Source: Desulfuromonadaceae bacterium (GTDB taxonomy: Bacteria > Desulfobacterota > Desulfuromonadia > Desulfuromonadales > JAHYIW01). From it: 60,019 bases of DNA. Positions 1-60,019 of the stretch are shown in pieces. Within the stretch, counting starts at the first letter, position 1. Every line of letters begins with the position of its first letter. The notes below the pieces were generated by a model. It was not told the DNA's origin and made no database searches. It worked only from the letters and a program-made list of their open reading frames with translations. A program made the translations under genes and the position numbers. The stretch lies in the NCBI GenBank assembly GCA_019429445.1, contig JAHYIW010000022.1, positions 1-60,019 of the forward strand, read 5' to 3'.

Positions 1-116
1 GAGGTAAACCCGACCTGAAAATCGATGCGTCCTTTTTCCAGGTCAAATTGAAGATCAAGAACCTGCCACGGTGGCATGAGGCCCAAAGCCACAGTAAAAA
101 GCGATTCGGAATTCAC
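1..116 (-). CDS. ISL3-family transposase, N-terminal fragment cut by window edge
   Basis: The minus strand starts with GTG at 116 and stays open to base 1 (about 38 codons). The translation begins VNSESLFTVALGL, then MPPWQVLDLQFD. This matches the opening of ISL3-type transposases, where a 'LFTxALGLxPPW' stretch precedes the zinc-finger domain. A good Shine-Dalgarno (GGAGG at 123-127) lies 6 bases upstream. The zinc finger and DDE catalytic part would be outside the window. I could not identify a terminal inverted repeat between here and queF. Family assignment rests on about 38 residues. Confidence 0.6.
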   Translation of the reverse strand, partial: MNSESLFTVALGLMPPWQVLDLQFDLEKGRIDFQVGFT

Positions 117-342
117 GGAACACCTCCTTCAGATAAGTTGATTCTGAGGGCACTATATATTGTGGTTGAACTTCAGTAAACGGCTGTCAGACTACCCACA
201 CAAAATGGAACAGAACCAAACGTATTCGTAACCAGCTTATGTCCACCGTCGCACACCGTTGATATCGGTAAAAATGGTTCGTTGACTTTTCCATGAACCA
301 AAGCCAGAATAAAACAACTCAACTTATTTAAGGAACACACAC

Positions 343-1173
343 TTGAACCACAATGACCCATCCCTCTCGCTGGGCAAAAAAACCACCTACACAGACCAGT
401 ACGACCCGGCCCTGCTCTACCCGATTCCGCGATATCATAAACGTCACGAGCTCGGGCTCACGGACAATCTGCCATTCGATGGTGTCGATATCTGGAACGC
501 TTACGAACTCTCCTGGTTATCACCGTCAGGCAAACCGGTTGTCGCCATGGGCGAGTTCCGCGTACCCTGTACATCACCGAAGCTGATTGAATCGAAATCA
601 CTCAAACTCTACCTCAACTCACTCAACCAAAGCTGCTTTGCCGACTTCGCCACCGTCGGCCGCACACTTGCTGACGACCTCAGCACCGTTGTCGAGGCAC
701 CGGTCGAGGTAAAACTGTTCACCGTCAATGAGCAAACGGATCATTTCACCAACCAGCTACCTGGTGATTGCATCGACGATCTCGATATTACTGTTGACAA
801 CTATGAGCTAAACCCATCCTTGCTGTCGGAAGCCGCTAATCACGACGCGATAATTACCAAAACCCTTCACAGCCACCTGCTACGCAGTAATTGCCTGATC
901 ACCAGTCAACCCGACTGGGGCAGCATTGTGGTTCGCTATCACGGGCCGCGAATTGACCCTGAAGCACTGTTGCGCTACCTGATTTCTTTCCGCCGCCACA
1001 ATGAATTTCACGAACAGTGTATCGAACGGATCTTTTGTGACCTGCTGCACTATTGCCATCCCGAACAGCTTACGGTCTACGCGCGCTACACCCGCCGGGG
1101 GGGACTCGATATCAATCCCTTTCGCAGCAATTTTGAAACAACCGTTGCAAACTTGCGCCTGCCAAGGCAGTAA
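343..1173 (+). CDS. queF: NADPH-dependent 7-cyano-7-deazaguanine reductase QueF (long form)
   Basis: QueF reduces preQ0 to preQ1 in the cytoplasm, the last step before tRNA insertion in queuosine synthesis. At 276 residues it has the length of the long, two-domain (E. coli-like) class. Visible signatures are the substrate motif ESKSLKLY (83-90), the catalytic Cys184 within SNCLITSQPDW, and the FHE motif (222-224). Translation starts at TTG 343, with AAGGA at 330-334 eight bases upstream; no ATG in the same frame fits as well. The gene stands alone and converges on the dnaQ-like gene. queD and queE lie 4 kb away on the other strand. Confidence 0.93.
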   Translation: MNHNDPSLSLGKKTTYTDQYDPALLYPIPRYHKRHELGLTDNLPFDGVDIWNAYELSWLSPSGKPVVAMGEFRVPCTSPKLIESKSLKLYLNSLNQSCFADFATVGRTLADDLSTVVEAPVEVKLFTVNEQTDHFTNQLPGDCIDDLDITVDNYELNPSLLSEAANHDAIITKTLHSHLLRSNCLITSQPDWGSIVVRYHGPRIDPEALLRYLISFRRHNEFHEQCIERIFCDLLHYCHPEQLTVYARYTRRGGLDINPFRSNFETTVANLRLPRQ

Positions 1174-1186
1174 CGAACTCGAATTA

Positions 1187-1702
1187 TCAGGGTATTTCGT
1201 TCAGTTCACGCCAAACGAACGCGGTGATACGTGCATCATCCAGTGCCCGGTGGCGTTGATTCCCGGCGGGTATTCTTCCCCCAAGGTGATAAAAGATTGT
1301 TTCAAGACGATGGTTCGGGAGGGTCGGCAGCTTCTTTCGGCCGAGTTTGAGTGTACAATAGACAGGGTTTGAAAGCACGCGGCCAAGGCGCGAAAATTCG
1401 GCGGTTAAAAAACTTATATCAAAAGCCGCATTATGTGCGACGATTGGCGCGGAACCGATAAAGTTATGGAAATCAGCAAAGACCTCTAGTGGCTGAGGCG
1501 CGTCGCTCAACATCGCATCGCTGATACCATGCACCTGTTGCGCCTGCCAGGGGATCGGATACCCGGCATTAATCAAAGAGTGAAACTCCTCAACGATCTC
1601 CCCTCCGTGCAGAGCGACCGCGCCGACTTCAATCACACGATGTCCCTGCCGGGGGGACAACCCGGTCGTTTCCAGATCAAAGATAATGGTGCGCCGCGTC
1701 AT
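1187..1702 (-). CDS. DnaQ-like 3'-5' exonuclease (DEDDh)
   Basis: This 171-residue protein is a single exonuclease domain of the DNA polymerase III epsilon type. The DEDDh residues are visible: D9 and E11 (FDLETTG), D95 (HNAAFD), H151 and D156 (HRALDDAR). There is no polymerase-binding tail, so it may be a stand-alone proofreading or nucleic-acid trimming exonuclease rather than the replicative epsilon subunit. It is the last gene of the fur-feoB operon and overlaps the DtxR/FeoA gene by 4 bases, which suggests translational coupling. Its link to iron metabolism is unclear. Confidence 0.85.
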   Translation of the reverse strand: MTRRTIIFDLETTGLSPRQGHRVIEVGAVALHGGEIVEEFHSLINAGYPIPWQAQQVHGISDAMLSDAPQPLEVFADFHNFIGSAPIVAHNAAFDISFLTAEFSRLGRVLSNPVYCTLKLGRKKLPTLPNHRLETIFYHLGGRIPAGNQRHRALDDARITAFVWRELNEIP

Positions 1703-2346
1703 GACTTGCGAATAAAAATTTCACGTGCCAGCTCATCATCAACGGCAAATTCTGAATGTCCGACCTTGAAAATAAAGGACGGATAGCTACGGGTCAGCAA
1801 CAGCTCACATCCGGGTAACACACCCATACTCATCAGCTTCTGCATCTTTTTCATATCCGTGGTTGAGAAATAGGCAATTTCGCCGCATTCACCGGCTTTC
1901 AACTCAGTAAGGGCCACCACCCCGACTTCGCCGGAATGACGCGCCTGCTCACAACATTCACCCGGTGGAATCGGACGGCCATGGGGACAGGTTTCAGGGT
2001 GATTCAGCAGCGTGCATATTTTAGTATCGACGCCTTGATGCAGCAAGTGCTCAAATTCACACGCCTTTTCATCCCCCTGACGGCCCTTGATGTCAAGGAT
2101 GTCCATCATCAGGCGCTCTGCCAGACGATGGCGACGCACAGTCATCATCGCTTCATGACGACCTTCCTGGCGCAGATAGACCCGTTCCCCCTTAATCTCG
2201 ACATAGGACAAGCGCACCAGTTCAGCCAGGGCAGCATCATCCGCTGATGTTTTCAACACATCAAAAGGGGCGGCATTGTCGCCTTTTTCAACGGTTGCAA
2301 TCCACAACGCTTCCAGAATTTCTTCCGCATTTTCTGGCAGTTTCAT
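1699..2346 (-). CDS. DtxR/MntR-type metalloregulator with C-terminal FeoA domain
   Basis: A 215-residue protein. The N-terminal half (about 1-75) looks like a DtxR-family winged helix, followed by a metal/dimerisation region containing the HLLHQGVD and CPHGRPIPPGECC segments. The last 75 residues form an SH3-like FeoA domain (GECGEIAYFSTTD..MGVLPG). Such proteins repress genes when Fe2+ or Mn2+ is bound. No separate feoA is seen between fur and dnaQ, so this fused domain is the only FeoA-like module beside FeoB here. RBS GAGGAG precedes ATG 2346. It overlaps the dnaQ-like gene and the small Cys protein by 4 bases each. Confidence 0.85.
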   Translation of the reverse strand: MKLPENAEEILEALWIATVEKGDNAAPFDVLKTSADDAALAELVRLSYVEIKGERVYLRQEGRHEAMMTVRRHRLAERLMMDILDIKGRQGDEKACEFEHLLHQGVDTKICTLLNHPETCPHGRPIPPGECCEQARHSGEVGVVALTELKAGECGEIAYFSTTDMKKMQKLMSMGVLPGCELLLTRSYPSFIFKVGHSEFAVDDELAREIFIRKS

Positions 2347-2525
2347 TGAGTATTCTCCTCACTGTCAATATTTTTATTCAGTATTTTTTTCAGCAGTTCA
2401 GGAGGGGCCGGATTGGCGTAACCACACCAGGGACAATGAATCTTGCGGCATCCGCCAGGACATGCACCACAAGCAGTCTCAGATAATTTTTCAGGCAATT
2501 CTCGTGCGCAAAAGCCGCATTGCAT
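2343..2525 (-). CDS. small cysteine-rich protein of the feo operon
   Basis: A 60-residue protein with seven cysteines in its first 34 positions: C3/C6, C19/C22, C26 and C31/C34. The CxxC pairs resemble a zinc ribbon or small Fe-S binding protein, followed by a short charged tail. It sits directly between feoB and the DtxR/FeoA gene, abutting feoB and overlapping the regulator start by 4 bases. It therefore belongs to the iron operon. It is not a recognisable FeoC (no winged helix) nor the membrane-anchored FeoB-associated Cys-rich protein. Function is unknown; metal chaperone or FeoB accessory is a guess from position. Confidence 0.75.
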   Translation of the reverse strand: MQCGFCARELPEKLSETACGACPGGCRKIHCPWCGYANPAPPELLKKILNKNIDSEENTQ

Positions 2526-4495
2526 CAGCTTAATACTCCCGAAGTCAAAAGCAACCGGTTGAGGATGAAGCCGACCGAGAATGCAAGTGCGGTGACGACA
2601 GTAAAAATCCCCAGCGATACCCGCCAGCCCCGCTCCTTGCGCATGACCAGAAACTGGGCAACACAGGGGACAAAGAGGGTCAGAGTAACCGCTGCGACGG
2701 TCAGCTGTACTGCTGTCAACAATCCATTATTCTGCAAATCATAAAGCCCGGCGGCACCAAAATCGCGACGAAAAAAACCGAAAATAAACGCCGCGGACGC
2801 TTCAGTTGGCAACCCTAGCAGGCGCATCACCGGGTTCATGCCACGCACCAGATAATCGAGGCCACCGGTCATTTTACCCGCCCAGAGCAGGACTGATGCA
2901 ATAACGAAAAGAGGGAATATCTCGAAAAAATACCATTGCATCCGCGTCAGGGTTTTGACCAGTACATTGCGCGGTTGCGGCAGACGTAACGGCGGAATTT
3001 CCATGTAAAACATCGGACGTTCACCTGGCACCAGCCTGGCAGCCAGCAGGCCAACAAGCATAAAAACACCAATCAGCACGGTTGACCAAACGAATAAAGC
3101 TCCCGGCACTTCGGCGAGCAGACCAAGAATAACGCCGAGTTGAGCACTGCACGGGATTGCCAGCGCCAGCAGAACGGTGGCGAGAATCCGCTCACGCACC
3201 GTTTCCAGGGTACGTGTCACCATCGTCGCCATGGTGTCGCAACCGAAACCGAGGACCAACGGGATAACCGCACGACCATTGAGTCCGATACGTTTAAAAA
3301 TCCGATCAACCAGCATCGCCAGTCGCGGAAAATAGCCGGTATCCTCAATGATGGAAAAAGCAACAAAGAAAGTCCCGACGATCGGCATCACCAGTGCAAC
3401 AGCGTAGCGAATCGCCAGCGTCAGAATGCCGTATTCTCCGACCAGCAGTTCATGCAGCCAGTACCAGGGGATATATTGATCAGCGTGTGTAATCATCCAG
3501 GGGTTGAGGTGCCCTTCAAAAATCGTCCCTTCAAGGAAATCGACCACCGTTCCGGCACCAAAACCGCCAACGAATTTGTAAAAACCAAAATAGAGAACGA
3601 TCAGCAGCAGCGCCCCCCCGCTCACCGGATTCATGGTCCAGGCCGAAAGACGCTCAGCAAACGGCGGGCGTCGCCCCTGCTCCTCACTAATGACCCCCTG
3701 CAACAATCCGCGACAGACCCGTTTGCGTTCCAGATTAATTCGCAGGTGCAGATCACTGCGCCGCGCGAAAGTTACTTCGTTAAGCGTCGCGACAATGTGA
3801 TCAAAACGATCCCCTTCGGACTCCTGGACGATGCGCAACAGATCTTCATCTTTTTGCAGCAACAATAACGCAACGGCGCGAGGCTTGATGCGATATTCAC
3901 CCTCCAGCGTGGCAACAACCTTCTCGATATCCCGTTCCAGGTCGGCAGCGTAACCGAAGCAGGCCGTGCGCTTATCCACATAATCGGCGATGACACTGCG
4001 CAATTCCTTCACACCACGTTTACGCGCAATCGCCGTACCGATCACCGGAATGCCGAGTTTTTCCTGCAGCAATTCGAGATTAATCTGCATGCCAATGCGT
4101 TCCGCCTCGTCAAGAATATTGACGACCAGCACGACCGGCAGTCCCGCCTCAACCAACTGCAACGTCATCGGCAGCATCCGCTCCAGATTGCGGGCGTCAA
4201 CAACATGCAAAACGAGATGCGCTGTTTCGTCCAGCAAAATTTCGCGGGCCACGCGCTCCTCTTCTGTGATCGGCATGAGTGCGTACATACCGGGCGTATC
4301 AAGAACTTCAAAACGCCGCCCGTCAATCTCGCAGGTACCCCGCGAAACATCAACGGAGGTCCCGGGATAATTGGAAACGGTCGTGTACGTCCCCGTCAGG
4401 GCGTTAAAGAGGACGCTCTTGCCTACATTCGGATTACCGACCAGAAGGATTTGAGGCAACCCCCCGGAATTGTCGCCCACGCGTTGATCAGACAT
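2525..4495 (-). CDS. feoB: ferrous iron transport protein B
   Basis: FeoB takes up Fe2+ across the inner membrane. The N-terminal G-protein domain shows G1 GNPNVGKS (near 20-27), the switch region YPGTSVD, G3 DTPG and G4 NILD. The membrane half contains the paired gate regions with many hydrophobic segments and the typical VLGFGCDTMA and RRDFGAAG motifs. The length (about 656) is normal. Two adjacent ATGs exist (4498 and 4495); I prefer 4495 because AAGGG then lies at a better distance. The upstream neighbour fur is 52 bases away, so the two are probably co-transcribed. Confidence 0.95.
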   Translation of the reverse strand: MSDQRVGDNSGGLPQILLVGNPNVGKSVLFNALTGTYTTVSNYPGTSVDVSRGTCEIDGRRFEVLDTPGMYALMPITEEERVAREILLDETAHLVLHVVDARNLERMLPMTLQLVEAGLPVVLVVNILDEAERIGMQINLELLQEKLGIPVIGTAIARKRGVKELRSVIADYVDKRTACFGYAADLERDIEKVVATLEGEYRIKPRAVALLLLQKDEDLLRIVQESEGDRFDHIVATLNEVTFARRSDLHLRINLERKRVCRGLLQGVISEEQGRRPPFAERLSAWTMNPVSGGALLLIVLYFGFYKFVGGFGAGTVVDFLEGTIFEGHLNPWMITHADQYIPWYWLHELLVGEYGILTLAIRYAVALVMPIVGTFFVAFSIIEDTGYFPRLAMLVDRIFKRIGLNGRAVIPLVLGFGCDTMATMVTRTLETVRERILATVLLALAIPCSAQLGVILGLLAEVPGALFVWSTVLIGVFMLVGLLAARLVPGERPMFYMEIPPLRLPQPRNVLVKTLTRMQWYFFEIFPLFVIASVLLWAGKMTGGLDYLVRGMNPVMRLLGLPTEASAAFIFGFFRRDFGAAGLYDLQNNGLLTAVQLTVAAVTLTLFVPCVAQFLVMRKERGWRVSLGIFTVVTALAFSVGFILNRLLLTSGVLS

Positions 4496-4547
4496 CATTA
4501 TCCCTTGTAAAAATGAACATCATATTCAAATCAAAAACAAACAGGTG

Positions 4548-4976
4548 TCAGGATGAACATTGCTGACACAACCCATAGAGTTCGAGGCGGTGATGCGTTG
4601 TTGTAAAACCATGATTTGCCGCGACCTCTTCCTGAAGTTTTTCAATTTGCGGATTCTCGAACTCGATAATGGAGTGACAGGCGGTACACACAAGATGATC
4701 GTGATGATTTTCCTGATGAGAAGGCTCAAAGCGGGTCTGGCCGTCACCAAAATTCTGTTCTTCAGCAATGCCACATTCGGCAAACAACTTGAGCGTCCGA
4801 TAAACGGTCGCATAACCGATCCCTGGGTGTTTTTTACGCAGACTGAGATAAAGATCTTCGGTCGACAAGTGAGACGTTGATTTCAGAAACGCTTTAAGAA
4901 TAATCTCGCGTTGCCGGGTCGATTTTAAACCTTTTTCACAGATGTAGCGCCGAAACTTTTCAAATCCATCTTCCAT
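4548..4976 (-). CDS. fur: Fur-family ferric uptake regulator
   Basis: A 142-residue transcriptional repressor with an N-terminal winged helix (TRQREIIL, recognition region GYATVYRTL) and a C-terminal metal/dimer domain. The domain has the hallmark HHDHLVC (91-97) and structural zinc cysteines C97/C100 and C137/C140. This full set favours Fur over Zur or PerR, but specificity cannot be proven from sequence. It heads the fur-feoB operon. Its own promoter carries a Fur-box-like palindrome over the -10 region, which implies autoregulation. Confidence 0.9.
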   Translation of the reverse strand: MEDGFEKFRRYICEKGLKSTRQREIILKAFLKSTSHLSTEDLYLSLRKKHPGIGYATVYRTLKLFAECGIAEEQNFGDGQTRFEPSHQENHHDHLVCTACHSIIEFENPQIEKLQEEVAANHGFTTTHHRLELYGLCQQCSS

Positions 4977-4989
4977 ATCTCCTCCACAT

Positions 4990-5005
4990 GAAAATGATTA
5001 TCAAT
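4990..5005 (-). promoter_or_regulatory. Fur box overlapping the fur -10 element
   Basis: On the minus strand the sequence reads ATTGATAATCATTTTC. It matches the Fur consensus core GATAATCATT, with a degenerate outer arm. It overlaps the -10 hexamer and the start region of the fur promoter, where binding would block RNA polymerase. Confidence 0.75.
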
Positions 5006-5031
5006 ATAAGCAATTAACAAAAAGCTGTCAA
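5003..5031 (-). promoter_or_regulatory. sigma70 promoter of the fur-feoB operon
   Basis: On the minus strand there is a perfect -35 TTGACA (5026-5031), a 17-base spacer and a -10 TATATT (5003-5008). It lies about 30 bases upstream of the fur start codon, with GGAGGAG as ribosome binding site. Confidence 0.85.
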
Positions 5032-5090
5032 GATATTTGGTTTGATATTTACTTTGGTGTGGAAACACCCCTGCGGATTTCTACTTCACG

Positions 5091-5846
5091 CTAAAGCAAG
5101 CCGAGCAAGGGGTGCATCTGCGGGATAACCCTGACCTGAGCATGATAACAACTCGCCAGGCACTGCCATTCAACGAGTCGCTCCCCGGAGACTGACGGTA
5201 CTCCGGCGCGAGTTTCCGGTTGCAGGATCAACGGTAGATGAGGGGCACAAGCTCCCGCCAGCTGTGCGGCGCGGCTTATTTCCGCCGGATTGGTCTGCGC
5301 GGACACCACCACCTTGATCTGCCCCTCAAGGGAAATCAATTCACGCAAAAAAGCCTCGTGCTGACCCCACAGATCGGCCTGACCAGAGACCGAGGGGAGC
5401 TTGATATCCGTGGAGATAAAATCGATATATGGCCGGAGTTCTATCAGTTGTGGCGTCAACAAGCCATTTGTTTCGAGCACGATCGGCAGCCGTTGCCGCA
5501 GAACGGGCAACCAGGCCGACAGCTGCGCGGCATGAAGCAACGGCTCACCGCCGGTGATACTGATCGCTTGATGCGGCAGTTGCAGCTGCCAGTCGTCAAT
5601 CAAATCGATAACCGAGAAGAGAGAAAGGGGATTCGACAAAAGACGAAAAACGCCATTACCGGGCAGGGTTTCGATGCGGCAATTATCGCGCGCTTCAAAT
5701 TTGGTATCACAATAAGCGCAGTCGAGCTGGCAGCCGGGAAAGCGGATAAAAACCTGTCGGCAGCCGATCTGCAAGCCCTCCCCCTGTAACGAGGAAAATA
5801 TTTCAATAAGCGGGATATCAGGTGAGACTGTAACTGGCACAGGCAT
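5091..5846 (-). CDS. queE: 7-carboxy-7-deazaguanine synthase QueE (radical SAM)
   Basis: QueE rearranges the tetrahydropterin made by QueD to 7-carboxy-7-deazaguanine. The radical SAM cluster motif CX3CX2C is at C39, C43 and C46, preceded by the family's SLQGEG stretch. The SAM-binding TGGEPLLH is at 98-105. At 251 residues it is of usual size. Its start overlaps the end of queD by 29 bases; a GTG two codons downstream would also serve. Order on the minus strand is yacG-queD-queE. Product passes to QueC (not seen here) and QueF (343-1173). Confidence 0.9.
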   Translation of the reverse strand: MPVPVTVSPDIPLIEIFSSLQGEGLQIGCRQVFIRFPGCQLDCAYCDTKFEARDNCRIETLPGNGVFRLLSNPLSLFSVIDLIDDWQLQLPHQAISITGGEPLLHAAQLSAWLPVLRQRLPIVLETNGLLTPQLIELRPYIDFISTDIKLPSVSGQADLWGQHEAFLRELISLEGQIKVVVSAQTNPAEISRAAQLAGACAPHLPLILQPETRAGVPSVSGERLVEWQCLASCYHAQVRVIPQMHPLLGLL

Positions 5847-6189
5847 AGTCAGATTCCCAAATGTTCACCAACTCGACGGTTACATTGTCGCTGTTCAGAC
5901 AGTCACTGAGTTGTTCGAAAAGAAAACGCGCAATATTTTCCGACGATGGGCTGATTTTGTCGAAGGGCGGAATCTGATTGAGATATTTATGATCCAGCAG
6001 TTTTACAACCGCCGCGCTCTCACGTTTGAGAATCCTGAAATCGATCCCCAGTCCCGCGACATCAAGTTCACGCGCAGCAACGGTGACTTCCACCTTCCAG
6101 TTGTGCCCGTGGAGATTTTCACATTCCCCCTGATAATTAATCAGATTATGCGCCGAGGCAAAGTGGATCTGAATTTTCAATCGATACAT
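5818..6189 (-). CDS. queD: 6-carboxytetrahydropterin synthase QueD
   Basis: A member of the 6-pyruvoyl-tetrahydropterin synthase fold that converts dihydroneopterin triphosphate to 6-carboxytetrahydropterin. Zinc ligands are H14 (FASAH) and H27/H29 (LHGHNW), the catalytic Cys is C23, and the LDHKYLN and E112 residues of the active site are present. At 123 residues it is typical of QueD. It starts 6 bases after yacG ends and overlaps queE, so the three genes look like one transcript. Confidence 0.9.
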   Translation of the reverse strand: MYRLKIQIHFASAHNLINYQGECENLHGHNWKVEVTVAARELDVAGLGIDFRILKRESAAVVKLLDHKYLNQIPPFDKISPSSENIARFLFEQLSDCLNSDNVTVELVNIWESDYACASYSLT

Positions 6190-6195
6190 GCGTCA

Positions 6196-6414
6196 TTACT
6201 CCTTGGGGTCCGGGTCATCAACACCGGGAAATTTGATCAGATTGTCCAGTTCATCGGCCATCGGCGTGCGTCCAGGGATACGGTACCCCTCATCCGCCCA
6301 TTGGCCAAGATCCATCAGACGACAGCGTTCTGAACAAAACGGACGATGAGGGTTATTCTCCCAGCGGACCTTTTTACGGCAGATCGGACAGTTAACGGTG
6401 AGTTGATTGCTCAT
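6196..6414 (-). CDS. yacG: YacG-type zinc protein (DNA gyrase inhibitor family)
   Basis: A 72-residue protein with a four-cysteine zinc knuckle C9/C12...C27/C31 in the context [19 protein letters not shown], diagnostic of the YacG/DUF329 family. The E. coli member binds GyrB and inhibits gyrase; whether this one does is inferred. A GGAG ribosome site precedes the ATG. It is first in the yacG-queD-queE cluster. Confidence 0.88.
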
Positions 6415-6699
6415 TTTTCTCCAGTTAAATCAAAGAGCTCTGGCAACCAGCTATCAGGGCTCGAATCCGTGTGGAGCGGGAAGCTGGGCAAAGTTGTCAG
6501 CACCGAATATAGTGAATCGCAAAAGCTTATAATTCTGGACAACACTCGTCCAGAGGTCAGCAAAGCGGTTCATGTAGGAAAACATAGCATATTCAATGAT
6601 TGGTTGGTGACAGTTTTTACGTCTGGCATTTGCGAGCCGGGAGGATACACCCGGTGCTCATTGATTGACAAGATGAATATCAAGAAGGCTTCCAAATCA
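6415..6699. other. gene-free stretch between yacG and the hsd relic
   Basis: About 285 bases with no recognisable gene. It contains the left copy of the 11-bp tRNA-Gly 3'-end repeat (6472-6482). A 43-codon minus-strand open frame (roughly 6459-6590) has no similarity I recognise, so I do not call it a gene. Confidence 0.5.
6472..6482 (-). repeat. 11-bp direct repeat of the tRNA-Gly 3' end (candidate att remnant)
   Basis: TGGAGCGGGAA here is identical to 8972-8982, the 3' terminus of tRNA-Gly, in the same orientation 2.5 kb away. The segment between holds only restriction-modification debris. This looks like the distal attachment repeat left by an island that used the tRNA gene as target. It is short, so chance cannot be excluded. 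Confidence 0.45.
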
Positions 6700-7690
6700 T
6701 CAACCAACGTGCCATTCATACAGGTACTGCTGAAAACCGATGAAAACCTCCCGAATTTCAGGAATACTTCCCAGACTTGCGGCGGCATCGCTGATAACGT
6801 TGTACTTCACCTCCAGCAGGGTCGGTAGTTTCTCTTGAGCCAGTTCGCCGACCCCTTCCTTGACATACTGATTGAGGACGAACTCCAGAAACTCCTGTTG
6901 TTTATAGTTGTAGCTCTGGCAGATCCGGCCTCTGTGCAGGTTGACCCGTTCTTCCCGGCTGATCGGCGGGAGGGCAAAACCGATGTAGGCGAGGACATCA
7001 AACAGGTCTCTCTTCTCAGCATCGATCATGGTCTTGATCTCAGCCAGCTGTTCACCGCCGAAACCTTTTTCCGCCAGCCCCTCCAGCAGAGCTTTGCGGG
7101 TGTCAGGGACGCCCCAGAGGGCGCGCAGCTCATCTTCGTCCCTAAACAGCGACGGGAGGTCACCGAACAGGCGTTCGATGAACTGGGCGGCGGACATCGG
7201 TTTGCCGTCAGGACCCCAGAAGGTGCTCGCCATCAGGTGCTGGATAACGCGCTCCTTGCCGTCGGCCAGCTTGACGATGACCTTCTTCGGCTTTTTGACA
7301 CAGACGCACGGCTTCTCGCCGCACTCGGGGCAGGGGCAGACACAGGGGCGCTCGCCGCAGTTGCTGCAGGGGCAGATGCAGGGGGAGTCGCCGCAGACCG
7401 TGCACGGCTCCTTGACGCAGGCGCAGGGGTGATTACCGCACTTCGGGCAGGGGTCCGGCTCCATCGGCTCGCCGTCCCACTCGGGATCGTTGAAATGCTT
7501 GTACGCCTGGACGAAGTCGTAGAGGGTGAAATAGTCCTTGCCGTCGCAGAGGCGCGTCCCCCGGCCGATGATCTGCTTGAACTCGATCATCGAGTTGACC
7601 GGGCGCATCAGGACGATATTGCGGATATTGCGGGCATCGACGCCGGTGGAGAGTTTCTGCGAAGTGGTCAGGATGGTGGGGATGCTCTTT
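6700..7690 (-). pseudogene. hsdR: type I restriction enzyme R subunit, C-terminal part after frameshift
   Basis: The frame resumes at KSIPTILTTSQKLSTGVDA and continues through the helicase motif VI region (IGRGTRLC) to the natural HsdR C-terminus. Relative to the family, one base is missing next to the T-run at 7688-7691. This shifts the reading frame out of the upstream segment (7668-8753). A striking insert carries four tandem CxxCGxxPCxC units, 16 cysteines in all. With no nuclease domain or Walker A box anywhere in the locus, this piece cannot encode a working enzyme. It is transcribed away from tRNA-Gly. Confidence 0.85.
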
Positions 7691-8753
7691 TGTTGTCCTG
7701 AAAGGTGCGCAGAAACTGTTCCCCCAGCGCCCCGTCGTTGGCCGTCACCCGCACGCAGTAGTTGGGAGCGCTGCTCGTCTTGATCTGGTTGATCAGGTCG
7801 CGCGCCGCCAGCGCATGGATCTGCGTCGCACAAAAGACCAGAGTCTTCTGTTTCTGGTCGATATGCCCCATGAAGAGCTTCACCCGGTAAGCTTCGCGTT
7901 CCTTGATCTCGATGATCTTGTTGAAATCGGCCTCTTCGTAGAGCTTCCCCGGCTCCACCTCGCCATCAAGGACCCGATCGTCAGAAGTATAGATATAATC
8001 GTCCAGGGTGGTGGCGATCTGGTTGACCTTGAACGGCGTCAGGAAGCCGTCGTTGATCCCCTCCTTGAGCGAGTAGATATAGACCGGATCGCCAAAGTAG
8101 GCGTAGGTATCGGTGTTCCCCTTGCGCTTGGGGGTCGCGGTCAGGCCCAGCTGCACGGCGGGTGAGAAGTATTCCATGATGCCGCACCAGCTGCTCTCGT
8201 CATTCGCCCCGCCCCGGTGACATTCGTCGATGATGATGAAATCGAAGAAGTCCGGGGGGTAATCGCCAAAGCTGGGAGCCGGATTCCCCGCGGCGTCCTG
8301 TCCCGACATGAAGGTCTGGAAGATGGTGAAAAAGATACTGCCGTTCTTCGGCACGCGCCCCTTTTTGCGGATCTCATCGGGAGCGATCCGCACCAGGGCG
8401 TCTTCGGGAAAGGCGGAGAAGGCATTGAATGCCTGATCGGCGAGGATGTTGCGGTCGGCCAGACCGCGATCAACAAAGTTGATCAGATCGTCACCGGTCA
8501 GGGCGGTATCGTGATCAAAATCGCCATTCGCCTTCTTCGGTGCGGCCCACTGCGACCACTGGAACTGGCTGTCAATGATGAACCCATACGACTTGCCGAC
8601 CAGTTCAGCCTTCATGGCGCGCTCACGCTCAAGGTCATCCAGATATTTGAGAAACAGCATCCATGAGGACTGCTCGGTGTAGTCAAGTTCGGAAGAGCAG
8701 CCAGCTTCTTTCCAGAGAACGTCGTCGATATTTTTAAAGATTTGCTGAAATAT
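7668..8753 (-). pseudogene. HsdM N-terminus fused to HsdR helicase core (deletion remnant)
   Basis: The first ~97 residues after 8753 (FQQIFKNIDDVLWKEAG ... TGDDLINFVDR) are the N-terminal domain of a type I modification methylase HsdM. Near 8460 the frame runs directly into the HsdR helicase region (LADRNILADQ, then DEAD-like IIIDECH and LTATPKRK). One deletion has removed the rest of hsdM, hsdS and the HsdR nuclease/Walker A part. The ancestral start appears mutated: ATA at 8751-8753 sits the right distance after AAAGGAA. The frame is open upstream to 8849 without HsdM similarity. It ends in a frameshift near 7691. Confidence 0.85.
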
Positions 8754-8930
8754 TGGTTTCCTTTGGGAGTTATGGGGATAAATATCTAACTCCACGTTGC
8801 AAAACAAAAAAAGACACCCCGGCCCGATCGCCAAAATGCCTTCCATCATTTTTTAAAACATCTTTACCACCCAACCCTCTACTGCATCGCAAAAAGAACA
8901 TTGTTCATACCACAGTATCAACAAACATAA

Positions 8931-8967
8931 AAACAAAGGGCCAGGCAATCAGCCTAACCCTTTGTTT
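8931..8967 (-). terminator. rho-independent terminator of tRNA-Gly
   Basis: A 10-bp perfect stem AAACAAAGGG/CCCTTTGTTT with a 17-base loop, followed on the minus strand by a T-rich run. It lies just downstream of tRNA-Gly. The flanking A/T runs make it potentially bidirectional. Confidence 0.8.
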
Positions 8968-8971
8968 TTAC

Positions 8972-9046
<75 letters not shown>

Positions 9047-9075
9047 TCAAACCGGCGTGATTATAGGGTGGCCGC

Positions 9076-10410
9076 TCAATTAAAGTCAAACACTTTCTCC
9101 TGGTTCAGGACTAAAAATTCGGCGGCTGAATCTGCGTCATGTACAGATCCGAAAATTTCTGCTTCACGAAGTAAATTCAGTGCTTTACCTGTCTGTGGCC
9201 CGTCAATATCCGGAAATAATCGGCGCATATCATCGCCGTTCATGAGACTGTCAATATGTCCGTCGCGGGCCAGAGACAACCAGTCTGTGGCCACCTTTTC
9301 AAGCCCGTCAAGAACATCTCTGGACGGATTCAATAAAGATAACAGCAGCAGCGCCGAAGCGGGGTCACTGTCCAGACTGGCCGCCCAGAGAGCGCGTGCG
9401 CGGCAATTGTCCGCAACCTGTCGGCACGCATCACCATGGTCAGGCTTGAGGCGGGTCAACCGTGCCAGCAATTCACAGTTACGTCGGCTGAGGCGTAACC
9501 GCTCACTAAACCATCCGCTCTGGAGCGGAGTTCCTGCCCGATAAAAACAACACAGCTTTAAAAATGTCAATCGCTTAATGTCATCGTGAATACGTGCCCT
9601 CCCCAGGCTGGACAGGGTTGGACAAATGTCCGCAGATAATTGATCCACCTGGGCCTCGTATCGCTTCACGATGGCGGCACGTTCATCCCATTTACCCTGA
9701 TCATCAGCGGTGCCGAAGACCAGTCCATCAATCCCTGCCCGGCGCAGCTGATCAAGATAGTCACCACAGCGAACCGCCAGCAACTTCACAAGTTCATCGC
9801 GCAACCGTTCTCCAGGGGAGTATTTCAGATATTTCCCCGAGATGCACATTTGATCGAACGTCGCGTTGTCAATCGTCAACCGGTGTGTTGTCGCCAGACG
9901 AATACCACGCAGAACACGTACAGGATCATTTTCAAAGGCGCCGCGAGTACACATTCGTAACGCCGCCGCCCGTAGCGCCTCAAGCCCCCCTAAAGGATCA
10001 AGCAGTTCGTGATCCTCAGCCGTCACCTCCCACGCCATGGCATTCAATGTAAAATCACGGTCACGCAGATCGGCATGGATATCGGCCCCGCGCAACGGTG
10101 CAAAGTCGGCGGTGAAGCGTTCCCCCTCATGCCACCAGAGAACGCGATATTGCAACCGTTCCTCATCAAGCATAAAGCAACGTCCTGACAGCGCAGCTGC
10201 GAAAGCATGAGCAATCGCGGCAGGAGGAACGGATAAGGAAAAATCAAAATCGCCAGGAGGCTTGCCGAGGAACGCGTCGCGTAACGCTCCCCCGGCAAGC
10301 CACAATCTTGTCCCCGGCGGAACAACACGCTTCAGAACCGGGGTGAGCCCGATGGCGGACAGCAGACAAATCAGATCGGCTGGGACAAAGTTTTTTTCGG
10401 GGATTGCCAT
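9076..10410 (-). CDS. CCA-adding enzyme / poly(A) polymerase family nucleotidyltransferase
   Basis: A 444-residue class II tRNA nucleotidyltransferase-like protein. The head domain shows the nucleotidyl transfer signature LAGGALRD (38-45) plus DFDF (54-57), the RDRDFTLNAMAWE motif and the ENDPVRVLRGIRLA motif of the neck region. A helical C-terminal part follows. Members either add CCA to tRNAs or polyadenylate RNA; sequence alone does not separate the two here, although the length and C-terminal body favour a CCA-type or A-adding enzyme. Its direct neighbour on the same strand, tRNA-Gly, already encodes CCA. Confidence 0.85.
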   Translation of the reverse strand: MAIPEKNFVPADLICLLSAIGLTPVLKRVVPPGTRLWLAGGALRDAFLGKPPGDFDFSLSVPPAAIAHAFAAALSGRCFMLDEERLQYRVLWWHEGERFTADFAPLRGADIHADLRDRDFTLNAMAWEVTAEDHELLDPLGGLEALRAAALRMCTRGAFENDPVRVLRGIRLATTHRLTIDNATFDQMCISGKYLKYSPGERLRDELVKLLAVRCGDYLDQLRRAGIDGLVFGTADDQGKWDERAAIVKRYEAQVDQLSADICPTLSSLGRARIHDDIKRLTFLKLCCFYRAGTPLQSGWFSERLRLSRRNCELLARLTRLKPDHGDACRQVADNCRARALWAASLDSDPASALLLLSLLNPSRDVLDGLEKVATDWLSLARDGHIDSLMNGDDMRRLFPDIDGPQTGKALNLLREAEIFGSVHDADSAAEFLVLNQEKVFDFN

Positions 10411-10464
10411 ATGCGCAACTTTACATCATCGCGGTGAAGATTAAAACCCGGATCGTACAGCTGC

Positions 10465-10499
10465 AAAAAAGGCCCGCCAGGAGAAATATCTGGCGAGCC
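10465..10499 (-). terminator. rho-independent terminator after the aminotransferase
   Basis: Stem GGCTCGCCAG/CTGGCGGGCC on the minus strand with a 9-base loop, followed by a run of six T. It lies 25 bases downstream of the aminotransferase stop. Confidence 0.85.
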
Positions 10500-10523
10500 A
10501 TTTTCTTGCCGACATGGGAGAAA

Positions 10524-11828
10524 TCAGCTTAAATCACGTGCTGCCTGACAGATAATGTCAAACAACTCCTGAATATCTTCTTCGGGAATGCAGGAAAAAG
10601 CAACCCGCAAGTCTGTTTTACCGATCGAAATTGTACCGACGCCATATTTATCGAGCAGATGAATACGCAATTTTTCTGCATCAACGTTTTTGAGTTTCAG
10701 GCACATGAAATAACCGGAGTTAAACGGATAGTAACTCCACACATCGTCATACGAGCCCGCTTCAAGAACTTCCTTAACCTTGTTCGCGCGCCCCTTCATC
10801 ACCAGATATTTTTCTTTCTTCTGGGCAAGAAAATCAGGGGATTTCAACGCTTCGACGACAAAGGTTTGAGAGGGATGCGGGCAATTCGATATTTTCGCCC
10901 GGATAACCCCCATCGTCTTCTTTTCCAGCGCTGTCAGGACATCCGGGTTTGCCTTCTGATTGCCGTCGGCAAAGGTGATAAAGCCGGTCCGAAATCCCCA
11001 GACATACTCTTCCTTGGTCGCGCCGTCGAGCTTGATCGCCAAAATACGCGGGTGAAGATTGGCAAGTTTACCGAACAGCGATTCAACCATCGAATCTTCA
11101 TAGAAAAGACCAAAATAGGCATCATCGGTCACCGCAACCAGATTACAACCCCCTTCAGCAGCCTCCAGCATTGCGGCAACAATCTCTTTGCCTTCTGCAA
11201 CGGTCGGCGTATAACCGCTCGGATTATTGGGGAAATTAAGAATGATGACGGCTTTTCCTTTTTCCGCAGCCGTCGCTTGCAATTGAGCACGGAATGCCGC
11301 AACATCGTAACCGCCCGAAGCGGTAAAGGTGTTGTGTTTTTTGATCACACCACCGTTACAGGTACCAAAAGTCAGGTTGTAGTTACCCCACAGCATGTCA
11401 GGGACGATGACATGATCGTCCTGACCGACGAACATATCTCCCACAATCGACAACCCGTGAGTCAACGCATTGGTCACAATCGGGTTACTGAAGTGCTTCC
11501 CCTGCTGACTCGGATTTTCCAGCAACATCTTCTCAATCCACAAGGCTCGCAAATCAGCACGACCGGCGGGCGGCGCATAGGGGAAGATATCCTTCGGGTC
11601 AAAGGCGGACAATTTTTTGTGGATACAGGGCAAATACATCGGTCCGCCATTCTCCGTGGCAATCCCGATGGTGGCATTAAATTTATGCGCCTTATCCTTG
11701 GCCTCAGCCGATTGCGTTAAAATCCCCTTGGGGAAGAACAGGTTTTTTCCCAGATCTGACAACATGTCGAGAACATAGGGGTTGCTTTGTTGCAACATTG
11801 CATTCAGTTCGGCGGCCAACGGATTCAT
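10524..11828 (-). CDS. PLP-dependent class I/II aminotransferase
   Basis: A 434-residue fold type I aminotransferase. Recognisable parts are the NFPNNPSGYTP loop, the DDAYFGLFY substrate/PLP region, the Schiff-base lysine in DGATKEEYVWGFR, and the C-terminal arginine region (LRVAFSCIPEED). The lysine context differs from the usual SxxK of aspartate aminotransferases, so the substrate is uncertain; it resembles a Geobacter-type family without an assigned reaction. AAGGAG lies before ATG 11828. It has its own terminator and no operon partner. Confidence 0.8.
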   Translation of the reverse strand: MNPLAAELNAMLQQSNPYVLDMLSDLGKNLFFPKGILTQSAEAKDKAHKFNATIGIATENGGPMYLPCIHKKLSAFDPKDIFPYAPPAGRADLRALWIEKMLLENPSQQGKHFSNPIVTNALTHGLSIVGDMFVGQDDHVIVPDMLWGNYNLTFGTCNGGVIKKHNTFTASGGYDVAAFRAQLQATAAEKGKAVIILNFPNNPSGYTPTVAEGKEIVAAMLEAAEGGCNLVAVTDDAYFGLFYEDSMVESLFGKLANLHPRILAIKLDGATKEEYVWGFRTGFITFADGNQKANPDVLTALEKKTMGVIRAKISNCPHPSQTFVVEALKSPDFLAQKKEKYLVMKGRANKVKEVLEAGSYDDVWSYYPFNSGYFMCLKLKNVDAEKLRIHLLDKYGVGTISIGKTDLRVAFSCIPEEDIQELFDIICQAARDLS

Positions 11829-12030
11829 GACATACTCCTTGGATAGGTTTGTGACGGGCTTAGCGTATTTAAGCGTGGGTATTTATGCAGGATTGGAGTG
11901 CTCTTGTCAATCTGATTCTCGAAAAATCCGGTCATCGTTAACGACCTAGTACGGTCCTGACAACGGTACTTGTGGCCTGCGTTTACGCGTGATAGATTAC
12001 CCGCAAAATGCTATCAAAAGGCGCCAGCAG

Positions 12031-12924
12031 ATGATTTTTATTGACATCGTACTTCCGGTTTTCCTGATTATTCTGACCGGTTTTCTCCTCGCAAAATTCG
12101 GTTCATTCGACATGCGGACACTGGCCGACATAGCGCTACTGATTTTTACCCCGGCGCTGGTCTTCACGGCACTCCTTAAAACTCCCGGCACCCTCACCAT
12201 GAGCCATCAGCTGGTGCCGTTCATGATCATCTACACGTTAACCATGTGGACTCTGGCGGTGGTCTGTGGACGCAGCTGCGGTCTGGGGAACGATGATCGC
12301 CGGGCACTGATCCTCAGCACCGCGATGATGAATGTCGGCAATTTCGGATTGCCGCTGGCCTGGTTCGCCTTTGGTGAAAAGGGTCTGAATATATCGATCC
12401 TGACGTTTGTCCTGTTCAATCTGCCGCTGGGAACGCTGGCCATCTATATTGCCCAGGGAGGAAAGGGCGACTGGCGAACATCGTTGCTCAACATCACTAA
12501 AATACCGATTTTTCATGCCGTGTTGCTGGCTTTGCTCTGTATAAAAATGGAATTAATGCCACCAGCATATATCTTGCGCCCACTGGAGTTGCTGGGACAA
12601 CCGGCCATTCCGTTGATGCTCATTCTGCTCGGCATGCAGCTCGCGAAAACAAATCCGCGTGTCAATTGCAGATTTCTGTCACTCGCGGTGGTGCTGAGAC
12701 TTTGTCTGGCCCCGTTGCTGGCCTGGGGGTTGACCGGACTGCTTGATATTACCGGCATCGCGCGTGCAGTGGTTATCCTCCAGACGAGTACCCCCTCAGC
12801 AGTACTCCCCCTGCTCTATTCAATCCGCTTTAATACCCGCCCCGACCTGGTCGCCGGTGCGATTTTCATCACCACCCTGCTGAGTTCAGTTACCCTGACG
12901 TTCATTCTGTATCTGTTGCAGTGA
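12031..12924 (+). CDS. AEC family transporter (auxin efflux carrier-like permease)
   Basis: About 297 residues, almost entirely hydrophobic, arranged as two sets of helices typical of the AEC/bile-acid-like transporters. It opens with IVLPVFLIILTGFLL and has the internal NVGNFGLPLA motif and the QTSTPSAVLPLLYS motif, both characteristic. Members export organic acids or similar anions; substrate unknown here. The frame is open from GTG 11989, but the hydrophobic family start fits ATG 12031, with no strong ribosome site at either. It converges on the ZIP gene. Confidence 0.82.
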   Translation: MIFIDIVLPVFLIILTGFLLAKFGSFDMRTLADIALLIFTPALVFTALLKTPGTLTMSHQLVPFMIIYTLTMWTLAVVCGRSCGLGNDDRRALILSTAMMNVGNFGLPLAWFAFGEKGLNISILTFVLFNLPLGTLAIYIAQGGKGDWRTSLLNITKIPIFHAVLLALLCIKMELMPPAYILRPLELLGQPAIPLMLILLGMQLAKTNPRVNCRFLSLAVVLRLCLAPLLAWGLTGLLDITGIARAVVILQTSTPSAVLPLLYSIRFNTRPDLVAGAIFITTLLSSVTLTFILYLLQ

Positions 12925-12947
12925 GTATTTGCGGCAACAGCAGTTAT

Positions 12948-13787
12948 TCACCCCAGCGCAACATCAAGCACCATCATCACGGTGAAACCAACCATCGTCG
13001 CTATCGTGACGATATCAATATGCTTGTAATTCCGCTGTGATTCAGGGATAAGTTCCTCGACCACCACGAAGATCATCGCTCCGGCGGCAAAGCACAGGGC
13101 ATAGGGCAGGATATGCAGCATATTCAGCACAAAGTATGCGCCGGCAACCCCGGCAAGTGGCTCAACAATTCCGGACGCCTGCCCCATCAGGAAACTCTTT
13201 CCGGCACTCATCCCCTCCCTTTTCAGCGGCATCGACACCGCCGTACCTTCCGGGAAATTCTGAATTCCGATCCCGATCGCCAGTGCGATTGCGCCACCGA
13301 TAGTGGCAGATGGAAGCCCGGCAGCAACGGCACCAAACGCGACACCGACGGCGAGACCTTCAGGAATATTATGCAAGGTGATGGCGAGAACCAGTAAGGT
13401 GCTGCGTTGCCATGAAGTTTTGATCCCTTCCGTCTTGTCGCGGCTCAAACCAGGATGGAGGTGAGGAAGAAGCCTGTCGGTCAGACGCATGAAGAGCCCA
13501 CCCCCCATAAATCCAATGGCAGCGGTCAACCACGGTGTGTCACCCAACTGTTCTGCCATCTCGATTCCAGGAGCAAGAAGTGACCAGAAACTTGCAGCGA
13601 TCATGACGCCGGCGGCAAATCCGAGCATGGAATCCATCAGTTTCTGATTTACGGTGCGGGCGAAAAACACCAGTGAAGCACCGGCAGCAGTGACACCCCA
13701 AGTAAAAAGGGTGGCAATGAAGGCTTGGGTGACAGGATCAAGTTGAAGGAAAAAATCAAACATTGGGAATGTCCTTACTGTGATCAA
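12948..13787 (-). CDS. ZIP family divalent metal transporter
   Basis: A 279-residue inner-membrane permease for Zn2+ or another divalent metal, GufA/ZupT-like. Helix IV and V metal motifs are intact: [14 protein letters not shown] and [14 protein letters not shown] histidine-containing loop ([10 protein letters not shown]) precedes them. Uptake and zinc preference are inferred from the family. It follows lrgB on the same strand at a 32-base gap. Start could also be the internal ATG a few codons in ([10 protein letters not shown]). Confidence 0.88.
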
Positions 13788-13819
13788 CCGACCTGGACAT
13801 CACGGAAGAGATGCCTCTT

Positions 13820-14524
13820 TCACCAAAACAATACAAACATCAGCGGCAGCAAAAACGCTGTCACCATACCATTCAATCCAATCGACAGGCCAGCCACTGC
13901 GCCGCCCAGACGATCAATCTCCAGCATCCGTGCTGTCCCGATGCCATGTGCCGCCGTCCCGACCGCAAGACCGACGGCAGCGTTATTTTTAATTCCGATC
14001 AAACGACAAAATTCCGGCCCGCAGATAGCACCGAGACACCCTGCCATAACGACCAGCGCAGCGGTCAGTTCGACGATGCCACCAATCTGTTCTGTAATCC
14101 CGATAGCAATCGGTGTGGTAACCGACTTCGGGGCGAGGGAGAGGATCACATTCTTACTCCCGCCGAGCAACCACGCCGTCCCGGAAGCGGATACTATGGA
14201 GACCACCGCGCCAACCACCACACCGATCAAAATCGGTTTTTTCCGCGCCAAAATCTCTGTTCGACGCTGATAAAGGGGGACCGCCAGCGCCACTACCGTT
14301 GGGCCGAGGAGGAAGAGAATATACTTGCCGCCGACCGCATAGGCATCGTAAGGAATATCGCAAACGATCAGCAATGTAATAATCAGACCGATCGACCAGG
14401 CCACCGGATTAAACCAGATACTGCCAGTCTTCCGGTGAATCCGCTGGGTCAGTTCAAAAATCACCAACGTCAGCCCAATCCCGAAAAGCGGCGTGTTCAA
14501 CAGATCACTCCCCATCGTCATCAT
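13820..14524 (-). CDS. lrgB: LrgB/CidB family membrane protein
   Basis: About 234 residues with ten or so hydrophobic segments and the LrgB motifs SVTTPIAIGITEQIGG and GTAAHGIGTARMLE. LrgB acts with LrgA; proposed roles are control of murein hydrolases/cell lysis or export of small organic acids such as pyruvate or glycolate. The open frame extends to 14635, but that extension runs antiparallel to membrane topology and covers lrgA. The ATG cluster at 14515-14524 behind AGGGGG is the likely start and overlaps the end of lrgA, indicating coupling. Confidence 0.85.
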   Translation of the reverse strand: MMTMGSDLLNTPLFGIGLTLVIFELTQRIHRKTGSIWFNPVAWSIGLIITLLIVCDIPYDAYAVGGKYILFLLGPTVVALAVPLYQRRTEILARKKPILIGVVVGAVVSIVSASGTAWLLGGSKNVILSLAPKSVTTPIAIGITEQIGGIVELTAALVVMAGCLGAICGPEFCRLIGIKNNAAVGLAVGTAAHGIGTARMLEIDRLGGAVAGLSIGLNGMVTAFLLPLMFVLFW

Positions 14525-14870
14525 CCCCCTGGCACTGTAATCGGTCCAGAAGTTGAGCTGTCCAGCCGGTAGCCGCCATGACGGCAAAGCTGCTGACAAA
14601 AAAGGCAACCACGATCGGCAACCACTCGCGACCAATCAGATCAAAATAAAGCATCACCCCGACCCCGGCCGGGATAAAGAAAAGCGCCATGTGTGACAGC
14701 AGCAGTTCTGCGGCCTCGCTAACGTCAGCAAAACTGACCCAACCGCGCCCCAACGCGACAAGTAACAGTGCCATACCAATAACGTTTCCCGGCACCGGAA
14801 CACGCAATGAACGTGACAAGACTTCCCCGAGAAACTGAAAAAGTAACAAGATTGCAAATCCGCGTACCAT
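14505..14870 (-). CDS. lrgA: LrgA/CidA family holin-like protein
   Basis: A 121-residue protein with four predicted helices and the family's RVPVPGNVIGMALL and LLLSHMALFFIPAGVGVM motifs. It forms a pair with lrgB (overlapping). Holin-like function is established for Staphylococcus relatives and disputed elsewhere, so I only claim the family. The acidic tail (DDDDGE) covers the lrgB start. Confidence 0.87.
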   Translation of the reverse strand: MVRGFAILLLFQFLGEVLSRSLRVPVPGNVIGMALLLVALGRGWVSFADVSEAAELLLSHMALFFIPAGVGVMLYFDLIGREWLPIVVAFFVSSFAVMAATGWTAQLLDRLQCQGDDDDGE

Positions 14871-14902
14871 GACACAAAGTTCCTTAGATGATGCGCCCGA
14901 TA

Positions 14903-15694
14903 TCAGTCAAGTTCTGCCTTCAAACCGGCGACGACGGCTGTGACTTCAGCACAAATATCTTTTGCGTCAGGCGATCTCTCCAAGGCCAGAAATTCCTGAA
15001 AATAGTTGAGTGCCTCCTCCGTCCGTTCTTCATCCAGGCAGATATTCCCCAACGTCAGCCAGGCGTACGTCAGCCCCGGATCAAGGCGCACCGCAGCAAG
15101 ACCTTCCTCCTCGGCGACCGCGTAATCCTCCAGGTCATAATGCAGTTCGCACAGACCGAAGTGCGCCTGTGCATCATCCGGGTCAAGGGCGAGAACTTTA
15201 CGGTATTGGGCAAGCGCTTGTTCATTGTGCCCCAGACCGTAATAAATATCCCCGAGAGAATTAAGGGCAAAGGCCGAAACAGGATCGATCTGCAACGCCT
15301 TGTGATAGTCCTCCAGTGCCTGTTCAGCATTTCCGTGACTGGAGTGAACCAGTCCGATACTAACCCAGGCATCGGCCTGCTGTGGATCGATTTTCAGAAT
15401 GTCCTGATAGGTTGACAGCGCCGCATCGAACTGATGCGTCGCAAAGTAACAATCGCCCAGTGCGTAGCGTGCATCGACATTCTCCGCATCCAGCTCCAGT
15501 CCTTTGTTAAACTCGGTAATTGCCGCAGCATCCTCCCCCTGTTCGGAAAGTGCCTCGCCCAGCAGCAGGTGAGCCTCAGCGGAGCCAGCGTTCAGCTTGA
15601 CTGCCTTGCGTAACAGATCGACAGCTTTACCAAATTCACCAGACTCCAGAGCTTCGCGCCCACGTTCAATATTTGCATCAAACTCGCTCATCAA
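14903..15694 (-). CDS. tetratricopeptide repeat protein
   Basis: A 263-residue soluble protein made of about seven consecutive TPR units, each about 34 residues with the W/L-G-Y-A-P spacing (AHLLLGEALSEQG, ARYALGDCYFATH, AWVSIGLVHSSHG, ALNSLGDIYYGLG, AHFGLCELHYDLE). No signal peptide or enzymatic domain. A protein-protein scaffold role is inferred. It overlaps the DUF512 radical SAM gene by 4 bases and is followed by lrgA. Confidence 0.85.
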   Translation of the reverse strand: MMSEFDANIERGREALESGEFGKAVDLLRKAVKLNAGSAEAHLLLGEALSEQGEDAAAITEFNKGLELDAENVDARYALGDCYFATHQFDAALSTYQDILKIDPQQADAWVSIGLVHSSHGNAEQALEDYHKALQIDPVSAFALNSLGDIYYGLGHNEQALAQYRKVLALDPDDAQAHFGLCELHYDLEDYAVAEEEGLAAVRLDPGLTYAWLTLGNICLDEERTEEALNYFQEFLALERSPDAKDICAEVTAVVAGLKAELD

Positions 15695-17004
15695 TTTTTC
15701 TCCTTATGATTCATTTCTTCGGACAATGTTTCCAGTGCGGCCAGGATTCCCCAGGGGCTGGGCTCAACCCTGATGACCGGTGTTTTGATTTGTACCGCCA
15801 GATCAGTCAGGGTCACATCATCAAGCAGCGTGTCATCACCATCCCGACAGATAACGGCGGGAACCAGTAACGCAACGCCAAGGTCATACCCCTTGAGCTG
15901 GGCCATGATATCCCCCCCGGTCAAGAGCCCGGATACCGTAATGCCGCCGCCGAAAAAATCATTACGGATCGGCACAACCTGAATTTTAACGCCGGTTTTT
16001 ACTGATAATTGAGCGCAAAAACGTTTGACATCAGTCGCCGCTGACTCCCCGCTAATGACGGTGACCGGTCCACCGGGCAGCGCTATGGCCTGTTCCAGAA
16101 CAGCTTCAGCATCGGCACGAAAGAGAGGTAGCAGCCCCACCCCGTTTTCCAGCTGCGGCAGTTCCTCATAATCGTCAAGCGGTGGAAATTCATGCCCGGC
16201 AAGCAAATAGAGTTCATCGGCCGCAAAGACGAAACGTCCCCCCGCTTCATGCAGGAATACGTGCTGCCAGGCTTCCACCGTTTGCAACACCTGTTCCGCA
16301 TCAGCGGTGGCCAACATCCGCAGCGCGGGCAATCCGGATCGATATCCGGTCATCCCGAGAGGAACTACCGCCAGGCTGAGAACTCCCGGTCGCAGCGTCG
16401 CCAATGCCTTGATTGTCTCCGCCAGCACTTCACCGTCATTAATGCCGGGGCACAGAACAATCTGGGTGTGAAGTTCAATCCCCGCAGCGACCAGTCGCTG
16501 GAGCAGCGGCAAAATCGGTTCCTGAGTTTTACCCAGCAGATGACTACGCAGCTGATCATCTACCGCATGAACAGACACATAAAGAGGTGACAAGCGCTGT
16601 GCAATAATTCGTTTAACAGCGTCTTCATCCAGATTACTCAGGGTAATATAGGAACCATAAAGATAGGAAAAACGATAGTCCTCATCCTTTACATAGAGCG
16701 AACGGCGCATGCCTCGCGGCAATTGATGAACAAAACAAAAGATACAATTGTTGCCGCACTGTTGCGGCGACAGATGCTCAAAGTGCAGACCGAGGGGCAT
16801 TCCGGCATCTTTTTCCAGCTCCTGAACCCACACCTCCCCGCTCGGCTTGCGCACCTCCAGGGTTAATTCTTCCCGCGTTTCGTAGAGCAGATAATCGAGC
16901 AGATCGGCAATTTCCTGATTATTGATATACAGCAGCTGGTCGCCGGCTTCGAGTTCAAGCTCAGCGGCAATACTCTCATCATCGACAGAAACAATCGGCA
17001 GCAA
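15691..17004 (-). CDS. DUF512 radical SAM protein with N-terminal PDZ-like domain
   Basis: About 437 residues. The N-terminus (IVSVDDESIAAELELEAGDQLLYIN) is PDZ-like. It is followed by a radical SAM cluster motif CGNNCIFCF and the RFSYLYGSYITLSN segment of the DUF512 (cyanobacterial-type FeS oxidoreductase-like) family; the C-terminal part is the DUF512 domain. No reaction is assigned to the family. The frame is open to 17043, but that ATG sits inside the hfq terminator. TTG at 17004 with GGAGG six bases upstream is the better start. Coupled to the TPR gene. Confidence 0.83.
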   Translation of the reverse strand: MLPIVSVDDESIAAELELEAGDQLLYINNQEIADLLDYLLYETREELTLEVRKPSGEVWVQELEKDAGMPLGLHFEHLSPQQCGNNCIFCFVHQLPRGMRRSLYVKDEDYRFSYLYGSYITLSNLDEDAVKRIIAQRLSPLYVSVHAVDDQLRSHLLGKTQEPILPLLQRLVAAGIELHTQIVLCPGINDGEVLAETIKALATLRPGVLSLAVVPLGMTGYRSGLPALRMLATADAEQVLQTVEAWQHVFLHEAGGRFVFAADELYLLAGHEFPPLDDYEELPQLENGVGLLPLFRADAEAVLEQAIALPGGPVTVISGESAATDVKRFCAQLSVKTGVKIQVVPIRNDFFGGGITVSGLLTGGDIMAQLKGYDLGVALLVPAVICRDGDDTLLDDVTLTDLAVQIKTPVIRVEPSPWGILAALETLSEEMNHKEKN

Positions 17005-17017
17005 AAGCGACCTCCGG

Positions 17018-17060
17018 AAAAAACAAAAGTCCCCGCACGACATTGGGCGTCGACGGGGAC
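17018..17060 (-). terminator. rho-independent terminator after hfq
   Basis: On the minus strand GTCCCCGTCGAC pairs with GTCGTGCGGGGAC (one small bulge), followed by TTTTGTTTTTT. It ends the miaA-hfq transcript immediately before the DUF512 gene. Confidence 0.85.
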
Positions 17061-17086
17061 CCTTTGGCCATTATAACAGATAACGT

Positions 17087-17320
17087 CTAGTCCCGACCAC
17101 CGTGGAGCCGAAACTGTCCGTCCGCAGAGGTAATGGCGGTAATAGCATGCTTGTAGAGCAAAATATCCCCACCACTCTCGACAAGAACACAGAAACTGTC
17201 GAACGATTTAATAAAACCTTCAAGCTTGTCACCCGACATCAATGCAATACTGACGGTGACGTGTTCTTTACGCGCCTGGTTAAGAAACTGATCCTGAATA
17301 TTAAACGGTGTCTTGGCCAT
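17087..17320 (-). CDS. hfq: RNA chaperone Hfq
   Basis: A 77-residue Sm-like protein that pairs small RNAs with mRNAs. Sm1 (VTVSIALMSGDKLEGFIKSFD) and Sm2 (LLYKHAITAI) are intact, and the N-terminus NIQDQFLNQARK is canonical. The frame extends to 17353, but ATG 17320 with AAGGAG six bases upstream gives the conserved N-terminus (MAKTPFNIQDQFLN). It overlaps the end of miaA by 20 bases, the common miaA-hfq arrangement. Confidence 0.95.
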   Translation of the reverse strand: MAKTPFNIQDQFLNQARKEHVTVSIALMSGDKLEGFIKSFDSFCVLVESGGDILLYKHAITAITSADGQFRLHGGRD

Positions 17321-18269
17321 AACCACTCCTTGTATTTTCATTATAATTCTCAATCAACCCGAGGATTGTATCAAACTCTTGAAAGGAATCAACCCAAATT
17401 ATTGATTTCTCTCGCCGGTACCAGGTCATCTGCCGCTTGGCGTAACGACGGGTTTCGCGGCGGATCGTTTCCTCCAGCGCGGTGACTGGAAGTTCTCCCG
17501 CCAGACACGCGATAACCTCTCGATAACCGATGGTGCGCAATGCCTTGAGTTGCCGCGAATACCCCGAAGCCAGCAGCCCTTCGACTTCTGCAACCAGCCC
17601 CGTACGTAACATTTCAGCGGTTCGTGCCGCGATGCGGGTCGCCAGTGAGTCACGATCGCAACTTACCCCGACGGTGAGCACCTGATAAGGGTGGTCGGCA
17701 AAACGATGGTTCTGTTGCAATGCTGAAAGTTGCTCGCCGCCACAATAAAAAACTTCAAGGGCACGGATGATCCGCACCAGATTATGCGGGTGAATAATCT
17801 CTGCCTGGGCCGGATCAACCTGTTGCAACTCACGATAGAGCGTCCCGGGGCCCTCAACCTTTTCGCGCTGATGCAGCTGTGCCCGCAACGCCTGGTCAGC
17901 AGGCGGTGCGTCGATCAAACCGCTGAGCAGGGCACGTAAATAGAGCCCGGTCCCGCCGACCAGCAACGGCAAGCGTCCACGCCGGTGAATATCGGCAATC
18001 GCACAACGCGCCTGGGCAACAAAATCGGACACCGTAAAATCTTCATCGGGGTCAACGACATCGATCAGATGATGGGCGACCTGCGCCCGCTCTTGCCGGG
18101 TCGGCTTGGCCGTGCCGATATCCATCCGACGATAGACCTGACGCGAATCGACAGAGACAATTTCAACCTCGAAATGACGGGCCAATTCAAGAGCCAGACC
18201 GGTTTTACCTGCGGCGGTCGGCCCGCACAGGGCAATGACAGGTCCTTTTATCGCGCTATCCACCTTCAC
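17301..18269 (-). CDS. miaA: tRNA dimethylallyltransferase
   Basis: MiaA adds the isopentenyl group to A37 of tRNAs reading UNN codons. The P-loop GPTAAGKT (16-23), the VSVDSRQVYRRMDIGTAKPT block that binds DMAPP and tRNA, and GGTGLYLRALLSG are all present in 322 residues. It sits in the conserved order mutL-miaA-hfq, overlapping mutL by 4 bases. Confidence 0.96.
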   Translation of the reverse strand: MKVDSAIKGPVIALCGPTAAGKTGLALELARHFEVEIVSVDSRQVYRRMDIGTAKPTRQERAQVAHHLIDVVDPDEDFTVSDFVAQARCAIADIHRRGRLPLLVGGTGLYLRALLSGLIDAPPADQALRAQLHQREKVEGPGTLYRELQQVDPAQAEIIHPHNLVRIIRALEVFYCGGEQLSALQQNHRFADHPYQVLTVGVSCDRDSLATRIAARTAEMLRTGLVAEVEGLLASGYSRQLKALRTIGYREVIACLAGELPVTALEETIRRETRRYAKRQMTWYRREKSIIWVDSFQEFDTILGLIENYNENTRSGYGQDTV

Positions 18270-20116
18270 GTCCGCCGGAAAAAACGTTCAACATCACCAC
18301 CACTCAGACGATGAATCACCGGTCGCCCATGTGGACAGTGCTGACTGAAATCAACCTCATCGAGCTGCCGCAGCAAAGCGCGCATTTCCGCTTCACTCAA
18401 CTTTTGATTGGCGCGCACCACCCGGTGACAGGCAATCGTCACCAGAACTTGCTCAACCGCCGACATCAACATCTCCGTTCCTCCTACCTCGTCCAGTTCG
18501 GCAACCAGGTCGAGCAACAATTTTTCGAAATCCGCCTCATGCAGAATACTTGGCGTCCCCTTGACAGCAAAGGTCGTTCCTCCAAACGGTTCAACTTCAA
18601 AGCCGAACCGTTCGAGTTCAGGCAGATATTCGTTCAACAAAGCTGCCCCTTTGTGGTCAAATTCAATCATTACCGGCACCAGCAGCCCTTGTCGTTCAAT
18701 CTGGCCGCGATTGAACTGTGCGCGCAATGCCTCAAAGCCAATCCGTTCATGTGCCGCATGTTGATCGATGACCACCAGATCTCCGGCATCTTCGCAGAGC
18801 AGGTAACTGCGGCGATATTGTCCGATAATTTTCAGTCCGGCAAAGAACCCTGCCGAATTGTGTTGCGTCTGTTGTGGTGGGGATGAGAGCCCCGCTGGTG
18901 GTGCCGGTTGGCCGGGGGGCGCTGAAAAAGCGGATCTGTTGCACTGTTCATCGGCCGTCATCTGCCGGGCATAACGGGCCAATGACTCCTGAACCGCTGC
19001 ACTCCGATCAAGGTCTGGCGCAGAGGCCGTGTCTGGCCGGGAAGGAACTGCCGACGCTGTCAGGTGAGGCGGGTCGGTAGCGAGCCAGGGATGAACCACC
19101 GCAGCAGGGGTGCGCTCCTCACGGATACGCTCACGAACTGAAGAGACGATAAAATCGTGGACCAAACGCTGATCTCGAAAGCGGACTTCACTTTTCGCCG
19201 GATGAACATTCACATCAACCAGCGCCGGATCAATGTCCAGAAAAATAACAGCGACCGGATACCGTCCCTTCATCAGCAATCCGCGATACCCCTCAAGCAA
19301 CGCGTGACGCACGGTTCGGTCCTGGACAAATCGACCATTGATGTAGGTGTAGACAGCAGAGGGGTTCGAGCGATCAACATTGGGGCGCGCCAGCAGGCCG
19401 GACAAGCACAAATTATCGGCAGCAGCAGGTTGAAATTCGAGCAGTTCGGGGGCCAGTTTGCGCCCCAGAACGGCGACCACACGCTCGCGCAATTGACGGT
19501 GGCGATAAAGTTCCAGCACGACACGACCGTTGTGTGCCAACTGGAACTGCACCGCCGGATTGGCCAGCGCCAGCTTCGTGATGATATCGGAAATATGCGA
19601 CAATTCAGTTTCGTCGCGACGCAGAAATTTTCTCCGCGCGGGCGTATTGAAAAACAGATCTCGAATTTCAATCGTCGTTCCGTGCGGCGTGCCAACTTCT
19701 TCACAGCGTTTAACGATTCCCCCTTCGAGATAGACCTCATGACCGGCAAGCTCATCGCGCAAGCGACTGCGCAAGCGCATACGGGAGACAGATGCAATTG
19801 AGGGTAAAGCTTCGCCACGAAAACCGAGGGAACTGAGGCGGAAAAGATCTGACTCAGAACTGATTTTGCTCGTCGCATGACGTTCCAGAGACAGTAACAG
19901 GTCTTCCCGCCCCATTCCGACACCGTCATCGGCGACCAGAATCAACTTTTTCCCCCCGCTTTCGACCTCGACCCGAATTTCACTGGCATCGGCGTCGAGG
20001 GAATTTTCGATCAACTCCTTGACAACCGACGCCGGACGCTCCACAACCTCACCAGCAGCGATCTGGTTACAAAGTTGCTCAGGAAGGATATTGATTTTCC
20101 TTTTACTCAGGGGCAT
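18266..20116 (-). CDS. mutL: DNA mismatch repair protein MutL
   Basis: About 616 residues. The N-terminal GHKL ATPase shows ELIENSLDADA, DDGVGM (63-68) and GFRGEALPSIASV. The C-terminal half contains DQHAAHERIGFE, fitting the DQHA(X)2E(X)4E endonuclease motif, together with ACHR and CPHGRP metal-site motifs. This is therefore a nicking MutL, as expected in bacteria lacking MutH. Between them is a low-complexity Ser/Pro/Ala linker. The frame is open to 20179, but ATG 20116 starts the conserved region (MPLSKRKINILPEQ). Confidence 0.95.
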   Translation of the reverse strand: MPLSKRKINILPEQLCNQIAAGEVVERPASVVKELIENSLDADASEIRVEVESGGKKLILVADDGVGMGREDLLLSLERHATSKISSESDLFRLSSLGFRGEALPSIASVSRMRLRSRLRDELAGHEVYLEGGIVKRCEEVGTPHGTTIEIRDLFFNTPARRKFLRRDETELSHISDIITKLALANPAVQFQLAHNGRVVLELYRHRQLRERVVAVLGRKLAPELLEFQPAAADNLCLSGLLARPNVDRSNPSAVYTYINGRFVQDRTVRHALLEGYRGLLMKGRYPVAVIFLDIDPALVDVNVHPAKSEVRFRDQRLVHDFIVSSVRERIREERTPAAVVHPWLATDPPHLTASAVPSRPDTASAPDLDRSAAVQESLARYARQMTADEQCNRSAFSAPPGQPAPPAGLSSPPQQTQHNSAGFFAGLKIIGQYRRSYLLCEDAGDLVVIDQHAAHERIGFEALRAQFNRGQIERQGLLVPVMIEFDHKGAALLNEYLPELERFGFEVEPFGGTTFAVKGTPSILHEADFEKLLLDLVAELDEVGGTEMLMSAVEQVLVTIACHRVVRANQKLSEAEMRALLRQLDEVDFSQHCPHGRPVIHRLSGGDVERFFRRT

Positions 20117-20144
20117 TGCACAGGTGTCCGTTGGATGTGAACAG

Positions 20145-20168
20145 CAACGGCCGGAGAACCGGCCGTTG
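20145..20168. other. perfect 10-bp hairpin between the ExeA-like gene and mutL
   Basis: CAACGGCCGG, loop AGAA, CCGGCCGTTG. No T-run follows on the minus strand, so it is not a classical terminator. It lies 30 bases downstream of the ExeA-like stop and 29 upstream of the mutL start, and may act in mRNA stability or partial termination. Confidence 0.5.
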
Positions 20169-20198
20169 TAGAATGGCAAATTTCATCAATGAAAACTG

Positions 20199-21107
20199 TC
20201 AGGCCTTACGCTCCAGCTGGTCAAGCATATTTTCTATTTCGTCGAGTTCGGCGTTGTCACTGTTGACTTCAGCTGTCGATGTCATGACCGCATTCTTGAG
20301 TAAACCAAGATCTCCGGCAACACTGTGAATGATCTTCTGATCAACGCTGCTCATTTTAAGCAGAAAAGCTTCGAAGAGCGCATTGTCGCACACCGTATTG
20401 ATCAGGCGGGGGACACCTCCGGTATAACGGTAAATAGCTGAAACCGCCTCAGGCATGAACAACATGCGCTTGGCGCGCGCAACCTGCAAACGGTGTTTGA
20501 TGTACAGTTCAGTCGCGGCGGAGGTCAAGGATCGCAAATGGTACTTGACGGCAACACGTTGCGCCAGCGGCTCATCCAGATTTAAACATTCATCCAGATC
20601 AGAGAGCCCGAAAAAAACGATATTCAAAAGTTTTTTACCAGGCAACTCCAGGTTGAGCAGCCCGCGAAACTCCTCCATCAACTCCCGGCTTTGCAACATC
20701 TGCGCTTCGTCAATCAACACCACCGCGTGGCGACCGCTGTCATCAATTACCTTGAGCCGGTCGAACAGCTGCTTCAGAACCGTCAGACGATCAGAGGCAG
20801 GTTCCTCAACCCCCAGTTGCATGGCAATGCGGGTAAGAATCCATTCAGCGGTGATTCCTGAATGGACCATGACCAGCAGGGATGATTCATATTTGCTCTC
20901 GGGAAGGTTATCGAGCAGGCGTCGTGCAAGGGTCGTTTTGCCCATACCGATGCCGCCGACGAGCACAGCAAGCCCTTTATTGGAATCGATGGAATATAAC
21001 AAGCGCAACAAAGCCTGGCTGTGTTGATCGCTGTCAAAATAAAAACGCGCATCGGGTGCGTTGGAGAAAGGTTCCCGTTCTAATTCGAAATGTTCAACAT
21101 AACCCAT
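20199..21107 (-). CDS. ExeA/MshM-like AAA ATPase
   Basis: A 302-residue AAA ATPase of the ExeA family: N-terminal YVEHFELEREPFSNAPD signature, Walker A GGIGMGKTT (51-59), Walker B VVLIDEAQ, and sensor and lid regions ending in GGVPRLINTVCDNAL. Such proteins assist type II secretion or type IV/MSHA pilus assembly, but the peptidoglycan-binding extension found in some members is absent. It lies 20 bases after the large acidic TPR protein on the same strand, so the two probably form a unit. Confidence 0.85.
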   Translation of the reverse strand: MGYVEHFELEREPFSNAPDARFYFDSDQHSQALLRLLYSIDSNKGLAVLVGGIGMGKTTLARRLLDNLPESKYESSLLVMVHSGITAEWILTRIAMQLGVEEPASDRLTVLKQLFDRLKVIDDSGRHAVVLIDEAQMLQSRELMEEFRGLLNLELPGKKLLNIVFFGLSDLDECLNLDEPLAQRVAVKYHLRSLTSAATELYIKHRLQVARAKRMLFMPEAVSAIYRYTGGVPRLINTVCDNALFEAFLLKMSSVDQKIIHSVAGDLGLLKNAVMTSTAEVNSDNAELDEIENMLDQLERKA

Positions 21108-21127
21108 TCTAAACTCCGGATGGCTGG

Positions 21128-23461
21128 TTAAATGAAGGAAATCCGGTCTTTAACTGGCTTTTGATCAGCGATTTCGCCAAACTCGTCTTCTTGTCCCAGC
21201 TCATTTTGCAACGCATCGATTTTCGCGCCGACATCGCGAAAAAAACTGTCAATGTGAGCAGCGTCACGAAAACTGTTCAATGCCGACTCAAGATCGCCAC
21301 TGGACTGATACATCAGGCCGAGTTCGTAAAAAAGACTGAGTCGTTGACTGATCGGCAATCCAGGCGTATCGAGTGCTTCTTTAAAAACCGCCTCGGAGGT
21401 CCGATAATCCCCTTTTTCTATAAAGCAAAGCCCGATCAATGTCAAACAATCCGCTTTGCGCGTAATATCGGCAGAGGCTTTATCAAGCGAGGCGATAGCA
21501 TCGTCAAGCAGCCCCATTTCACGATATGCAATCCCCAGATTGTAGTGGGTTTCGCTGTCTTCTCCGCCAATCTGTGATTCAACCCCCTGACGGAATGCAC
21601 TCAAAACATCGTCAGCATCAAAACGCCCCGCCCCTTTCTTTTCAGCAAGCGGAGTGATCGATCGCTGAATATCGGCATCGGCATTGAGTTCAGCGGCAAG
21701 GTCCATAAAAGCACCACCGGCGGCAACAGGGGGTTTGGTGTCGACCTCATGCGCCTTGCGGGCTGCGTTGATCTGAGCCATTTTGTCAATAACCGCGTCC
21801 GCTTGCGGGTGAGCTTCACTCAGTTTGGCACATACAGCGTCCGCATCATCATAGAGTCCTTGCTGGAGATAGAACTCGGCTTCTTCCAAAAGCCCTTCAA
21901 TATCCTGAACACTCTCGGCAACGGGCGACTCAATCTCATCCAGATCAAAGGACATCAACCCCTCATGCTCCTCATCAATCAGGCTGGAATCTTCGCCCAG
22001 AGAATCAAGGAGCACTTCATCGGTCGCAAAATCGTCGTCAAGGAGCAAGTTCGCAACTAAATCATCAGGACCGATCTCCAGTTCAACTTCCGTATCGTCA
22101 TCTTCTTCATCTGGTAACGGAGCAGGGACAAACTCTTCAGCTGACACCGCAGAAGAATCATCCGCGAGCGCCTCGCTCAGGAAATCAAGGGACATTTCCG
22201 CGGCAACCGTTTCCGGGGCGAAATCAGTCGGCGCTTCGACCGGTTCGAGGTTTTCTGCCTCATCGTGTTCAGCAACCTCTTCGAGTTCCTCCAGTTCATC
22301 CAGCTCCTCAACCTCTTCGAGCTCTTCCAGCTCCTCAACCTCTTCGAGCTCTTCCAGCTCATCCAGTTCGTCAAGCTCTTCCAGCGGAGGCAAAGAAGGC
22401 TCAGCGTCGACAAGTTGTTCCAGAACCCCCAGATCAGCCTCGGCGTCATCAACAACACCGTCATCCTGACCATTCAATACGTGAAGAAAAGCGTTCCCGG
22501 CTTTTTCCCCCGCAAGAATAACCTCAAGGGCTGTTCGCAGAGCAGCAATCTCGTCCGACCCTTCCCCCCAGAGATCACGCCGCTCATGCCAATAATCAAG
22601 CGCCGCAGAGTGCTCACCGCAAAGAACCAACGCGGAGAGATATTCAGCGACACTTTTAGGAACATCGGGAGCAAGTTTAAGCAAATGCTTGCTGGTAAGC
22701 TTGGCGTTACCAAAATCCTTATTGAGTCGATACGTTTCAGCCAGCAGCTGGAGTATTTTAACGTTTTCAACGTGAGTTTGAAGTGAATTTCTGAGCATCT
22801 CCAGGCAACGCTCATATTCGTCACAACGAATCAGGGCGGACGCATACTCAAGACGCATATCCAGATCATCAGGGAAGAGCGGCAGAAAAATATCGTAAAG
22901 TTTCAGCAGTTTGGTCGCGTCGGCCTGTGATTTAAGCGGAGCAATAATTTCAGCAAAATCTTCCCGCGCCTTCTCCTTCAGCCCGGCCCGCGCATAAAGC
23001 TCTGCCATCTTGATGGGAATATTGACCTTCTCGGGGGCCAGAATCTTCATTTTTTTGAGGATATCAAGGGCGGCACCGACCTCCCCTTTACTCTCATAAA
23101 CGGTTGCCAGTTGCTGGTATTCGGTCACAGCCTGACCGAGGAGCCCCTGGCTTTCGTTCAAACTGGCCAGCGCCAGATAAAATTCCGGCTCATCGGGACT
23201 GAGTTTTTGCATCTGGCGATAAACCGCAATCGCCTTGAGATTAAAGCCCTGGGCAACGTAATGCTTCACGACCGCCCGATACCCGTCCAGCGCCTCGTCA
23301 AGCTGATCATTGCGGCTGTAAAGTTCGGCCAGTTTTTGCTTGAAACGAATATCGTTCGGCTCAATTTCCAGCAGTTTCTGATAGTCCTTGATCGCCTTGG
23401 CGATCTGGCCTTTTTGCAGGAATTTTTGAGCTGAAGATAACAGCTTTTCCTTTTTTGACAA
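21128..23461 (-). CDS. large TPR protein with acidic Glu/Leu-rich linker
   Basis: About 777 residues: N-terminal TPR array (about 1-300), a long acidic region where E-E-L/D-E-L/E-E-V units repeat (about 345-400), further acidic low-complexity sequence, then a second TPR array ending in a short basic tail KDRISFI. It has no membrane segment or signal peptide. The first possible TTG (23467) directly abuts GAGG; the third codon, TTG at 23461, is better spaced and gives MSKKEKLLSSAQKFLQKGQ. It probably cooperates with the ExeA-like ATPase just downstream. Exact function is not recognised. Confidence 0.82.
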   Translation of the reverse strand: MSKKEKLLSSAQKFLQKGQIAKAIKDYQKLLEIEPNDIRFKQKLAELYSRNDQLDEALDGYRAVVKHYVAQGFNLKAIAVYRQMQKLSPDEPEFYLALASLNESQGLLGQAVTEYQQLATVYESKGEVGAALDILKKMKILAPEKVNIPIKMAELYARAGLKEKAREDFAEIIAPLKSQADATKLLKLYDIFLPLFPDDLDMRLEYASALIRCDEYERCLEMLRNSLQTHVENVKILQLLAETYRLNKDFGNAKLTSKHLLKLAPDVPKSVAEYLSALVLCGEHSAALDYWHERRDLWGEGSDEIAALRTALEVILAGEKAGNAFLHVLNGQDDGVVDDAEADLGVLEQLVDAEPSLPPLEELDELDELEELEEVEELEELEEVEELDELEELEEVAEHDEAENLEPVEAPTDFAPETVAAEMSLDFLSEALADDSSAVSAEEFVPAPLPDEEDDDTEVELEIGPDDLVANLLLDDDFATDEVLLDSLGEDSSLIDEEHEGLMSFDLDEIESPVAESVQDIEGLLEEAEFYLQQGLYDDADAVCAKLSEAHPQADAVIDKMAQINAARKAHEVDTKPPVAAGGAFMDLAAELNADADIQRSITPLAEKKGAGRFDADDVLSAFRQGVESQIGGEDSETHYNLGIAYREMGLLDDAIASLDKASADITRKADCLTLIGLCFIEKGDYRTSEAVFKEALDTPGLPISQRLSLFYELGLMYQSSGDLESALNSFRDAAHIDSFFRDVGAKIDALQNELGQEDEFGEIADQKPVKDRISFI
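22304..22357. repeat. two tandem 27-bp repeats inside the TPR gene
   Basis: Two exact adjacent copies of a 27-base unit (22304-22330 and 22331-22357), with diverged copies on each side, encode the acidic Glu/Leu repeat. They are likely prone to slippage in multiples of nine codons. Confidence 0.85.
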
Positions 23462-23471
23462 AATCAACCTC

Positions 23472-23505
23472 GCGTTAAATTAATGTTTAAAATTAACGCA
23501 TTAAT
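23472..23505. promoter_or_regulatory. interlocking inverted repeats upstream of the TPR gene
   Basis: GCGTTAA (23472-23478) is inverted at 23493-23499, and ATTAATG (23479-23485) is inverted at 23499-23505. The two dyads overlap. They lie 10-45 bases upstream of the TPR start, between it and lptF. A repressor site or alternative RNA hairpins are possible. Confidence 0.4.
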
Positions 23506-23623
23506 CTAAACCAGACCATAACCCCTGTCAAGGCATAACAACGGGACATAACAACAGGAGATATGAAGAATTTTTTGCTTGAATAAGGTTTACAAGCTGG
23601 TAGCGATATATTATTAATCAGGC

Positions 23624-24808
23624 ATGCAATTACCAGGCAAAATTGATCGTTATATCGCTGCTGAAGTCGCGTGGCCCGCACTGCTGGGATTGGCGATTTT
23701 CACTTTGGTTTTACTCCTCGGTCGAATCGTCAAAATAATCGAACTGATCGTCGCCAAAGGGGTCGCATTGAGCGACATCCTGAACTTGTTGAGCTTCCTT
23801 CTGCCGACCTTCTTTTCGATCACCGTTCCCCTCGCGTTCCTGCTTGGCATCCTGCTCGGCTTCACCCGACTTTCGTCTGATTGTGAAATCATTGCTCTCA
23901 AGGCCTCCGGAGTCGGCCTCTCACGAATGCTCTGGCCGGTCGTTGCTCTGGCCCTGATCGCCTCATTACTCACTGCATGGTCGACCCTTTATGCCCAACC
24001 TCTGGCAAACCGGGCCTTCCGCGCAAAACTCTATGCGATTGCCAACCAGCACGTTGACGCAGGGCTGCAACCGGCTGTCTTCAACGATGATTTTAATGGT
24101 CTGATTATCTACGCGAACGCCATCGACGAACAGGGGCAGCTTCACGATATTTTTATTTCCGATGAACGTAACACGGGGAACGCCCCCCTCCTGCTGGCAT
24201 CGTCTGGACGTATTGTCGCAAACAACGAACAAATGTCGCTCCAGCTTGAGTTGCAGGAGGGTTCAATTCATCGACGGCAACACGAAGCAGCCGCAGAAAC
24301 ATATCAACTGATTCAGTTCGGCGAATATCGGATCGATCTGGCCCTGGCAAGCGCTGCGTCCGGAGCAAAGCAGCCGCACTATAAAAACAAGGAACTCACC
24401 CTTGCTCAGTTGCTCGACAAATCGCGAACCGACCAGAATCAAGAACAGCAACGTTCAAGTCTGGCGGAATTCAATCAACGTTTGGCTCTCCCCTTTGCTC
24501 CGCTGCTGTTTTCACTCATCGGCATTCCTTTGGGGATTCAGTCAAGTCGTTCAGGACGCGGTGGCGGATTTACTCTTGCCCTCGTTATCGCCCTGGCCTA
24601 TTTCATGTTGTTGACAACCGGCAGGACACTGGCCGAACAAAACCACCTTCCCGTCATCCTCTGCATGTGGCTGCCGAATATTGTTTTTCTTGTCCTGGGA
24701 GTCGCTCTTTTCCGACAGGCGTGTCATGAACGTCATTTTTTCCTGCTCACCTGGATATTAACCGGCATGGACATCCTGCTCTCCACTTTGCGGCGACGGG
24801 CAAAATGA
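23624..24808 (+). CDS. lptF: LPS export ABC transporter permease LptF
   Basis: A 394-residue YjgP/YjgQ-family permease. Three N-terminal helices, a large periplasmic jellyroll-like middle and three C-terminal helices match LptF. The N-terminal IDRYIAAEV region and the coupling-helix stretch SDCEIIALKASGVG are typical, as is LALPFAPLLFSLIGIPLG near the C-terminus. With LptG and LptB it extracts LPS from the inner membrane. It is followed after one base by lptG. Confidence 0.92.
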   Translation: MQLPGKIDRYIAAEVAWPALLGLAIFTLVLLLGRIVKIIELIVAKGVALSDILNLLSFLLPTFFSITVPLAFLLGILLGFTRLSSDCEIIALKASGVGLSRMLWPVVALALIASLLTAWSTLYAQPLANRAFRAKLYAIANQHVDAGLQPAVFNDDFNGLIIYANAIDEQGQLHDIFISDERNTGNAPLLLASSGRIVANNEQMSLQLELQEGSIHRRQHEAAAETYQLIQFGEYRIDLALASAASGAKQPHYKNKELTLAQLLDKSRTDQNQEQQRSSLAEFNQRLALPFAPLLFSLIGIPLGIQSSRSGRGGGFTLALVIALAYFMLLTTGRTLAEQNHLPVILCMWLPNIVFLVLGVALFRQACHERHFFLLTWILTGMDILLSTLRRRAK

Positions 24809-24809
24809 C

Positions 24810-25898
24810 ATGAAACTTTTGACTCGCTATACACTGCGGACCTTCGTTCGTTATCTGATGTTGACCAGTGCAACATTCACATCACTTTACCTGCTGGTTG
24901 ATTTTTTAGACAAAGTTGACGATTTTGTTGAAAATCATGCGGCGGGAGATCTCTACTTTTCCTACTTTGCGGCCCTGTTCCCCGGAGCATTGACGCAGAT
25001 GATGCCGCTGGCAACCCTCCTGGCGGTTTTTTTAACCATCGGCGGATTCAACCGAACGGCTGAGTTAACCGCCATGATGGCCGGAGGGGTCGGCATCTGG
25101 CGGATTGTCCTCCCCCTGTGTCTCGCCGGGATGCTGATCTCGGGAGCGGTATTGCTGAGTAACGAGTTTGTCGTTCCGTGGGCCACGCGCAGTGCGAATC
25201 ATATTCTGCGTGCGGAGGTTAAAGGAAAGGCAGAACTCTTTACCACGCGCGGTAAAATCTGGTTCAAACGGGAAAACAACTACATCAACGCCAAGTTCTT
25301 CAACGCGCAGGAGAAGCTGTTACAAAGTGTCAGGGTTTTTCAATTCGACGACAGTTCCCGCCTGATTCGGCGCATTGATGCAAAGTCCGCAAATTATCTC
25401 GATGCAGAGCAAACCTGGTTGTTACAAGAGTGCACAATCTATCGTTACGAGAATAACGGCAAAAACATCTCTCACTTTGACGAAGTGGACAAACTCACTT
25501 TCGATCTGGGCAAATCGGTCACCGATCTTAAAAATGTTGAGCCGAAACCGGAGGAGATGACCTACCAGCAACTTCGTGAATTCGTTGCCAGGTTGCAGGC
25601 GGAAGGATTTGCCCCCGGTCGCCACCGGGTGGCCATGTATCAGCACCTCGCGACCCCGTTTGCGTCGTTCGTCATGGTTCTGCTCGGCATTCCCTTCGCA
25701 TTGAAGCGTGGGCGCAATTCGGGCATGGGGATCGGTATCGCGATCAGTGTGGCCGTGGCCGTAACCTATATCGTTGTCGACGCAACCGCTGCCGCACTGG
25801 GGACAACCGGTAAAGTACCCCCATTTCTCACGGTCTGGATCGCGAATCTGAGCTTTATCGTGCTTGCGATCATCCTGATGTTTCGGCGGCGTATCTGA
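24810..25898 (+). CDS. lptG: LPS export ABC transporter permease LptG
   Basis: A 362-residue partner of LptF with the same six-helix plan. Typical features are the first helix LLTRYTLRTFVRYL, the FNRTAELTAMMAGGVGIWRI coupling region, and the C-terminal HLATPFASFVMVLLGIPFAL segment. The lptF and lptG stop and start are one base apart. Transcription ends at the strong hairpin at 25914-25947. lptA, lptB and lptC are not in the window. Confidence 0.92.
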   Translation: MKLLTRYTLRTFVRYLMLTSATFTSLYLLVDFLDKVDDFVENHAAGDLYFSYFAALFPGALTQMMPLATLLAVFLTIGGFNRTAELTAMMAGGVGIWRIVLPLCLAGMLISGAVLLSNEFVVPWATRSANHILRAEVKGKAELFTTRGKIWFKRENNYINAKFFNAQEKLLQSVRVFQFDDSSRLIRRIDAKSANYLDAEQTWLLQECTIYRYENNGKNISHFDEVDKLTFDLGKSVTDLKNVEPKPEEMTYQQLREFVARLQAEGFAPGRHRVAMYQHLATPFASFVMVLLGIPFALKRGRNSGMGIGIAISVAVAVTYIVVDATAAALGTTGKVPPFLTVWIANLSFIVLAIILMFRRRI

Positions 25899-25913
25899 AT
25901 GGATCAATCTCAT

Positions 25914-25947
25914 AAAAAAAGCACCGCCGAAGGGCGGTGCTTTTTTT
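25914..25947. terminator. bidirectional terminator between lptG and ahcY
   Basis: Perfect stem GCACCGCC/GGCGGTGC with loop GAAG (25921-25940), flanked by A7 and T7. It serves lptG on the plus strand and ahcY on the minus strand. Confidence 0.92.
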
Positions 25948-25966
25948 ATGAAAAAAACCATTATCA

Positions 25967-27370
25967 TCAATATCGGTAATGACCCGGCTTATAAGGCCCT
26001 TCGACCGGAACATCGATATAGGCGGATTGCGCGGCGGTCAATGTCGTTAACCTGGCACCTACTTTTCCCAGATGCAGACGGGCCACCTTCTCATCGAGAA
26101 TCTTCGGCAACACGTAGACCTGTTTTTCGTATTCAGCATATTCATTGAACAACTCGATCTGCGCAATCGTCTGATTTGCAAAACTGGCACTCATCACAAA
26201 ACTTGGATGTCCGGTAGCACAACCCAGGTTAACCAGTCTTCCCTCGGCGAGCAGAATAATGCGCTTGCCGTTCGGAAAAACAATATGGTCAACCTGCGGT
26301 TTGATGTTGATCCACTCATAGCGGCGCAGTGAAGAGACATTAATTTCATTATCAAAATGTCCGATATTGCAGACGATCACCTGGTCTTTCATCGCCACCA
26401 TATCATCATGATCAATCACATGGAAATTCCCCGTGGTGGTGACAAAGATATCCCCTTGCGCGGCGGCATCCTGCATTGTGACCACCCGGTAACCTTCCAT
26501 CGCCGCCTGCAAGGCGCAGATCGGATCAATCTCGGTCACCCAGACGGTCGCACCCATCCCGCGGAACGCCTGAGCGCATCCTTTGCCAACGTCACCGTAG
26601 CCGAGGACAACACAAATCTTCCCGGCGATCATCACATCTGTCGCGCGCTTAATCCCGTCGATCAGTGATTCACGACAGCCGTAAAGATTATCAAACTTCG
26701 ACTTCGTTACGGAGTCGTTAACATTCATCGCCGGGAAAAGGAGTGAACCGGCCTTTTCCATCTGATAGAGGCGATGCACGCCGGTGGTCGTCTCTTCCGT
26801 AACACCACGAATCGCGGTCGCCGCCTCGGTCCATTTGGTCGGATTGGCTGCAAAATTCTTTTGCAGCACCTTAAGCGCTTCGCTCCACTCGTCACTGTCA
26901 TCGGCGGTCGGCTCGGGAACCGCGCCGGCCTTCTCAAATTCAACCCCCTTATGCACCAGCAGCGTTGCGTCGCCGCCGTCGTCAAGGATCATGTTCGGCC
27001 CCTTGCCGTCGGGCCAGGTGAGCACCTGCTCGGTACACCACCAGTATTCAGCAAGCGTTTCGCCCTTCCAGGCATAAACCGGAATCCCGCCTGCCGCGAT
27101 TGCCGCCGCCGCGTGGTCCTGGGTTGAAAAGATATTGCATGAAGCCCAGCGGACTTCGGCCCCCAGATCAACCAGCGTTTCAATCAGTACGGCGGTCTGA
27201 ATGGTCATGTGCAGCGAACCGGTAATCCGTGCGCCCTGTAGCGGTTGTGCCCCGCGAAACTCCTCGCGAATCGACATCAATCCCGGCATCTCGGTCTCGG
27301 CAATGGCAATTTCCTTGCGGCCCCACTCCGCCAGGGAGATGTCCGCAACCTTGTAATCGTTACTCATCAA
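25967..27370 (-). CDS. ahcY: adenosylhomocysteinase
   Basis: SAH hydrolase splits S-adenosylhomocysteine into adenosine and homocysteine, relieving inhibition of methyltransferases. At 467 residues it has the bacterial length. Seen are [15 protein letters not shown], the [14 protein letters not shown] block, the NAD-binding [18 protein letters not shown] motif, and the C-terminal PYKPGHYRY. It is downstream of, and overlaps by 4 bases, the ArsR-methyltransferase regulator, with which it is presumably co-expressed. Confidence 0.97.
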
Positions 27371-28302
27371 TTATGCTCCTCTTGATCGATTAATTCCGCA
27401 GTCAACACCTGTACTGCGGGAAGCTTGTTGCTGTTTTTCATCAATTTCAGGCTAACCAGACGATAACCGGCGAGTTGCAGCCAGTCTGTCAATTCCTGGC
27501 GGGTAAACCCCAGCCACTGGTCGGCCAGACGATCCCGAAACCACTCCAGCTGATGTCGTTCCAGCTCGGCGATCAGCACCCTGCCGCCGGGACGCAGCAC
27601 CCGGCGTAGTTCGTTGAAAACTGTCGGCGGCTGGGGCGCGTGATGCAGTACCATGTTCAGGATCAAGGCATCGGCACTGTGGTCGGCGACAGGAAGATGT
27701 GTCATCTCGCCGAGGCGTAAATCGACATTGACCAGTTGATTATTTTCCACCCGGGTCCGGGCTTCATTGAGCATCGACGGCGAATGATCGATGCCGATAA
27801 CCTGACGCGCCCGCAACGACAAATCGCCCAGCAAACTGCCGGTGCCAACCCCGACATCGACCACGGTTTCGACCTGCCCCAGTTGCTCCAGCAGCACCCC
27901 TTGGTAGCGATCCGCGACAATCATCTCTTTGGCCAGCCGATCCCACTCGCGCGCATGGTGGTCAAAAAAATCGCGGCTTTTGCGCTGCCGCTCATCCAGA
28001 ATACGGGTAATCCCCTGTTGATCGGCGGGGTGCACTCCGTCGGTCGCGAGGTATTCTAGGATTGTCGGACACAACTGCTGAAAATAGTTATTCTTCCCGT
28101 CGAGGCGAAAATAGCTCCAGGTCCCCTGGCGCTGCACAGTGACGATTCCGGCATCCAGCAAAATCTTTAAGTGTCGCGAAATACGCGATTGCCCCATGGC
28201 GAGAATATCCGTCAATTCGCTTACGGTAAATTCTCCCTGAGCCAAAATCGCGACCAATCGCAGCCGCGTCACATCCGCCAATGACTTAAACAATTTAACC
28301 AT
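27367..28302 (-). CDS. ArsR-family regulator fused to a SAM-dependent methyltransferase domain (SahR-like)
   Basis: A 311-residue protein. Residues 1-85 form an ArsR winged helix ([14 protein letters not shown], recognition helix [13 protein letters not shown]) without the metal-binding Cys of arsenic sensors. From about 110 it is a class I methyltransferase with motif [11 protein letters not shown] (147-156) and the [22 protein letters not shown] stretch. Translational coupling to ahcY suggests the domain senses SAM or SAH. ArsR-type SAH-responsive regulators (SahR) are known in Proteobacteria; equivalence here is inferred. Confidence 0.82.
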
Positions 28303-28356
28303 AAATCAACTTTTCAAAAAATATAAATCAATTATTCCTGATGTATCATAACAATC

Positions 28357-28372
28357 AACATTGATCAATGTT
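28357..28372. promoter_or_regulatory. 16-bp perfect palindrome upstream of the ArsR-methyltransferase gene
   Basis: AACATTGATCAATGTT is a perfect palindrome 55 bases upstream of the regulator start. Further TTGAT half-sites lie closer to the gene. It is the best candidate operator for autoregulation of the regulator-ahcY unit. It also lies within the upstream region of the divergent DMT gene. Confidence 0.6.
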
Positions 28373-28434
28373 TTTTACACCGTTCAAGCGGAAAGGGTGA
28401 CAAATAAATCTCACTGTGATATCGAATTGTCTTC

Positions 28435-28926
28435 ATGAATACTCACTTTCACCACACTCGAATCGAGAGGTTTGGACCATTGAACAATTTCGTGCTTTTC
28501 ATCCTTCTCGCCCTTGCTGCGGGGATCTGTATCCCCACCCAATCGGGGATCAACGCGCAGCTGGCCACCTATGCAAAATCGTCCGTCTTTGCCGCCACGA
28601 TCTCCTTTATTGTCGGTTCCCTTGCCCTGTTCCTCTATGTCGTCATTATGCGCATCCCGCTCCCTGTGGCTGCGCTTGGGGTGGCTCCCTGGTGGTGCTG
28701 GACCGGTGGCTTGCTCGGAGCGTTCTTTGTCGCCGTGACGATTTTTCTTGTCCCGCAACTAGGGGCAACCACCATGCTCAGCCTGGTCCTCGCGGGACAG
28801 ATGGTGGCTTCACTGATCTACGATCACTACGGTGCGCTCGCCTTCCCGGTGCATCCCATCAGCCCGCTGCGTATTATCGGTGTACTCCTGATAGCGATTG
28901 GAGCGATTCTGATAAAAAAGTTTTAA
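28435..28926 (+). CDS. DMT-superfamily small membrane transporter (YdcZ/DUF606-like)
   Basis: Up to 163 residues with five hydrophobic helices. The sequence AAGICIPTQSGINAQLA and the helix-loop pattern GGLLGAFFVAVTIFLVPQLGATTM are typical of DUF606 drug/metabolite transporters of about 145 residues. The family length fits a start at TTG 28480 (LNNFVLFILLAL); the ATG at 28435 would add a soluble tail. Substrate unknown. It is divergent from the ArsR-methyltransferase gene. Confidence 0.78.
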   Translation: MNTHFHHTRIERFGPLNNFVLFILLALAAGICIPTQSGINAQLATYAKSSVFAATISFIVGSLALFLYVVIMRIPLPVAALGVAPWWCWTGGLLGAFFVAVTIFLVPQLGATTMLSLVLAGQMVASLIYDHYGALAFPVHPISPLRIIGVLLIAIGAILIKKF

Positions 28927-29032
28927 TCGCTCAAAAGCACTGCTCAACAGCACAACCACTATCGATCTTCGACGGCCACGGCTTATCCTTGACGCACTAC
29001 CATTCACCACGTAGACTACCCAACATTCGCCA

Positions 29033-29932
29033 ATGTATCATGCAACAACCAGCTTTGAAGGATGCAACCGTGCCCTTAATTTCCGCGAGCACACCTATTC
29101 TGTCTTTTACAACCTGTGCCTGATTACCTGTGGTTCCCTGCTCTATGCACTGGCGATCAAAGGGATTGCATTGAATCACAACTTCATTCCTGCCGGTCTC
29201 TTTGGTATCTCTGTCCTGATCCTGCAAATCACCGGCCTGCTTGATGCGGGCAGCTGGTATATTATCTTCAACCTCCCGATGTTCGCCCTTGCCTGGACCA
29301 TGATCAGCCGTCGTTTTTTACTTTACAGCCTTTTTGCCATGCTCGTTACCGGCCTCTCCTATGCACTGTTGCCGTTTAACTTCGTCATCAACAACCAGCT
29401 CTATGCAGCGGTCAGCTGCGGGGCTCTCTCTGGTGCGGGGGGCGGCATTGTGCTGCGTTCGCTCGGTTCAAACGGCGGCATCGATGTTCTCGCCGTAATC
29501 CTGTTTCAACGTTTCAACCTCGGGATTGGTCGTTTCTATCTGATTCTCAACCTGGTTCTTTTTGCAATTTGTTGCTTTACCCTGGATGCCGATCTGGTCA
29601 TCGTCTCGCTGATCATGGCCTTCGTCTCCGCCAAAATTGTCGATCAGGTTCTGGCGATGTTCAGCGAACGTAAAATGACCCTGGTGATCTCCCGCCAGTC
29701 ACAACAGATCGCCGACGAGGTGCTCGAAAAACTGAAGATCGGGTCGACCTTCCTGAAAGGCACCGGCGCCTTCAATAAAAAACAGCAACGGGTGCTGATG
29801 ACGGTGATCAACAACATTCAGCTCAAGCGTCTGGAAGAGATCGTTTTCATGCACGATCCTGATGCGCTTTTTATTGTTGAAAATACCTTCAACGTCATTG
29901 GTTCTTCTTTTTCAAAACGCAAAATCTATTAA
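29033..29932 (+). CDS. YitT family membrane protein
   Basis: A 299-residue protein with five or six helices (DUF161) followed by a C-terminal cytosolic DUF2179 domain (about 215-299: MTLVISRQSQQIADEVL, TGAFNKKQQRVLMTVI). The internal GGGIVLRSLGSNGGIDVLAVIL signature is diagnostic of YitT. Molecular function is not established. The first 15 residues before the hydrophobic part may be non-family, and a start further in is possible. Confidence 0.82.
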   Translation: MYHATTSFEGCNRALNFREHTYSVFYNLCLITCGSLLYALAIKGIALNHNFIPAGLFGISVLILQITGLLDAGSWYIIFNLPMFALAWTMISRRFLLYSLFAMLVTGLSYALLPFNFVINNQLYAAVSCGALSGAGGGIVLRSLGSNGGIDVLAVILFQRFNLGIGRFYLILNLVLFAICCFTLDADLVIVSLIMAFVSAKIVDQVLAMFSERKMTLVISRQSQQIADEVLEKLKIGSTFLKGTGAFNKKQQRVLMTVINNIQLKRLEEIVFMHDPDALFIVENTFNVIGSSFSKRKIY

Positions 29933-29977
29933 TCATCCACACGTTGCACCCGTCCAGAAACAGGTTATGATGCAAAC

Positions 29978-30949
29978 ATGAATCGACGACAGATCACAAA
30001 AATCGGCCTTACCGGAGTGATCCTGTTTTTGCTGACAGCAACCTGCTACCAGCCGCTTAACACTCCCATCTATAACAACGCGTCGTTTCAGGCGATTGAT
30101 GCCCAGGCAACCGGGTTTCTTGATGATTCGTTGAACAAGGCATTACTGGCTTTTGCTGCCGCTCGCACCACAAATGCCGTTCTCTCGTTGCTTCAGGACA
30201 GTGAACTTTCCCTCCCGCTGGTGACCATTGCGGTCGGCGAAATTCTTGACCCACTCAACGATCTGGTCGAACGTTTTTCCTGGGTCATGCTCGTCAGTCT
30301 GACGTCTATCGGCGTGCAGAAATTTCTCCTCAATATCGGCCCGTGGGTTGCCGTCAATCTGCTTTTACCCTTGTCGCTGGGATTTTTTCTTTTTTCCCTT
30401 TGGGGACAGTGCGGTGTACGCACCTATGCCGCTCCGGTTGCCCGACGACTTCTCTTTGTTGCACTGTTTGTGCGTTTTTGCGTACCGGCAACAGCCTGGG
30501 TCAACGCGCAAACGTATCATCTCTTTCTTGACAGCGACTACCAGGTTGCCGCCGGGCAAGTCGAGCAAAACGCTGCACAATTAAAAGCACTTCAACAGGA
30601 ACTGGTGGTAGAATCCGAAGGGGACAGGGGACTTTGGCAACGCACCAAAGATGCTGTGAGCGGGGTATTCAGCCCTGCTGAGTGGAACAAACGCTTCAGA
30701 AAAATTGAAGCTTCCGCGTCTGCCATGATCGAAAGTTTTCTTAAATTGATCGTGGTATTTTTGCTGCAAACGATCCTGCTCCCGTTATTGTTCCTTTGGG
30801 GACTGGTGCAGCTCTTTAAATTTTTAAGCGGCAGTCCATTACTGCCGAAGATTGAAGAACAGATTGTGGCGAAGCTGATCGGTGCACACACACCCTCCGC
30901 CAATCAGGCGGCAGAAGAATCTTCACCGCTATCACCGTCCGGCGGTTGA
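29978..30949 (+). CDS. conserved hypothetical membrane protein
   Basis: A 323-residue protein I do not recognise. It has an N-terminal hydrophobic segment (about 8-24), probably two or three central helices (about 95-175), a hydrophilic stretch rich in Gln/Glu with coiled-coil character (about 195-250), and a last strong helix pair (about 254-285). The domain between the first and second helices (FQAIDAQATGFLDDSLNKALLAFAAARTTNAVLS) is probably periplasmic. It lies 45 bases after yitT on the same strand and just before a MITE-like element. Confidence 0.7.
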   Translation: MNRRQITKIGLTGVILFLLTATCYQPLNTPIYNNASFQAIDAQATGFLDDSLNKALLAFAAARTTNAVLSLLQDSELSLPLVTIAVGEILDPLNDLVERFSWVMLVSLTSIGVQKFLLNIGPWVAVNLLLPLSLGFFLFSLWGQCGVRTYAAPVARRLLFVALFVRFCVPATAWVNAQTYHLFLDSDYQVAAGQVEQNAAQLKALQQELVVESEGDRGLWQRTKDAVSGVFSPAEWNKRFRKIEASASAMIESFLKLIVVFLLQTILLPLLFLWGLVQLFKFLSGSPLLPKIEEQIVAKLIGAHTPSANQAAEESSPLSPSGG

Positions 30950-30985
30950 ACAACCCGCAAGCCGACCAGTGCCAACGTCGCCCTT

Positions 30986-31138
30986 GGAGCCTGTCCGAGA
31001 ATAAGGGCCGCAGCGAAAATCCAGAAGTTTGAGGGCAGATTTCAGCTCATTTGCAGCCTAGCTATGGGGCAAAAAGGAGCTGAAATATAAGCCAAACAGC
31101 TGGGTTTGCAGCCGGTCATTCATTCTCGGACAGACTCC
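30986..31138. mobile_element. MITE-like element with 17-bp terminal inverted repeats
   Basis: Left end GGAGCCTGTCCGAGAAT (30986-31002) and right end (31122-31138) are inverted repeats with one mismatch. An inner inverted pair ATTTCAGCTC/GAGCTGAAAT and a repeated TTTGCAGCC lie inside. The 153-bp unit has no coding capacity and resembles a non-autonomous insertion sequence derivative. I see no clear target-site duplication. It sits 37 bases after the hypothetical membrane gene. Confidence 0.75.
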
Positions 31139-31161
31139 TGGTAAACAGCTGATGGTTGAAT

Positions 31162-31326
31162 TCAGTAAATGATGATGTAGCCGTGCTTCGTTGCTATTGA
31201 ACTGATTTCCAGCACATCATCAATCCGGTATTCACTGCCATCAAGACGGAAGGTATAACCGCCTTCGGGGTGTTCTTCGGCAAGGCTGATCAGATATTCA
31301 AACATGGCGGTTTTGACTGTTTCCAT
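31162..31326 (-). CDS. small conserved-looking hypothetical protein
   Basis: A 54-residue acidic soluble protein (METVKTAMFEYLISLAEE..., ending GYIIIY) directly downstream of lepB. The frame is open from 31347; the ATG at 31326 is a reasonable start, with GGAG sequences just upstream. No domain recognised. Position suggests co-transcription with lepA-lepB. Confidence 0.6.
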   Translation of the reverse strand: METVKTAMFEYLISLAEEHPEGGYTFRLDGSEYRIDDVLEISSIATKHGYIIIY

Positions 31327-31347
31327 CTCCAAGGCTCCACTACGCAA

Positions 31348-32043
31348 TCAGTCAATCGGACGGCCAATGCGCCCGAAACGAGGGAAAAATTTGTCTGCAT
31401 CCCATGACCAGTATTTGATAAAAGCCAATCCTTTGAGCGCGTCATAAGCAACGAACCCCCAAAAACGGCTGTCATAAGAACGATCACGATTGTCCCCCAT
31501 GACAAACAAACTCTCCGGCGGGACGACGACGGGACCAAAGTTGTCGCGCGGGCTGAGGGTCTGTGGAAGGACATTCGGTTCCTTGAACACGGCCTGCTCC
31601 AGTGCCAATGGTTGCCCATTGACAAAAACCTGCTTGTTACTTATCTCAATCTTGTCGCCGGGGACACCGATCACGCGTTTAATAAAATCCCGCCGCTTGA
31701 AGTACGATTGATCGCGATCTTCCGGAAACTCAAAAACCACTACATCACCACGCTGCGGCTCACGAAGCACCAGAAAACGTTCATCGATAAAAGGAAGTTT
31801 CGTCCCGTAAATAAATTTGTTGACCAGCAGATGATCACCGATCAACAACGTATCTTCCATCGATCCAGAAGGGATTTTATACGCCTGAACAACCAGCGAA
31901 CGAATCACCAGCGCCAGTAAAGCGGCAACAATAATCGCCTCGACCCACTCCCGCACCTTTGATTTATGCGTTTTTTTCGACACCGCGGGCGTCGGTTCTT
32001 CTCCAGCGTTTTCTTCTTGCACAGCAGGATCTTTTGTTATCAT
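31348..32043 (-). CDS. lepB: signal peptidase I
   Basis: A 231-residue inner-membrane serine protease that removes Sec signal peptides. One N-terminal transmembrane helix (about 34-54) is followed by box B with catalytic S61 ([10 protein letters not shown]), the catalytic K122 in KRVIGVPGD, and the C-terminal box [14 protein letters not shown]. There is a short charged cytoplasmic N-terminal extension. It overlaps lepA by 4 bases in the classic lepA-lepB order. Confidence 0.96.
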
Positions 32044-33845
32044 TTTTGTTCCTTTACTTTAAGGATTGCAAGGAATGCTTCCTGAGGCAATTCAACGCTG
32101 CCGACCTGCTTCATGCGCTTTTTCCCCTCTTTCTGCTTCTCCAGTAGTTTGCGTTTCCGGCTGATATCACCACCGTAGCACTTGGCGGTCACGTCCTTGC
32201 GCAGGGCTTTGACCGTCTCGCGGGCAATCACCTTGTTGCCGATCGCCGCCTGAATCGCCACTTCGAACTGCTGGCGCGGAATAAATTCCTTCATTTTTGC
32301 CGCCAGTTCGCGACCGCGATACTGCGCCTTGTCGCGGTGCACGATCAGCGACAGGGCATCAATAACTTCACCATTGATCATGATATTGAGTCGTGTCAGT
32401 TCGCTGCGGCGGTAATCGAGCGGTTCATAATCAAGGGAAGCATAACCGCGGGTAATTGTTTTGAGACGGTCATAGAAATCCATCACGACTTCATTGAGCG
32501 GCAATTCGTAAACCACCATCACCCGTGTCGCGGTAAGATATTTAATTTCGCGCTGGATGCCGCGTTTTTCTTCGCAGAGGGCAAGGACACCACCGACAAA
32601 CTCATTCGGCACATGAATCGAGGCGAGGATAAATGGCTCCTCAATCTTTTCGATAAGCTGTACTTCGGGAAGGTTATTGGCACTTTCAACGGACATCTGG
32701 TCACCCCTGACCGTGGTAACTTTATAGACAACGGTCGGTGCCGTAGTAATCAGATCGACGCCAAATTCACGTTCCAGACGCTCCTGGATGATCTCCATAT
32801 GCAGCAGCCCGAGAAAGCCGCAACGGAAACCGAAACCAAGGGCCAGCGACGTTTCCGGCGTGAAAGAAAAAGATGCGTCGTTAAGGCTGAGCTTTTCCAT
32901 CGCGTCACGCAGGGAATCGTAATCACCGCTGTCGATCGGATAAAACCCAGAAAAAACCATCGGCTTGACCTCTTTAAACCCTTCGAGAGCAACCGTAGCG
33001 CCCTGTTTTTCATGGGTAATCGTGTCGCCCACCTTGGCGTCCTTGACCCCCTTGATACTGGCGATAATGAAACCAACCTCGCCCGCAGCCAATTGCGGCA
33101 ATTCGACCAGATGGGGAGCAAAGGCACCGACTTTCTGCACCTCATAACAACGCCCGGTCGCCATCAGCCGGATCCTCTCCCCCTTGAGCAAGGTCCCGTC
33201 AATCACCCGCACCAGAACAATAACCCCCTGATAAGAGTCATACCAAGAGTCAAACACCAGAGCCTTCAACGGAGCGGCGATATTGCCATTGGGGGCAGGA
33301 ATTTTGTGAATGATCGCTTCAAGAATCTCGGCGATCCCGATCCCCTCTTTGGCGCTGGCAGAAATCGTCTCACTGGTGTCGAGACCGATGATTTCTTCAA
33401 TTTCCTCTTTGACTTTTTCCGGCTCGGCACTGGGCAGATCAATTTTGTTCAGCACCGGCAGCACTTCGAGATTTTGATCGATCGCCAGATAAACATTGGC
33501 CAGTGTTTGCGCCTCAACCCCTTGTGACGCATCGACAACCAGCAGCGCCCCTTCACAAGCCTTGAGCGAGCGACTGACCTCATAGGTAAAATCTACATGT
33601 CCCGGAGTATCGATCAGATTGAGAATATAATTCTTGCCATCGGCAGCCCGGTATTTCAGACGTACCGCCTGCGCTTTGATGGTAATTCCGCGTTCACGTT
33701 CCAGCTCCATCTTATCGAGAAACTGGTTGGTTTTTTCACGCTCGGTGAGCGTTCCGGTTGCTTCCAGCAAGCGGTCAGCAAGGGTCGATTTACCGTGATC
33801 AATATGGGCAATAATCGAAAAATTTCGTATCAGGCTGCAATCCAT
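32040..33845 (-). CDS. lepA: elongation factor 4 (LepA)
   Basis: A 601-residue translational GTPase that back-translocates or assists ribosome assembly. G1 AHIDHGKST (13-21), G3 DTPGHVD, G4 NKID and the LepA-specific C-terminal domain ([48 protein letters not shown] region) are complete. AAAGGA precedes ATG 33845. First gene of the lepA-lepB unit. Confidence 0.97.
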
Positions 33846-34079
33846 CGGGTTCCTTTACTGTGCGCTGAGGGCAGTTGATAAAGGTAATGATTTTTAAGGG
33901 ATTTGTAAAGAAGAAAGGAGGACAAATTCGGTGCGCACGAGGATTGGTGGCAGTAATAGCGGATGGATTTGAGCCTGGCGGTTACTGATACTGATTAAAG
34001 GATGACTTGATTTGATGATATCAATCGCTGATAATGCGGTGAACTTTAAACCCGATTGTATTGTCAGGAGCAAATAAGC

Positions 34080-35090
34080 ATGAAAAGAGTATTGACGTCC
34101 CTTGTTCTTCTGTCCCTGTTCATTCCGCTGACCACACTGGCACAAAGCCGTGCCGGTCAGGTCAGCATGGAGTTCGACCTGAGCGCACAACCGGTCGGCG
34201 AAATCGTGAAACTCTGGATCCCCTACCCGGTGTCAGATCAGCATCAGCAGGTCAGCACGATTCGCCTCAGCGGTGACTACGCCGCGACAGGCGTTTACAC
34301 CGTCCAGATGAACGGCACGCCGCTGCTCTACGCCGAATGGCCGCAAGGGAGCAAGAGTCGCAAGCTGAATCTTACCTTTGACGTCGAGCGCAAGGAGCTG
34401 CGACGCGGTGCACTGCCGATTCATGAGCCGGCCTGGAACCGCGCCGATTACGCCGAGTATCTCACTCCGACCCGTCTTGCCCCGATCGATGGAGCAGTCA
34501 AGGAACTGGCCGATACAATCGTTGCCAACAAGACGACCGTTCTGGAACGGAGCAAGGCGATCTACGACTGGACCGTTGAAAATATGTACCGTGACGCCAC
34601 TACCGTCGGCTGCGGCAAAGGGGATGTCTGCTTTCTGTTGCAAAAACCGGGCGGCAAATGCACCGATATCTCCTCGGTTTACATCGCTCTCAGTCGTGCG
34701 GCGGGAGTTCCGGCCCGCGAGGTTTTCGGCCTGCGCCTCGGCAAAAAGAGTGAACAGGATATTACCGGCTGGCAGCACTGCTGGGCTGAATTTTTTCTCC
34801 CCGATCATGGCTGGGTGCCGGTCGACCCGGCTGACGTCCTCAAGGCAATACTGGTGGAGAAGCTGACACTCGACAGTCCGCGTGTCACCGAACTGCGCGA
34901 CTATTTCTGGGGCGGCATCGATGCATATCGCTTCAAACTCGCCAGCGGCCGCGATCTGACTCTCAATCCCGCCCAAGTCGGCCCGCCGCTCAACACCTTC
35001 GGCTACCCCTATGCCGAGGTCGGCGGCAAACCGCTCGACTTCTATGACGCCAGGAATTTTGTTTATCGCTTTAATTTTAAAGAGATTTAA
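34080..35090 (+). CDS. exported transglutaminase-like protein
   Basis: About 336 residues with a Sec signal peptide (MKRVLTSLVLLSLFIPLTTLAQS). The transglutaminase-core triad is visible as C194 in GGKCTDIS, H233 in QHCWAEFF and D249 in VPVDPAD. The mature N-terminal region is a beta-rich domain with WIPYPVSD. Bacterial members are usually periplasmic peptidases or amidases rather than cross-linkers; substrate unknown. AGGAG lies before ATG 34080. The frame is open from 34056. Confidence 0.85.
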   Translation: MKRVLTSLVLLSLFIPLTTLAQSRAGQVSMEFDLSAQPVGEIVKLWIPYPVSDQHQQVSTIRLSGDYAATGVYTVQMNGTPLLYAEWPQGSKSRKLNLTFDVERKELRRGALPIHEPAWNRADYAEYLTPTRLAPIDGAVKELADTIVANKTTVLERSKAIYDWTVENMYRDATTVGCGKGDVCFLLQKPGGKCTDISSVYIALSRAAGVPAREVFGLRLGKKSEQDITGWQHCWAEFFLPDHGWVPVDPADVLKAILVEKLTLDSPRVTELRDYFWGGIDAYRFKLASGRDLTLNPAQVGPPLNTFGYPYAEVGGKPLDFYDARNFVYRFNFKEI

Positions 35091-35133
35091 AAAACTCGGA
35101 GGGACACGTCGGTCAGCGTAATCAAAAATAATT

Positions 35134-35487
35134 TCATTTCTTGCAGGCCGGACAACCGGTTTGCTGTCCGTGACGTCGATGTTCAGGATATTCGCGACAG
35201 TGCTGCGGTTTTACCGCGTTGATCGAGCAGAGATACCCCCGCTGTTCCGGCAGTTCCTGCAACCACGGGCAGCGATCGACGTCGTCCCCGGTTTCCGGAT
35301 CGACCCAGGCGGTGTGAAGCAAATTCCCATGCCCGAGGTCGAGGGTTTCGACCCAGGCGAGCAGATCGTCACGCCCTTCCCGCCGCCACAAGTCGAGATC
35401 GGCGTCGCTGACACACCCCCGATAGGCATCGACCAGATTGAGACAGCAATGCCCGCAGAGCAGGCAGCTAAATTCCGCCTCGGTCAT
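35134..35487 (-). CDS. YkgJ-type cysteine cluster protein
   Basis: A 117-residue cytosolic protein with an N-terminal CLLCGHCC cluster and further Cys in RCPWL, GYLCSI and KPQHCREYP. This is the YkgJ/CxxCxxCC zinc or Fe-S cluster arrangement. The C-terminus adds CPACKK. Function of the family is unclear. It overlaps the spermidine-synthase-like gene by 4 bases. Confidence 0.82.
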   Translation of the reverse strand: MTEAEFSCLLCGHCCLNLVDAYRGCVSDADLDLWRREGRDDLLAWVETLDLGHGNLLHTAWVDPETGDDVDRCPWLQELPEQRGYLCSINAVKPQHCREYPEHRRHGQQTGCPACKK

Positions 35488-36182
35488 CGCACCGCCGCCT
35501 TGCCTTGTCGCTTTTCAGCGATGAAAACCACATGCCGATAACCGCCGCGCCCCGGTCGCTGATGACTGGTGGAAAATCCCGCGTTGCGTAAACGCTTGTC
35601 AAACCCTTCGTCGTAGTTTTCTCCCCAGATTGTGAAGAGCCCCCCCGCTTTGAGCGCCGCATACACATGGGCGATAGCGCGGCTGCCGTAGAGTGGATCA
35701 TGCACCTTGTCGGTCTTGTGATGTGGCCCTGTGTAGAGATCGAACACCACCGCGTCGTAGCTGCCCTGCCCCGCGCCGTGCGCCGTCTCGCGCACCAGTT
35801 CGGCAACGTCGCCGACGGCGACCGTCACGCGTGGGTCGCTGACCGCATTGTCGGTAAGGAGCGCCAACGGACCACGGCACCACTGAACAACCACCGGGTT
35901 GAGCTCGGCGACGACCACCTGGGCCGTTACGGGGAGACCGTCGAGGACCGCCCTGAGTGTGAACCCCATGCCGAGTCCGCCGACCAGCACGCGCGGGGCA
36001 GCATGGTCGCGCAGCTGACGACAGCCGAGCTCGCCCAGCACCACTTCAGAGCGGTTCGACAGGCTGTTCATCAGCACCAGCCCGCCGACGGTAATCAAAA
36101 AATCTTGCGCGCCGCGCTGGCGCAATTCCAGCACCCCCTCGGCGGTGTCGATACGGTCGATTGTTTTCCAGGGTTGTGCCAT
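35484..36182 (-). CDS. spermidine synthase-like methyltransferase-fold protein
   Basis: A 232-residue Rossmann protein: VLVGGLGMGFTLRAVL (nucleotide loop), VVVAELNPVVV, and DAVVFDLYTGP in place of the active-site loop. Related to the polyamine aminopropyltransferase superfamily but short and without the N-terminal beta barrel, so a true spermidine synthase is doubtful; many such paralogues have unknown substrates. Coupled to the YkgJ gene. Confidence 0.75.
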   Translation of the reverse strand: MAQPWKTIDRIDTAEGVLELRQRGAQDFLITVGGLVLMNSLSNRSEVVLGELGCRQLRDHAAPRVLVGGLGMGFTLRAVLDGLPVTAQVVVAELNPVVVQWCRGPLALLTDNAVSDPRVTVAVGDVAELVRETAHGAGQGSYDAVVFDLYTGPHHKTDKVHDPLYGSRAIAHVYAALKAGGLFTIWGENYDEGFDKRLRNAGFSTSHQRPGRGGYRHVVFIAEKRQGKAAVR

Positions 36183-36385
36183 CGGAGCCTCACAGACGGG
36201 ATAGAGATTATTCGCGCCGCATTATGCCTCAAATCTGCCCGCAAAACCGTAAAAAAGACGCGCTGGCGCAATAAAGTGTCGATAAGGGATTGCTGTCAAA
36301 CGACAAAGAGTGCTATAAATACTCTCCGCGAGCCATGGGTTGCCCCATGGTTCTTTTATTTTTTCAGCAAAGGACATTCAGTATT

Positions 36386-38020
36386 ATGATCAGCGCCACC
36401 AATATCGCTCTCGCCTACGGCAAGAAAATTATTTTTAAAGACGTCAATATCAAATTCACCCCCGGCAACTGCTACGGCCTCATCGGCGCCAACGGCGCCG
36501 GTAAATCGACCTTCCTGAAAATCCTCGCCGGTGAACTCGAAGCCGACAAGGGCACGGTCAGCGTCGGCTCCGGGCAGCGCATCGCCATACTTCGCCAGGA
36601 TCACTTCGCCTTCGACGAACATACCGTGTTCGACACCGTCATCATGGGGCACGAACACCTCTACCAGGTAATGAGCGAACGTAACGCGATCTACGCCAAA
36701 GAAGAGTTCAGTGAAGCGGACGGGGTTCGTTCCGGGGAACTGGAAGCGGAGTTTGCCGAGCTCAACGGCTACGAAGCCGAAGCGGAGGCGGCGGTGCTGC
36801 TCAACGGTCTCGGCATCCCCGAGGAACTGCGCCAGAAGCAGATGAAGGCGCTGGAAGGGAGTGACAAGGTGCGGGTGCTGCTCGCCCAGGCGCTGTTCGG
36901 CAATCCCGACGTGCTGCTGCTCGACGAACCGACCAACCACCTCGACCTCAAGGCGATTCGCTGGCTCGACGAATTTCTCTCCCGTTTCCAGAATACGGTG
37001 ATCGTCGTTTCCCATGATCGCCATTTTCTCAATCAGGTCTGCACCCACGTCGCTGATATCGATTTCAGCAAGATCACCGTCTATGTCGGCAACTACGACT
37101 TCTGGTATCAGGCCAGCCAGCTGAACCTGAAGCAGAAGCAGGACGAGAACCGCAAGGTCACCGACAAGGCCAATGAGCTCAAGGAGTTCATCCAGCGCTT
37201 TTCCTCCAACGCCTCCAAGGCGAAGCAGGCCACGTCACGAAAAAAGTTGCTGGAGAAGCTCACCGTTGAGGAAATGCCGGTCTCCTCGCGTAAATATCCC
37301 TTCGTCGTCTTCAAACCGGAGCGCCCCTGCGGCGATATCGTGCTGGAGATCAAGGACCTGAGCAAAACGATTGATGGCGTGCAGATTCTCGACCAGCTCA
37401 CGCTGAATATCGGTCCCGGTGACAAGGTCGCCTTCGTCGGCGGCGACGGCCTCGCCAAAACCACCCTCTTTCAGATCCTGGCCAAAGAAGTCAAGCCGGA
37501 CAGCGGCACGTTCCGCTGGGGCGTCACCATCACTCCGGCCTATTTCCCCCGCGAAAATGCCGCCTATTTCGCCAATGAGATGAATCTGATCGAGTGGTTG
37601 TGTCAGTTCGCGCCGGGCGAAGGGGAAAACTTTGCGCGCGGTTTTCTCGGCAAGATGCTCTTTTCCGGCGAAGAGGCGACCAAACAGACCTCGGTCCTCT
37701 CCGGCGGTGAGCGGGTGCGCTGCATGCTCTCGAAAATGATGCTGGCCGCCGCCAACACGCTGATCTTCGACGAGCCGACCAATCACCTGGATCTCGAATC
37801 GATCACCGCCCTCAACAATGCCCTGATCGACTATAAGGAGGTGCTGCTCTTCGCCTCCCACGACCACGAATTCGTCGCCACCATCGCCAACCGCATCATT
37901 GAGTTTACACCGGGGGGGATTATCGACCGTAAAATGCGTTTTGAGGAATACTGTGAGGATCCACGCGTTGCCGCGGAACGCGCCGCCCTCTGTCAGGGGG
38001 AAGCCGAGCTAAAATTGTAA
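36386..38020 (+). CDS. ABC-F family ATPase (YbiT-like)
   Basis: About 544 residues with two ABC ATPase domains and no membrane part, as in ribosome-associated ABC-F translation factors. Domain 1 has GANGAGKST and a Walker B LLLDEPTNHLDL. Domain 2 has LSGGERVRC and IFDEPTNHLDLES. The P-loop of domain 2 is GGDGLAKTT, where Ala replaces the Gly before Lys, a variation seen in some of the family. The linker (KQATSRKKLLEKL) is of the short kind. ATG 36386 follows AAAGGA. Confidence 0.9.
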   Translation: MISATNIALAYGKKIIFKDVNIKFTPGNCYGLIGANGAGKSTFLKILAGELEADKGTVSVGSGQRIAILRQDHFAFDEHTVFDTVIMGHEHLYQVMSERNAIYAKEEFSEADGVRSGELEAEFAELNGYEAEAEAAVLLNGLGIPEELRQKQMKALEGSDKVRVLLAQALFGNPDVLLLDEPTNHLDLKAIRWLDEFLSRFQNTVIVVSHDRHFLNQVCTHVADIDFSKITVYVGNYDFWYQASQLNLKQKQDENRKVTDKANELKEFIQRFSSNASKAKQATSRKKLLEKLTVEEMPVSSRKYPFVVFKPERPCGDIVLEIKDLSKTIDGVQILDQLTLNIGPGDKVAFVGGDGLAKTTLFQILAKEVKPDSGTFRWGVTITPAYFPRENAAYFANEMNLIEWLCQFAPGEGENFARGFLGKMLFSGEEATKQTSVLSGGERVRCMLSKMMLAAANTLIFDEPTNHLDLESITALNNALIDYKEVLLFASHDHEFVATIANRIIEFTPGGIIDRKMRFEEYCEDPRVAAERAALCQGEAELKL

Positions 38021-38035
38021 CGCGCTCCAAACACC

Positions 38036-38063
38036 GAGAGGGCAGCCGAACGGCTCCCCTCTC
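38036..38063. terminator. hairpin between the ABC-F gene and the tetraheme cytochrome
   Basis: GAGAGGG-C-AGCCG, loop AA, CGGCT-C-CCCTCTC forms a 12-bp interrupted stem between convergent genes. Only weak T-tracts flank it, so termination is likely but not certain. Confidence 0.55.
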
Positions 38064-38087
38064 TTATGACCTATCACTTGTCACTGT

Positions 38088-38456
38088 TTATTTCTCGTGA
38101 CAGGACAGACAGAGCGCGGAGCCCCGGTTGGATATTTTCAGTAAGCCAAACTCGCCGTTATGGGGATCGTGACAGTCCACGCAGGCAACCTGCCCATGAT
38201 TGCCGTGTAGCACGGCCGTGCCGGACGGCGCTGCGTCCTGCGCCTGCATGTCATCATGACAGTCGACGCAGCTGCTGCTGAGCATACCGTCAGTCGTGGG
38301 ACGATCTGCGGCATGGCAATCGCGGCAGACCTCCCGGCAGTCGGCATCCGTGCGCTCAATGCAGGCGGCGATCCGCTGATGAAAACCGTCCGTTGCAAAA
38401 GCCAGCGTCGCCGATACAAGGCACAACAGCATTAACGTTGCAATTGTCCGCCACAT
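38088..38456 (-). CDS. periplasmic tetraheme c-type cytochrome
   Basis: A 122-residue protein with a signal peptide (to about 22) and four CxxCH heme sites: CRDCH (44-48), CVDCH (63-67), CVDCH (92-96) and CLSCH (116-120). Further histidines can serve as second ligands. It resembles small electron-shuttle cytochromes of the c7/NapC-substrate kind rather than a named family. It is monocistronic between convergent and parallel neighbours. Confidence 0.85.
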   Translation of the reverse strand: MWRTIATLMLLCLVSATLAFATDGFHQRIAACIERTDADCREVCRDCHAADRPTTDGMLSSSCVDCHDDMQAQDAAPSGTAVLHGNHGQVACVDCHDPHNGEFGLLKISNRGSALCLSCHEK

Positions 38457-38530
38457 ACATCGTTACTCCAGTTAAGATCATTGATCGATTGCTGCACTCT
38501 AACGCAACAGCGTATATTTTCAAGGGGTCG

Positions 38531-39022
38531 TCAGTCCAACGCCTTATACTCGACCTTGACGATCTCCAGTTCCGAAGTCCCGCCGGGCGTCGCAAAGGTC
38601 ACACTGTCCCCTGCCGATTTGCCCAGCAACGCCCGCCCGATCGGCGACGTCCAGCTGACGCGTCCGCAGGCCGGGTCAAATTCATCGACCCCGACAATAC
38701 TGTACACCTTCTCATCGCCGTCAACATTTTCAACCGTTACCGTACAACCGAACAGCACCCGGCCGTTAGCCACCGGCTGCTGCGCGACCGGATCGACAAT
38801 CAACGCCGCTTCGAGCCGTTTGGTCAGGAAGCGGATCCGCCCGTCATACTGACGCAACTTCCGCTTGGCGTAATGATAGTCGGCATTCTCGCTGCGGTCG
38901 CCGTTACTCGCCGCCCAGGCGGCGGTCTGCACCATCTCGGGACGCAAGGTGTAGAGCGTTTCCTTGAGCTCGGCACGTAAGCGCTGCGCGCAGGCGGGGG
39001 TCATGTAAACCGGAGGACTCAC
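38531..39022 (-). CDS. greB: GreA/GreB family transcription elongation factor
   Basis: A 163-residue protein with an N-terminal coiled-coil containing the catalytic acidic tip ([18 protein letters not shown]) and a C-terminal FKBP-like domain ending [26 protein letters not shown]. The YHYAKRKLR pattern and C-terminal variation favour GreB. It cleaves backtracked RNA in stalled RNA polymerase. It overlaps the VF530-like gene by 4 bases. Confidence 0.85.
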
Positions 39023-39231
39023 CAGTCACTCCGTTGCGCAGCGAGATAGAGCTTTTCCACCCGCTTGCGCGCCCAGGGCGTGCGGCGCAGAAACTTCAGG
39101 CTCGACTTGATCGAGGGGTTACTGATGAAACAATTGATTTCAATATTTCGCGCCAGCTCCTCCCAACCATAATGTTCGGCCAGGGTGATTACGATCTGTT
39201 CCAACGTCACGCCGTGCAAAGGGTCGTTCAT
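39019..39231 (-). CDS. VF530/DUF2132 family small DNA-binding-like protein
   Basis: A 70-residue helical protein with the family pattern [21 protein letters not shown] and a tail [23 protein letters not shown]. Known from Vibrio VF530 structures, with proposed DNA binding; function unknown. It is translationally coupled to greB. Confidence 0.8.
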
Positions 39232-39253
39232 AGGATGTCACTCACTTTTAATT

Positions 39254-40603
39254 TCACCTGGTTCGCCCCCCACGGCGACCTGCCGTAGGTGAAGCTTTGG
39301 CGGTCGTCGTCTTTTTTCCCCCGGGTTTTCTGCTCTTGGTCGAGACCTGTTTCTTCACCGCTTTTTTGGGCTTGGGAGCAACCTTCTCTGTCTTGGGCAA
39401 AGTGGCCTTCGGCATGGATCCACCTGTGGCGGACTTACTTTTTTTCACCACCATCCCGCGTTTGACGGCAATTTCTGGAAAGTCTGCTACCGTCCTGATC
39501 GGGATGACGTAGCCGAGCAGTTTTTCTATCGCCTGCAACAGCAGTTGCTCGGCCGGGCCAACGAGGGAGAGCGCGACGCCAGCTTCTCCGGCCCGCCCGG
39601 TGCGACCGATCCGATGCACATAGTCTTCAGCAACCTGCGGCAATTCGTAATTCACCACGTATGGCAGATGCTGAATATCAAGCCCGCGCGCCGCCACGTC
39701 AGTCGCCACCAGTACCCGCAATTCCCCTCGTTTGAATTCCGCCAACGTCCGGGTGCGGATTGACTGGCTCTTGTTGCTGTGAATCGGTGCAGCCTTGATG
39801 CCGTCAAACAATAATTCCGCCGTCAACTGATCGGCACCGTAGCGGGTGCGGGTAAAGACCAGCACCTGTTGCCACTCCCCGGTACGGATCAGATGGGAAA
39901 GCATTTCCCGTTTGCGACTGCGCTCGACCGGATACACGGCCTGGTCAACAGCAGTGGCGGCAATATTTGGTTTTGCAACTTCAATCCGCCGCGGTTGATC
40001 AAGAAGCTCATCGGCCAACTGTTTGATGCTTTGTGAATAGGTGGCCGAAAATAACAGGTGTTGACACGGTTCAGGCAAGTACTCCGCCACCCTGAGGATA
40101 TCGTCGATAAACCCGAGATCGAGCATGCGGTCAGCCTCGTCCAGCACCAGAAACTCGATTTCACTCAGATTGATGGTCCGCCGTTCGGCGTGATCGAGCA
40201 GGCGTCCCGGTGTCGCAACGACAATATCAATCCCCCGTTCCAGCCGCTGCATCTGCGGTCGGATGTTCACCCCGCCGTAGATCATGGTCGAGCGCAACGC
40301 CAGGCGACGTCCGTAATATTGCAGCTGATCACTGACCTGCGCCGCCAGTTCCCGGGTCGGCACCAGCACCAGCGCGCGCGGACGACGGTGTCTGCGCTTT
40401 GGTGCCTTTTCACTCAGCTTTTGCACAATCGGCAGAGCAAACGCCGCTGTTTTACCAGTACCGGTCTGCGCCCCCGCGAGCAGATCGCACCCCTCGAAAA
40501 TAACCGGGATTGCCTCCCGCTGAATCGGAGTCGGGGTGGTATACCCCTGGGCGGAAATCGCAGTCAGCAGTTCGGCACAAAGGCCGAGAGAATCAAAAGA
40601 CAT
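39254..40603 (-). CDS. rhlE: DEAD-box RNA helicase (RhlE-like)
   Basis: About 449 residues: Q motif GYTTPTPIQ, Walker A AQTGTGKTA, DEAD, SAT, HRIGRTGRAG. A basic Lys/Ala/Thr-rich tail of about 70 residues follows, typical of RhlE-type RNA binding. It acts in rRNA processing or mRNA decay. ATG 40603 with AAGGG is chosen over the upstream 40636, which precedes the Q motif by a non-conserved extension. Confidence 0.9.
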   Translation of the reverse strand: MSFDSLGLCAELLTAISAQGYTTPTPIQREAIPVIFEGCDLLAGAQTGTGKTAAFALPIVQKLSEKAPKRRHRRPRALVLVPTRELAAQVSDQLQYYGRRLALRSTMIYGGVNIRPQMQRLERGIDIVVATPGRLLDHAERRTINLSEIEFLVLDEADRMLDLGFIDDILRVAEYLPEPCQHLLFSATYSQSIKQLADELLDQPRRIEVAKPNIAATAVDQAVYPVERSRKREMLSHLIRTGEWQQVLVFTRTRYGADQLTAELLFDGIKAAPIHSNKSQSIRTRTLAEFKRGELRVLVATDVAARGLDIQHLPYVVNYELPQVAEDYVHRIGRTGRAGEAGVALSLVGPAEQLLLQAIEKLLGYVIPIRTVADFPEIAVKRGMVVKKSKSATGGSMPKATLPKTEKVAPKPKKAVKKQVSTKSRKPGGKKTTTAKASPTAGRRGGRTR

Positions 40604-40757
40604 GATAATTCCCTTAGTGTCATAGAGTATATTCAATGTTGCACTCGCAAAAAAGAATTAAGTGGCTAAGCAAAAATTTCGTCCGACAAGGCTTGGTTGT
40701 TATGTGAAGGGTGGAGATGCTACCACAGGGGCGTCGCTTACGGTGAAAGAATTTACA

Positions 40758-41558
40758 TCACAAAATCTGGCTCAAGAACAGCTTAGTGCGGTCATTCTGC
40801 GGATGATCGAAAAACTCCTGCGGACTGTTCTGCTCAACGATCTGCCCCTCATCCATGAACATCACCCGGTCGGCGACGCTCTTGGCAAACCCCATCTCAT
40901 GGGTCACCACCAGCATCGTCATCCCTTCTTCGGCGAGATCGATCATCACATCGAGCACTTCCTTGATCATCTCGGGATCGAGGGCGGAGGTCGGCTCGTC
41001 AAAAAGCATGACCTTGGGGTTCATGCACAGGCTGCGGGCAATCGCCACCCGCTGCTGTTGCCCGCCGGAGAGTTGACCGGGAAACTTTTCAGCCTGCTCG
41101 GCAATCCGCACCTTCTCCAGATAGCGCATTGCCGCTTCTACGGCCTCTCTCTTCGGGGTTTTGCGCACCCAGATCGGACCAAGGGTCAGATTTTCAAGGA
41201 TCGTCAGATGCGGAAAAAGGTTGAAGTGCTGAAAGACCATCCCGACCTCCGCCCTGACCTTTTCGATATTCTTGATGTCGTTGGTCAGTTCGATTCCATC
41301 GACAATGATCTGCCCCTTCTGGTGTTCCTCCAGGCGATTGAGACAACGGATCATGGTTGATTTTCCTGAACCGGACGGCCCGCAGATAACGATCCTTTCC
41401 TGCGCTATTACTTTCAGGTTGATATCTTTCAACACATGAAAATCACCGAACCACTTGTGCATGCCGATCACTTCAATGATCGGTTGCTCCGAATTTTCCT
41501 GCAGCATGTCGTTGTGCTCGTGCATAGCTCTTTCACCTTTTGCGTCAGTGCCCGGCAT
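40758..41558 (-). CDS. aapP: polar amino acid ABC transporter ATP-binding protein
   Basis: A 266-residue ATPase: GPSGSGKST, the [15 protein letters not shown] signature, and [12 protein letters not shown] of the polar amino acid subfamily. Last gene of the aapJQMP operon. It overlaps aapM by 14 bases, and AAAAGGA lies before ATG 41558. A second ATG at 41525 is less well served. Confidence 0.93.
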
Positions 41559-42636
41559 GCAGTTCCTTTTCCAACCGACGACTGTAGCTGGTCATTGCAT
41601 AACAGCAAACAAAATAAAGTACCGCCAGAAACAGGTAAGCCTCGCTGGAATACCCCATCCACTGGGGGTTGGATAACGTCACCTTGGTGGTTTTGAGAAC
41701 GTCATAAAGTGCGATAATCACCACCAGCGAGGTATCCTTGAATGCCGAGATGAGGATCCCGACACTCGGCGGAATGACAATTTTCAAGGCTTGCGGCAAG
41801 ACAATCAGCCGCATCGTTTTGGCGTAGCTCAGCCCCAGCGCATTGGCCGCCTCATATTGACCGGCGGGGATGGCCTGCAACCCGCCGCGCACCACCTCGG
41901 CAATGTAGGCGGCAGCAAAGAGAATAATCGCCACCTGTGCCCGTAACACCTTGTCAAACGAGACACCCTCGGGCAAAAAGAGCGGGAACATCACCGAGGA
42001 CATAAAGAGCAGACTGATGAGCGGCACACCGCGAATCAGTTCAATATACACAACACAGACGGATTTAATGCCAATTAGCTTGGAACGCCGCCCCAGCGCC
42101 AGCAGCACGCCCAGCGGGTAGGCACCGACCATGCCGAACAATGCAAGCATCAGCGTCAGCGGGAAGCCACTCCATTGCGCGGTCTCAACTACCGGCATGC
42201 CGAACACCCCGCCGTGCATCAGCCCCCCCATCACAATCAGCCCCAGCAACCAGTAGATGGCAAGCGACTGTCGCCAGTGTTGGCGATTTTTGGAGTAGAA
42301 GACCAACGCAAAAAGGAGCAACATCGCCGTGAGAGGGCGCCATTGCTCCCCCTCCGGGAAGAAACCAAAGAAAATAAAGCTGACGTTGTTGGGGATGATC
42401 GACCAGCAGGCACCTTCGATATCGCGACACGCTTCAGCACTGCTAAACCAGAGGCTGTCAATAAAAACCCAGCGGATCATCGGCGGAACAAAGAGCCAGA
42501 GCCCGTAGATAGTCACCAGTGTCAACAGGGAGTTGAAAATATTGTTGAACAGATTTTCCCGCAGCCAACCGATGACCCCGATATTACGGAGCGGTGGTTT
42601 CATCTGAGCGGCGTCTGTGTTCGATCCTGTGATCAT
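41545..42636 (-). CDS. aapM: polar amino acid ABC transporter permease AapM
   Basis: A 363-residue inner-membrane permease with about eight helices and a large N-terminal periplasmic insertion typical of AapM. The cytoplasmic [24 protein letters not shown] motif contacts the ATPase. Pairs with AapQ. Overlaps aapP. Confidence 0.92.
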
Positions 42637-42640
42637 CGCT

Positions 42641-43882
42641 TCACCGCTCCACCAGCGCTGTCTTTTTGTTGTACCAGTTCATGAACGCCGAGGTTGACAG
42701 ACTGAAAAAGAGATAGACCACCATAATCAGGGCAACCCCTTCAATCGCCTGGCCGGTCTGATTGATCGTGGTGTTGGCAACCGAAACAAAATCGCTGTAA
42801 CCGATAGCGATCGCCAGTGAGCTGTTCTTGGTCAGGTTGAGCATCTGGCTTGTCAACGGCGGAACGATAACCCGGGTCGCCTGAGGGAAAACAACCAGAT
42901 GCAATACCTGCCCCGGACGTAAGCCGATCGCCATCGCCGCTTCGACTTGCCCGTGTGCGACCGACTGGATCCCGGCCCGCACAATTTCGGCGACAAAGGC
43001 CGATGTGTAGAGGACCAGGCCGATCAGCAACGCACTGAACTCAGGGCTGACACTCATCCCGCCCTGGAAGTTAAATCCCTTGAAAACCGGCATGTCCATG
43101 GCGGTCGGCGCACCAGCCGCCAGCCACACCAGCAGCGGCAACAACAGACACAGAGCGATCCCCAGGCGGTGTACCGGCACAATCGTCCCGGTTCTCTCCT
43201 GAAGTCTGCGCCCCCACCACACCAGCAATCGCCAGAGAACCATTCCAGCCAGGAGTGCAATCAGCATCCAGCCATGGGCCGGGTGTTCGATCGGCACCCC
43301 GAAAATCAACCCGCGATTACATACGAAGACGCCGCGCAGCGGATTGAGTGCCTCGCGCGGCGACGGAAAAACCTCATAAAAAAGGGCGTACCAGAAGAAA
43401 AGTTGCAACAGCAGCGGAATATTCTGCATCACCTCGATAAACACCTTGGCCAGATGAGAAATCAGCCAATTGCGTGACAGGCGCGCAACTCCGACGACGG
43501 AGCCTAAAATCAGTGTGAAGATGATCCCGGTAAAAGAGACCCTGAGGGTGTTGAGTGCCCCGACCAGTAATGCCCGACCGTAGCTGTCTGCCGCTGAATA
43601 GGGGATAGCCGGTTCGCCAATTTCAAACCCGGCTTCGTGCTCGATAAAACCGAAACCGGTGGCTATCGACTGACGTTGCAAGTTGGCCTGGGTATTGGCA
43701 ACCAGAACATAACCAACGCCCAGGGCCAGCAGCAGAACGACGATCTGCAGCAACATCCCGCGTTTGGCGGGATCGTGCCAGAATGGCACCAGCGGAGGAT
43801 CGGCGGCAGTTGTGTCGTTTTGTCGTCGCGGCAAAGGCTTTCTTTCTCGTGGAAAAAGTAAAACTGGAGGGGCATTGCTCAA
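42641..43882 (-). CDS. aapQ: polar amino acid ABC transporter permease AapQ
   Basis: A 413-residue permease with a long N-terminal cytoplasmic and periplasmic region and EAAMAIGLRPGQVLHLVVFPQATR coupling motif. The likely start is TTG at 43882 behind GGAGG. That site lies inside a perfect hairpin (43864-43893) between aapJ and aapQ, so translation may be limited by RNA folding. Stop lies 4 bases before the aapM ATG. Confidence 0.9.
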   Translation of the reverse strand: MSNAPPVLLFPRERKPLPRRQNDTTAADPPLVPFWHDPAKRGMLLQIVVLLLALGVGYVLVANTQANLQRQSIATGFGFIEHEAGFEIGEPAIPYSAADSYGRALLVGALNTLRVSFTGIIFTLILGSVVGVARLSRNWLISHLAKVFIEVMQNIPLLLQLFFWYALFYEVFPSPREALNPLRGVFVCNRGLIFGVPIEHPAHGWMLIALLAGMVLWRLLVWWGRRLQERTGTIVPVHRLGIALCLLLPLLVWLAAGAPTAMDMPVFKGFNFQGGMSVSPEFSALLIGLVLYTSAFVAEIVRAGIQSVAHGQVEAAMAIGLRPGQVLHLVVFPQATRVIVPPLTSQMLNLTKNSSLAIAIGYSDFVSVANTTINQTGQAIEGVALIMVVYLFFSLSTSAFMNWYNKKTALVER

Positions 43883-43893
43883 TGCCCCTCCAG
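43864..43893. promoter_or_regulatory. 13-bp perfect intergenic hairpin spanning the aapQ start
   Basis: CTGGAGGGGCATT, loop GCTC, AATGCCCCTCCAG. It sits 12 bases downstream of the aapJ stop and contains the ribosome site and TTG start of aapQ. Such hairpins commonly protect the upstream binding-protein mRNA and lower permease expression. Confidence 0.7.
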
Positions 43894-43904
43894 GGCGAAC
43901 CTCA

Positions 43905-44924
43905 CTACTTGAACGGTGGAGAATACATCAAACCGCCGTCAGTCCACAGCGCATTCAACCCCCGCTCAATGCCGAGCGCGGTATTCGGACCGACATTGCG
44001 TTCAAACACCTCACCATAGTTCCCGACTTGCTTAACGATATTGTAGGCCCATTTTTCATCGAGTCCCAGGGCGGCACCGTTACCGGCGGTGACGCCGAGA
44101 AAACGTTGCACGACCGGATCCGTGCTCTTGAGCATCGCGTCAACATTTTGCGAGGTGATCCCCAGTTCTTCAGCGTTGATCAGCGCCAGCACGGTAAAAT
44201 CGACGATGTCGCGGAATTGATCATCGCCATGACGAACAACCGGTGCCAACGGCTCTTTGGAGATGATTTCCGGCAGAATCACGTAATTCTCCGGCTTGGG
44301 GGCGACAGATCGGGCTCCCGCTAACTGGGACGCGTCAGAAGTCAACACGTCGCAGCGGCCGGCAAAGAACGTTTTGGCCAGCTCGGTGGTCGATTCAATC
44401 ACTACCGGCTTCCATTTGATCTTGTTGTTGCGGAAGTAATCTGCGACATTCTGCTCGGTAGTGGTGCCAGGGAGGACACAAATCGTCGCCCCGTCAAGCT
44501 CTTTGGCGCTCTTGACCCCGAGTTTTTTCGCCACCATGAAGCCTTGCCCGTCATAATAGTTGACGGTGACGAAATTGAGTCCCAACTGGGTCTCACGGCT
44601 CAGGGTACGCGTCGCGTTACGGGTCAGCACATCAATCTCCCCCGATTGCAGGGCGGTAAAGCGCTGCTGGGCGGTCAGCGGCGTGAATTTGACCTTGTCA
44701 GCATCACCAAAGATCGCCGCCGCGATTGCACGGGCGGTATCAACATCAAGCCCCTTCCAGACCCCTTTGGCGTCAGGCATGCCGAAACCGAACACCCCGC
44801 CGTTGACCCCGACCTGAAGATAACCTTTCTTCTTCACCGCATCAAAATCCTTGCCGGCAACAGCCAGGCCGCCGATAAGCAGCGAAATCGCCGCAACCAG
44901 TGCTATCAGTCGTGTGATTTTCAT
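43905..44924 (-). CDS. aapJ: polar amino acid ABC transporter substrate-binding protein
   Basis: About 339 residues with a Sec signal peptide (MKITRLIALVAAISLLIGGLAVAG). The mature protein has the SBP_bac_3 pattern VKKKGYLQVGVNGGVFGFGMPD and DVDTARAIAAAIFGD. Binds general L-amino acids in the periplasm in characterised relatives. ATG 44924 follows GAAGGAG; the longer frame to 44990 would bury the signal peptide. First gene of the operon. Confidence 0.93.
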   Translation of the reverse strand: MKITRLIALVAAISLLIGGLAVAGKDFDAVKKKGYLQVGVNGGVFGFGMPDAKGVWKGLDVDTARAIAAAIFGDADKVKFTPLTAQQRFTALQSGEIDVLTRNATRTLSRETQLGLNFVTVNYYDGQGFMVAKKLGVKSAKELDGATICVLPGTTTEQNVADYFRNNKIKWKPVVIESTTELAKTFFAGRCDVLTSDASQLAGARSVAPKPENYVILPEIISKEPLAPVVRHGDDQFRDIVDFTVLALINAEELGITSQNVDAMLKSTDPVVQRFLGVTAGNGAALGLDEKWAYNIVKQVGNYGEVFERNVGPNTALGIERGLNALWTDGGLMYSPPFK

Positions 44925-45056
44925 GATCTTTTCTCCTTCCGGGAAGTGGCTGCGAAGGATATCCGCCCCAGTGCAACCATGGCTGAACAATTCAATCGCT
45001 GCAAAAGTTTATCATTGGAAAAATCGACGCGAAACCACTACGGATTGAATTATAAC

Positions 45057-45071
45057 ATTGTTCTATACAAT
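45057..45071. promoter_or_regulatory. inverted repeat near the aap promoter
   Basis: ATTGT-TCTAT-ACAAT, a 5-5-5 dyad just downstream of the putative -10 of the aap promoter. Could be an operator for amino acid control. Confidence 0.35.
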
Positions 45072-45072
45072 T

Positions 45073-45100
45073 TCTATACACCACCAGAAAGTTCTGTCAA
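45073..45100 (-). promoter_or_regulatory. candidate sigma70 promoter of the aapJQMP operon
   Basis: On the minus strand there is a perfect -35 TTGACA (45095-45100), a 16-base spacer and a -10 TATAGA (45073-45078), about 150 bases upstream of aapJ. Confidence 0.6.
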
Positions 45101-45135
45101 TCGGCGCTGGTCATTTATCGGGTCTCAAGACCAGT

Positions 45136-45642
45136 TTACAACAAGCGGCTGTCATAGGCCCATTGCAGCAGTGCCTGCCGTTGTTTGCGACGACAGTTCA
45201 GATCTCCCGGCAAGCAGTGTTTTAGCAACTGGGCGACATGCCGCTGCATCGCCCGCCAGCGTTTAATCTGCCGCTGGTCATCGATGCAGCGACGCCCGCG
45301 ATAATAGCGGCAGTACCACTGAAACCAGCCGCGCGGATCTTCATGATATATCCACCCTTTTTCTTGCCAGCAAGAAAGTGGTTGAGACGCCATGACACCA
45401 AAAAAATTGACCTCAGGATCACTTTTTTCAGGACTCAGGCGGGCATGACTGAACCAGGAGGCGGGAAACTCGGCACGACAATCGGTCATATATTTCCCCC
45501 CGAAGACCCCGAGAGCAAGCATCTCGGCAGGGGTCACCTGTGGCCTAAATTCCGGAGCAAAATGGGTCCCCGGCGGTTCACTCAGCAGGTAACGGTACCC
45601 GTGCTGCATCTGGTCGTTGACAATCACCCATTGTGGTCGCAT
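45136..45642 (-). CDS. conserved hypothetical protein
   Basis: A 168-residue soluble protein with many aromatic and Cys/Trp residues (ESGYRYLLSEPPGTHF-like opening, GVFGGKYMTDC, EKGWIYHEDPRGWFQWYCRYYRGRR). I know similar uncharacterised proteins in plants and bacteria but no function. It may be a nucleic-acid or nucleotide-related enzyme; that is a guess. The gene faces the aap promoter region and has no operon partner. Confidence 0.7.
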   Translation of the reverse strand: MRPQWVIVNDQMQHGYRYLLSEPPGTHFAPEFRPQVTPAEMLALGVFGGKYMTDCRAEFPASWFSHARLSPEKSDPEVNFFGVMASQPLSCWQEKGWIYHEDPRGWFQWYCRYYRGRRCIDDQRQIKRWRAMQRHVAQLLKHCLPGDLNCRRKQRQALLQWAYDSRLL

Positions 45643-45880
45643 ATTTCAGTTCATCCTTGTCGCTTTAATTACCTTTGAGATGATACTTTAGCCCTCAACC
45701 GTGTAAATGCAACCGCAGCAAGCCCCTTCAGGAAGGAATCGCCACAAAGATTAGAGGTTGATTTCAAGGAGGGAGATTGCGAGAATTAATGCGATAACTG
45801 GTTGCACAAACGCCACAACAGGTGCAGGATGCACGATACAGAAACCGCCTTGCAGGCGGTCGGATATTCAGGAGTGGACA

Positions 45881-46801
45881 ATGGCAAAGCGTTTTAAAAT
45901 CGGTCTGGCTCTCGGCGGCGGCGCGGCGCGGGCTTTTTCCCATATCGGCGTCCTTGCCGGGCTTGAAAAATATGGCATTACTGTCGACATCGTTACCGGC
46001 ACCAGCATGGGGGCGATGATTGGTGCCATGTTTGCGACTCATCTGGATGTGACCGCAGTCAGGGAGCGTTTCAACGCCTATCTCGCCAGCGACGAATTCA
46101 CTGATTCAGGATTTAACTTTTTCAAGGAACTTGATTCGCATGACACCGGGGTCCTGGCCGAAGTCGGTCGATTCGCTCGCCGTGGCGTCATGAATACGTT
46201 AATGATCACCCAGACAGCGCTGGTCAACGAAAAAACCGCAGCAGAAAGCTATGCTTATCTGCTCGACGATCTCGATGTTAAGCAGACCCGTATCCCCTTT
46301 GCCGCAGTCGCCCTTGATCTGAAAAGCGGCGAATCGATGACGCTTGATCACGGGCGCCTGCGCGAGGTGATTGCCGCGTCCTGCGCCATGCCGGGGGTCC
46401 TCAGGCCGGTGGAACTGGACGGACGCCTGCTGGTCGACGGCGGTTGGTCGGAAACGGTGCCGATCACTGCGGCCCGGCGCCTCGGCGCTGATTTTGTCAT
46501 CGCCGTCGATGTCGGTGACGCGCTGATCGGCTTCGGTGAACCGCGCAATGCGCTTGATATCATTGCGCGCGCCGATGCCCTGGCCCGCCGGGCGCTCAAT
46601 ATCGAACAGCTTAAAGCCGCCGACGTCGTTCTCTCTCCCCACAACGGGGTGGCGCACTGGGCCGATTTTTCAACTTCGGGCCAAGCGGTTGAACGTGGTG
46701 AAGAGGAGGTGGATCGACGTATTGGCGAAGTGCAGCTAGCGATAAAAAAAGCGCAGGCAACACACTGGCTCGACTGGATAAAATGGTTGCGCGACAAATA
46801 A
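45881..46801 (+). CDS. patatin-like phospholipase (RssA-type)
   Basis: About 306 residues. Oxyanion loop LGGGAARAFSHIGVL, nucleophile S42 in GTSMG and the catalytic Asp in LLVDGGWSE are intact, as is the conserved CAMPGVLRPVELDGR. Likely a cytosolic serine lipase or esterase. ATG 45881 follows GGAG; the frame is open from 45758. A small hairpin (ACCGCC/GGCGGT) lies just upstream of the ribosome site. gltA follows after 36 bases. Confidence 0.87.
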   Translation: MAKRFKIGLALGGGAARAFSHIGVLAGLEKYGITVDIVTGTSMGAMIGAMFATHLDVTAVRERFNAYLASDEFTDSGFNFFKELDSHDTGVLAEVGRFARRGVMNTLMITQTALVNEKTAAESYAYLLDDLDVKQTRIPFAAVALDLKSGESMTLDHGRLREVIAASCAMPGVLRPVELDGRLLVDGGWSETVPITAARRLGADFVIAVDVGDALIGFGEPRNALDIIARADALARRALNIEQLKAADVVLSPHNGVAHWADFSTSGQAVERGEEEVDRRIGEVQLAIKKAQATHWLDWIKWLRDK

Positions 46802-46837
46802 TGCTCACCGACCGGACGAGCAGACAGGATTAACCCC

Positions 46838-48157
46838 ATGCTTAATTTTGACGAACTGGAAAAAGGGTTCAGCGAAGAAGAAGCGCTGGCCGAGGCACGG
46901 CGCTGTCTCAAATGCAAGAATCCGCAGTGTGTCGGCGGCTGCCCGATCGAGAATCGTATCCCGGAGATTATTGCGGCAATCGAAGCGCGCGATTACACCA
47001 TCGCCATCGATATCATCAACCGGAACAGCAACCTCGCCATCATCTGCGCCCGCGTCTGTCCGCACAATGAACAGTGTGAAGGGTCGTGCATCCTCAGCCG
47101 CAAGGGAGAGGGAATCCAGATCAGCAAACTGGAGCGATTCCTCGCCGAGAAGGAGATGGAACTGGCACTGAACCGGCTGCGCGGCAAGGTGGCCATTATC
47201 GGTTCCGGCCCGGCCGGATTGTCGGTGGCGGCGATTCTCGCCAAACAGAACTATCGGGTCACGATCTTTGAAGCCCACTCCAAGGCGGGCGGGGTCCTGC
47301 GTTACGGCATACCTGAATACCGTCTCCCCAATGAGGTGGTGGACAAGCAGATCGAAATCATCCGCAATCTCGGTGTGCGCATGGAGACCGAGGTCGTCAT
47401 CGGCGACGATCTGACCATCGATCAGCTCTTCGCCATGGGCTATCAGGCGATCTTCATCGGCACCGGCACTGGCCTGGCAAAAAAACTCGGGATTCCCGGA
47501 GAAGAGCTGAGTGGTGCCATGCAGGCGATCTATTTCCTGGAGACGGTGGCTCTGATTCAGGATGGCAGCCTGACCGACAGCCTCGCCCCGGTCGTTCGCG
47601 GCGATCGGGTTGTGGTCATCGGTGCCGGCAATGTTGCCGTCGACGCCGCCCGCACCGCCCTGCGCCTCGGCGCGGCCAGTGTCATGACGGTCGATATCGT
47701 CCCCGAAAAGGAACGGCGCTCAAGTGACAAGGAGTATGCAGAGGCGCTGCACGAGGGGGTCACCTTCAGCTTTGAAACGAGTGTCACCCGGATTCACGGC
47801 GACACCGCCGTCTCCGGGGTAACGCTGCAACGATTTGAGCGCCGTCTGGCGGGGCGCGAAAGCACCATTGTGCCCCTCCCCGGCACCGAACAGCGCGTTG
47901 CGTGTGACAAGGTCATTATCGCCGTCGGGCAAAAACCTTTTGCGCGCATCGTCTCTACCACCACCGGGATCAAGACCAGCGAAACCGGCTACGTGCTCAC
48001 CGAAAGTGAACCATTCTACGGCATGACCACCCGCGCCGGCGTCTTTGCCGCAGGCGATGTGGTGCATGAGCCGAAAACGGTGATCCTCGCCATGCGTGAA
48101 GGGCGTCTGGTCGCCGAAGCTATCGATGCCTATTTGCAGCGACCGAAGCAGCGGTAA
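46838..48157 (+). CDS. NAD(P)-dependent oxidoreductase, glutamate synthase small-subunit family (GltA/NfnB-like)
   Basis: A 439-residue protein: N-terminal Cys cluster for two Fe-S centres (C23, C26, C31, C35, then CARVCPHNEQCEGSC), followed by FAD motif IIGSGPAGLSVAA and NAD(P) motif VVIGAGNVAVDAARTALRLG. It lacks the large glutamine amidotransferase subunit, like the archaeal/deltaproteobacterial GltA or the NfnB subunit of transhydrogenase. Stand-alone activity with a separate partner is inferred. The partner is not in the window. Confidence 0.85.
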   Translation: MLNFDELEKGFSEEEALAEARRCLKCKNPQCVGGCPIENRIPEIIAAIEARDYTIAIDIINRNSNLAIICARVCPHNEQCEGSCILSRKGEGIQISKLERFLAEKEMELALNRLRGKVAIIGSGPAGLSVAAILAKQNYRVTIFEAHSKAGGVLRYGIPEYRLPNEVVDKQIEIIRNLGVRMETEVVIGDDLTIDQLFAMGYQAIFIGTGTGLAKKLGIPGEELSGAMQAIYFLETVALIQDGSLTDSLAPVVRGDRVVVIGAGNVAVDAARTALRLGAASVMTVDIVPEKERRSSDKEYAEALHEGVTFSFETSVTRIHGDTAVSGVTLQRFERRLAGRESTIVPLPGTEQRVACDKVIIAVGQKPFARIVSTTTGIKTSETGYVLTESEPFYGMTTRAGVFAAGDVVHEPKTVILAMREGRLVAEAIDAYLQRPKQR

Positions 48158-48202
48158 GCAAGCACTCCTGCCGCGCGCAACGCTTCCCCTTAAGGATCAG
48201 TC

Positions 48203-48607
48203 ATGAACGATCTTTTCAAAAACCTGACGATTATCCTTACGCTGATGTGCCTTGCCTGCTCCCCCGAGCAACCGCAGTACCCTGCCCTCACCCCCCCGGA
48301 AAACTTTGCAAACCTGCAAAACATAAAAATCGGGGCGGAACTGTTCAGACAAAAATGCGCATCCTGCCACGGTCGTTCCGGTGAAGGGCGCTCCTTGCGT
48401 GCTGATTTCTTCCAGCCACCGGCACCCGACTTCTCGGCACCCTTCTACCAAGATGTCGATCCGGCGTATCTGTTCTGGCGCATCCGCACTGGAAAAACGG
48501 TCGAGCCGTGGCAATCGCAGGGATCAGTGATGCCCGCCTGGAACGATCACCTGGACGCTGCACAGGTCTGGCGGCTGGTGGCTTATTTACGCAGCCGCAG
48601 CAGGTGA
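48203..48607 (+). CDS. lipoprotein monoheme cytochrome c
   Basis: A 134-residue protein with a lipoprotein signal (lipobox LACS, lipidated C19), one heme site CASCH and a Met ligand region (VMPAWNDHLD). It has the pattern of class I cytochrome c and would be anchored in the periplasmic face of a membrane. AAGGA precedes ATG 48203. It follows gltA-like by 45 bases but need not be linked. Confidence 0.83.
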   Translation: MNDLFKNLTIILTLMCLACSPEQPQYPALTPPENFANLQNIKIGAELFRQKCASCHGRSGEGRSLRADFFQPPAPDFSAPFYQDVDPAYLFWRIRTGKTVEPWQSQGSVMPAWNDHLDAAQVWRLVAYLRSRSR

Positions 48608-48616
48608 GCGGGGGGA

Positions 48617-48790
48617 TCAATGATACGGTTGGTCATCCCCTTCGCCATTCGGTATCAGGGCGATGATCAGCAGGGCAAAGGGTCCGATCAGTAAAGCGAG
48701 AGCGGCCCACAGGTAAGGGTTGCGATTTTTATCTTTGGCCACGATGTAGGAACCAACAGGGAATACCGCCCAGAGAATAATATAATCCAT
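48617..48790 (-). CDS. small two-helix membrane protein
   Basis: A 57-residue ORF starting at ATG 48790, with GGAGG upstream. One hydrophobic segment (DYIILWAVFPVGSYIVA), a charged loop KDKNRNPYLWAA, a second segment (ALALLIGPFALLIIALIP) and an acidic tail. The pattern KNRNPYLWA-LLxGPxALL recurs in small bacterial membrane proteins of unknown role. It is below usual size cut-offs. Convergent to the cytochrome c gene. Confidence 0.75.
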   Translation of the reverse strand: MDYIILWAVFPVGSYIVAKDKNRNPYLWAALALLIGPFALLIIALIPNGEGDDQPYH

Positions 48791-48853
48791 AGTGCCTCCG
48801 GTGATTGTCAGAATAAAGGTTGCTGACAGCGTAGCACGAAGCGCGTGATTTCT

Positions 48854-49570
48854 CTACGCCTCATCGCGCAGGGAACATTTTCGCAACAGCGCGTCAGGGT
48901 GCCGCCACTGCGGCAGAAAACGGTCCATCAGCTGGCGAAAGCGCGCATTATGCCCGCGTTCGAGCAGATGGGTCAGTTCATGAACGAGGATATAGTCGAG
49001 GCAGACCGCCGGTTGCCGGATCAGCGCCAGGTTGAGCCAGATCCGGCGCGCGCCGATATTGCACGTCCCCCAGCGCGTTTTCATGCGCTTCACCCCCCAC
49101 TCTGCCGCCTCGACATCAAGGACCCTCTCCCAGTGCCGCAACCGTGGCGGGATCAGTTCTTTCAGCTGGCGACGATACCAGCACTCCAGCACCGCCATGC
49201 GCTGTGCGCGGTCGCTCCCCGGCGGAACCAGCAGGTGCAGCGTCCGCTCAACCAGCTCGGCTCGCGGTCGACCGGCAACAGCGCAGACGTTAAGACAATA
49301 ACTATCCTCGAGATAATCGACCTGCTCGCCACTGACCAGCTCCAGCCGTGGCCGAAGTGGCCGCGCCGCAATCCGCGACTGATGGTCCCGAATCCAGTCG
49401 AGGCGGGCGTTCACCAGCTCGCGCACCACCGCGTCATCGACCCGCAACGGGGCCGAAACCCGCACCCTCCCCGCCGCTGGCGAGACGCGCAAGTGAAGAT
49501 TTTTGATCTTTTTGCGCACGATCTCAACCGCGATGCCGTGCACCTCAATCTGGCTTGATCTCATTATCAC
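48854..49570 (-). CDS. YgjP-like zinc metallopeptidase domain protein
   Basis: A 238-residue protein with HELTHLLERGHNARF, the HExxH motif and third ligand pattern of the DUF45/YgjP family (SprT-like). The preceding RMKTRWGTCNIGARRIWLNLALI is also diagnostic. Predicted metallopeptidase, cytosolic, without a known substrate; such genes often appear near restriction and toxin genes. ATG 49570 or 49564 are alternative starts. Confidence 0.85.
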   Translation of the reverse strand: MIMRSSQIEVHGIAVEIVRKKIKNLHLRVSPAAGRVRVSAPLRVDDAVVRELVNARLDWIRDHQSRIAARPLRPRLELVSGEQVDYLEDSYCLNVCAVAGRPRAELVERTLHLLVPPGSDRAQRMAVLECWYRRQLKELIPPRLRHWERVLDVEAAEWGVKRMKTRWGTCNIGARRIWLNLALIRQPAVCLDYILVHELTHLLERGHNARFRQLMDRFLPQWRHPDALLRKCSLRDEA

Positions 49571-49674
49571 AGCTGCGCGACCCGCTCCAGCATCGCCCGT
49601 TGTGGCATAAGATAGCTCCCTTTGATCGATGTCGGTAATTTGACCGCCAGTTTACGGGTGCAGTGAAAGAGCAT
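49567..49674 (-). pseudogene. remnant of a DUF6933-like gene
   Basis: From ATG 49674 the frame gives MLFHCTRKLAVKLPTSI, which resembles the N-terminus of the short DUF6933 proteins that begin with a similar FHCTxKLxxKL segment. Then the similarity stops and the frame ends after 35 codons. Likely a truncated leftover between the metallopeptidase and yefM. Confidence 0.4.
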
Positions 49675-49767
49675 GATTGATCGTCCTGGGTCAGGGCGAA
49701 AAGAGCTTTTGACGATTCGCCGAAAGACATTTAGTTTGTTATGTCCCCCCCTATGGTACAGTATCCT

Positions 49768-49777
49768 GTACATGTAC
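49768..49777. promoter_or_regulatory. YefM-YoeB operator-like palindrome
   Basis: GTACATGTAC is a perfect palindrome upstream of yefM, with a further GTACA at 49756-49760. E. coli YefM binds TGTACA core motifs in its operator, so this is the expected autoregulatory site. Confidence 0.65.
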
Positions 49778-49794
49778 TAAAAAGGAGAATTGAC

Positions 49795-50046
49795 ATGGAT
49801 GCTATTTCGTACACCAACGCTCGAAGCAATTTAGCAAAAACAATGGAAAAAGTATGCACCGACCATGACCCCGTCATTATTACGCGTCGCAACGAAAGCT
49901 CGGTCGTTATGATGTCTCTTGAAGATTTTCAGGCTCTTGAAGAAACCGCATATTTACTCAAAAGCCCGAAAAATGCTCGACGTCTTTTGGAGTCGATTGC
50001 CCAGTTGGAATCAGGGGACGGCACTGAGCGGGAGCTTTCTCTGTGA
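49795..50046 (+). CDS. yefM: YefM-family antitoxin
   Basis: An 83-residue Phd/YefM antitoxin: N-terminal DNA-binding/dimer domain (ISYTNARSNLAKTMEKVCTDHDPVIITRRN, VVMMSLEDFQAL) and an acidic C-terminal tail that neutralises the toxin. ATG 49795 with AAAGGAG upstream. Overlaps the yoeB start by 4 bases. Represses its own promoter, probably via the palindrome at 49768-49777. Confidence 0.92.
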   Translation: MDAISYTNARSNLAKTMEKVCTDHDPVIITRRNESSVVMMSLEDFQALEETAYLLKSPKNARRLLESIAQLESGDGTERELSL

Positions 50047-50297
50047 AACCCATTTTTTCCAAAAATGCATGGGAAGATTACCAGTATTGGCTGAAGACTG
50101 ACAGTAAAATCCACAACCGGGTGAACGCATTGATTCAGGACATCCAGCGTTCACCTTTTTCTGGCGTCGGCAAGCCCGAAGCGCTGAAGCATGGTTTGTC
50201 GGGCTATTGGTCCAGACGAATCAACGATGAGCACAGAATCGTTTATAAAGTTGATGGCGCGGCTGTATTTATTGCTCAACTTCGTTACCATTACTGA
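50043..50297 (+). CDS. yoeB: YoeB-family mRNA interferase toxin
   Basis: An 84-residue RelE-superfamily endoribonuclease that cleaves mRNA on the ribosome. The YoeB catalytic residues E46, R65, H83 and Y84 are all present, and the C-terminal RYHY is canonical. Codons 37-78 are contained in a 127-bp segment duplicated exactly at the end of the window. Confidence 0.92.
   Translation: MKPIFSKNAWEDYQYWLKTDSKIHNRVNALIQDIQRSPFSGVGKPEALKHGLSGYWSRRINDEHRIVYKVDGAAVFIAQLRYHY
50151..50277 (+). repeat. 127-bp exact repeat, copy 1 (inside yoeB)
   Basis: Identical over 127 bases to 59893-60019; the base before differs (T here, C there). It lies inside an intact gene. Confidence 0.97.
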
Positions 50298-50344
50298 TTT
50301 TCGCACAACCCGTCGGGATCAGATCGCGCGGATTTCGGCTGCGT

Positions 50345-50539
50345 TCACTTTTTATCCTCTACCTTTTTCATTTTCTTGCCGGGTGGCAAAAAGCTTTCTA
50401 CTGTGACCACCGATTTGCCGGTCATTGCGGCTTCAATGCAGCACTCATCATTCACAACGGAGACGCCGACAGGCACGGGGCGAAAAGAACAGCCCCGTTG
50501 GATGAAGGATGAAACCGAGCACTTGCATGAGTCGCTTTA
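50345..50539 (-). other. start-less Cys-rich open frame between the two toxin-antitoxin pairs
   Basis: About 64 codons are open on the minus strand (SCKCSVSSFIQRGCSF, then VNDECCIEAAMTGKS), ending in a Lys-rich tail. The frame begins after two stops with no start codon at its upstream end. I recognise no family. It overlaps the promoter of the second pair, so it may be chance or a decayed gene. Confidence 0.25.
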
Positions 50540-50551
50540 TTAGTCTATATT
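50523..50551 (+). promoter_or_regulatory. sigma70 promoter of the second toxin-antitoxin pair
   Basis: TTGCAT (50523-50528), 17-base spacer, TATATT (50546-50551). It lies 37 bases upstream of the antitoxin ATG. Confidence 0.75.
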
Positions 50552-50564
50552 TTGATCATAAACA

Positions 50565-50574
50565 GATTCGAATC
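50565..50574. promoter_or_regulatory. palindrome downstream of the toxin-antitoxin promoter
   Basis: GATTCGAATC, a perfect 10-bp palindrome between the -10 box and the AGGAGG ribosome site, suitably placed as an antitoxin operator. Confidence 0.45.
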
Positions 50575-50588
50575 AAGGAGGTACAGTA

Positions 50589-50879
50589 ATGAGAACTATT
50601 TCAATCAGCAATGACATTGTCCCAATTGCAGAATTTAAAACCAATATTTCCAAGTGGTTCAAAACACTTCAGACATCCGGACACCCACTTATCATTACCC
50701 AAAACAGCAAACCAGCTGGTGTACTGTTGTCCGCTGCGGATTACGATGAATTGGTTTACCGAAAATCTTTTCTTGATTCTGTTGAGAGAGGGATTACAGA
50801 CGTTGAAAGCGGGCGTACACAAACTACAGACGAACTACGAAAAACCCTGCGAGCCAGAAGAAGTGCGGGTAATCCATGA
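50589..50879 (+). CDS. Phd/YefM-family antitoxin
   Basis: A 96-residue antitoxin with the Phd/YefM fold pattern (IVPIAEFKTNISKWFKTLQTSGHPLIITQNSKPAGVLLSAADYDEL) and a charged C-terminal tail. The toxin start overlaps its end by 4 bases. AAGGAGG ribosome site. Different from yefM just upstream, so a separate module. Confidence 0.88.
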   Translation: MRTISISNDIVPIAEFKTNISKWFKTLQTSGHPLIITQNSKPAGVLLSAADYDELVYRKSFLDSVERGITDVESGRTQTTDELRKTLRARRSAGNP

Positions 50880-51175
50880 GCGTAACATGGTCACAGGAAG
50901 CTGGTGAAAATCTGGTTGATATCGAGGAGTTTATTGCACGTGACAGTGTAGAGCGCGCTGTTCGGATTGTTGATGCCCTCATTGACCATACTGAAGAAAT
51001 TTTGGCTGACAATCCAAGAAGCGGAAGGACTGTGCCAGAAACAGGTAGTCCTGATATTCGAGAGCTTATTTACCGAGGATATCGCATTGTCTACCGATTG
51101 AATGGTGATCGAATTGAAATACTTACCGTTTTTGAAGGGCATCGACTATTGAGACTGAGCGAATCAGGTGATTAG
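50876..51175 (+). CDS. ParE/RelE-family toxin
   Basis: A 99-residue RelE/ParE-superfamily toxin: helical N-terminus (EAGENLVDIEEFIARDS), then PRSGRTVPE, the conserved IRELIYRGYRIVYRL and a C-terminal VFEGHRLL. The helix pattern is closer to ParE than to YoeB. Whether it targets gyrase or mRNA cannot be told. Translationally coupled to its antitoxin. Confidence 0.85.
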   Translation: MSVTWSQEAGENLVDIEEFIARDSVERAVRIVDALIDHTEEILADNPRSGRTVPETGSPDIRELIYRGYRIVYRLNGDRIEILTVFEGHRLLRLSESGD

Positions 51176-51376
51176 GAAAGCAGAAGATCGGGAGATCGGG
51201 TAAGATCGGGGGACAGTTTATTTAACTCCCCGCCACTCCAAAACCACCCGATACAAATTCAAAAAATTAACCGGCGGCAAACCCCGAACGACGGGTAATA
51301 TCTGCCAACACCTCCTCCATGCAAGCCGCAAGACGCTTGCCACAACGCAACCGTTGGCGACTCAGGAGAGCGTGAA

Positions 51377-51413
51377 ATAAAAGGGCCCGGTTGTCTGAAA
51401 AGTAACCGGGCCC
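51377..51413 (-). terminator. rho-independent terminator of the large membrane protein gene
   Basis: Stem GGGCCCGGTT/AACCGGGCCC with an 11-base loop, followed on the minus strand by TTTTATTT. It lies 26 bases past the stop. Confidence 0.88.
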
Positions 51414-51439
51414 CTTTGCGTGCACTGTTGCAGCGGAGA

Positions 51440-53251
51440 TCAGGTTATCTTCTGCTGGTCAGAGTCCAGAGGCTCCACATGAGCCTGTGTTGGGTGTAGA
51501 TGGTCAGTCGGACTCGATTTCCAGCGCGCTAAAACCAAGGACTGCAGTGCTGCCGCGATGCCGAAGGCGAAGATTCCAGCGACCAGCCAGGTCCCTTTGA
51601 TCTGGAATAAATCGATGATGAAAACCTTGCTGCCGCCGATAATCATCAACAGAATTGCGACATTTCTCAGTTCCTTGTTGTGACGGAAGATTGCCAGAAA
51701 AATCAGCAGGATCGCAGCCAGATTGATCGTCACTGACTGGGCACCAGTGAAGGCGGTGGCAAAATCACCGCGATAGTAAGTCTGCAAGCCGTAGGCAACG
51801 ATCGTCATGATCATAAAGAAACCGTTAACCAGTCCGGCGAACAAGGGCAGTAAAGCCATTTTATCCTGTTTATCGAAGCGCTCAAAGGCCCGCGAATGCT
51901 CTGGCGGTTTATTTTCGCGGCAGTAACGATAATGATAGAGGGCGGACAAAGCGCACAAGGTTGCTACCAGCAGGGTCACGCCGGACCGCACGGCACTCTC
52001 CGCACTGATCAGCTCAACGGCAAGAATCAGGCTGACATAACCCTGCAACAGATACGCGGTCATGCGCATGCCACCACTGGACCATTTGTTCGAATAGTAA
52101 CAGACGATAAACGCCAGCACGGACAGTACCGGCAGCGGCAGCAGCATGTCACCAAGGATCGCTGGCAGAGACAAGCCGGCCAAAATAACGCCACCGGCAG
52201 TAAAGGTGTTGGTGCCTGGGGCATGCAGGCGCTGCCGCTCGGAAAGTCTGAAAGCCAGAGCAAAGTGAATAATTGCCGCTGCTGCCGCCGGCGCCCCGAA
52301 CAGGGTCGGGTCTTTCAGCGCATAAATCCCGGCGACGTAGCACCAGCCGGCGTTGACAGCCGGGAGCGAAAAATCAAACCTGGAGATCTTTTCGTCGCCG
52401 CTGCGGATAATGCCGAACAAGGAAATCAGCATAAAAGTGCCGCCGATCAAAGCAACAATCGGGATAAACCAGTCAGGCGACAGGTGTTCGGCGGCGCTGC
52501 CGCGACTGAGCAACCCAGTCAATTTCATCCCCCAGATCTGCAGCATGAAGTGGGTGGTAAACAACAAAATCCAGCGCAACCAGGAGCAGCGCTTCAGGCG
52601 GCTGGCAAAATAGCCCAGAACGTTGGACAGCCAGAGAACCAGCCCCAGGTAGGGGAAGTAGGGGTTGGGGTAATCAATGGCAACGGCAGCCAGACACATG
52701 CCAAACGTGCCGACTATAATCGGCAGGGCAGTTTTCGTGGTATAACTGATGACCGCCATGCAGATCCCGGTTATAGCCAGCATACTGTAAACCAACTCCA
52801 CCGGAATGGCAGAGTGGCGGGTGTAGGTCTCGACCAGCACGCTGAACATCAACAGCCCGCCAGTGGTGGTGAAAATGGGTGCCATGCTCTGTTGTTTACG
52901 GTACAGCAGATACCCGCCGACGATTAAAATTGCAGCATAGCCCATGCCCAGGGCGGTGCCGATATGCAGGTCGAGCATGTCGTTGTCGGTCAGCGCGCGC
53001 AGGCCAAGGGCGGCAACCAGCAGGAAGCAGATGGTTGAGATGTGTTGCAGCAGGGAGCTGCTGCCGACTAGAAGCGTCGCTTCATTGGGAATGAGTTCTT
53101 CTTTTTGGGTCGGCTTGGTGACCTGGGAACGACTGGTGAAGGCTCCAGTTGCGCCCCGTTGCTCTAGTTCAGCAACCTGTTTGCTGAGTTGCTGGAGCTG
53201 GAGTTCCAGTTGTTCAACACGGGCTTCAAGCGGGGATGGCTCTGTGCTCAT
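51440..53251 (-). CDS. large polytopic membrane protein, DUF2339-like
   Basis: A 603-residue protein with an N-terminal coiled-coil (LEARVEQLELQLQQLSKQVAELEQ, about 8-32) and roughly sixteen hydrophobic segments to the end. This coiled-coil-plus-many-helices plan is that of DUF2339 proteins, which have no assigned biochemical role. Monocistronic with its own terminator. Family membership is a best guess from architecture. Confidence 0.72.
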   Translation of the reverse strand: MSTEPSPLEARVEQLELQLQQLSKQVAELEQRGATGAFTSRSQVTKPTQKEELIPNEATLLVGSSSLLQHISTICFLLVAALGLRALTDNDMLDLHIGTALGMGYAAILIVGGYLLYRKQQSMAPIFTTTGGLLMFSVLVETYTRHSAIPVELVYSMLAITGICMAVISYTTKTALPIIVGTFGMCLAAVAIDYPNPYFPYLGLVLWLSNVLGYFASRLKRCSWLRWILLFTTHFMLQIWGMKLTGLLSRGSAAEHLSPDWFIPIVALIGGTFMLISLFGIIRSGDEKISRFDFSLPAVNAGWCYVAGIYALKDPTLFGAPAAAAAIIHFALAFRLSERQRLHAPGTNTFTAGGVILAGLSLPAILGDMLLPLPVLSVLAFIVCYYSNKWSSGGMRMTAYLLQGYVSLILAVELISAESAVRSGVTLLVATLCALSALYHYRYCRENKPPEHSRAFERFDKQDKMALLPLFAGLVNGFFMIMTIVAYGLQTYYRGDFATAFTGAQSVTINLAAILLIFLAIFRHNKELRNVAILLMIIGGSKVFIIDLFQIKGTWLVAGIFAFGIAAALQSLVLARWKSSPTDHLHPTQAHVEPLDSDQQKIT

Positions 53252-53278
53252 GGGTGACCTCTCGGGGCGGAAAGGGCT

Positions 53279-53441
53279 AGTACCCTGTAACCCATAGGAT
53301 TTCGAGGGATTGCGCAGGGCTTTGACGTGTCAGCAAGGCGCGATTTCTGTTGCCTGGCCGTAGCTAAACAGCTGAAATCGGAACGTCGCTGACGCGGCAA
53401 AGAACAAGCAAGATGCGAAAGATTATGGGTGACAGGGTACT
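53279..53441. mobile_element. MITE-like element with 18-bp terminal inverted repeats
   Basis: Left AGTACCCTGTAACCCATA (53279-53296) and right (53424-53441) are inverted repeats with one mismatch. Inner segments GTCAGC...CGATTTC and their inverse make a long imperfect hairpin. The unit is 163 bp and non-coding. A shared GATTTC...TAGCTA...AGCTGAAAT core also occurs in the element at 30986-31138, so the two may be distantly related. Confidence 0.7.
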
Positions 53442-53655
53442 CGCTTTCGATTATTGAGTCTGTGGCTGAAGATGCCAACTGTGACTCTGTGGTCATGGTG
53501 ACGTAATGGCGATCTTTTTCAACTTTGTAAGCACCTGTATTCATTTGAATACTTATCTTGCTTTAAATCTCCGCAAGCTATTTTGGCGAATATAACACTT
53601 TTTTATAAAAAAATACAGCAAAAACAACACGTTGAAAATATACCAAAAAGTTCCC

Positions 53656-53684
53656 TTGATATATAAAACAGTTTTCTATATATT
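53656..53684 (+). promoter_or_regulatory. sigma70-type promoter of electron-transfer module 1
   Basis: TTGATA (53656-53661), 17-base spacer, TATATT (53679-53684) in very AT-rich DNA, 175 bases upstream of the cytochrome ATG. Confidence 0.65.
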
Positions 53685-53859
53685 CTCAATAAAGTGGCTA
53701 TTTCAGAGGTTTCCAGTTCTTGAGTTTTGGGCTAAAATAGCATGCAGCAATTCTGGCGACTCTTTGCGGTTGCCGGGCGGCGGCTAGCGGGATGTCTGGC
53801 TGTTAGCTTGTTTGCTGATCGGCAAAGGGTTGGTCCTGTTTTCACATGGCGAGGATGCG

Positions 53860-54471
53860 ATGAAAAGAAAATTATCTGTGGTTGCCTTGATCTTTGTTGG
53901 GCTGCTGTCTTTTATCTGTCTCGGAGTGACCGAGCCGGTGCAGGCGGCGAAAGAAAAATATTTTGATCGCTCCGGTCGGCTGATCGTCACAGAGCAGCCG
54001 GCTGCAGATCTGTTACGGGTCTACGATACGAAAAACAGAGAACCCGAAAAGACCTTTCCGGTTCCGGCGCTGCCTTTTTCGGAGGGGATCTTTCCCTGCA
54101 GCGACTGTCATTCGGGCATGGAGCCGAATCTGCAGCGCCGGGAACTTGAAGATATGCACACCGATATCATCCTGAATCACGCTGAAGGGCAGCGCTGGTG
54201 TCTAGATTGCCATAATCCGAACGATCGCGATGTACTGCGGTTGGTTAATGGTGAGACCGTTCCTTTTGAAGAGTCTTACCTCCTCTGTGGGCAGTGCCAC
54301 GGTGATAAGTTGCGTGACTGGAAGGTTGGGATACACGGAAAGCGAACCGGGTACTGGAACGGTGACAAGACTTTTCTGCTTTGCGTTCATTGTCACAATC
54401 CACATGACCCAAGTTTCAAACCTTTAAGGCCCCTCCCGCCGCCAGTGCGGCCAGGAGAAGAGCGGCACTAA
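53860..54471 (+). CDS. periplasmic tetraheme c-type cytochrome, module 1
   Basis: About 203 residues with a signal peptide (MKRKLSVVALIFVGLLSFIC, cleavage near 30) and four heme sites: CSDCH (80-84), CLDCH (114-118), CGQCH (143-147) and CVHCH (175-179). The C-terminus is proline-rich. It would pass electrons between the NrfD/FeS complex and periplasmic acceptors. ATG 53860 with GAGGA is preferred over the upstream ATG at 53812. Followed after 30 bases by the FeS gene. Confidence 0.87.
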   Translation: MKRKLSVVALIFVGLLSFICLGVTEPVQAAKEKYFDRSGRLIVTEQPAADLLRVYDTKNREPEKTFPVPALPFSEGIFPCSDCHSGMEPNLQRRELEDMHTDIILNHAEGQRWCLDCHNPNDRDVLRLVNGETVPFEESYLLCGQCHGDKLRDWKVGIHGKRTGYWNGDKTFLLCVHCHNPHDPSFKPLRPLPPPVRPGEERH

Positions 54472-54501
54472 TTACCAGCAGTTTATTAGGGAGATAGACC
54501 T

Positions 54502-55428
54502 ATGGCGGATCATAAAGAATGCAAGCACAGCCCTGTTGAAATCACCCGGAGAGAGGCCCTGCATGGCATGGTAGCAGGCCTTGGTGTCTTGGCGATGCCG
54601 GCCAGCGATGCGTCGGCTTCGGTCTGGGAAGCGTTTTTTCAAAAACACTTTCGCGAACTTAGCAAAGAAGAGCTGACGCAGACGCTGGCGCGCTTGAGTT
54701 CTGAATACAGCGAAGAGTTCGGCAAGGAGATCACGGTCAAAGCGACTCCGGCAATCGAAGGCGTCAAATACGGCTATGGCCTGGACTTGTCCCGTTGTAT
54801 CGGCTGTCGGCGCTGCGTTTATGCCTGCGTTGGCGAAAACAACCAGTCCCACGATCCCCAGATCCACTGGATTCGAGTGGTGCAGCTTAATAAAGAAAAA
54901 GGCACCTCGCTGGAATATGCCGAGCATTATTACAACCCAGAGCTGGTTCCGGAAAAGGGGCATTTCTATATGCCGATCCAGTGTCAGCAGTGCGAAAATC
55001 CGCCATGTACCAAGGTCTGCCCGGTTCAGGCGACCTGGAAGGAGAAGGACGGAATCGTTGTCGTTGACTATAACTGGTGCATCGGTTGTCGCTACTGTAT
55101 GGCCGCCTGCCCTTATGGCGCTCGTCACTTTAACTGGACCAAGGGGCAGCTGCCGGCTGAAAACATGAATACCGATACGCATTATCTGGGCAATCGGCCG
55201 CGGCCGAAGGGGGTGGTGGAAAAGTGTACCTTCTGTATTCAGCGGACGCGCGAGCAGCCTGGACGCTATCCGGCCTGCGAGGAAATCTGCCCGGTCGGCG
55301 CACGCAAGTTCGGCAATCTGCTCGATCCGAATGGCGAGCTGCGCTACCTGATTGAAAATAAGCGTGTTTTTATCCTTAAGGAAGAGCTGAATACGCAGCC
55401 GAAATTTTACTATTTCTATGCGACCTAA
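54502..55428 (+). CDS. Tat-exported 4x[4Fe-4S] electron-transfer protein, module 1
   Basis: A 308-residue DmsB/HybA/NrfC-type protein. The Tat signal has RR at 16-17 (ITRREALHGMVAG). Ferredoxin-like clusters are bound by CIGCRRCVYAC, CQQCENPPCTKVC, CIGCRYCMAAC and CTFCIQRTREQPGRYPACEEIC, four [4Fe-4S] sites. Links the NrfD quinone site to cytochromes or a catalytic subunit. Stop lies 17 bases before nrfD. Confidence 0.9.
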   Translation: MADHKECKHSPVEITRREALHGMVAGLGVLAMPASDASASVWEAFFQKHFRELSKEELTQTLARLSSEYSEEFGKEITVKATPAIEGVKYGYGLDLSRCIGCRRCVYACVGENNQSHDPQIHWIRVVQLNKEKGTSLEYAEHYYNPELVPEKGHFYMPIQCQQCENPPCTKVCPVQATWKEKDGIVVVDYNWCIGCRYCMAACPYGARHFNWTKGQLPAENMNTDTHYLGNRPRPKGVVEKCTFCIQRTREQPGRYPACEEICPVGARKFGNLLDPNGELRYLIENKRVFILKEELNTQPKFYYFYAT

Positions 55429-55445
55429 CGTATTGGAGTGATGTT

Positions 55446-56738
55446 ATGAGAAATATCTGGTCGTTTTTTATGGGCACTTTGCTGTTGGTGAGTAAGGGGA
55501 GCAAGGCCTACTACATTTGGGTGGCTACGCTGCTGACGATCGCTGGATTCGGGGTTATGGGTTATCTGTATCAGCTCGACCAGGGGCTAGTTGTGACTTC
55601 GATGAAGGATCAGGTGTCCTGGGGTTTCTATATCTCAAACTTCACCTTTCTGGTCGGTGTCGCTGCAGCCGCGGTACTGCTGGTCATCCCGGCGTACGTT
55701 TACCATTGGAAACCGATTAAAGAGATCGCGGTGCTCGGTGAATTGCTAGCCATCTCGGCAATCTGCATGTGTCTGATGTTTGTCACCGCCGACATCGGCC
55801 GACCGGACCGCTTCTGGCATCTGATTCCCAAGATTGGTCTGCTGAACTTCCCGCAGTCGCTGTTGGCCTGGGATGTGGTGGTTCTAAATATTTACCTGAT
55901 CATCAACCTGACCATCGCTGTTTATATTCTTTATGAGACCTATTATAAGCGGACGCCGAACAAGAACTTTCTTACCCCGCTGCTGCTGCTGTCGATTCCG
56001 GCCGCAATCTCAATCCACACGGTCACCGCGTTTCTTTACAATGGCCTGGGCGCGCGCCCGTTTTGGAACGCCTCAATTTTAGCGCCACGCTTTCTGGCGT
56101 CGGCCTTTTGTTCCGGGCCGGCATTTATGATCCTCCTCTTTCTGCTGATCCGTAATTACACCAAGTTCAAGATCAAGGACGAAGCGATTCACAAGGTCGC
56201 CGAACTGATCGCCTATGCCATGTTTGTCAACCTGCTGCTGTTTGGTGCTGAAGTTTTTAAAGAATATTATACCGACAATGTCCATCTGGCACCTTTACAA
56301 TACTTGTTGCAGGGGTATCACGGGCATAGCGCCCTGGTTCCCTGGATCTGGACGGCGTTGATCTTTAACGTCACGGCCTTTTTCATCTTTCTGATTCCGG
56401 AATCGCGGAAAAACCCTGTCACGCTGGTTCTTGGTTGCATCATGATTTTTGTCGGTGTCTACATTGAAAAGGGGATGGGTCTGGTTATTCCAGGGTTTAT
56501 TCCGGATGTCCTGCACGAAATCTACGAGTACTCACCGAGTTATATTGAGATCATCGTCAGTATGGGAATCTGGTCGCTAGGAATGCTGATTTTTACATTG
56601 CTGCTACGCGTCGGTATTCCGATCCTGAACGGCGATTTTCACGTTGCCGCGGATGGTGTTGGGTCGCATATTGGCGATCAACTGTTTTTCGTCGGTAAGC
56701 AGAACCAGGAAGAAGAGAAAGAGGCGGCGCACGATTAG
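55446..56738 (+). CDS. NrfD/PsrC-family quinone-interacting membrane protein, module 1
   Basis: A 430-residue integral membrane protein with about ten helices, the NrfD-superfamily fold (HybB-like): first helices with SWGFYISNFTFLVGVAAAA, a GRPDRFWHL loop and a late helix EIIVSMGIWSLGMLIFTLLL. Handles quinol oxidation or quinone reduction and may contribute to proton translocation. Acidic C-terminal tail. Confidence 0.88.
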   Translation: MRNIWSFFMGTLLLVSKGSKAYYIWVATLLTIAGFGVMGYLYQLDQGLVVTSMKDQVSWGFYISNFTFLVGVAAAAVLLVIPAYVYHWKPIKEIAVLGELLAISAICMCLMFVTADIGRPDRFWHLIPKIGLLNFPQSLLAWDVVVLNIYLIINLTIAVYILYETYYKRTPNKNFLTPLLLLSIPAAISIHTVTAFLYNGLGARPFWNASILAPRFLASAFCSGPAFMILLFLLIRNYTKFKIKDEAIHKVAELIAYAMFVNLLLFGAEVFKEYYTDNVHLAPLQYLLQGYHGHSALVPWIWTALIFNVTAFFIFLIPESRKNPVTLVLGCIMIFVGVYIEKGMGLVIPGFIPDVLHEIYEYSPSYIEIIVSMGIWSLGMLIFTLLLRVGIPILNGDFHVAADGVGSHIGDQLFFVGKQNQEEEKEAAHD

Positions 56739-57062
56739 TCTTCTTGTGATGCTCGGGAAAATGACCGAATAGCGACTTTAATTTTATTAATTAATCATAT
56801 GAGCGACGTAAAAACTGAAAAAACTAAAATATCTATATTTAACAGGATGTTATGCGAGTATAAATTTGGAGCGAACAGTGTTTTAAGGATTGACAGTAAA
56901 AAAATAAAATACTATTTTACTGCGCGCTAGGGATTTCGCTGACTCGTTTTCCGTGAAATAGCTGATCTAGAGCGTTGAGCCCAGCCCCTCGTTTGAAATC
57001 TAAATTTGCCAACAGTTCGACAATAAAATCAGTTTGCGTCTATTAGCAGGAAGGGAAAAATA
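56739..57062. other. AT-rich intergenic region between the two modules
   Basis: 324 bases without a gene. Carries a promoter (56890-56918) and AGGAAGG before the second cytochrome. No riboswitch or terminator hairpin is obvious after the first NrfD gene. Confidence 0.6.
56890..56918 (+). promoter_or_regulatory. sigma70 promoter of electron-transfer module 2
   Basis: Perfect -35 TTGACA (56890-56895), 17-base A-rich spacer, -10 TATTTT (56913-56918), about 145 bases upstream of the GTG start. Confidence 0.65.
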
Positions 57063-57551
57063 GTGAAAAGTCATGTTTGGCGACCGCTCTTTGTGGTCAT
57101 CGTTCTGCTGGTCGTAATCCTGGTGTTTCGTCTTTTCTATGTTCCGAACGATTTCCAGTCGGGTGAATATGGTTTCATGTACTCATTCCATCGCGCTTCC
57201 AACGAAGGTGAATGGAAAGCAATGCCGGTGAAATACAGAGATACCGGTAAGACCAATATGCACGAGTACTGCGGTGAGTGTCACGGTGATGAGGTTAAGG
57301 TTCGCAACGAAGACCTCCACGGCATTATCGCTTGTGAAAACTGCCATGGTCCAGCTTACAATCACCCGGAAGATCCGGAAAAGCTGGTGATTGATCGCAG
57401 TCGCGGGCTTTGTCTGCGTTGCCACACCGATCTGCCATATACCACCAGTGAACGAAAGCGGATCCCCGGCATTGACCCGAAAGAGCACAACGTTGATGAA
57501 GAATGTGTGAGCTGCCACAATCCGCACAATCCGCGATTGGAGGAGATGTAA
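57063..57551 (+). CDS. membrane-anchored tetraheme c-type cytochrome, module 2
   Basis: A 162-residue protein with an uncleaved-looking N-terminal membrane anchor (about 8-24) and four heme sites: CGECH (70-74), CENCH (91-95), CLRCH (117-121) and CVSCH (148-152). Shorter than its module 1 counterpart. GTG start behind AGGAAGG. It is followed after 2 bases by the FeS gene. Confidence 0.87.
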   Translation: MKSHVWRPLFVVIVLLVVILVFRLFYVPNDFQSGEYGFMYSFHRASNEGEWKAMPVKYRDTGKTNMHEYCGECHGDEVKVRNEDLHGIIACENCHGPAYNHPEDPEKLVIDRSRGLCLRCHTDLPYTTSERKRIPGIDPKEHNVDEECVSCHNPHNPRLEEM

Positions 57552-57553
57552 TA

Positions 57554-58327
57554 ATGAAACGGCGTGATTTTCTGAAAAAAACGATCATGGTTGTGGCTGG
57601 CGCCTCTGTCCCGCTCTCGGCTCTTGATCTTGTCGACCCGAAGGAAGTTCTGGCGGCAAATCCAGACATCCACTGGGCCTTTCTGATTGATACCCACAAA
57701 TGTGTCGGTTGCGGTTTCTGTGTCAAGGCCTGTAAAACTGAAAACGATATTCCCTTCGATGCCAAGGTCACCCGAACCTGGGTTGAGCGCTACGTCTATA
57801 CCAAGGATGACCGTCGTTACGTCGACAGTCCCGACGGTGCTCTGTACGGTTATACCGAATCACGGATCGACCTCGGTCAGGGTAACTTCAAAGAGATCGA
57901 TCCAGCGAATGTCGGTAAAGCTTTCTTCGTGCCGAAGCTTTGTAATCACTGCGAAACACCTCCTTGTACCCAGGTCTGTCCGGTTGGTGCCACCTATAAA
58001 ACTGACGACGGCGTGGTGCTGGTTGACCGTTCCTGGTGTATCGGCTGCGGTTACTGCATCATGGCCTGCCCGTACGGTGCGCGCTTCTTCCATCCGGTAG
58101 AAAAGGTTGCTGACAAGTGTACCTTCTGTTATCACCGCATCACCAAAGGGCTGGAGACGGCCTGCGTCAACGCCTGTCCTTTTGGTGCCCGTGAAATGTG
58201 CAACATTAGGGATATTAATGAACCGACGACTAAGATCATCATGAATCAGCGGGTCGGGGTACTTAAAGACGAATTCGGGACCAGGCCACAGGCCTTCTAT
58301 ATTGGTCTGGCACAGGAGGTGCGTTAA
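57554..58327 (+). CDS. Tat-exported 4x[4Fe-4S] electron-transfer protein, module 2
   Basis: About 257 residues; MKRRDFLKKTIMVVAG is a Tat signal (RR at 3-4). Four clusters: CVGCGFCVKAC, CNHCETPPCTQVC, CIGCGYCIMAC and CTFCYHRITKGLETACVNAC. Clear paralogue of the module 1 protein but without its 70-residue N-terminal extension. ATG 57554 has GGAG just upstream. Confidence 0.9.
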   Translation: MKRRDFLKKTIMVVAGASVPLSALDLVDPKEVLAANPDIHWAFLIDTHKCVGCGFCVKACKTENDIPFDAKVTRTWVERYVYTKDDRRYVDSPDGALYGYTESRIDLGQGNFKEIDPANVGKAFFVPKLCNHCETPPCTQVCPVGATYKTDDGVVLVDRSWCIGCGYCIMACPYGARFFHPVEKVADKCTFCYHRITKGLETACVNACPFGAREMCNIRDINEPTTKIIMNQRVGVLKDEFGTRPQAFYIGLAQEVR

Positions 58328-58329
58328 TC

Positions 58330-59625
58330 ATGCTTGAACAAGCCGCACATTTAGTTGTCCACGGCGAAGCCTGGACTGTCAAAGAGCTTTTCGTTCTGCC
58401 GAACGAGTATATTTACTGGTCGATCCAGATCGTCATGTACCCCTTCATGACCGGTCTGGTTGCCGGAGCATTCGTGCTCTCCTCGCTTTACCACGTGTTT
58501 CATGTTGAGAAGCTTAAGGAAATCGCGAAATTCTCACTGGTCTTCTCGTTCTCCCTGCTACCGGTGGCGATGATGCCATTGCTGCTGCATTTGCAGCAGC
58601 CGTTTCGTGGCATAAACGTCATGATGACACCGCATTTTACCTCGGCGATCGCGGCCTTCGGGATCGTTTTTACCACTTACGCTTGTATCGTCGCGACGGA
58701 ACTCTGGTTTGTCTACCGGGCCTATTTCGTCACGACTGCTCTGGAATTGAAGGCAAAGGCGAATAAGGGCGCCATCGACACGTTTCGCCAGCTGCTCTTC
58801 TCAGTGCTCACACTGGGCGCCTGGGACATCAGCAAGGAAGCGCAGCAAAAGGACCATAAGGCCTGCACAAAAATGGCCGCCATCGGTATCCCGGTCGCCT
58901 GTTTTTTGCACGGTTACGCCGGTTTCATCTTCGGTTCGGTCAAAGCTAACGCTCTCTGGATGACCCCGCTTATGCCGGTTATCTTCATCTGTTCGGCGGT
59001 TGTTTCCGGAATCGCGCTTTGCATTCTCTATTACGTTGTGGTTCAGGAAGCGCGCAAATTTATGGCGCGTCGCAAGCTGGCCCGTTGGGCGAAGGATCCA
59101 TCTGCGCCGACGGCTGAGCAGCTCGAAGGGGCCAAAAAAGAAGAGGTTGAGATAACCTCTAACTACCTGATGTACTTCATGATTGCTGCAATAACTTTGG
59201 AAATCCTGGACTTGATATTCCGTGGTTATACTCAAGTCAAGTCATGGGATATCCTGCGCGAAGTCATCATGGAGCGTGACTTTATCAAGATCTTCGTTCT
59301 CCAGTATGGGCTTGGAAACGCGCTACCCTTCCTGATGATGGTTCTGCCTGGGCGCAACGTCCGTCGTACCACCATCGCCTGTGCGCTGGTGTTGTTCGGC
59401 GTGTTCATGATGCGCTGGAACGTCGTTATCGGTGGCCAGGCATTCTCTTTGAGCTTCGCCGGATTCATGCACTATCATCTGCCGATCATCCCGCACGATA
59501 TGGAGACCTTCAAGGAGGGTTTGTTCGGCGCGCTGACGGTTATGACGACTCCGTTCGTGCTCTTCTATTTTCTCAACATGATTTTCCCGGCCTTTATGGT
59601 CGACAAGGAAGATGCCCAGCATTAG
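58330..59625 (+). CDS. NrfD/PsrC-family membrane protein, module 2
   Basis: A 431-residue multi-helix protein (about nine or ten segments) of the NrfD superfamily, with MYPFMTGLVAGAFVLSSLYHVF and LHGYAGFIFGSVKANALWMTPLMPVIFICSAVVSGIAL, the region around the predicted quinone pocket. It differs clearly from the module 1 homologue, with a long cytosolic loop (about 240-275). Last gene of the unit, followed by a terminator. Confidence 0.88.
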   Translation: MLEQAAHLVVHGEAWTVKELFVLPNEYIYWSIQIVMYPFMTGLVAGAFVLSSLYHVFHVEKLKEIAKFSLVFSFSLLPVAMMPLLLHLQQPFRGINVMMTPHFTSAIAAFGIVFTTYACIVATELWFVYRAYFVTTALELKAKANKGAIDTFRQLLFSVLTLGAWDISKEAQQKDHKACTKMAAIGIPVACFLHGYAGFIFGSVKANALWMTPLMPVIFICSAVVSGIALCILYYVVVQEARKFMARRKLARWAKDPSAPTAEQLEGAKKEEVEITSNYLMYFMIAAITLEILDLIFRGYTQVKSWDILREVIMERDFIKIFVLQYGLGNALPFLMMVLPGRNVRRTTIACALVLFGVFMMRWNVVIGGQAFSLSFAGFMHYHLPIIPHDMETFKEGLFGALTVMTTPFVLFYFLNMIFPAFMVDKEDAQH

Positions 59626-59655
59626 ACCCGCTAGCATTCGCTTCTGCACATTCAG

Positions 59656-59679
59656 CCCCCTGTTTTCAGGGGGTTTTTT
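59656..59679 (+). terminator. rho-independent terminator of electron-transfer module 2
   Basis: CCCCCTG/CAGGGGG stem with a TTTT loop, followed by T6, 30 bases after the NrfD stop. Confidence 0.88.
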
Positions 59680-59700
59680 CTTGCCGGATGGCCGGTGGAG

Positions 59701-59880
59701 TTATTCCTGAAAGAAAAGACCGGGGGAACTGTTCGACTGACGTCGCACAAGCCGTTTTTGATTGATCGTGTAGCCCTGCACTAGCCACTGGAGAAATTGG
59801 GTGCCGCGCGCGGACTTTAGACCGAGATGATGACATCGAGGCTGTAAAAAGCGACTGGTGTTCGGTTCGTAGCGGCAAGG
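59701..59880 (-). pseudogene. RhuM-family protein remnant
   Basis: Minus-strand frames give [11 protein letters not shown], then after an out-of-frame deletion near 59819, KSARGTQF and LVQGYTINQKRL. These match consecutive motifs of RhuM-family proteins (YxLDxIIsVGYRVxSxRGTQFR...GYTxNxxRL), with internal pieces missing. No start or full domain remains. RhuM genes are common in accessory islands. Confidence 0.6.
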
Positions 59881-59892
59881 CTTGCTGAGCGC

Positions 59893-60019
59893 TCACCTTT
59901 TTCTGGCGTCGGCAAGCCCGAAGCGCTGAAGCATGGTTTGTCGGGCTATTGGTCCAGACGAATCAACGATGAGCACAGAATCGTTTATAAAGTTGATGGC
60001 GCGGCTGTATTTATTGCTC
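59893..60019 (+). repeat. 127-bp exact repeat, copy 2 (truncated yoeB segment at the window end)
   Basis: Identical to 50151-50277 inside yoeB for all 127 bases up to the last base of the window. Upstream sequence is unrelated. Confidence 0.97.

Follow-up and report, generated by a model that had tools for sequence, protein, structure and literature searches.

What function should be assigned to a locus that encodes, twice in succession, a tetraheme cytochrome c, a Tat-type four-cluster FeS protein and an NrfD-family membrane subunit, with no catalytic subunit within either gene set? The six genes lie near one end of the window, by which we mean the whole 60,019-nucleotide stretch of DNA that was analysed, from a bacterium of the class Desulfuromonadia; the window is an entire contig and stops 394 bases past the second set.

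Composition of the locus

All six ORFs were confirmed, with starts refined from sequence, and the heme motifs, cluster cysteines and Pfam NrfD matches agree with the original prediction of two consecutive modules lacking a catalytic subunit. The features are as follows.

51440..53251, minus strand: DUF2339 membrane protein, a frequent neighbour of the cassette
53656..53684, plus strand: sigma-70-like site 5' of module 1 (consensus match only, 10/12)
53860..54471, plus strand: C1, exported tetraheme cytochrome c of module 1 (ATG start; four CXXCH)
54502..55428, plus strand: F1, DsrO-like Tat-type protein with four [4Fe-4S] clusters (176.7 bits; the DsrO cut-off is 200)
55446..56738, plus strand: N1, NrfD-family membrane subunit, DsrP-like (421 bits against the NCBIfam DsrP cut-off of 350; 17/20 DsrP1 residues)
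56890..56918, plus strand: sigma-70-like site between the modules (consensus match only, 10/12)
57063..57551, plus strand: C2, membrane-anchored tetraheme cytochrome c of module 2, CbcS-like (GTG start; four CXXCH)
57554..58327, plus strand: F2, Tat-type four [4Fe-4S] protein of module 2, CbcT-like (ATG start)
58330..59625, plus strand: N2, NrfD-family membrane subunit of module 2, CbcU-like
59654..59675, plus strand: terminator-like hairpin with a T run, 3' of module 2, the best-scoring such hairpin

Judged by eye, C1 has a signal peptide and C2 an N-terminal helix that looks uncleaved, as had been anticipated. Four CXXCH motifs are present in 44/44 distinct homologues of C1 (coverage at least 80%) and in 125 of the 126 of C2. 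F1 and F2 each contain 16 cluster-type cysteines and, again by eye, an N-terminal twin-arginine motif (RREALHG and RRDFLKK, respectively). The Pfam NrfD matches of N1 (E 6e-39) and N2 (E 3e-34) are the sole PF03916 matches (E ≤0.001) across the 2.9-Mb genome. To call the modules two copies, as was done originally, is misleading: identity between them is 21% over 232 columns for N1/N2, 36% for F1/F2 and 30% over 115 columns for C1/C2, values that, together with their different nearest families, rule out a recent tandem duplication. The proposed separate promoters correspond to one sigma-70-like site 5' of each module, both of them consensus matches only; such sites numbered 14 against 6.4 ± 2.4 in shuffles.

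Both NrfD subunits retain residues of the quinone site. In N1, D116, S138 and K342 are invariant (17 rows), and the N2 residues aligned to the first two, H87 and S105, are invariant in 31 rows. The tyrosine within the CxxCxYC cluster motif is kept in 42/43 F1 and 127/129 F2 proteins; we take it for the tyrosine that QrcC needs (PMC13059093), the two being equated by position and not by alignment. AlphaFold models of N1 and N2, which are middling (mean pLDDT 70–71) and were used for fold only, have ActC/ActF of alternative complex III as their nearest solved folds; the PDB yielded no sequence relative of N2, even by profile, and no meaningful one for C1. Alternative complex III, too, is described as having two NrfD-like subunits (PMC8076601), but one of ActC/ActF has lost its quinone site, and no ActB-type molybdopterin-like gene lies beside the cassette. 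NrfABCD differs in that no NrfA is present in the operon and N2 reaches 37.8 bits with the NrfD model (cut-off 347.6), while with QrcD N1 and N2 score 51.5 and 20.6 bits against a cut-off of 570, and no molybdopterin-type gene, such as QrcB, adjoins the cassette. From its published description, a likeness can also be drawn to SirCD of Shewanella, a quinol dehydrogenase of an FeS and an NrfD subunit that supplies several respiratory pathways (PMC11434368).

Family relationships of the two modules

The locus had been thought to fit no nameable complex, but a family can be assigned to each module. By composition and sequence, module 2 belongs to the CbcSTU (Cbc4) type known from Geobacteraceae. 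Cbc4 is described as a menaquinol oxidoreductase conserved in the Geobacteraceae (PMC11434368, PMC7894505, PMC10989804), tabulated as a tetraheme cytochrome c, an FeS and an NrfD-type subunit (PMC10989804), and module 2 has this make-up in the same gene order. Geobacteraceae-type solo loci, with module 2 alone, match it at about 66–73% (n2), 57–70% (f2) and 47–56% (c2); that these are the loci named cbcSTU we infer from their make-up and from the nar neighbour, one module 2 orthologue adjoining narGHJ much as CbcSTU-2 is numbered next to nar genes in a table of the Cbc4 literature (PMC11434368/PMC7894505/PMC10989804). The comparison set comprised 80 loci, including those of named Geomonas, Citrifermentans, Geotalea and Geobacter sp. 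OR-1; G. sulfurreducens was not among them, and no genome of the class has a PpcA above 86%. Matches to N2 at E ≤1e-100 occur in 153 of 277 class genomes. In contrast to Cbc4, module 2 here is joined to a second, DsrJOP-like module, and the paired forms of C2, F2 and N2 have 10, 16 and 11 columns, respectively, that are rare (≤10%) in solo types. All 11 in N2 fall within residues 236–348, away from H87 and S105, and paired C2 has extra residues missing from solo types, including a histidine that precedes the first heme motif by three positions.

Module 1 is DsrJOP-like by the same kind of comparison, a relative of part of the Dsr complex of sulfate reducers that would work without DsrMK. N1 exceeds the DsrP cut-off and keeps the listed DsrP1 residues of PMC8076601 except R152, K162 and T194 (0/16 rows), in a comparison that took in 34 DsrP rows (30 distinct), F1 resembles DsrO, and the order cytochrome–FeS–NrfD is that of the JOP part. 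DsrK is lacking here, however, and N1 branches outside true DsrP in a 'quick' tree in which one paralogue from the class (L091) falls on the DsrP side, with long branches flagged. F1 stays below a cut-off that a true DsrO passes with 322.6 bits (L299), and C1, which is tetraheme and not triheme, has no match to the DsrJ model at E 0.01, where a true DsrJ gives 179 bits.

Pairing and inheritance of the cassette

Of the 277 class genomes, 40 have module 1 (identity at least 74%), and in 38 of these it adjoins module 2. The original view of NrfD-type quinol-to-cytochrome modules lacking a catalytic subunit is thus supported, in organisms related to metal reducers, and the tandem is conserved. N1 precedes N2 on the same strand by no more than 4 kb in 33 of the 40; in G028, G050 and G085 c2 adjoins n1 and the contig then ends, in G054 and G046 the two modules are divergent, and G242 and G244 have module 1 without module 2. 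Five Nitrospirota loci, and L283 as well, have the modules in the opposite order. Module 2 is often found on its own, which implies that it is able to work without module 1, and both three-gene and six-gene forms occur within nine genus codes. Paired-type module 2, by contrast, is seen only with module 1 wherever the flank is readable (33 Desulfuromonadia rows labelled paired). The unlabelled G243 (L224) has a paired-type n2 (80%) on a contig that ends inside c2, and no module-1 match in a genome 88% complete; the draft genome G104, which may be mixed, carries both forms, paired and solo, with flanks that resemble each other. Among 127 distinct n2 rows, 29 were unlabelled, of which 15 were set as solo because no module-1 match was listed in those genomes and 14 were left out, giving 113 in the tree. 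Some paired labels come from coordinates, and those of G028 and G050 from contig ends; the solo label required 3.5 kb upstream but partly only 1.5 kb downstream.

On the module 2 tree, the paired Desulfuromonadia loci form one branch (one change), with a support of 98 for 32 rows, which the long-branched G054 joins weakly (67), whereas on the trees of neighbouring genes pairing takes 12 (CbcL-type), 12 (ImcH-type) and 16 (DUF2339-type) changes, the same as shuffled labels and in agreement with a second counting routine. These, too, are 'quick' trees, those of the neighbours built without a mixture model and with Nitrospirota left out. For 7/15 (CbcL-type), 10/13 (ImcH-type) and 11/21 (DUF2339) paired loci, the closest neighbour is solo. 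Within one genus, paired G037 and solo G027 share 95%, 94% and 83% identity in these respective neighbours, and 51%, 65% and 71% in c2, f2 and n2. The single change against 12, 12 and 16 points to exchange of the six genes as a unit in a fixed slot. Inheritance and exchange thus appear to involve all six together, and this suggests joint action of the two modules. Differential loss of two old copies may have occurred instead of replacement, likewise through many events and with the same linkage. Paired module 2 of Nitrospirota forms no branch of its own, so the evidence for tight coupling comes from Desulfuromonadia. The swap of three and six genes in one chromosomal slot offers natural matched pairs for the role of the DsrJOP-like module in quinol oxidation.

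The gene content, the kept quinone-site residues, the linked inheritance, the slot and the finding of no molybdoenzyme nearby, all read from the sequence, make it reasonably probable that the products of the locus are two menaquinol:periplasmic cytochrome c oxidoreductases, their genes forming one co-inherited cassette and most likely acting together. The direction of electron flow, the coupling of the modules and the acceptor we infer. The NrfD subunit of each module would bind menaquinol near the periplasmic face, and electrons would travel by way of the exported FeS subunit, with its four [4Fe-4S] clusters, to the tetraheme cytochrome c and on to the periplasmic cytochrome pool, a likely use being respiration with extracellular or periplasmic acceptors alongside CbcL- and ImcH-type oxidases.

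The original prediction saw instead two alternative quinol oxidases tuned to different acceptor potentials, which would be independent and merely side by side. This view is weakened but still standing, and we consider it somewhat unlikely: each module occurs alone elsewhere, a promoter-like site lies between them, and CbcL, ImcH and CbcBA are a published potential-tuned precedent (PMC12307469), but the pair is exchanged as a unit and, the unreadable G243 apart, paired-type module 2 accompanies module 1 in all 33 rows. The strict co-inheritance in Desulfuromonadia, the paired-specific N2 columns at 236–348 and the extra residues of paired C2 hint at a closer union, in which both modules would form one obligate hetero-complex with two different quinone-reactive NrfD subunits, for example a two-site quinol machine in which one of its halves, a proton-coupled one of DsrP type and the Cbc4 one, would drive the other; this seems unlikely.

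Neighbouring genes and a possible enzyme partner

A CbcL- or ImcH-type quinol oxidase gene lies near the cassette in many relatives, as a neighbour and not a catalytic subunit (15/20 paired and 39/47 solo loci of at least 14 kb). Going by published features (PMC9129911), nine hemes and a membrane part mark one neighbour family (h9) as CbcL-type; for another (h5), an identity as NrfA was rejected on its NapC/NirT part in Pfam and its ImcH-type make-up. In the window's own genome the CbcL/ImcH-type pair is on a different contig, the reported stop of the ImcH-type match falling outside a 505-codon open frame.

The window has no PF00384 gene. A phmmer search for molybdoenzymes, using six molybdopterin seeds, covered 94 loci of at least 9 kb (28 paired rows, Nitrospirota included, 61 solo and 5 unlabelled); the flanks varied in length, and distant molybdoenzymes may have escaped it. 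One further seed turned out to be a NuoBCD-type fusion, and the 13 ORF matches it gave were discarded. Matches occur at L086, where they belong to a distinct operon that includes FeS and NrfD genes of its own, at L209 and at L226, where solo module 2 is followed by narGHJ; the 28 paired loci have none. Distant relatives of module 1 in other classes adjoin a NapA-type (L284, L285), ArrA-like (L294) or QrcB/ArrA/PhsA-like enzyme (L292), and some adjoin octaheme cytochromes. The original suggestion that a molybdopterin or other oxidoreductase gene directly downstream in relatives would make these ordinary enzyme subunits finds no molybdoenzyme case among the 28 paired loci, and applies to some distant loci with a single module. 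Since each module is also found alone, module 1 by NapA/ArrA-like enzymes, neither needs the other by design.

Such neighbours, with the narGHJ of L226, would also suit a role of the modules in feeding electrons to a periplasmic reductase whose gene lies elsewhere in the genome. We regard this as quite improbable: the genome's three PF00384 proteins all have a NuoG-type 2Fe-2S N-terminus. NrfA was rejected as a partner, lying on another contig (C6) with an NrfH-like gene alongside.

As a working complex, DsrMKJOP is refuted, and a remnant of it is very improbable in spite of the DsrP score of N1, given its placement outside DsrP, the sub-threshold F1, the tetraheme cytochrome, the lack of DsrA in the genome and a best whole-genome DsrK score of 45 bits against a cut-off of 400. 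The NCBIfam DsrP equivalog thus hits a subunit although the genome has neither DsrA nor DsrK, and DsrP alone would be no sign of sulfate reduction.

Two old paralogues and their affiliations

The six open reading frames, originally predicted as two cytochrome/FeS/NrfD modules, are borne out as real genes at the positions first assigned to them.

53860-54471, + strand: C1, tetraheme cytochrome c of module 1
54502-55428, + strand: F1, Tat-type FeS protein of module 1
55446-56738, + strand: N1, NrfD protein of module 1
57063-57551, + strand: C2, tetraheme cytochrome c of module 2
57554-58327, + strand: F2, Tat-type FeS protein of module 2
58330-59625, + strand: N2, NrfD protein of module 2

C1 and C2 each carry four CXXCH motifs and F1 and F2 16 cluster-type cysteines each; Pfam assigns N1 and N2 to the NrfD family, of which the whole genome has no further match at E 0.001. 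Because the modules share so little (N1/N2 21% identity, F1/F2 36%, C1/C2 30% over 115 columns), they are, on this comparison, old paralogues and not copies.

For module 2, N2 reached the cut-off of no NCBIfam model. With E 1e-100 as the limit, 153 of the 277 Desulfuromonadia genomes contain a match to N2. Among the best 80 of 354 relatives, the module is present in loci of named Geobacteraceae, for example Geomonas spp., Citrifermentans bremense, Geotalea sp. and Geobacter sp. OR-1, and the order of the gene families, c2-f2-n2, is kept in all mapped loci whose contig extends far enough. Passages of PMC11434368, PMC7894505 and PMC10989804 describe Cbc4 (CbcSTU), highly conserved in Geobacteraceae, which module 2 resembles both in make-up (tetraheme c, FeS, NrfD) and in that occurrence. 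An orthologue lies directly upstream of narGHJ in the MAG SKS4.bin16, and a table in PMC10989804 numbers G. metallireducens CbcSTU-2 adjacent to nar genes. The putative Cbc4 name is thus given on the strength of family, make-up and setting rather than of the G. sulfurreducens sequence.

Module 1 is DsrJOP-like. N1 scores 421 bits against the NCBIfam DsrP model (cut-off 350), while F1 falls below the DsrO cut-off (176.7 of 200 bits) and C1 gives no match to the DsrJ model. A table row in PMC8076601 assigns 20 residues of DsrP1 to the quinone site, to a pair of proposed proton half-channels or to a Lys gate; in an alignment with 34 DsrP rows (30 distinct), numbered in parallel to the published scheme, 17 of the 20 are kept in N1 of paired modules, 15 of these in 16/16 rows and Y62 and H280 in 15/16, whereas R152 and K162 (N-side) and T194 (P-side) are kept in 0 of 16. 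In a 72-row tree, a branch with support 100 splits the module-1 family from DsrP, with a class paralogue (L091) on the DsrP side. At a true DsrP locus, L299, the DsrM, DsrK and DsrJ genes of DsrMKJOP stand alongside, and these are absent at module 1. The NCBIfam DsrP equivalog, NF045798, labels N1 a DsrMKJOP subunit, though the window's genome lacks DsrA, and its best DsrK score, 45 bits, falls short of the 400-bit cut-off.

Probable exchange of six-gene and three-gene forms

Taking 74% identity or more as presence, module 1 occurs in 40 of the 277 class genomes, in 33 of which N1 and N2 share a strand, with N1 4 kb or less upstream; same-strand Desulfuromonadia loci have inter-module gaps of 62-718 bases. 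In three others (G028, G050, G085) c2 follows n1 and the contig then ends, in two (G054, G046) the modules are divergent, and in two (G242, G244; loci L160, L159) module 2 was found neither in the stretch nor, at E 1e-100, in the genome. The paired-type n2 of G243 (L224) was left unlabelled, its contig ending inside c2. No description of the paired DsrJOP-like and CbcSTU cassette was found among the matches listed for the open-licence literature.

Outside Nitrospirota, identity to the window's N2 is 73-86% for N2 from paired loci (33 rows) and 65-74% for N2 from solo loci, with module 2 alone (52 rows). The 33 paired Desulfuromonadia rows require one change on an n2 tree of 113 rows, whereas trees of neighbouring genes require about as many as shuffled labels: 12 against a mean of 11.3 for the CbcL-type gene (33 loci), 12 against 11.7 for the ImcH-type gene (54 loci) and 16 against 16.6 for the DUF2339 gene (50 loci). 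The n2 trees of these same loci (31, 54 and 48 rows) need one change each, and by the three neighbour genes the nearest neighbour of a paired locus is solo in 7/15, 10/13 and 11/21 cases, respectively. G037 and G027, of one genus, have neighbour genes 83-95% identical, but c2, f2 and n2 only 51, 65 and 71% identical; the closer counterpart of the G037 cassette, at 78-90%, is that of G049, from another family, where the neighbour genes differ, at 37 and 56%. Nine genus codes hold both states (g1, g14, g25, g27, g36, g50, g74, g76, g78), one of them being that of the window, where G000 is paired and G001 solo. The change counts, nearest neighbours, G037 comparisons and mixed genera together indicate that the six-gene and three-gene forms replace one another in one slot, as a unit and repeatedly.

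Both modules also stand side by side in 6/13 labelled Nitrospirota n2 loci and in L283, a locus from a genome only distantly related within the window's phylum. Module 2 comes first in five of the six Nitrospirota pairs and in L283 (L205, L208, L216, L230, L235, L283); in L237 (Nitrospirota) module 1 comes first, with a 3-kb gap. The same pairing in different gene orders speaks for function, but paired and solo module 2 are intermixed in the Nitrospirota part of the n2 tree.

Partners and neighbours of the slot

That the modules lack a catalytic subunit holds for paired loci, where six molybdopterin seeds found no molybdoenzyme (0/28; 3/94 loci overall, the hits of a seventh, unsuitable seed being set aside), but not in the wider sense, since at least 4 of the 15 out-of-class loci with module 1 have an adjacent molybdoenzyme. 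These are NapA-type (L284, L285), ArrA-like (L294) and QrcB/ArrA/PhsA-like (L292), each below its family cut-off. L284 (1065-10272) reads octaheme, c1-f1-n1, HEAT protein, tetraheme, NapA-type, NapG-like. Among the ORFs scanned, an octaheme cytochrome occurs in at least 4 of the 15 loci and scores 58-71 bits, a weak similarity, against the hydrazine dehydrogenase model with its cut-off of 900. Genes of the module-1 type that precede NapA-/ArrA-like enzymes in the phylum's other classes seemingly provide quinol input for periplasmic reductases. Class relatives at 58-60% include one that adjoins a NarG-like gene (L089) and one that adjoins an ORF similar to it in size (L090). With partners varying so across lineages, module 1 would thus serve as a plug-in electron input, joined to one outlet or another depending on the lineage, its usual neighbour in Desulfuromonadia being Cbc4. 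Elsewhere in the window's genome, the N-terminus is of NuoG type in all three molybdopterin proteins, and NrfA adjoins an NrfH-like gene.

Frequent neighbours of the slot are a gene of CbcL type, with nine c hemes plus a membrane part, and one of ImcH type, with a NapC/NirT part and several hemes; both are named from features in PMC9129911 and PMC6295460. One or both accompany 15/20 paired and 39/47 solo loci (at least 14 kb, outside Nitrospirota); in the window's genome they adjoin each other on contig C8. A DUF2339 membrane protein gene (window 51440-53251) lies beside the cassette in 16/20 paired and 22/47 solo loci of at least 14 kb, and diverges fast despite its retention there. An antiporter-like protein (PF00361) encoded near module 2 (L210 4079-6118 and relatives) forms a 29-member ORF cluster among 94 loci.

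Predicted quinone reaction and the contig end

For both modules, reaction with menaquinone is expected on the periplasmic side, because quinone-site residues and the CxxCxYC tyrosine are kept: D116, S138 and K342 of N1 in 17/17 rows, H87 and S105 of N2, which align with D116 and S138, in 31/31, and the tyrosine in 42/43 F1 and 127/129 F2 sequences. QrcC requires a tyrosine for quinone reaction, according to the discussion of PMC13059093, and that of F1 and F2 is matched to it by position, not by alignment. The setting beside CbcL-/ImcH-type genes favours quinol oxidation, a direction not readable from sequence. Columns specific to paired proteins number 16 in F2, 10 in C2 (including extra residues with a His ahead of the first heme motif) and 11 in N2, where all fall within 236-348; these are candidate contact or potential-tuning sites. 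The closest structural matches to the predicted models of both N1 and N2 are NrfD-like chains of alternative complex III.

The window is an entire contig, ending 394 bases after module 2. Its last 132 bases (59888-60019) are a 99% copy of 50146-50277, and this repeat probably caused the assembly break. The copied stretch is part of a RelE/YoeB-like toxin gene (50043-50297; named from its translation), and ORF reading places two small antitoxin/toxin-like gene pairs at 49741-51175, flanked on one side by the DUF2339 gene and on the other by one for a GltD-like oxidoreductase.
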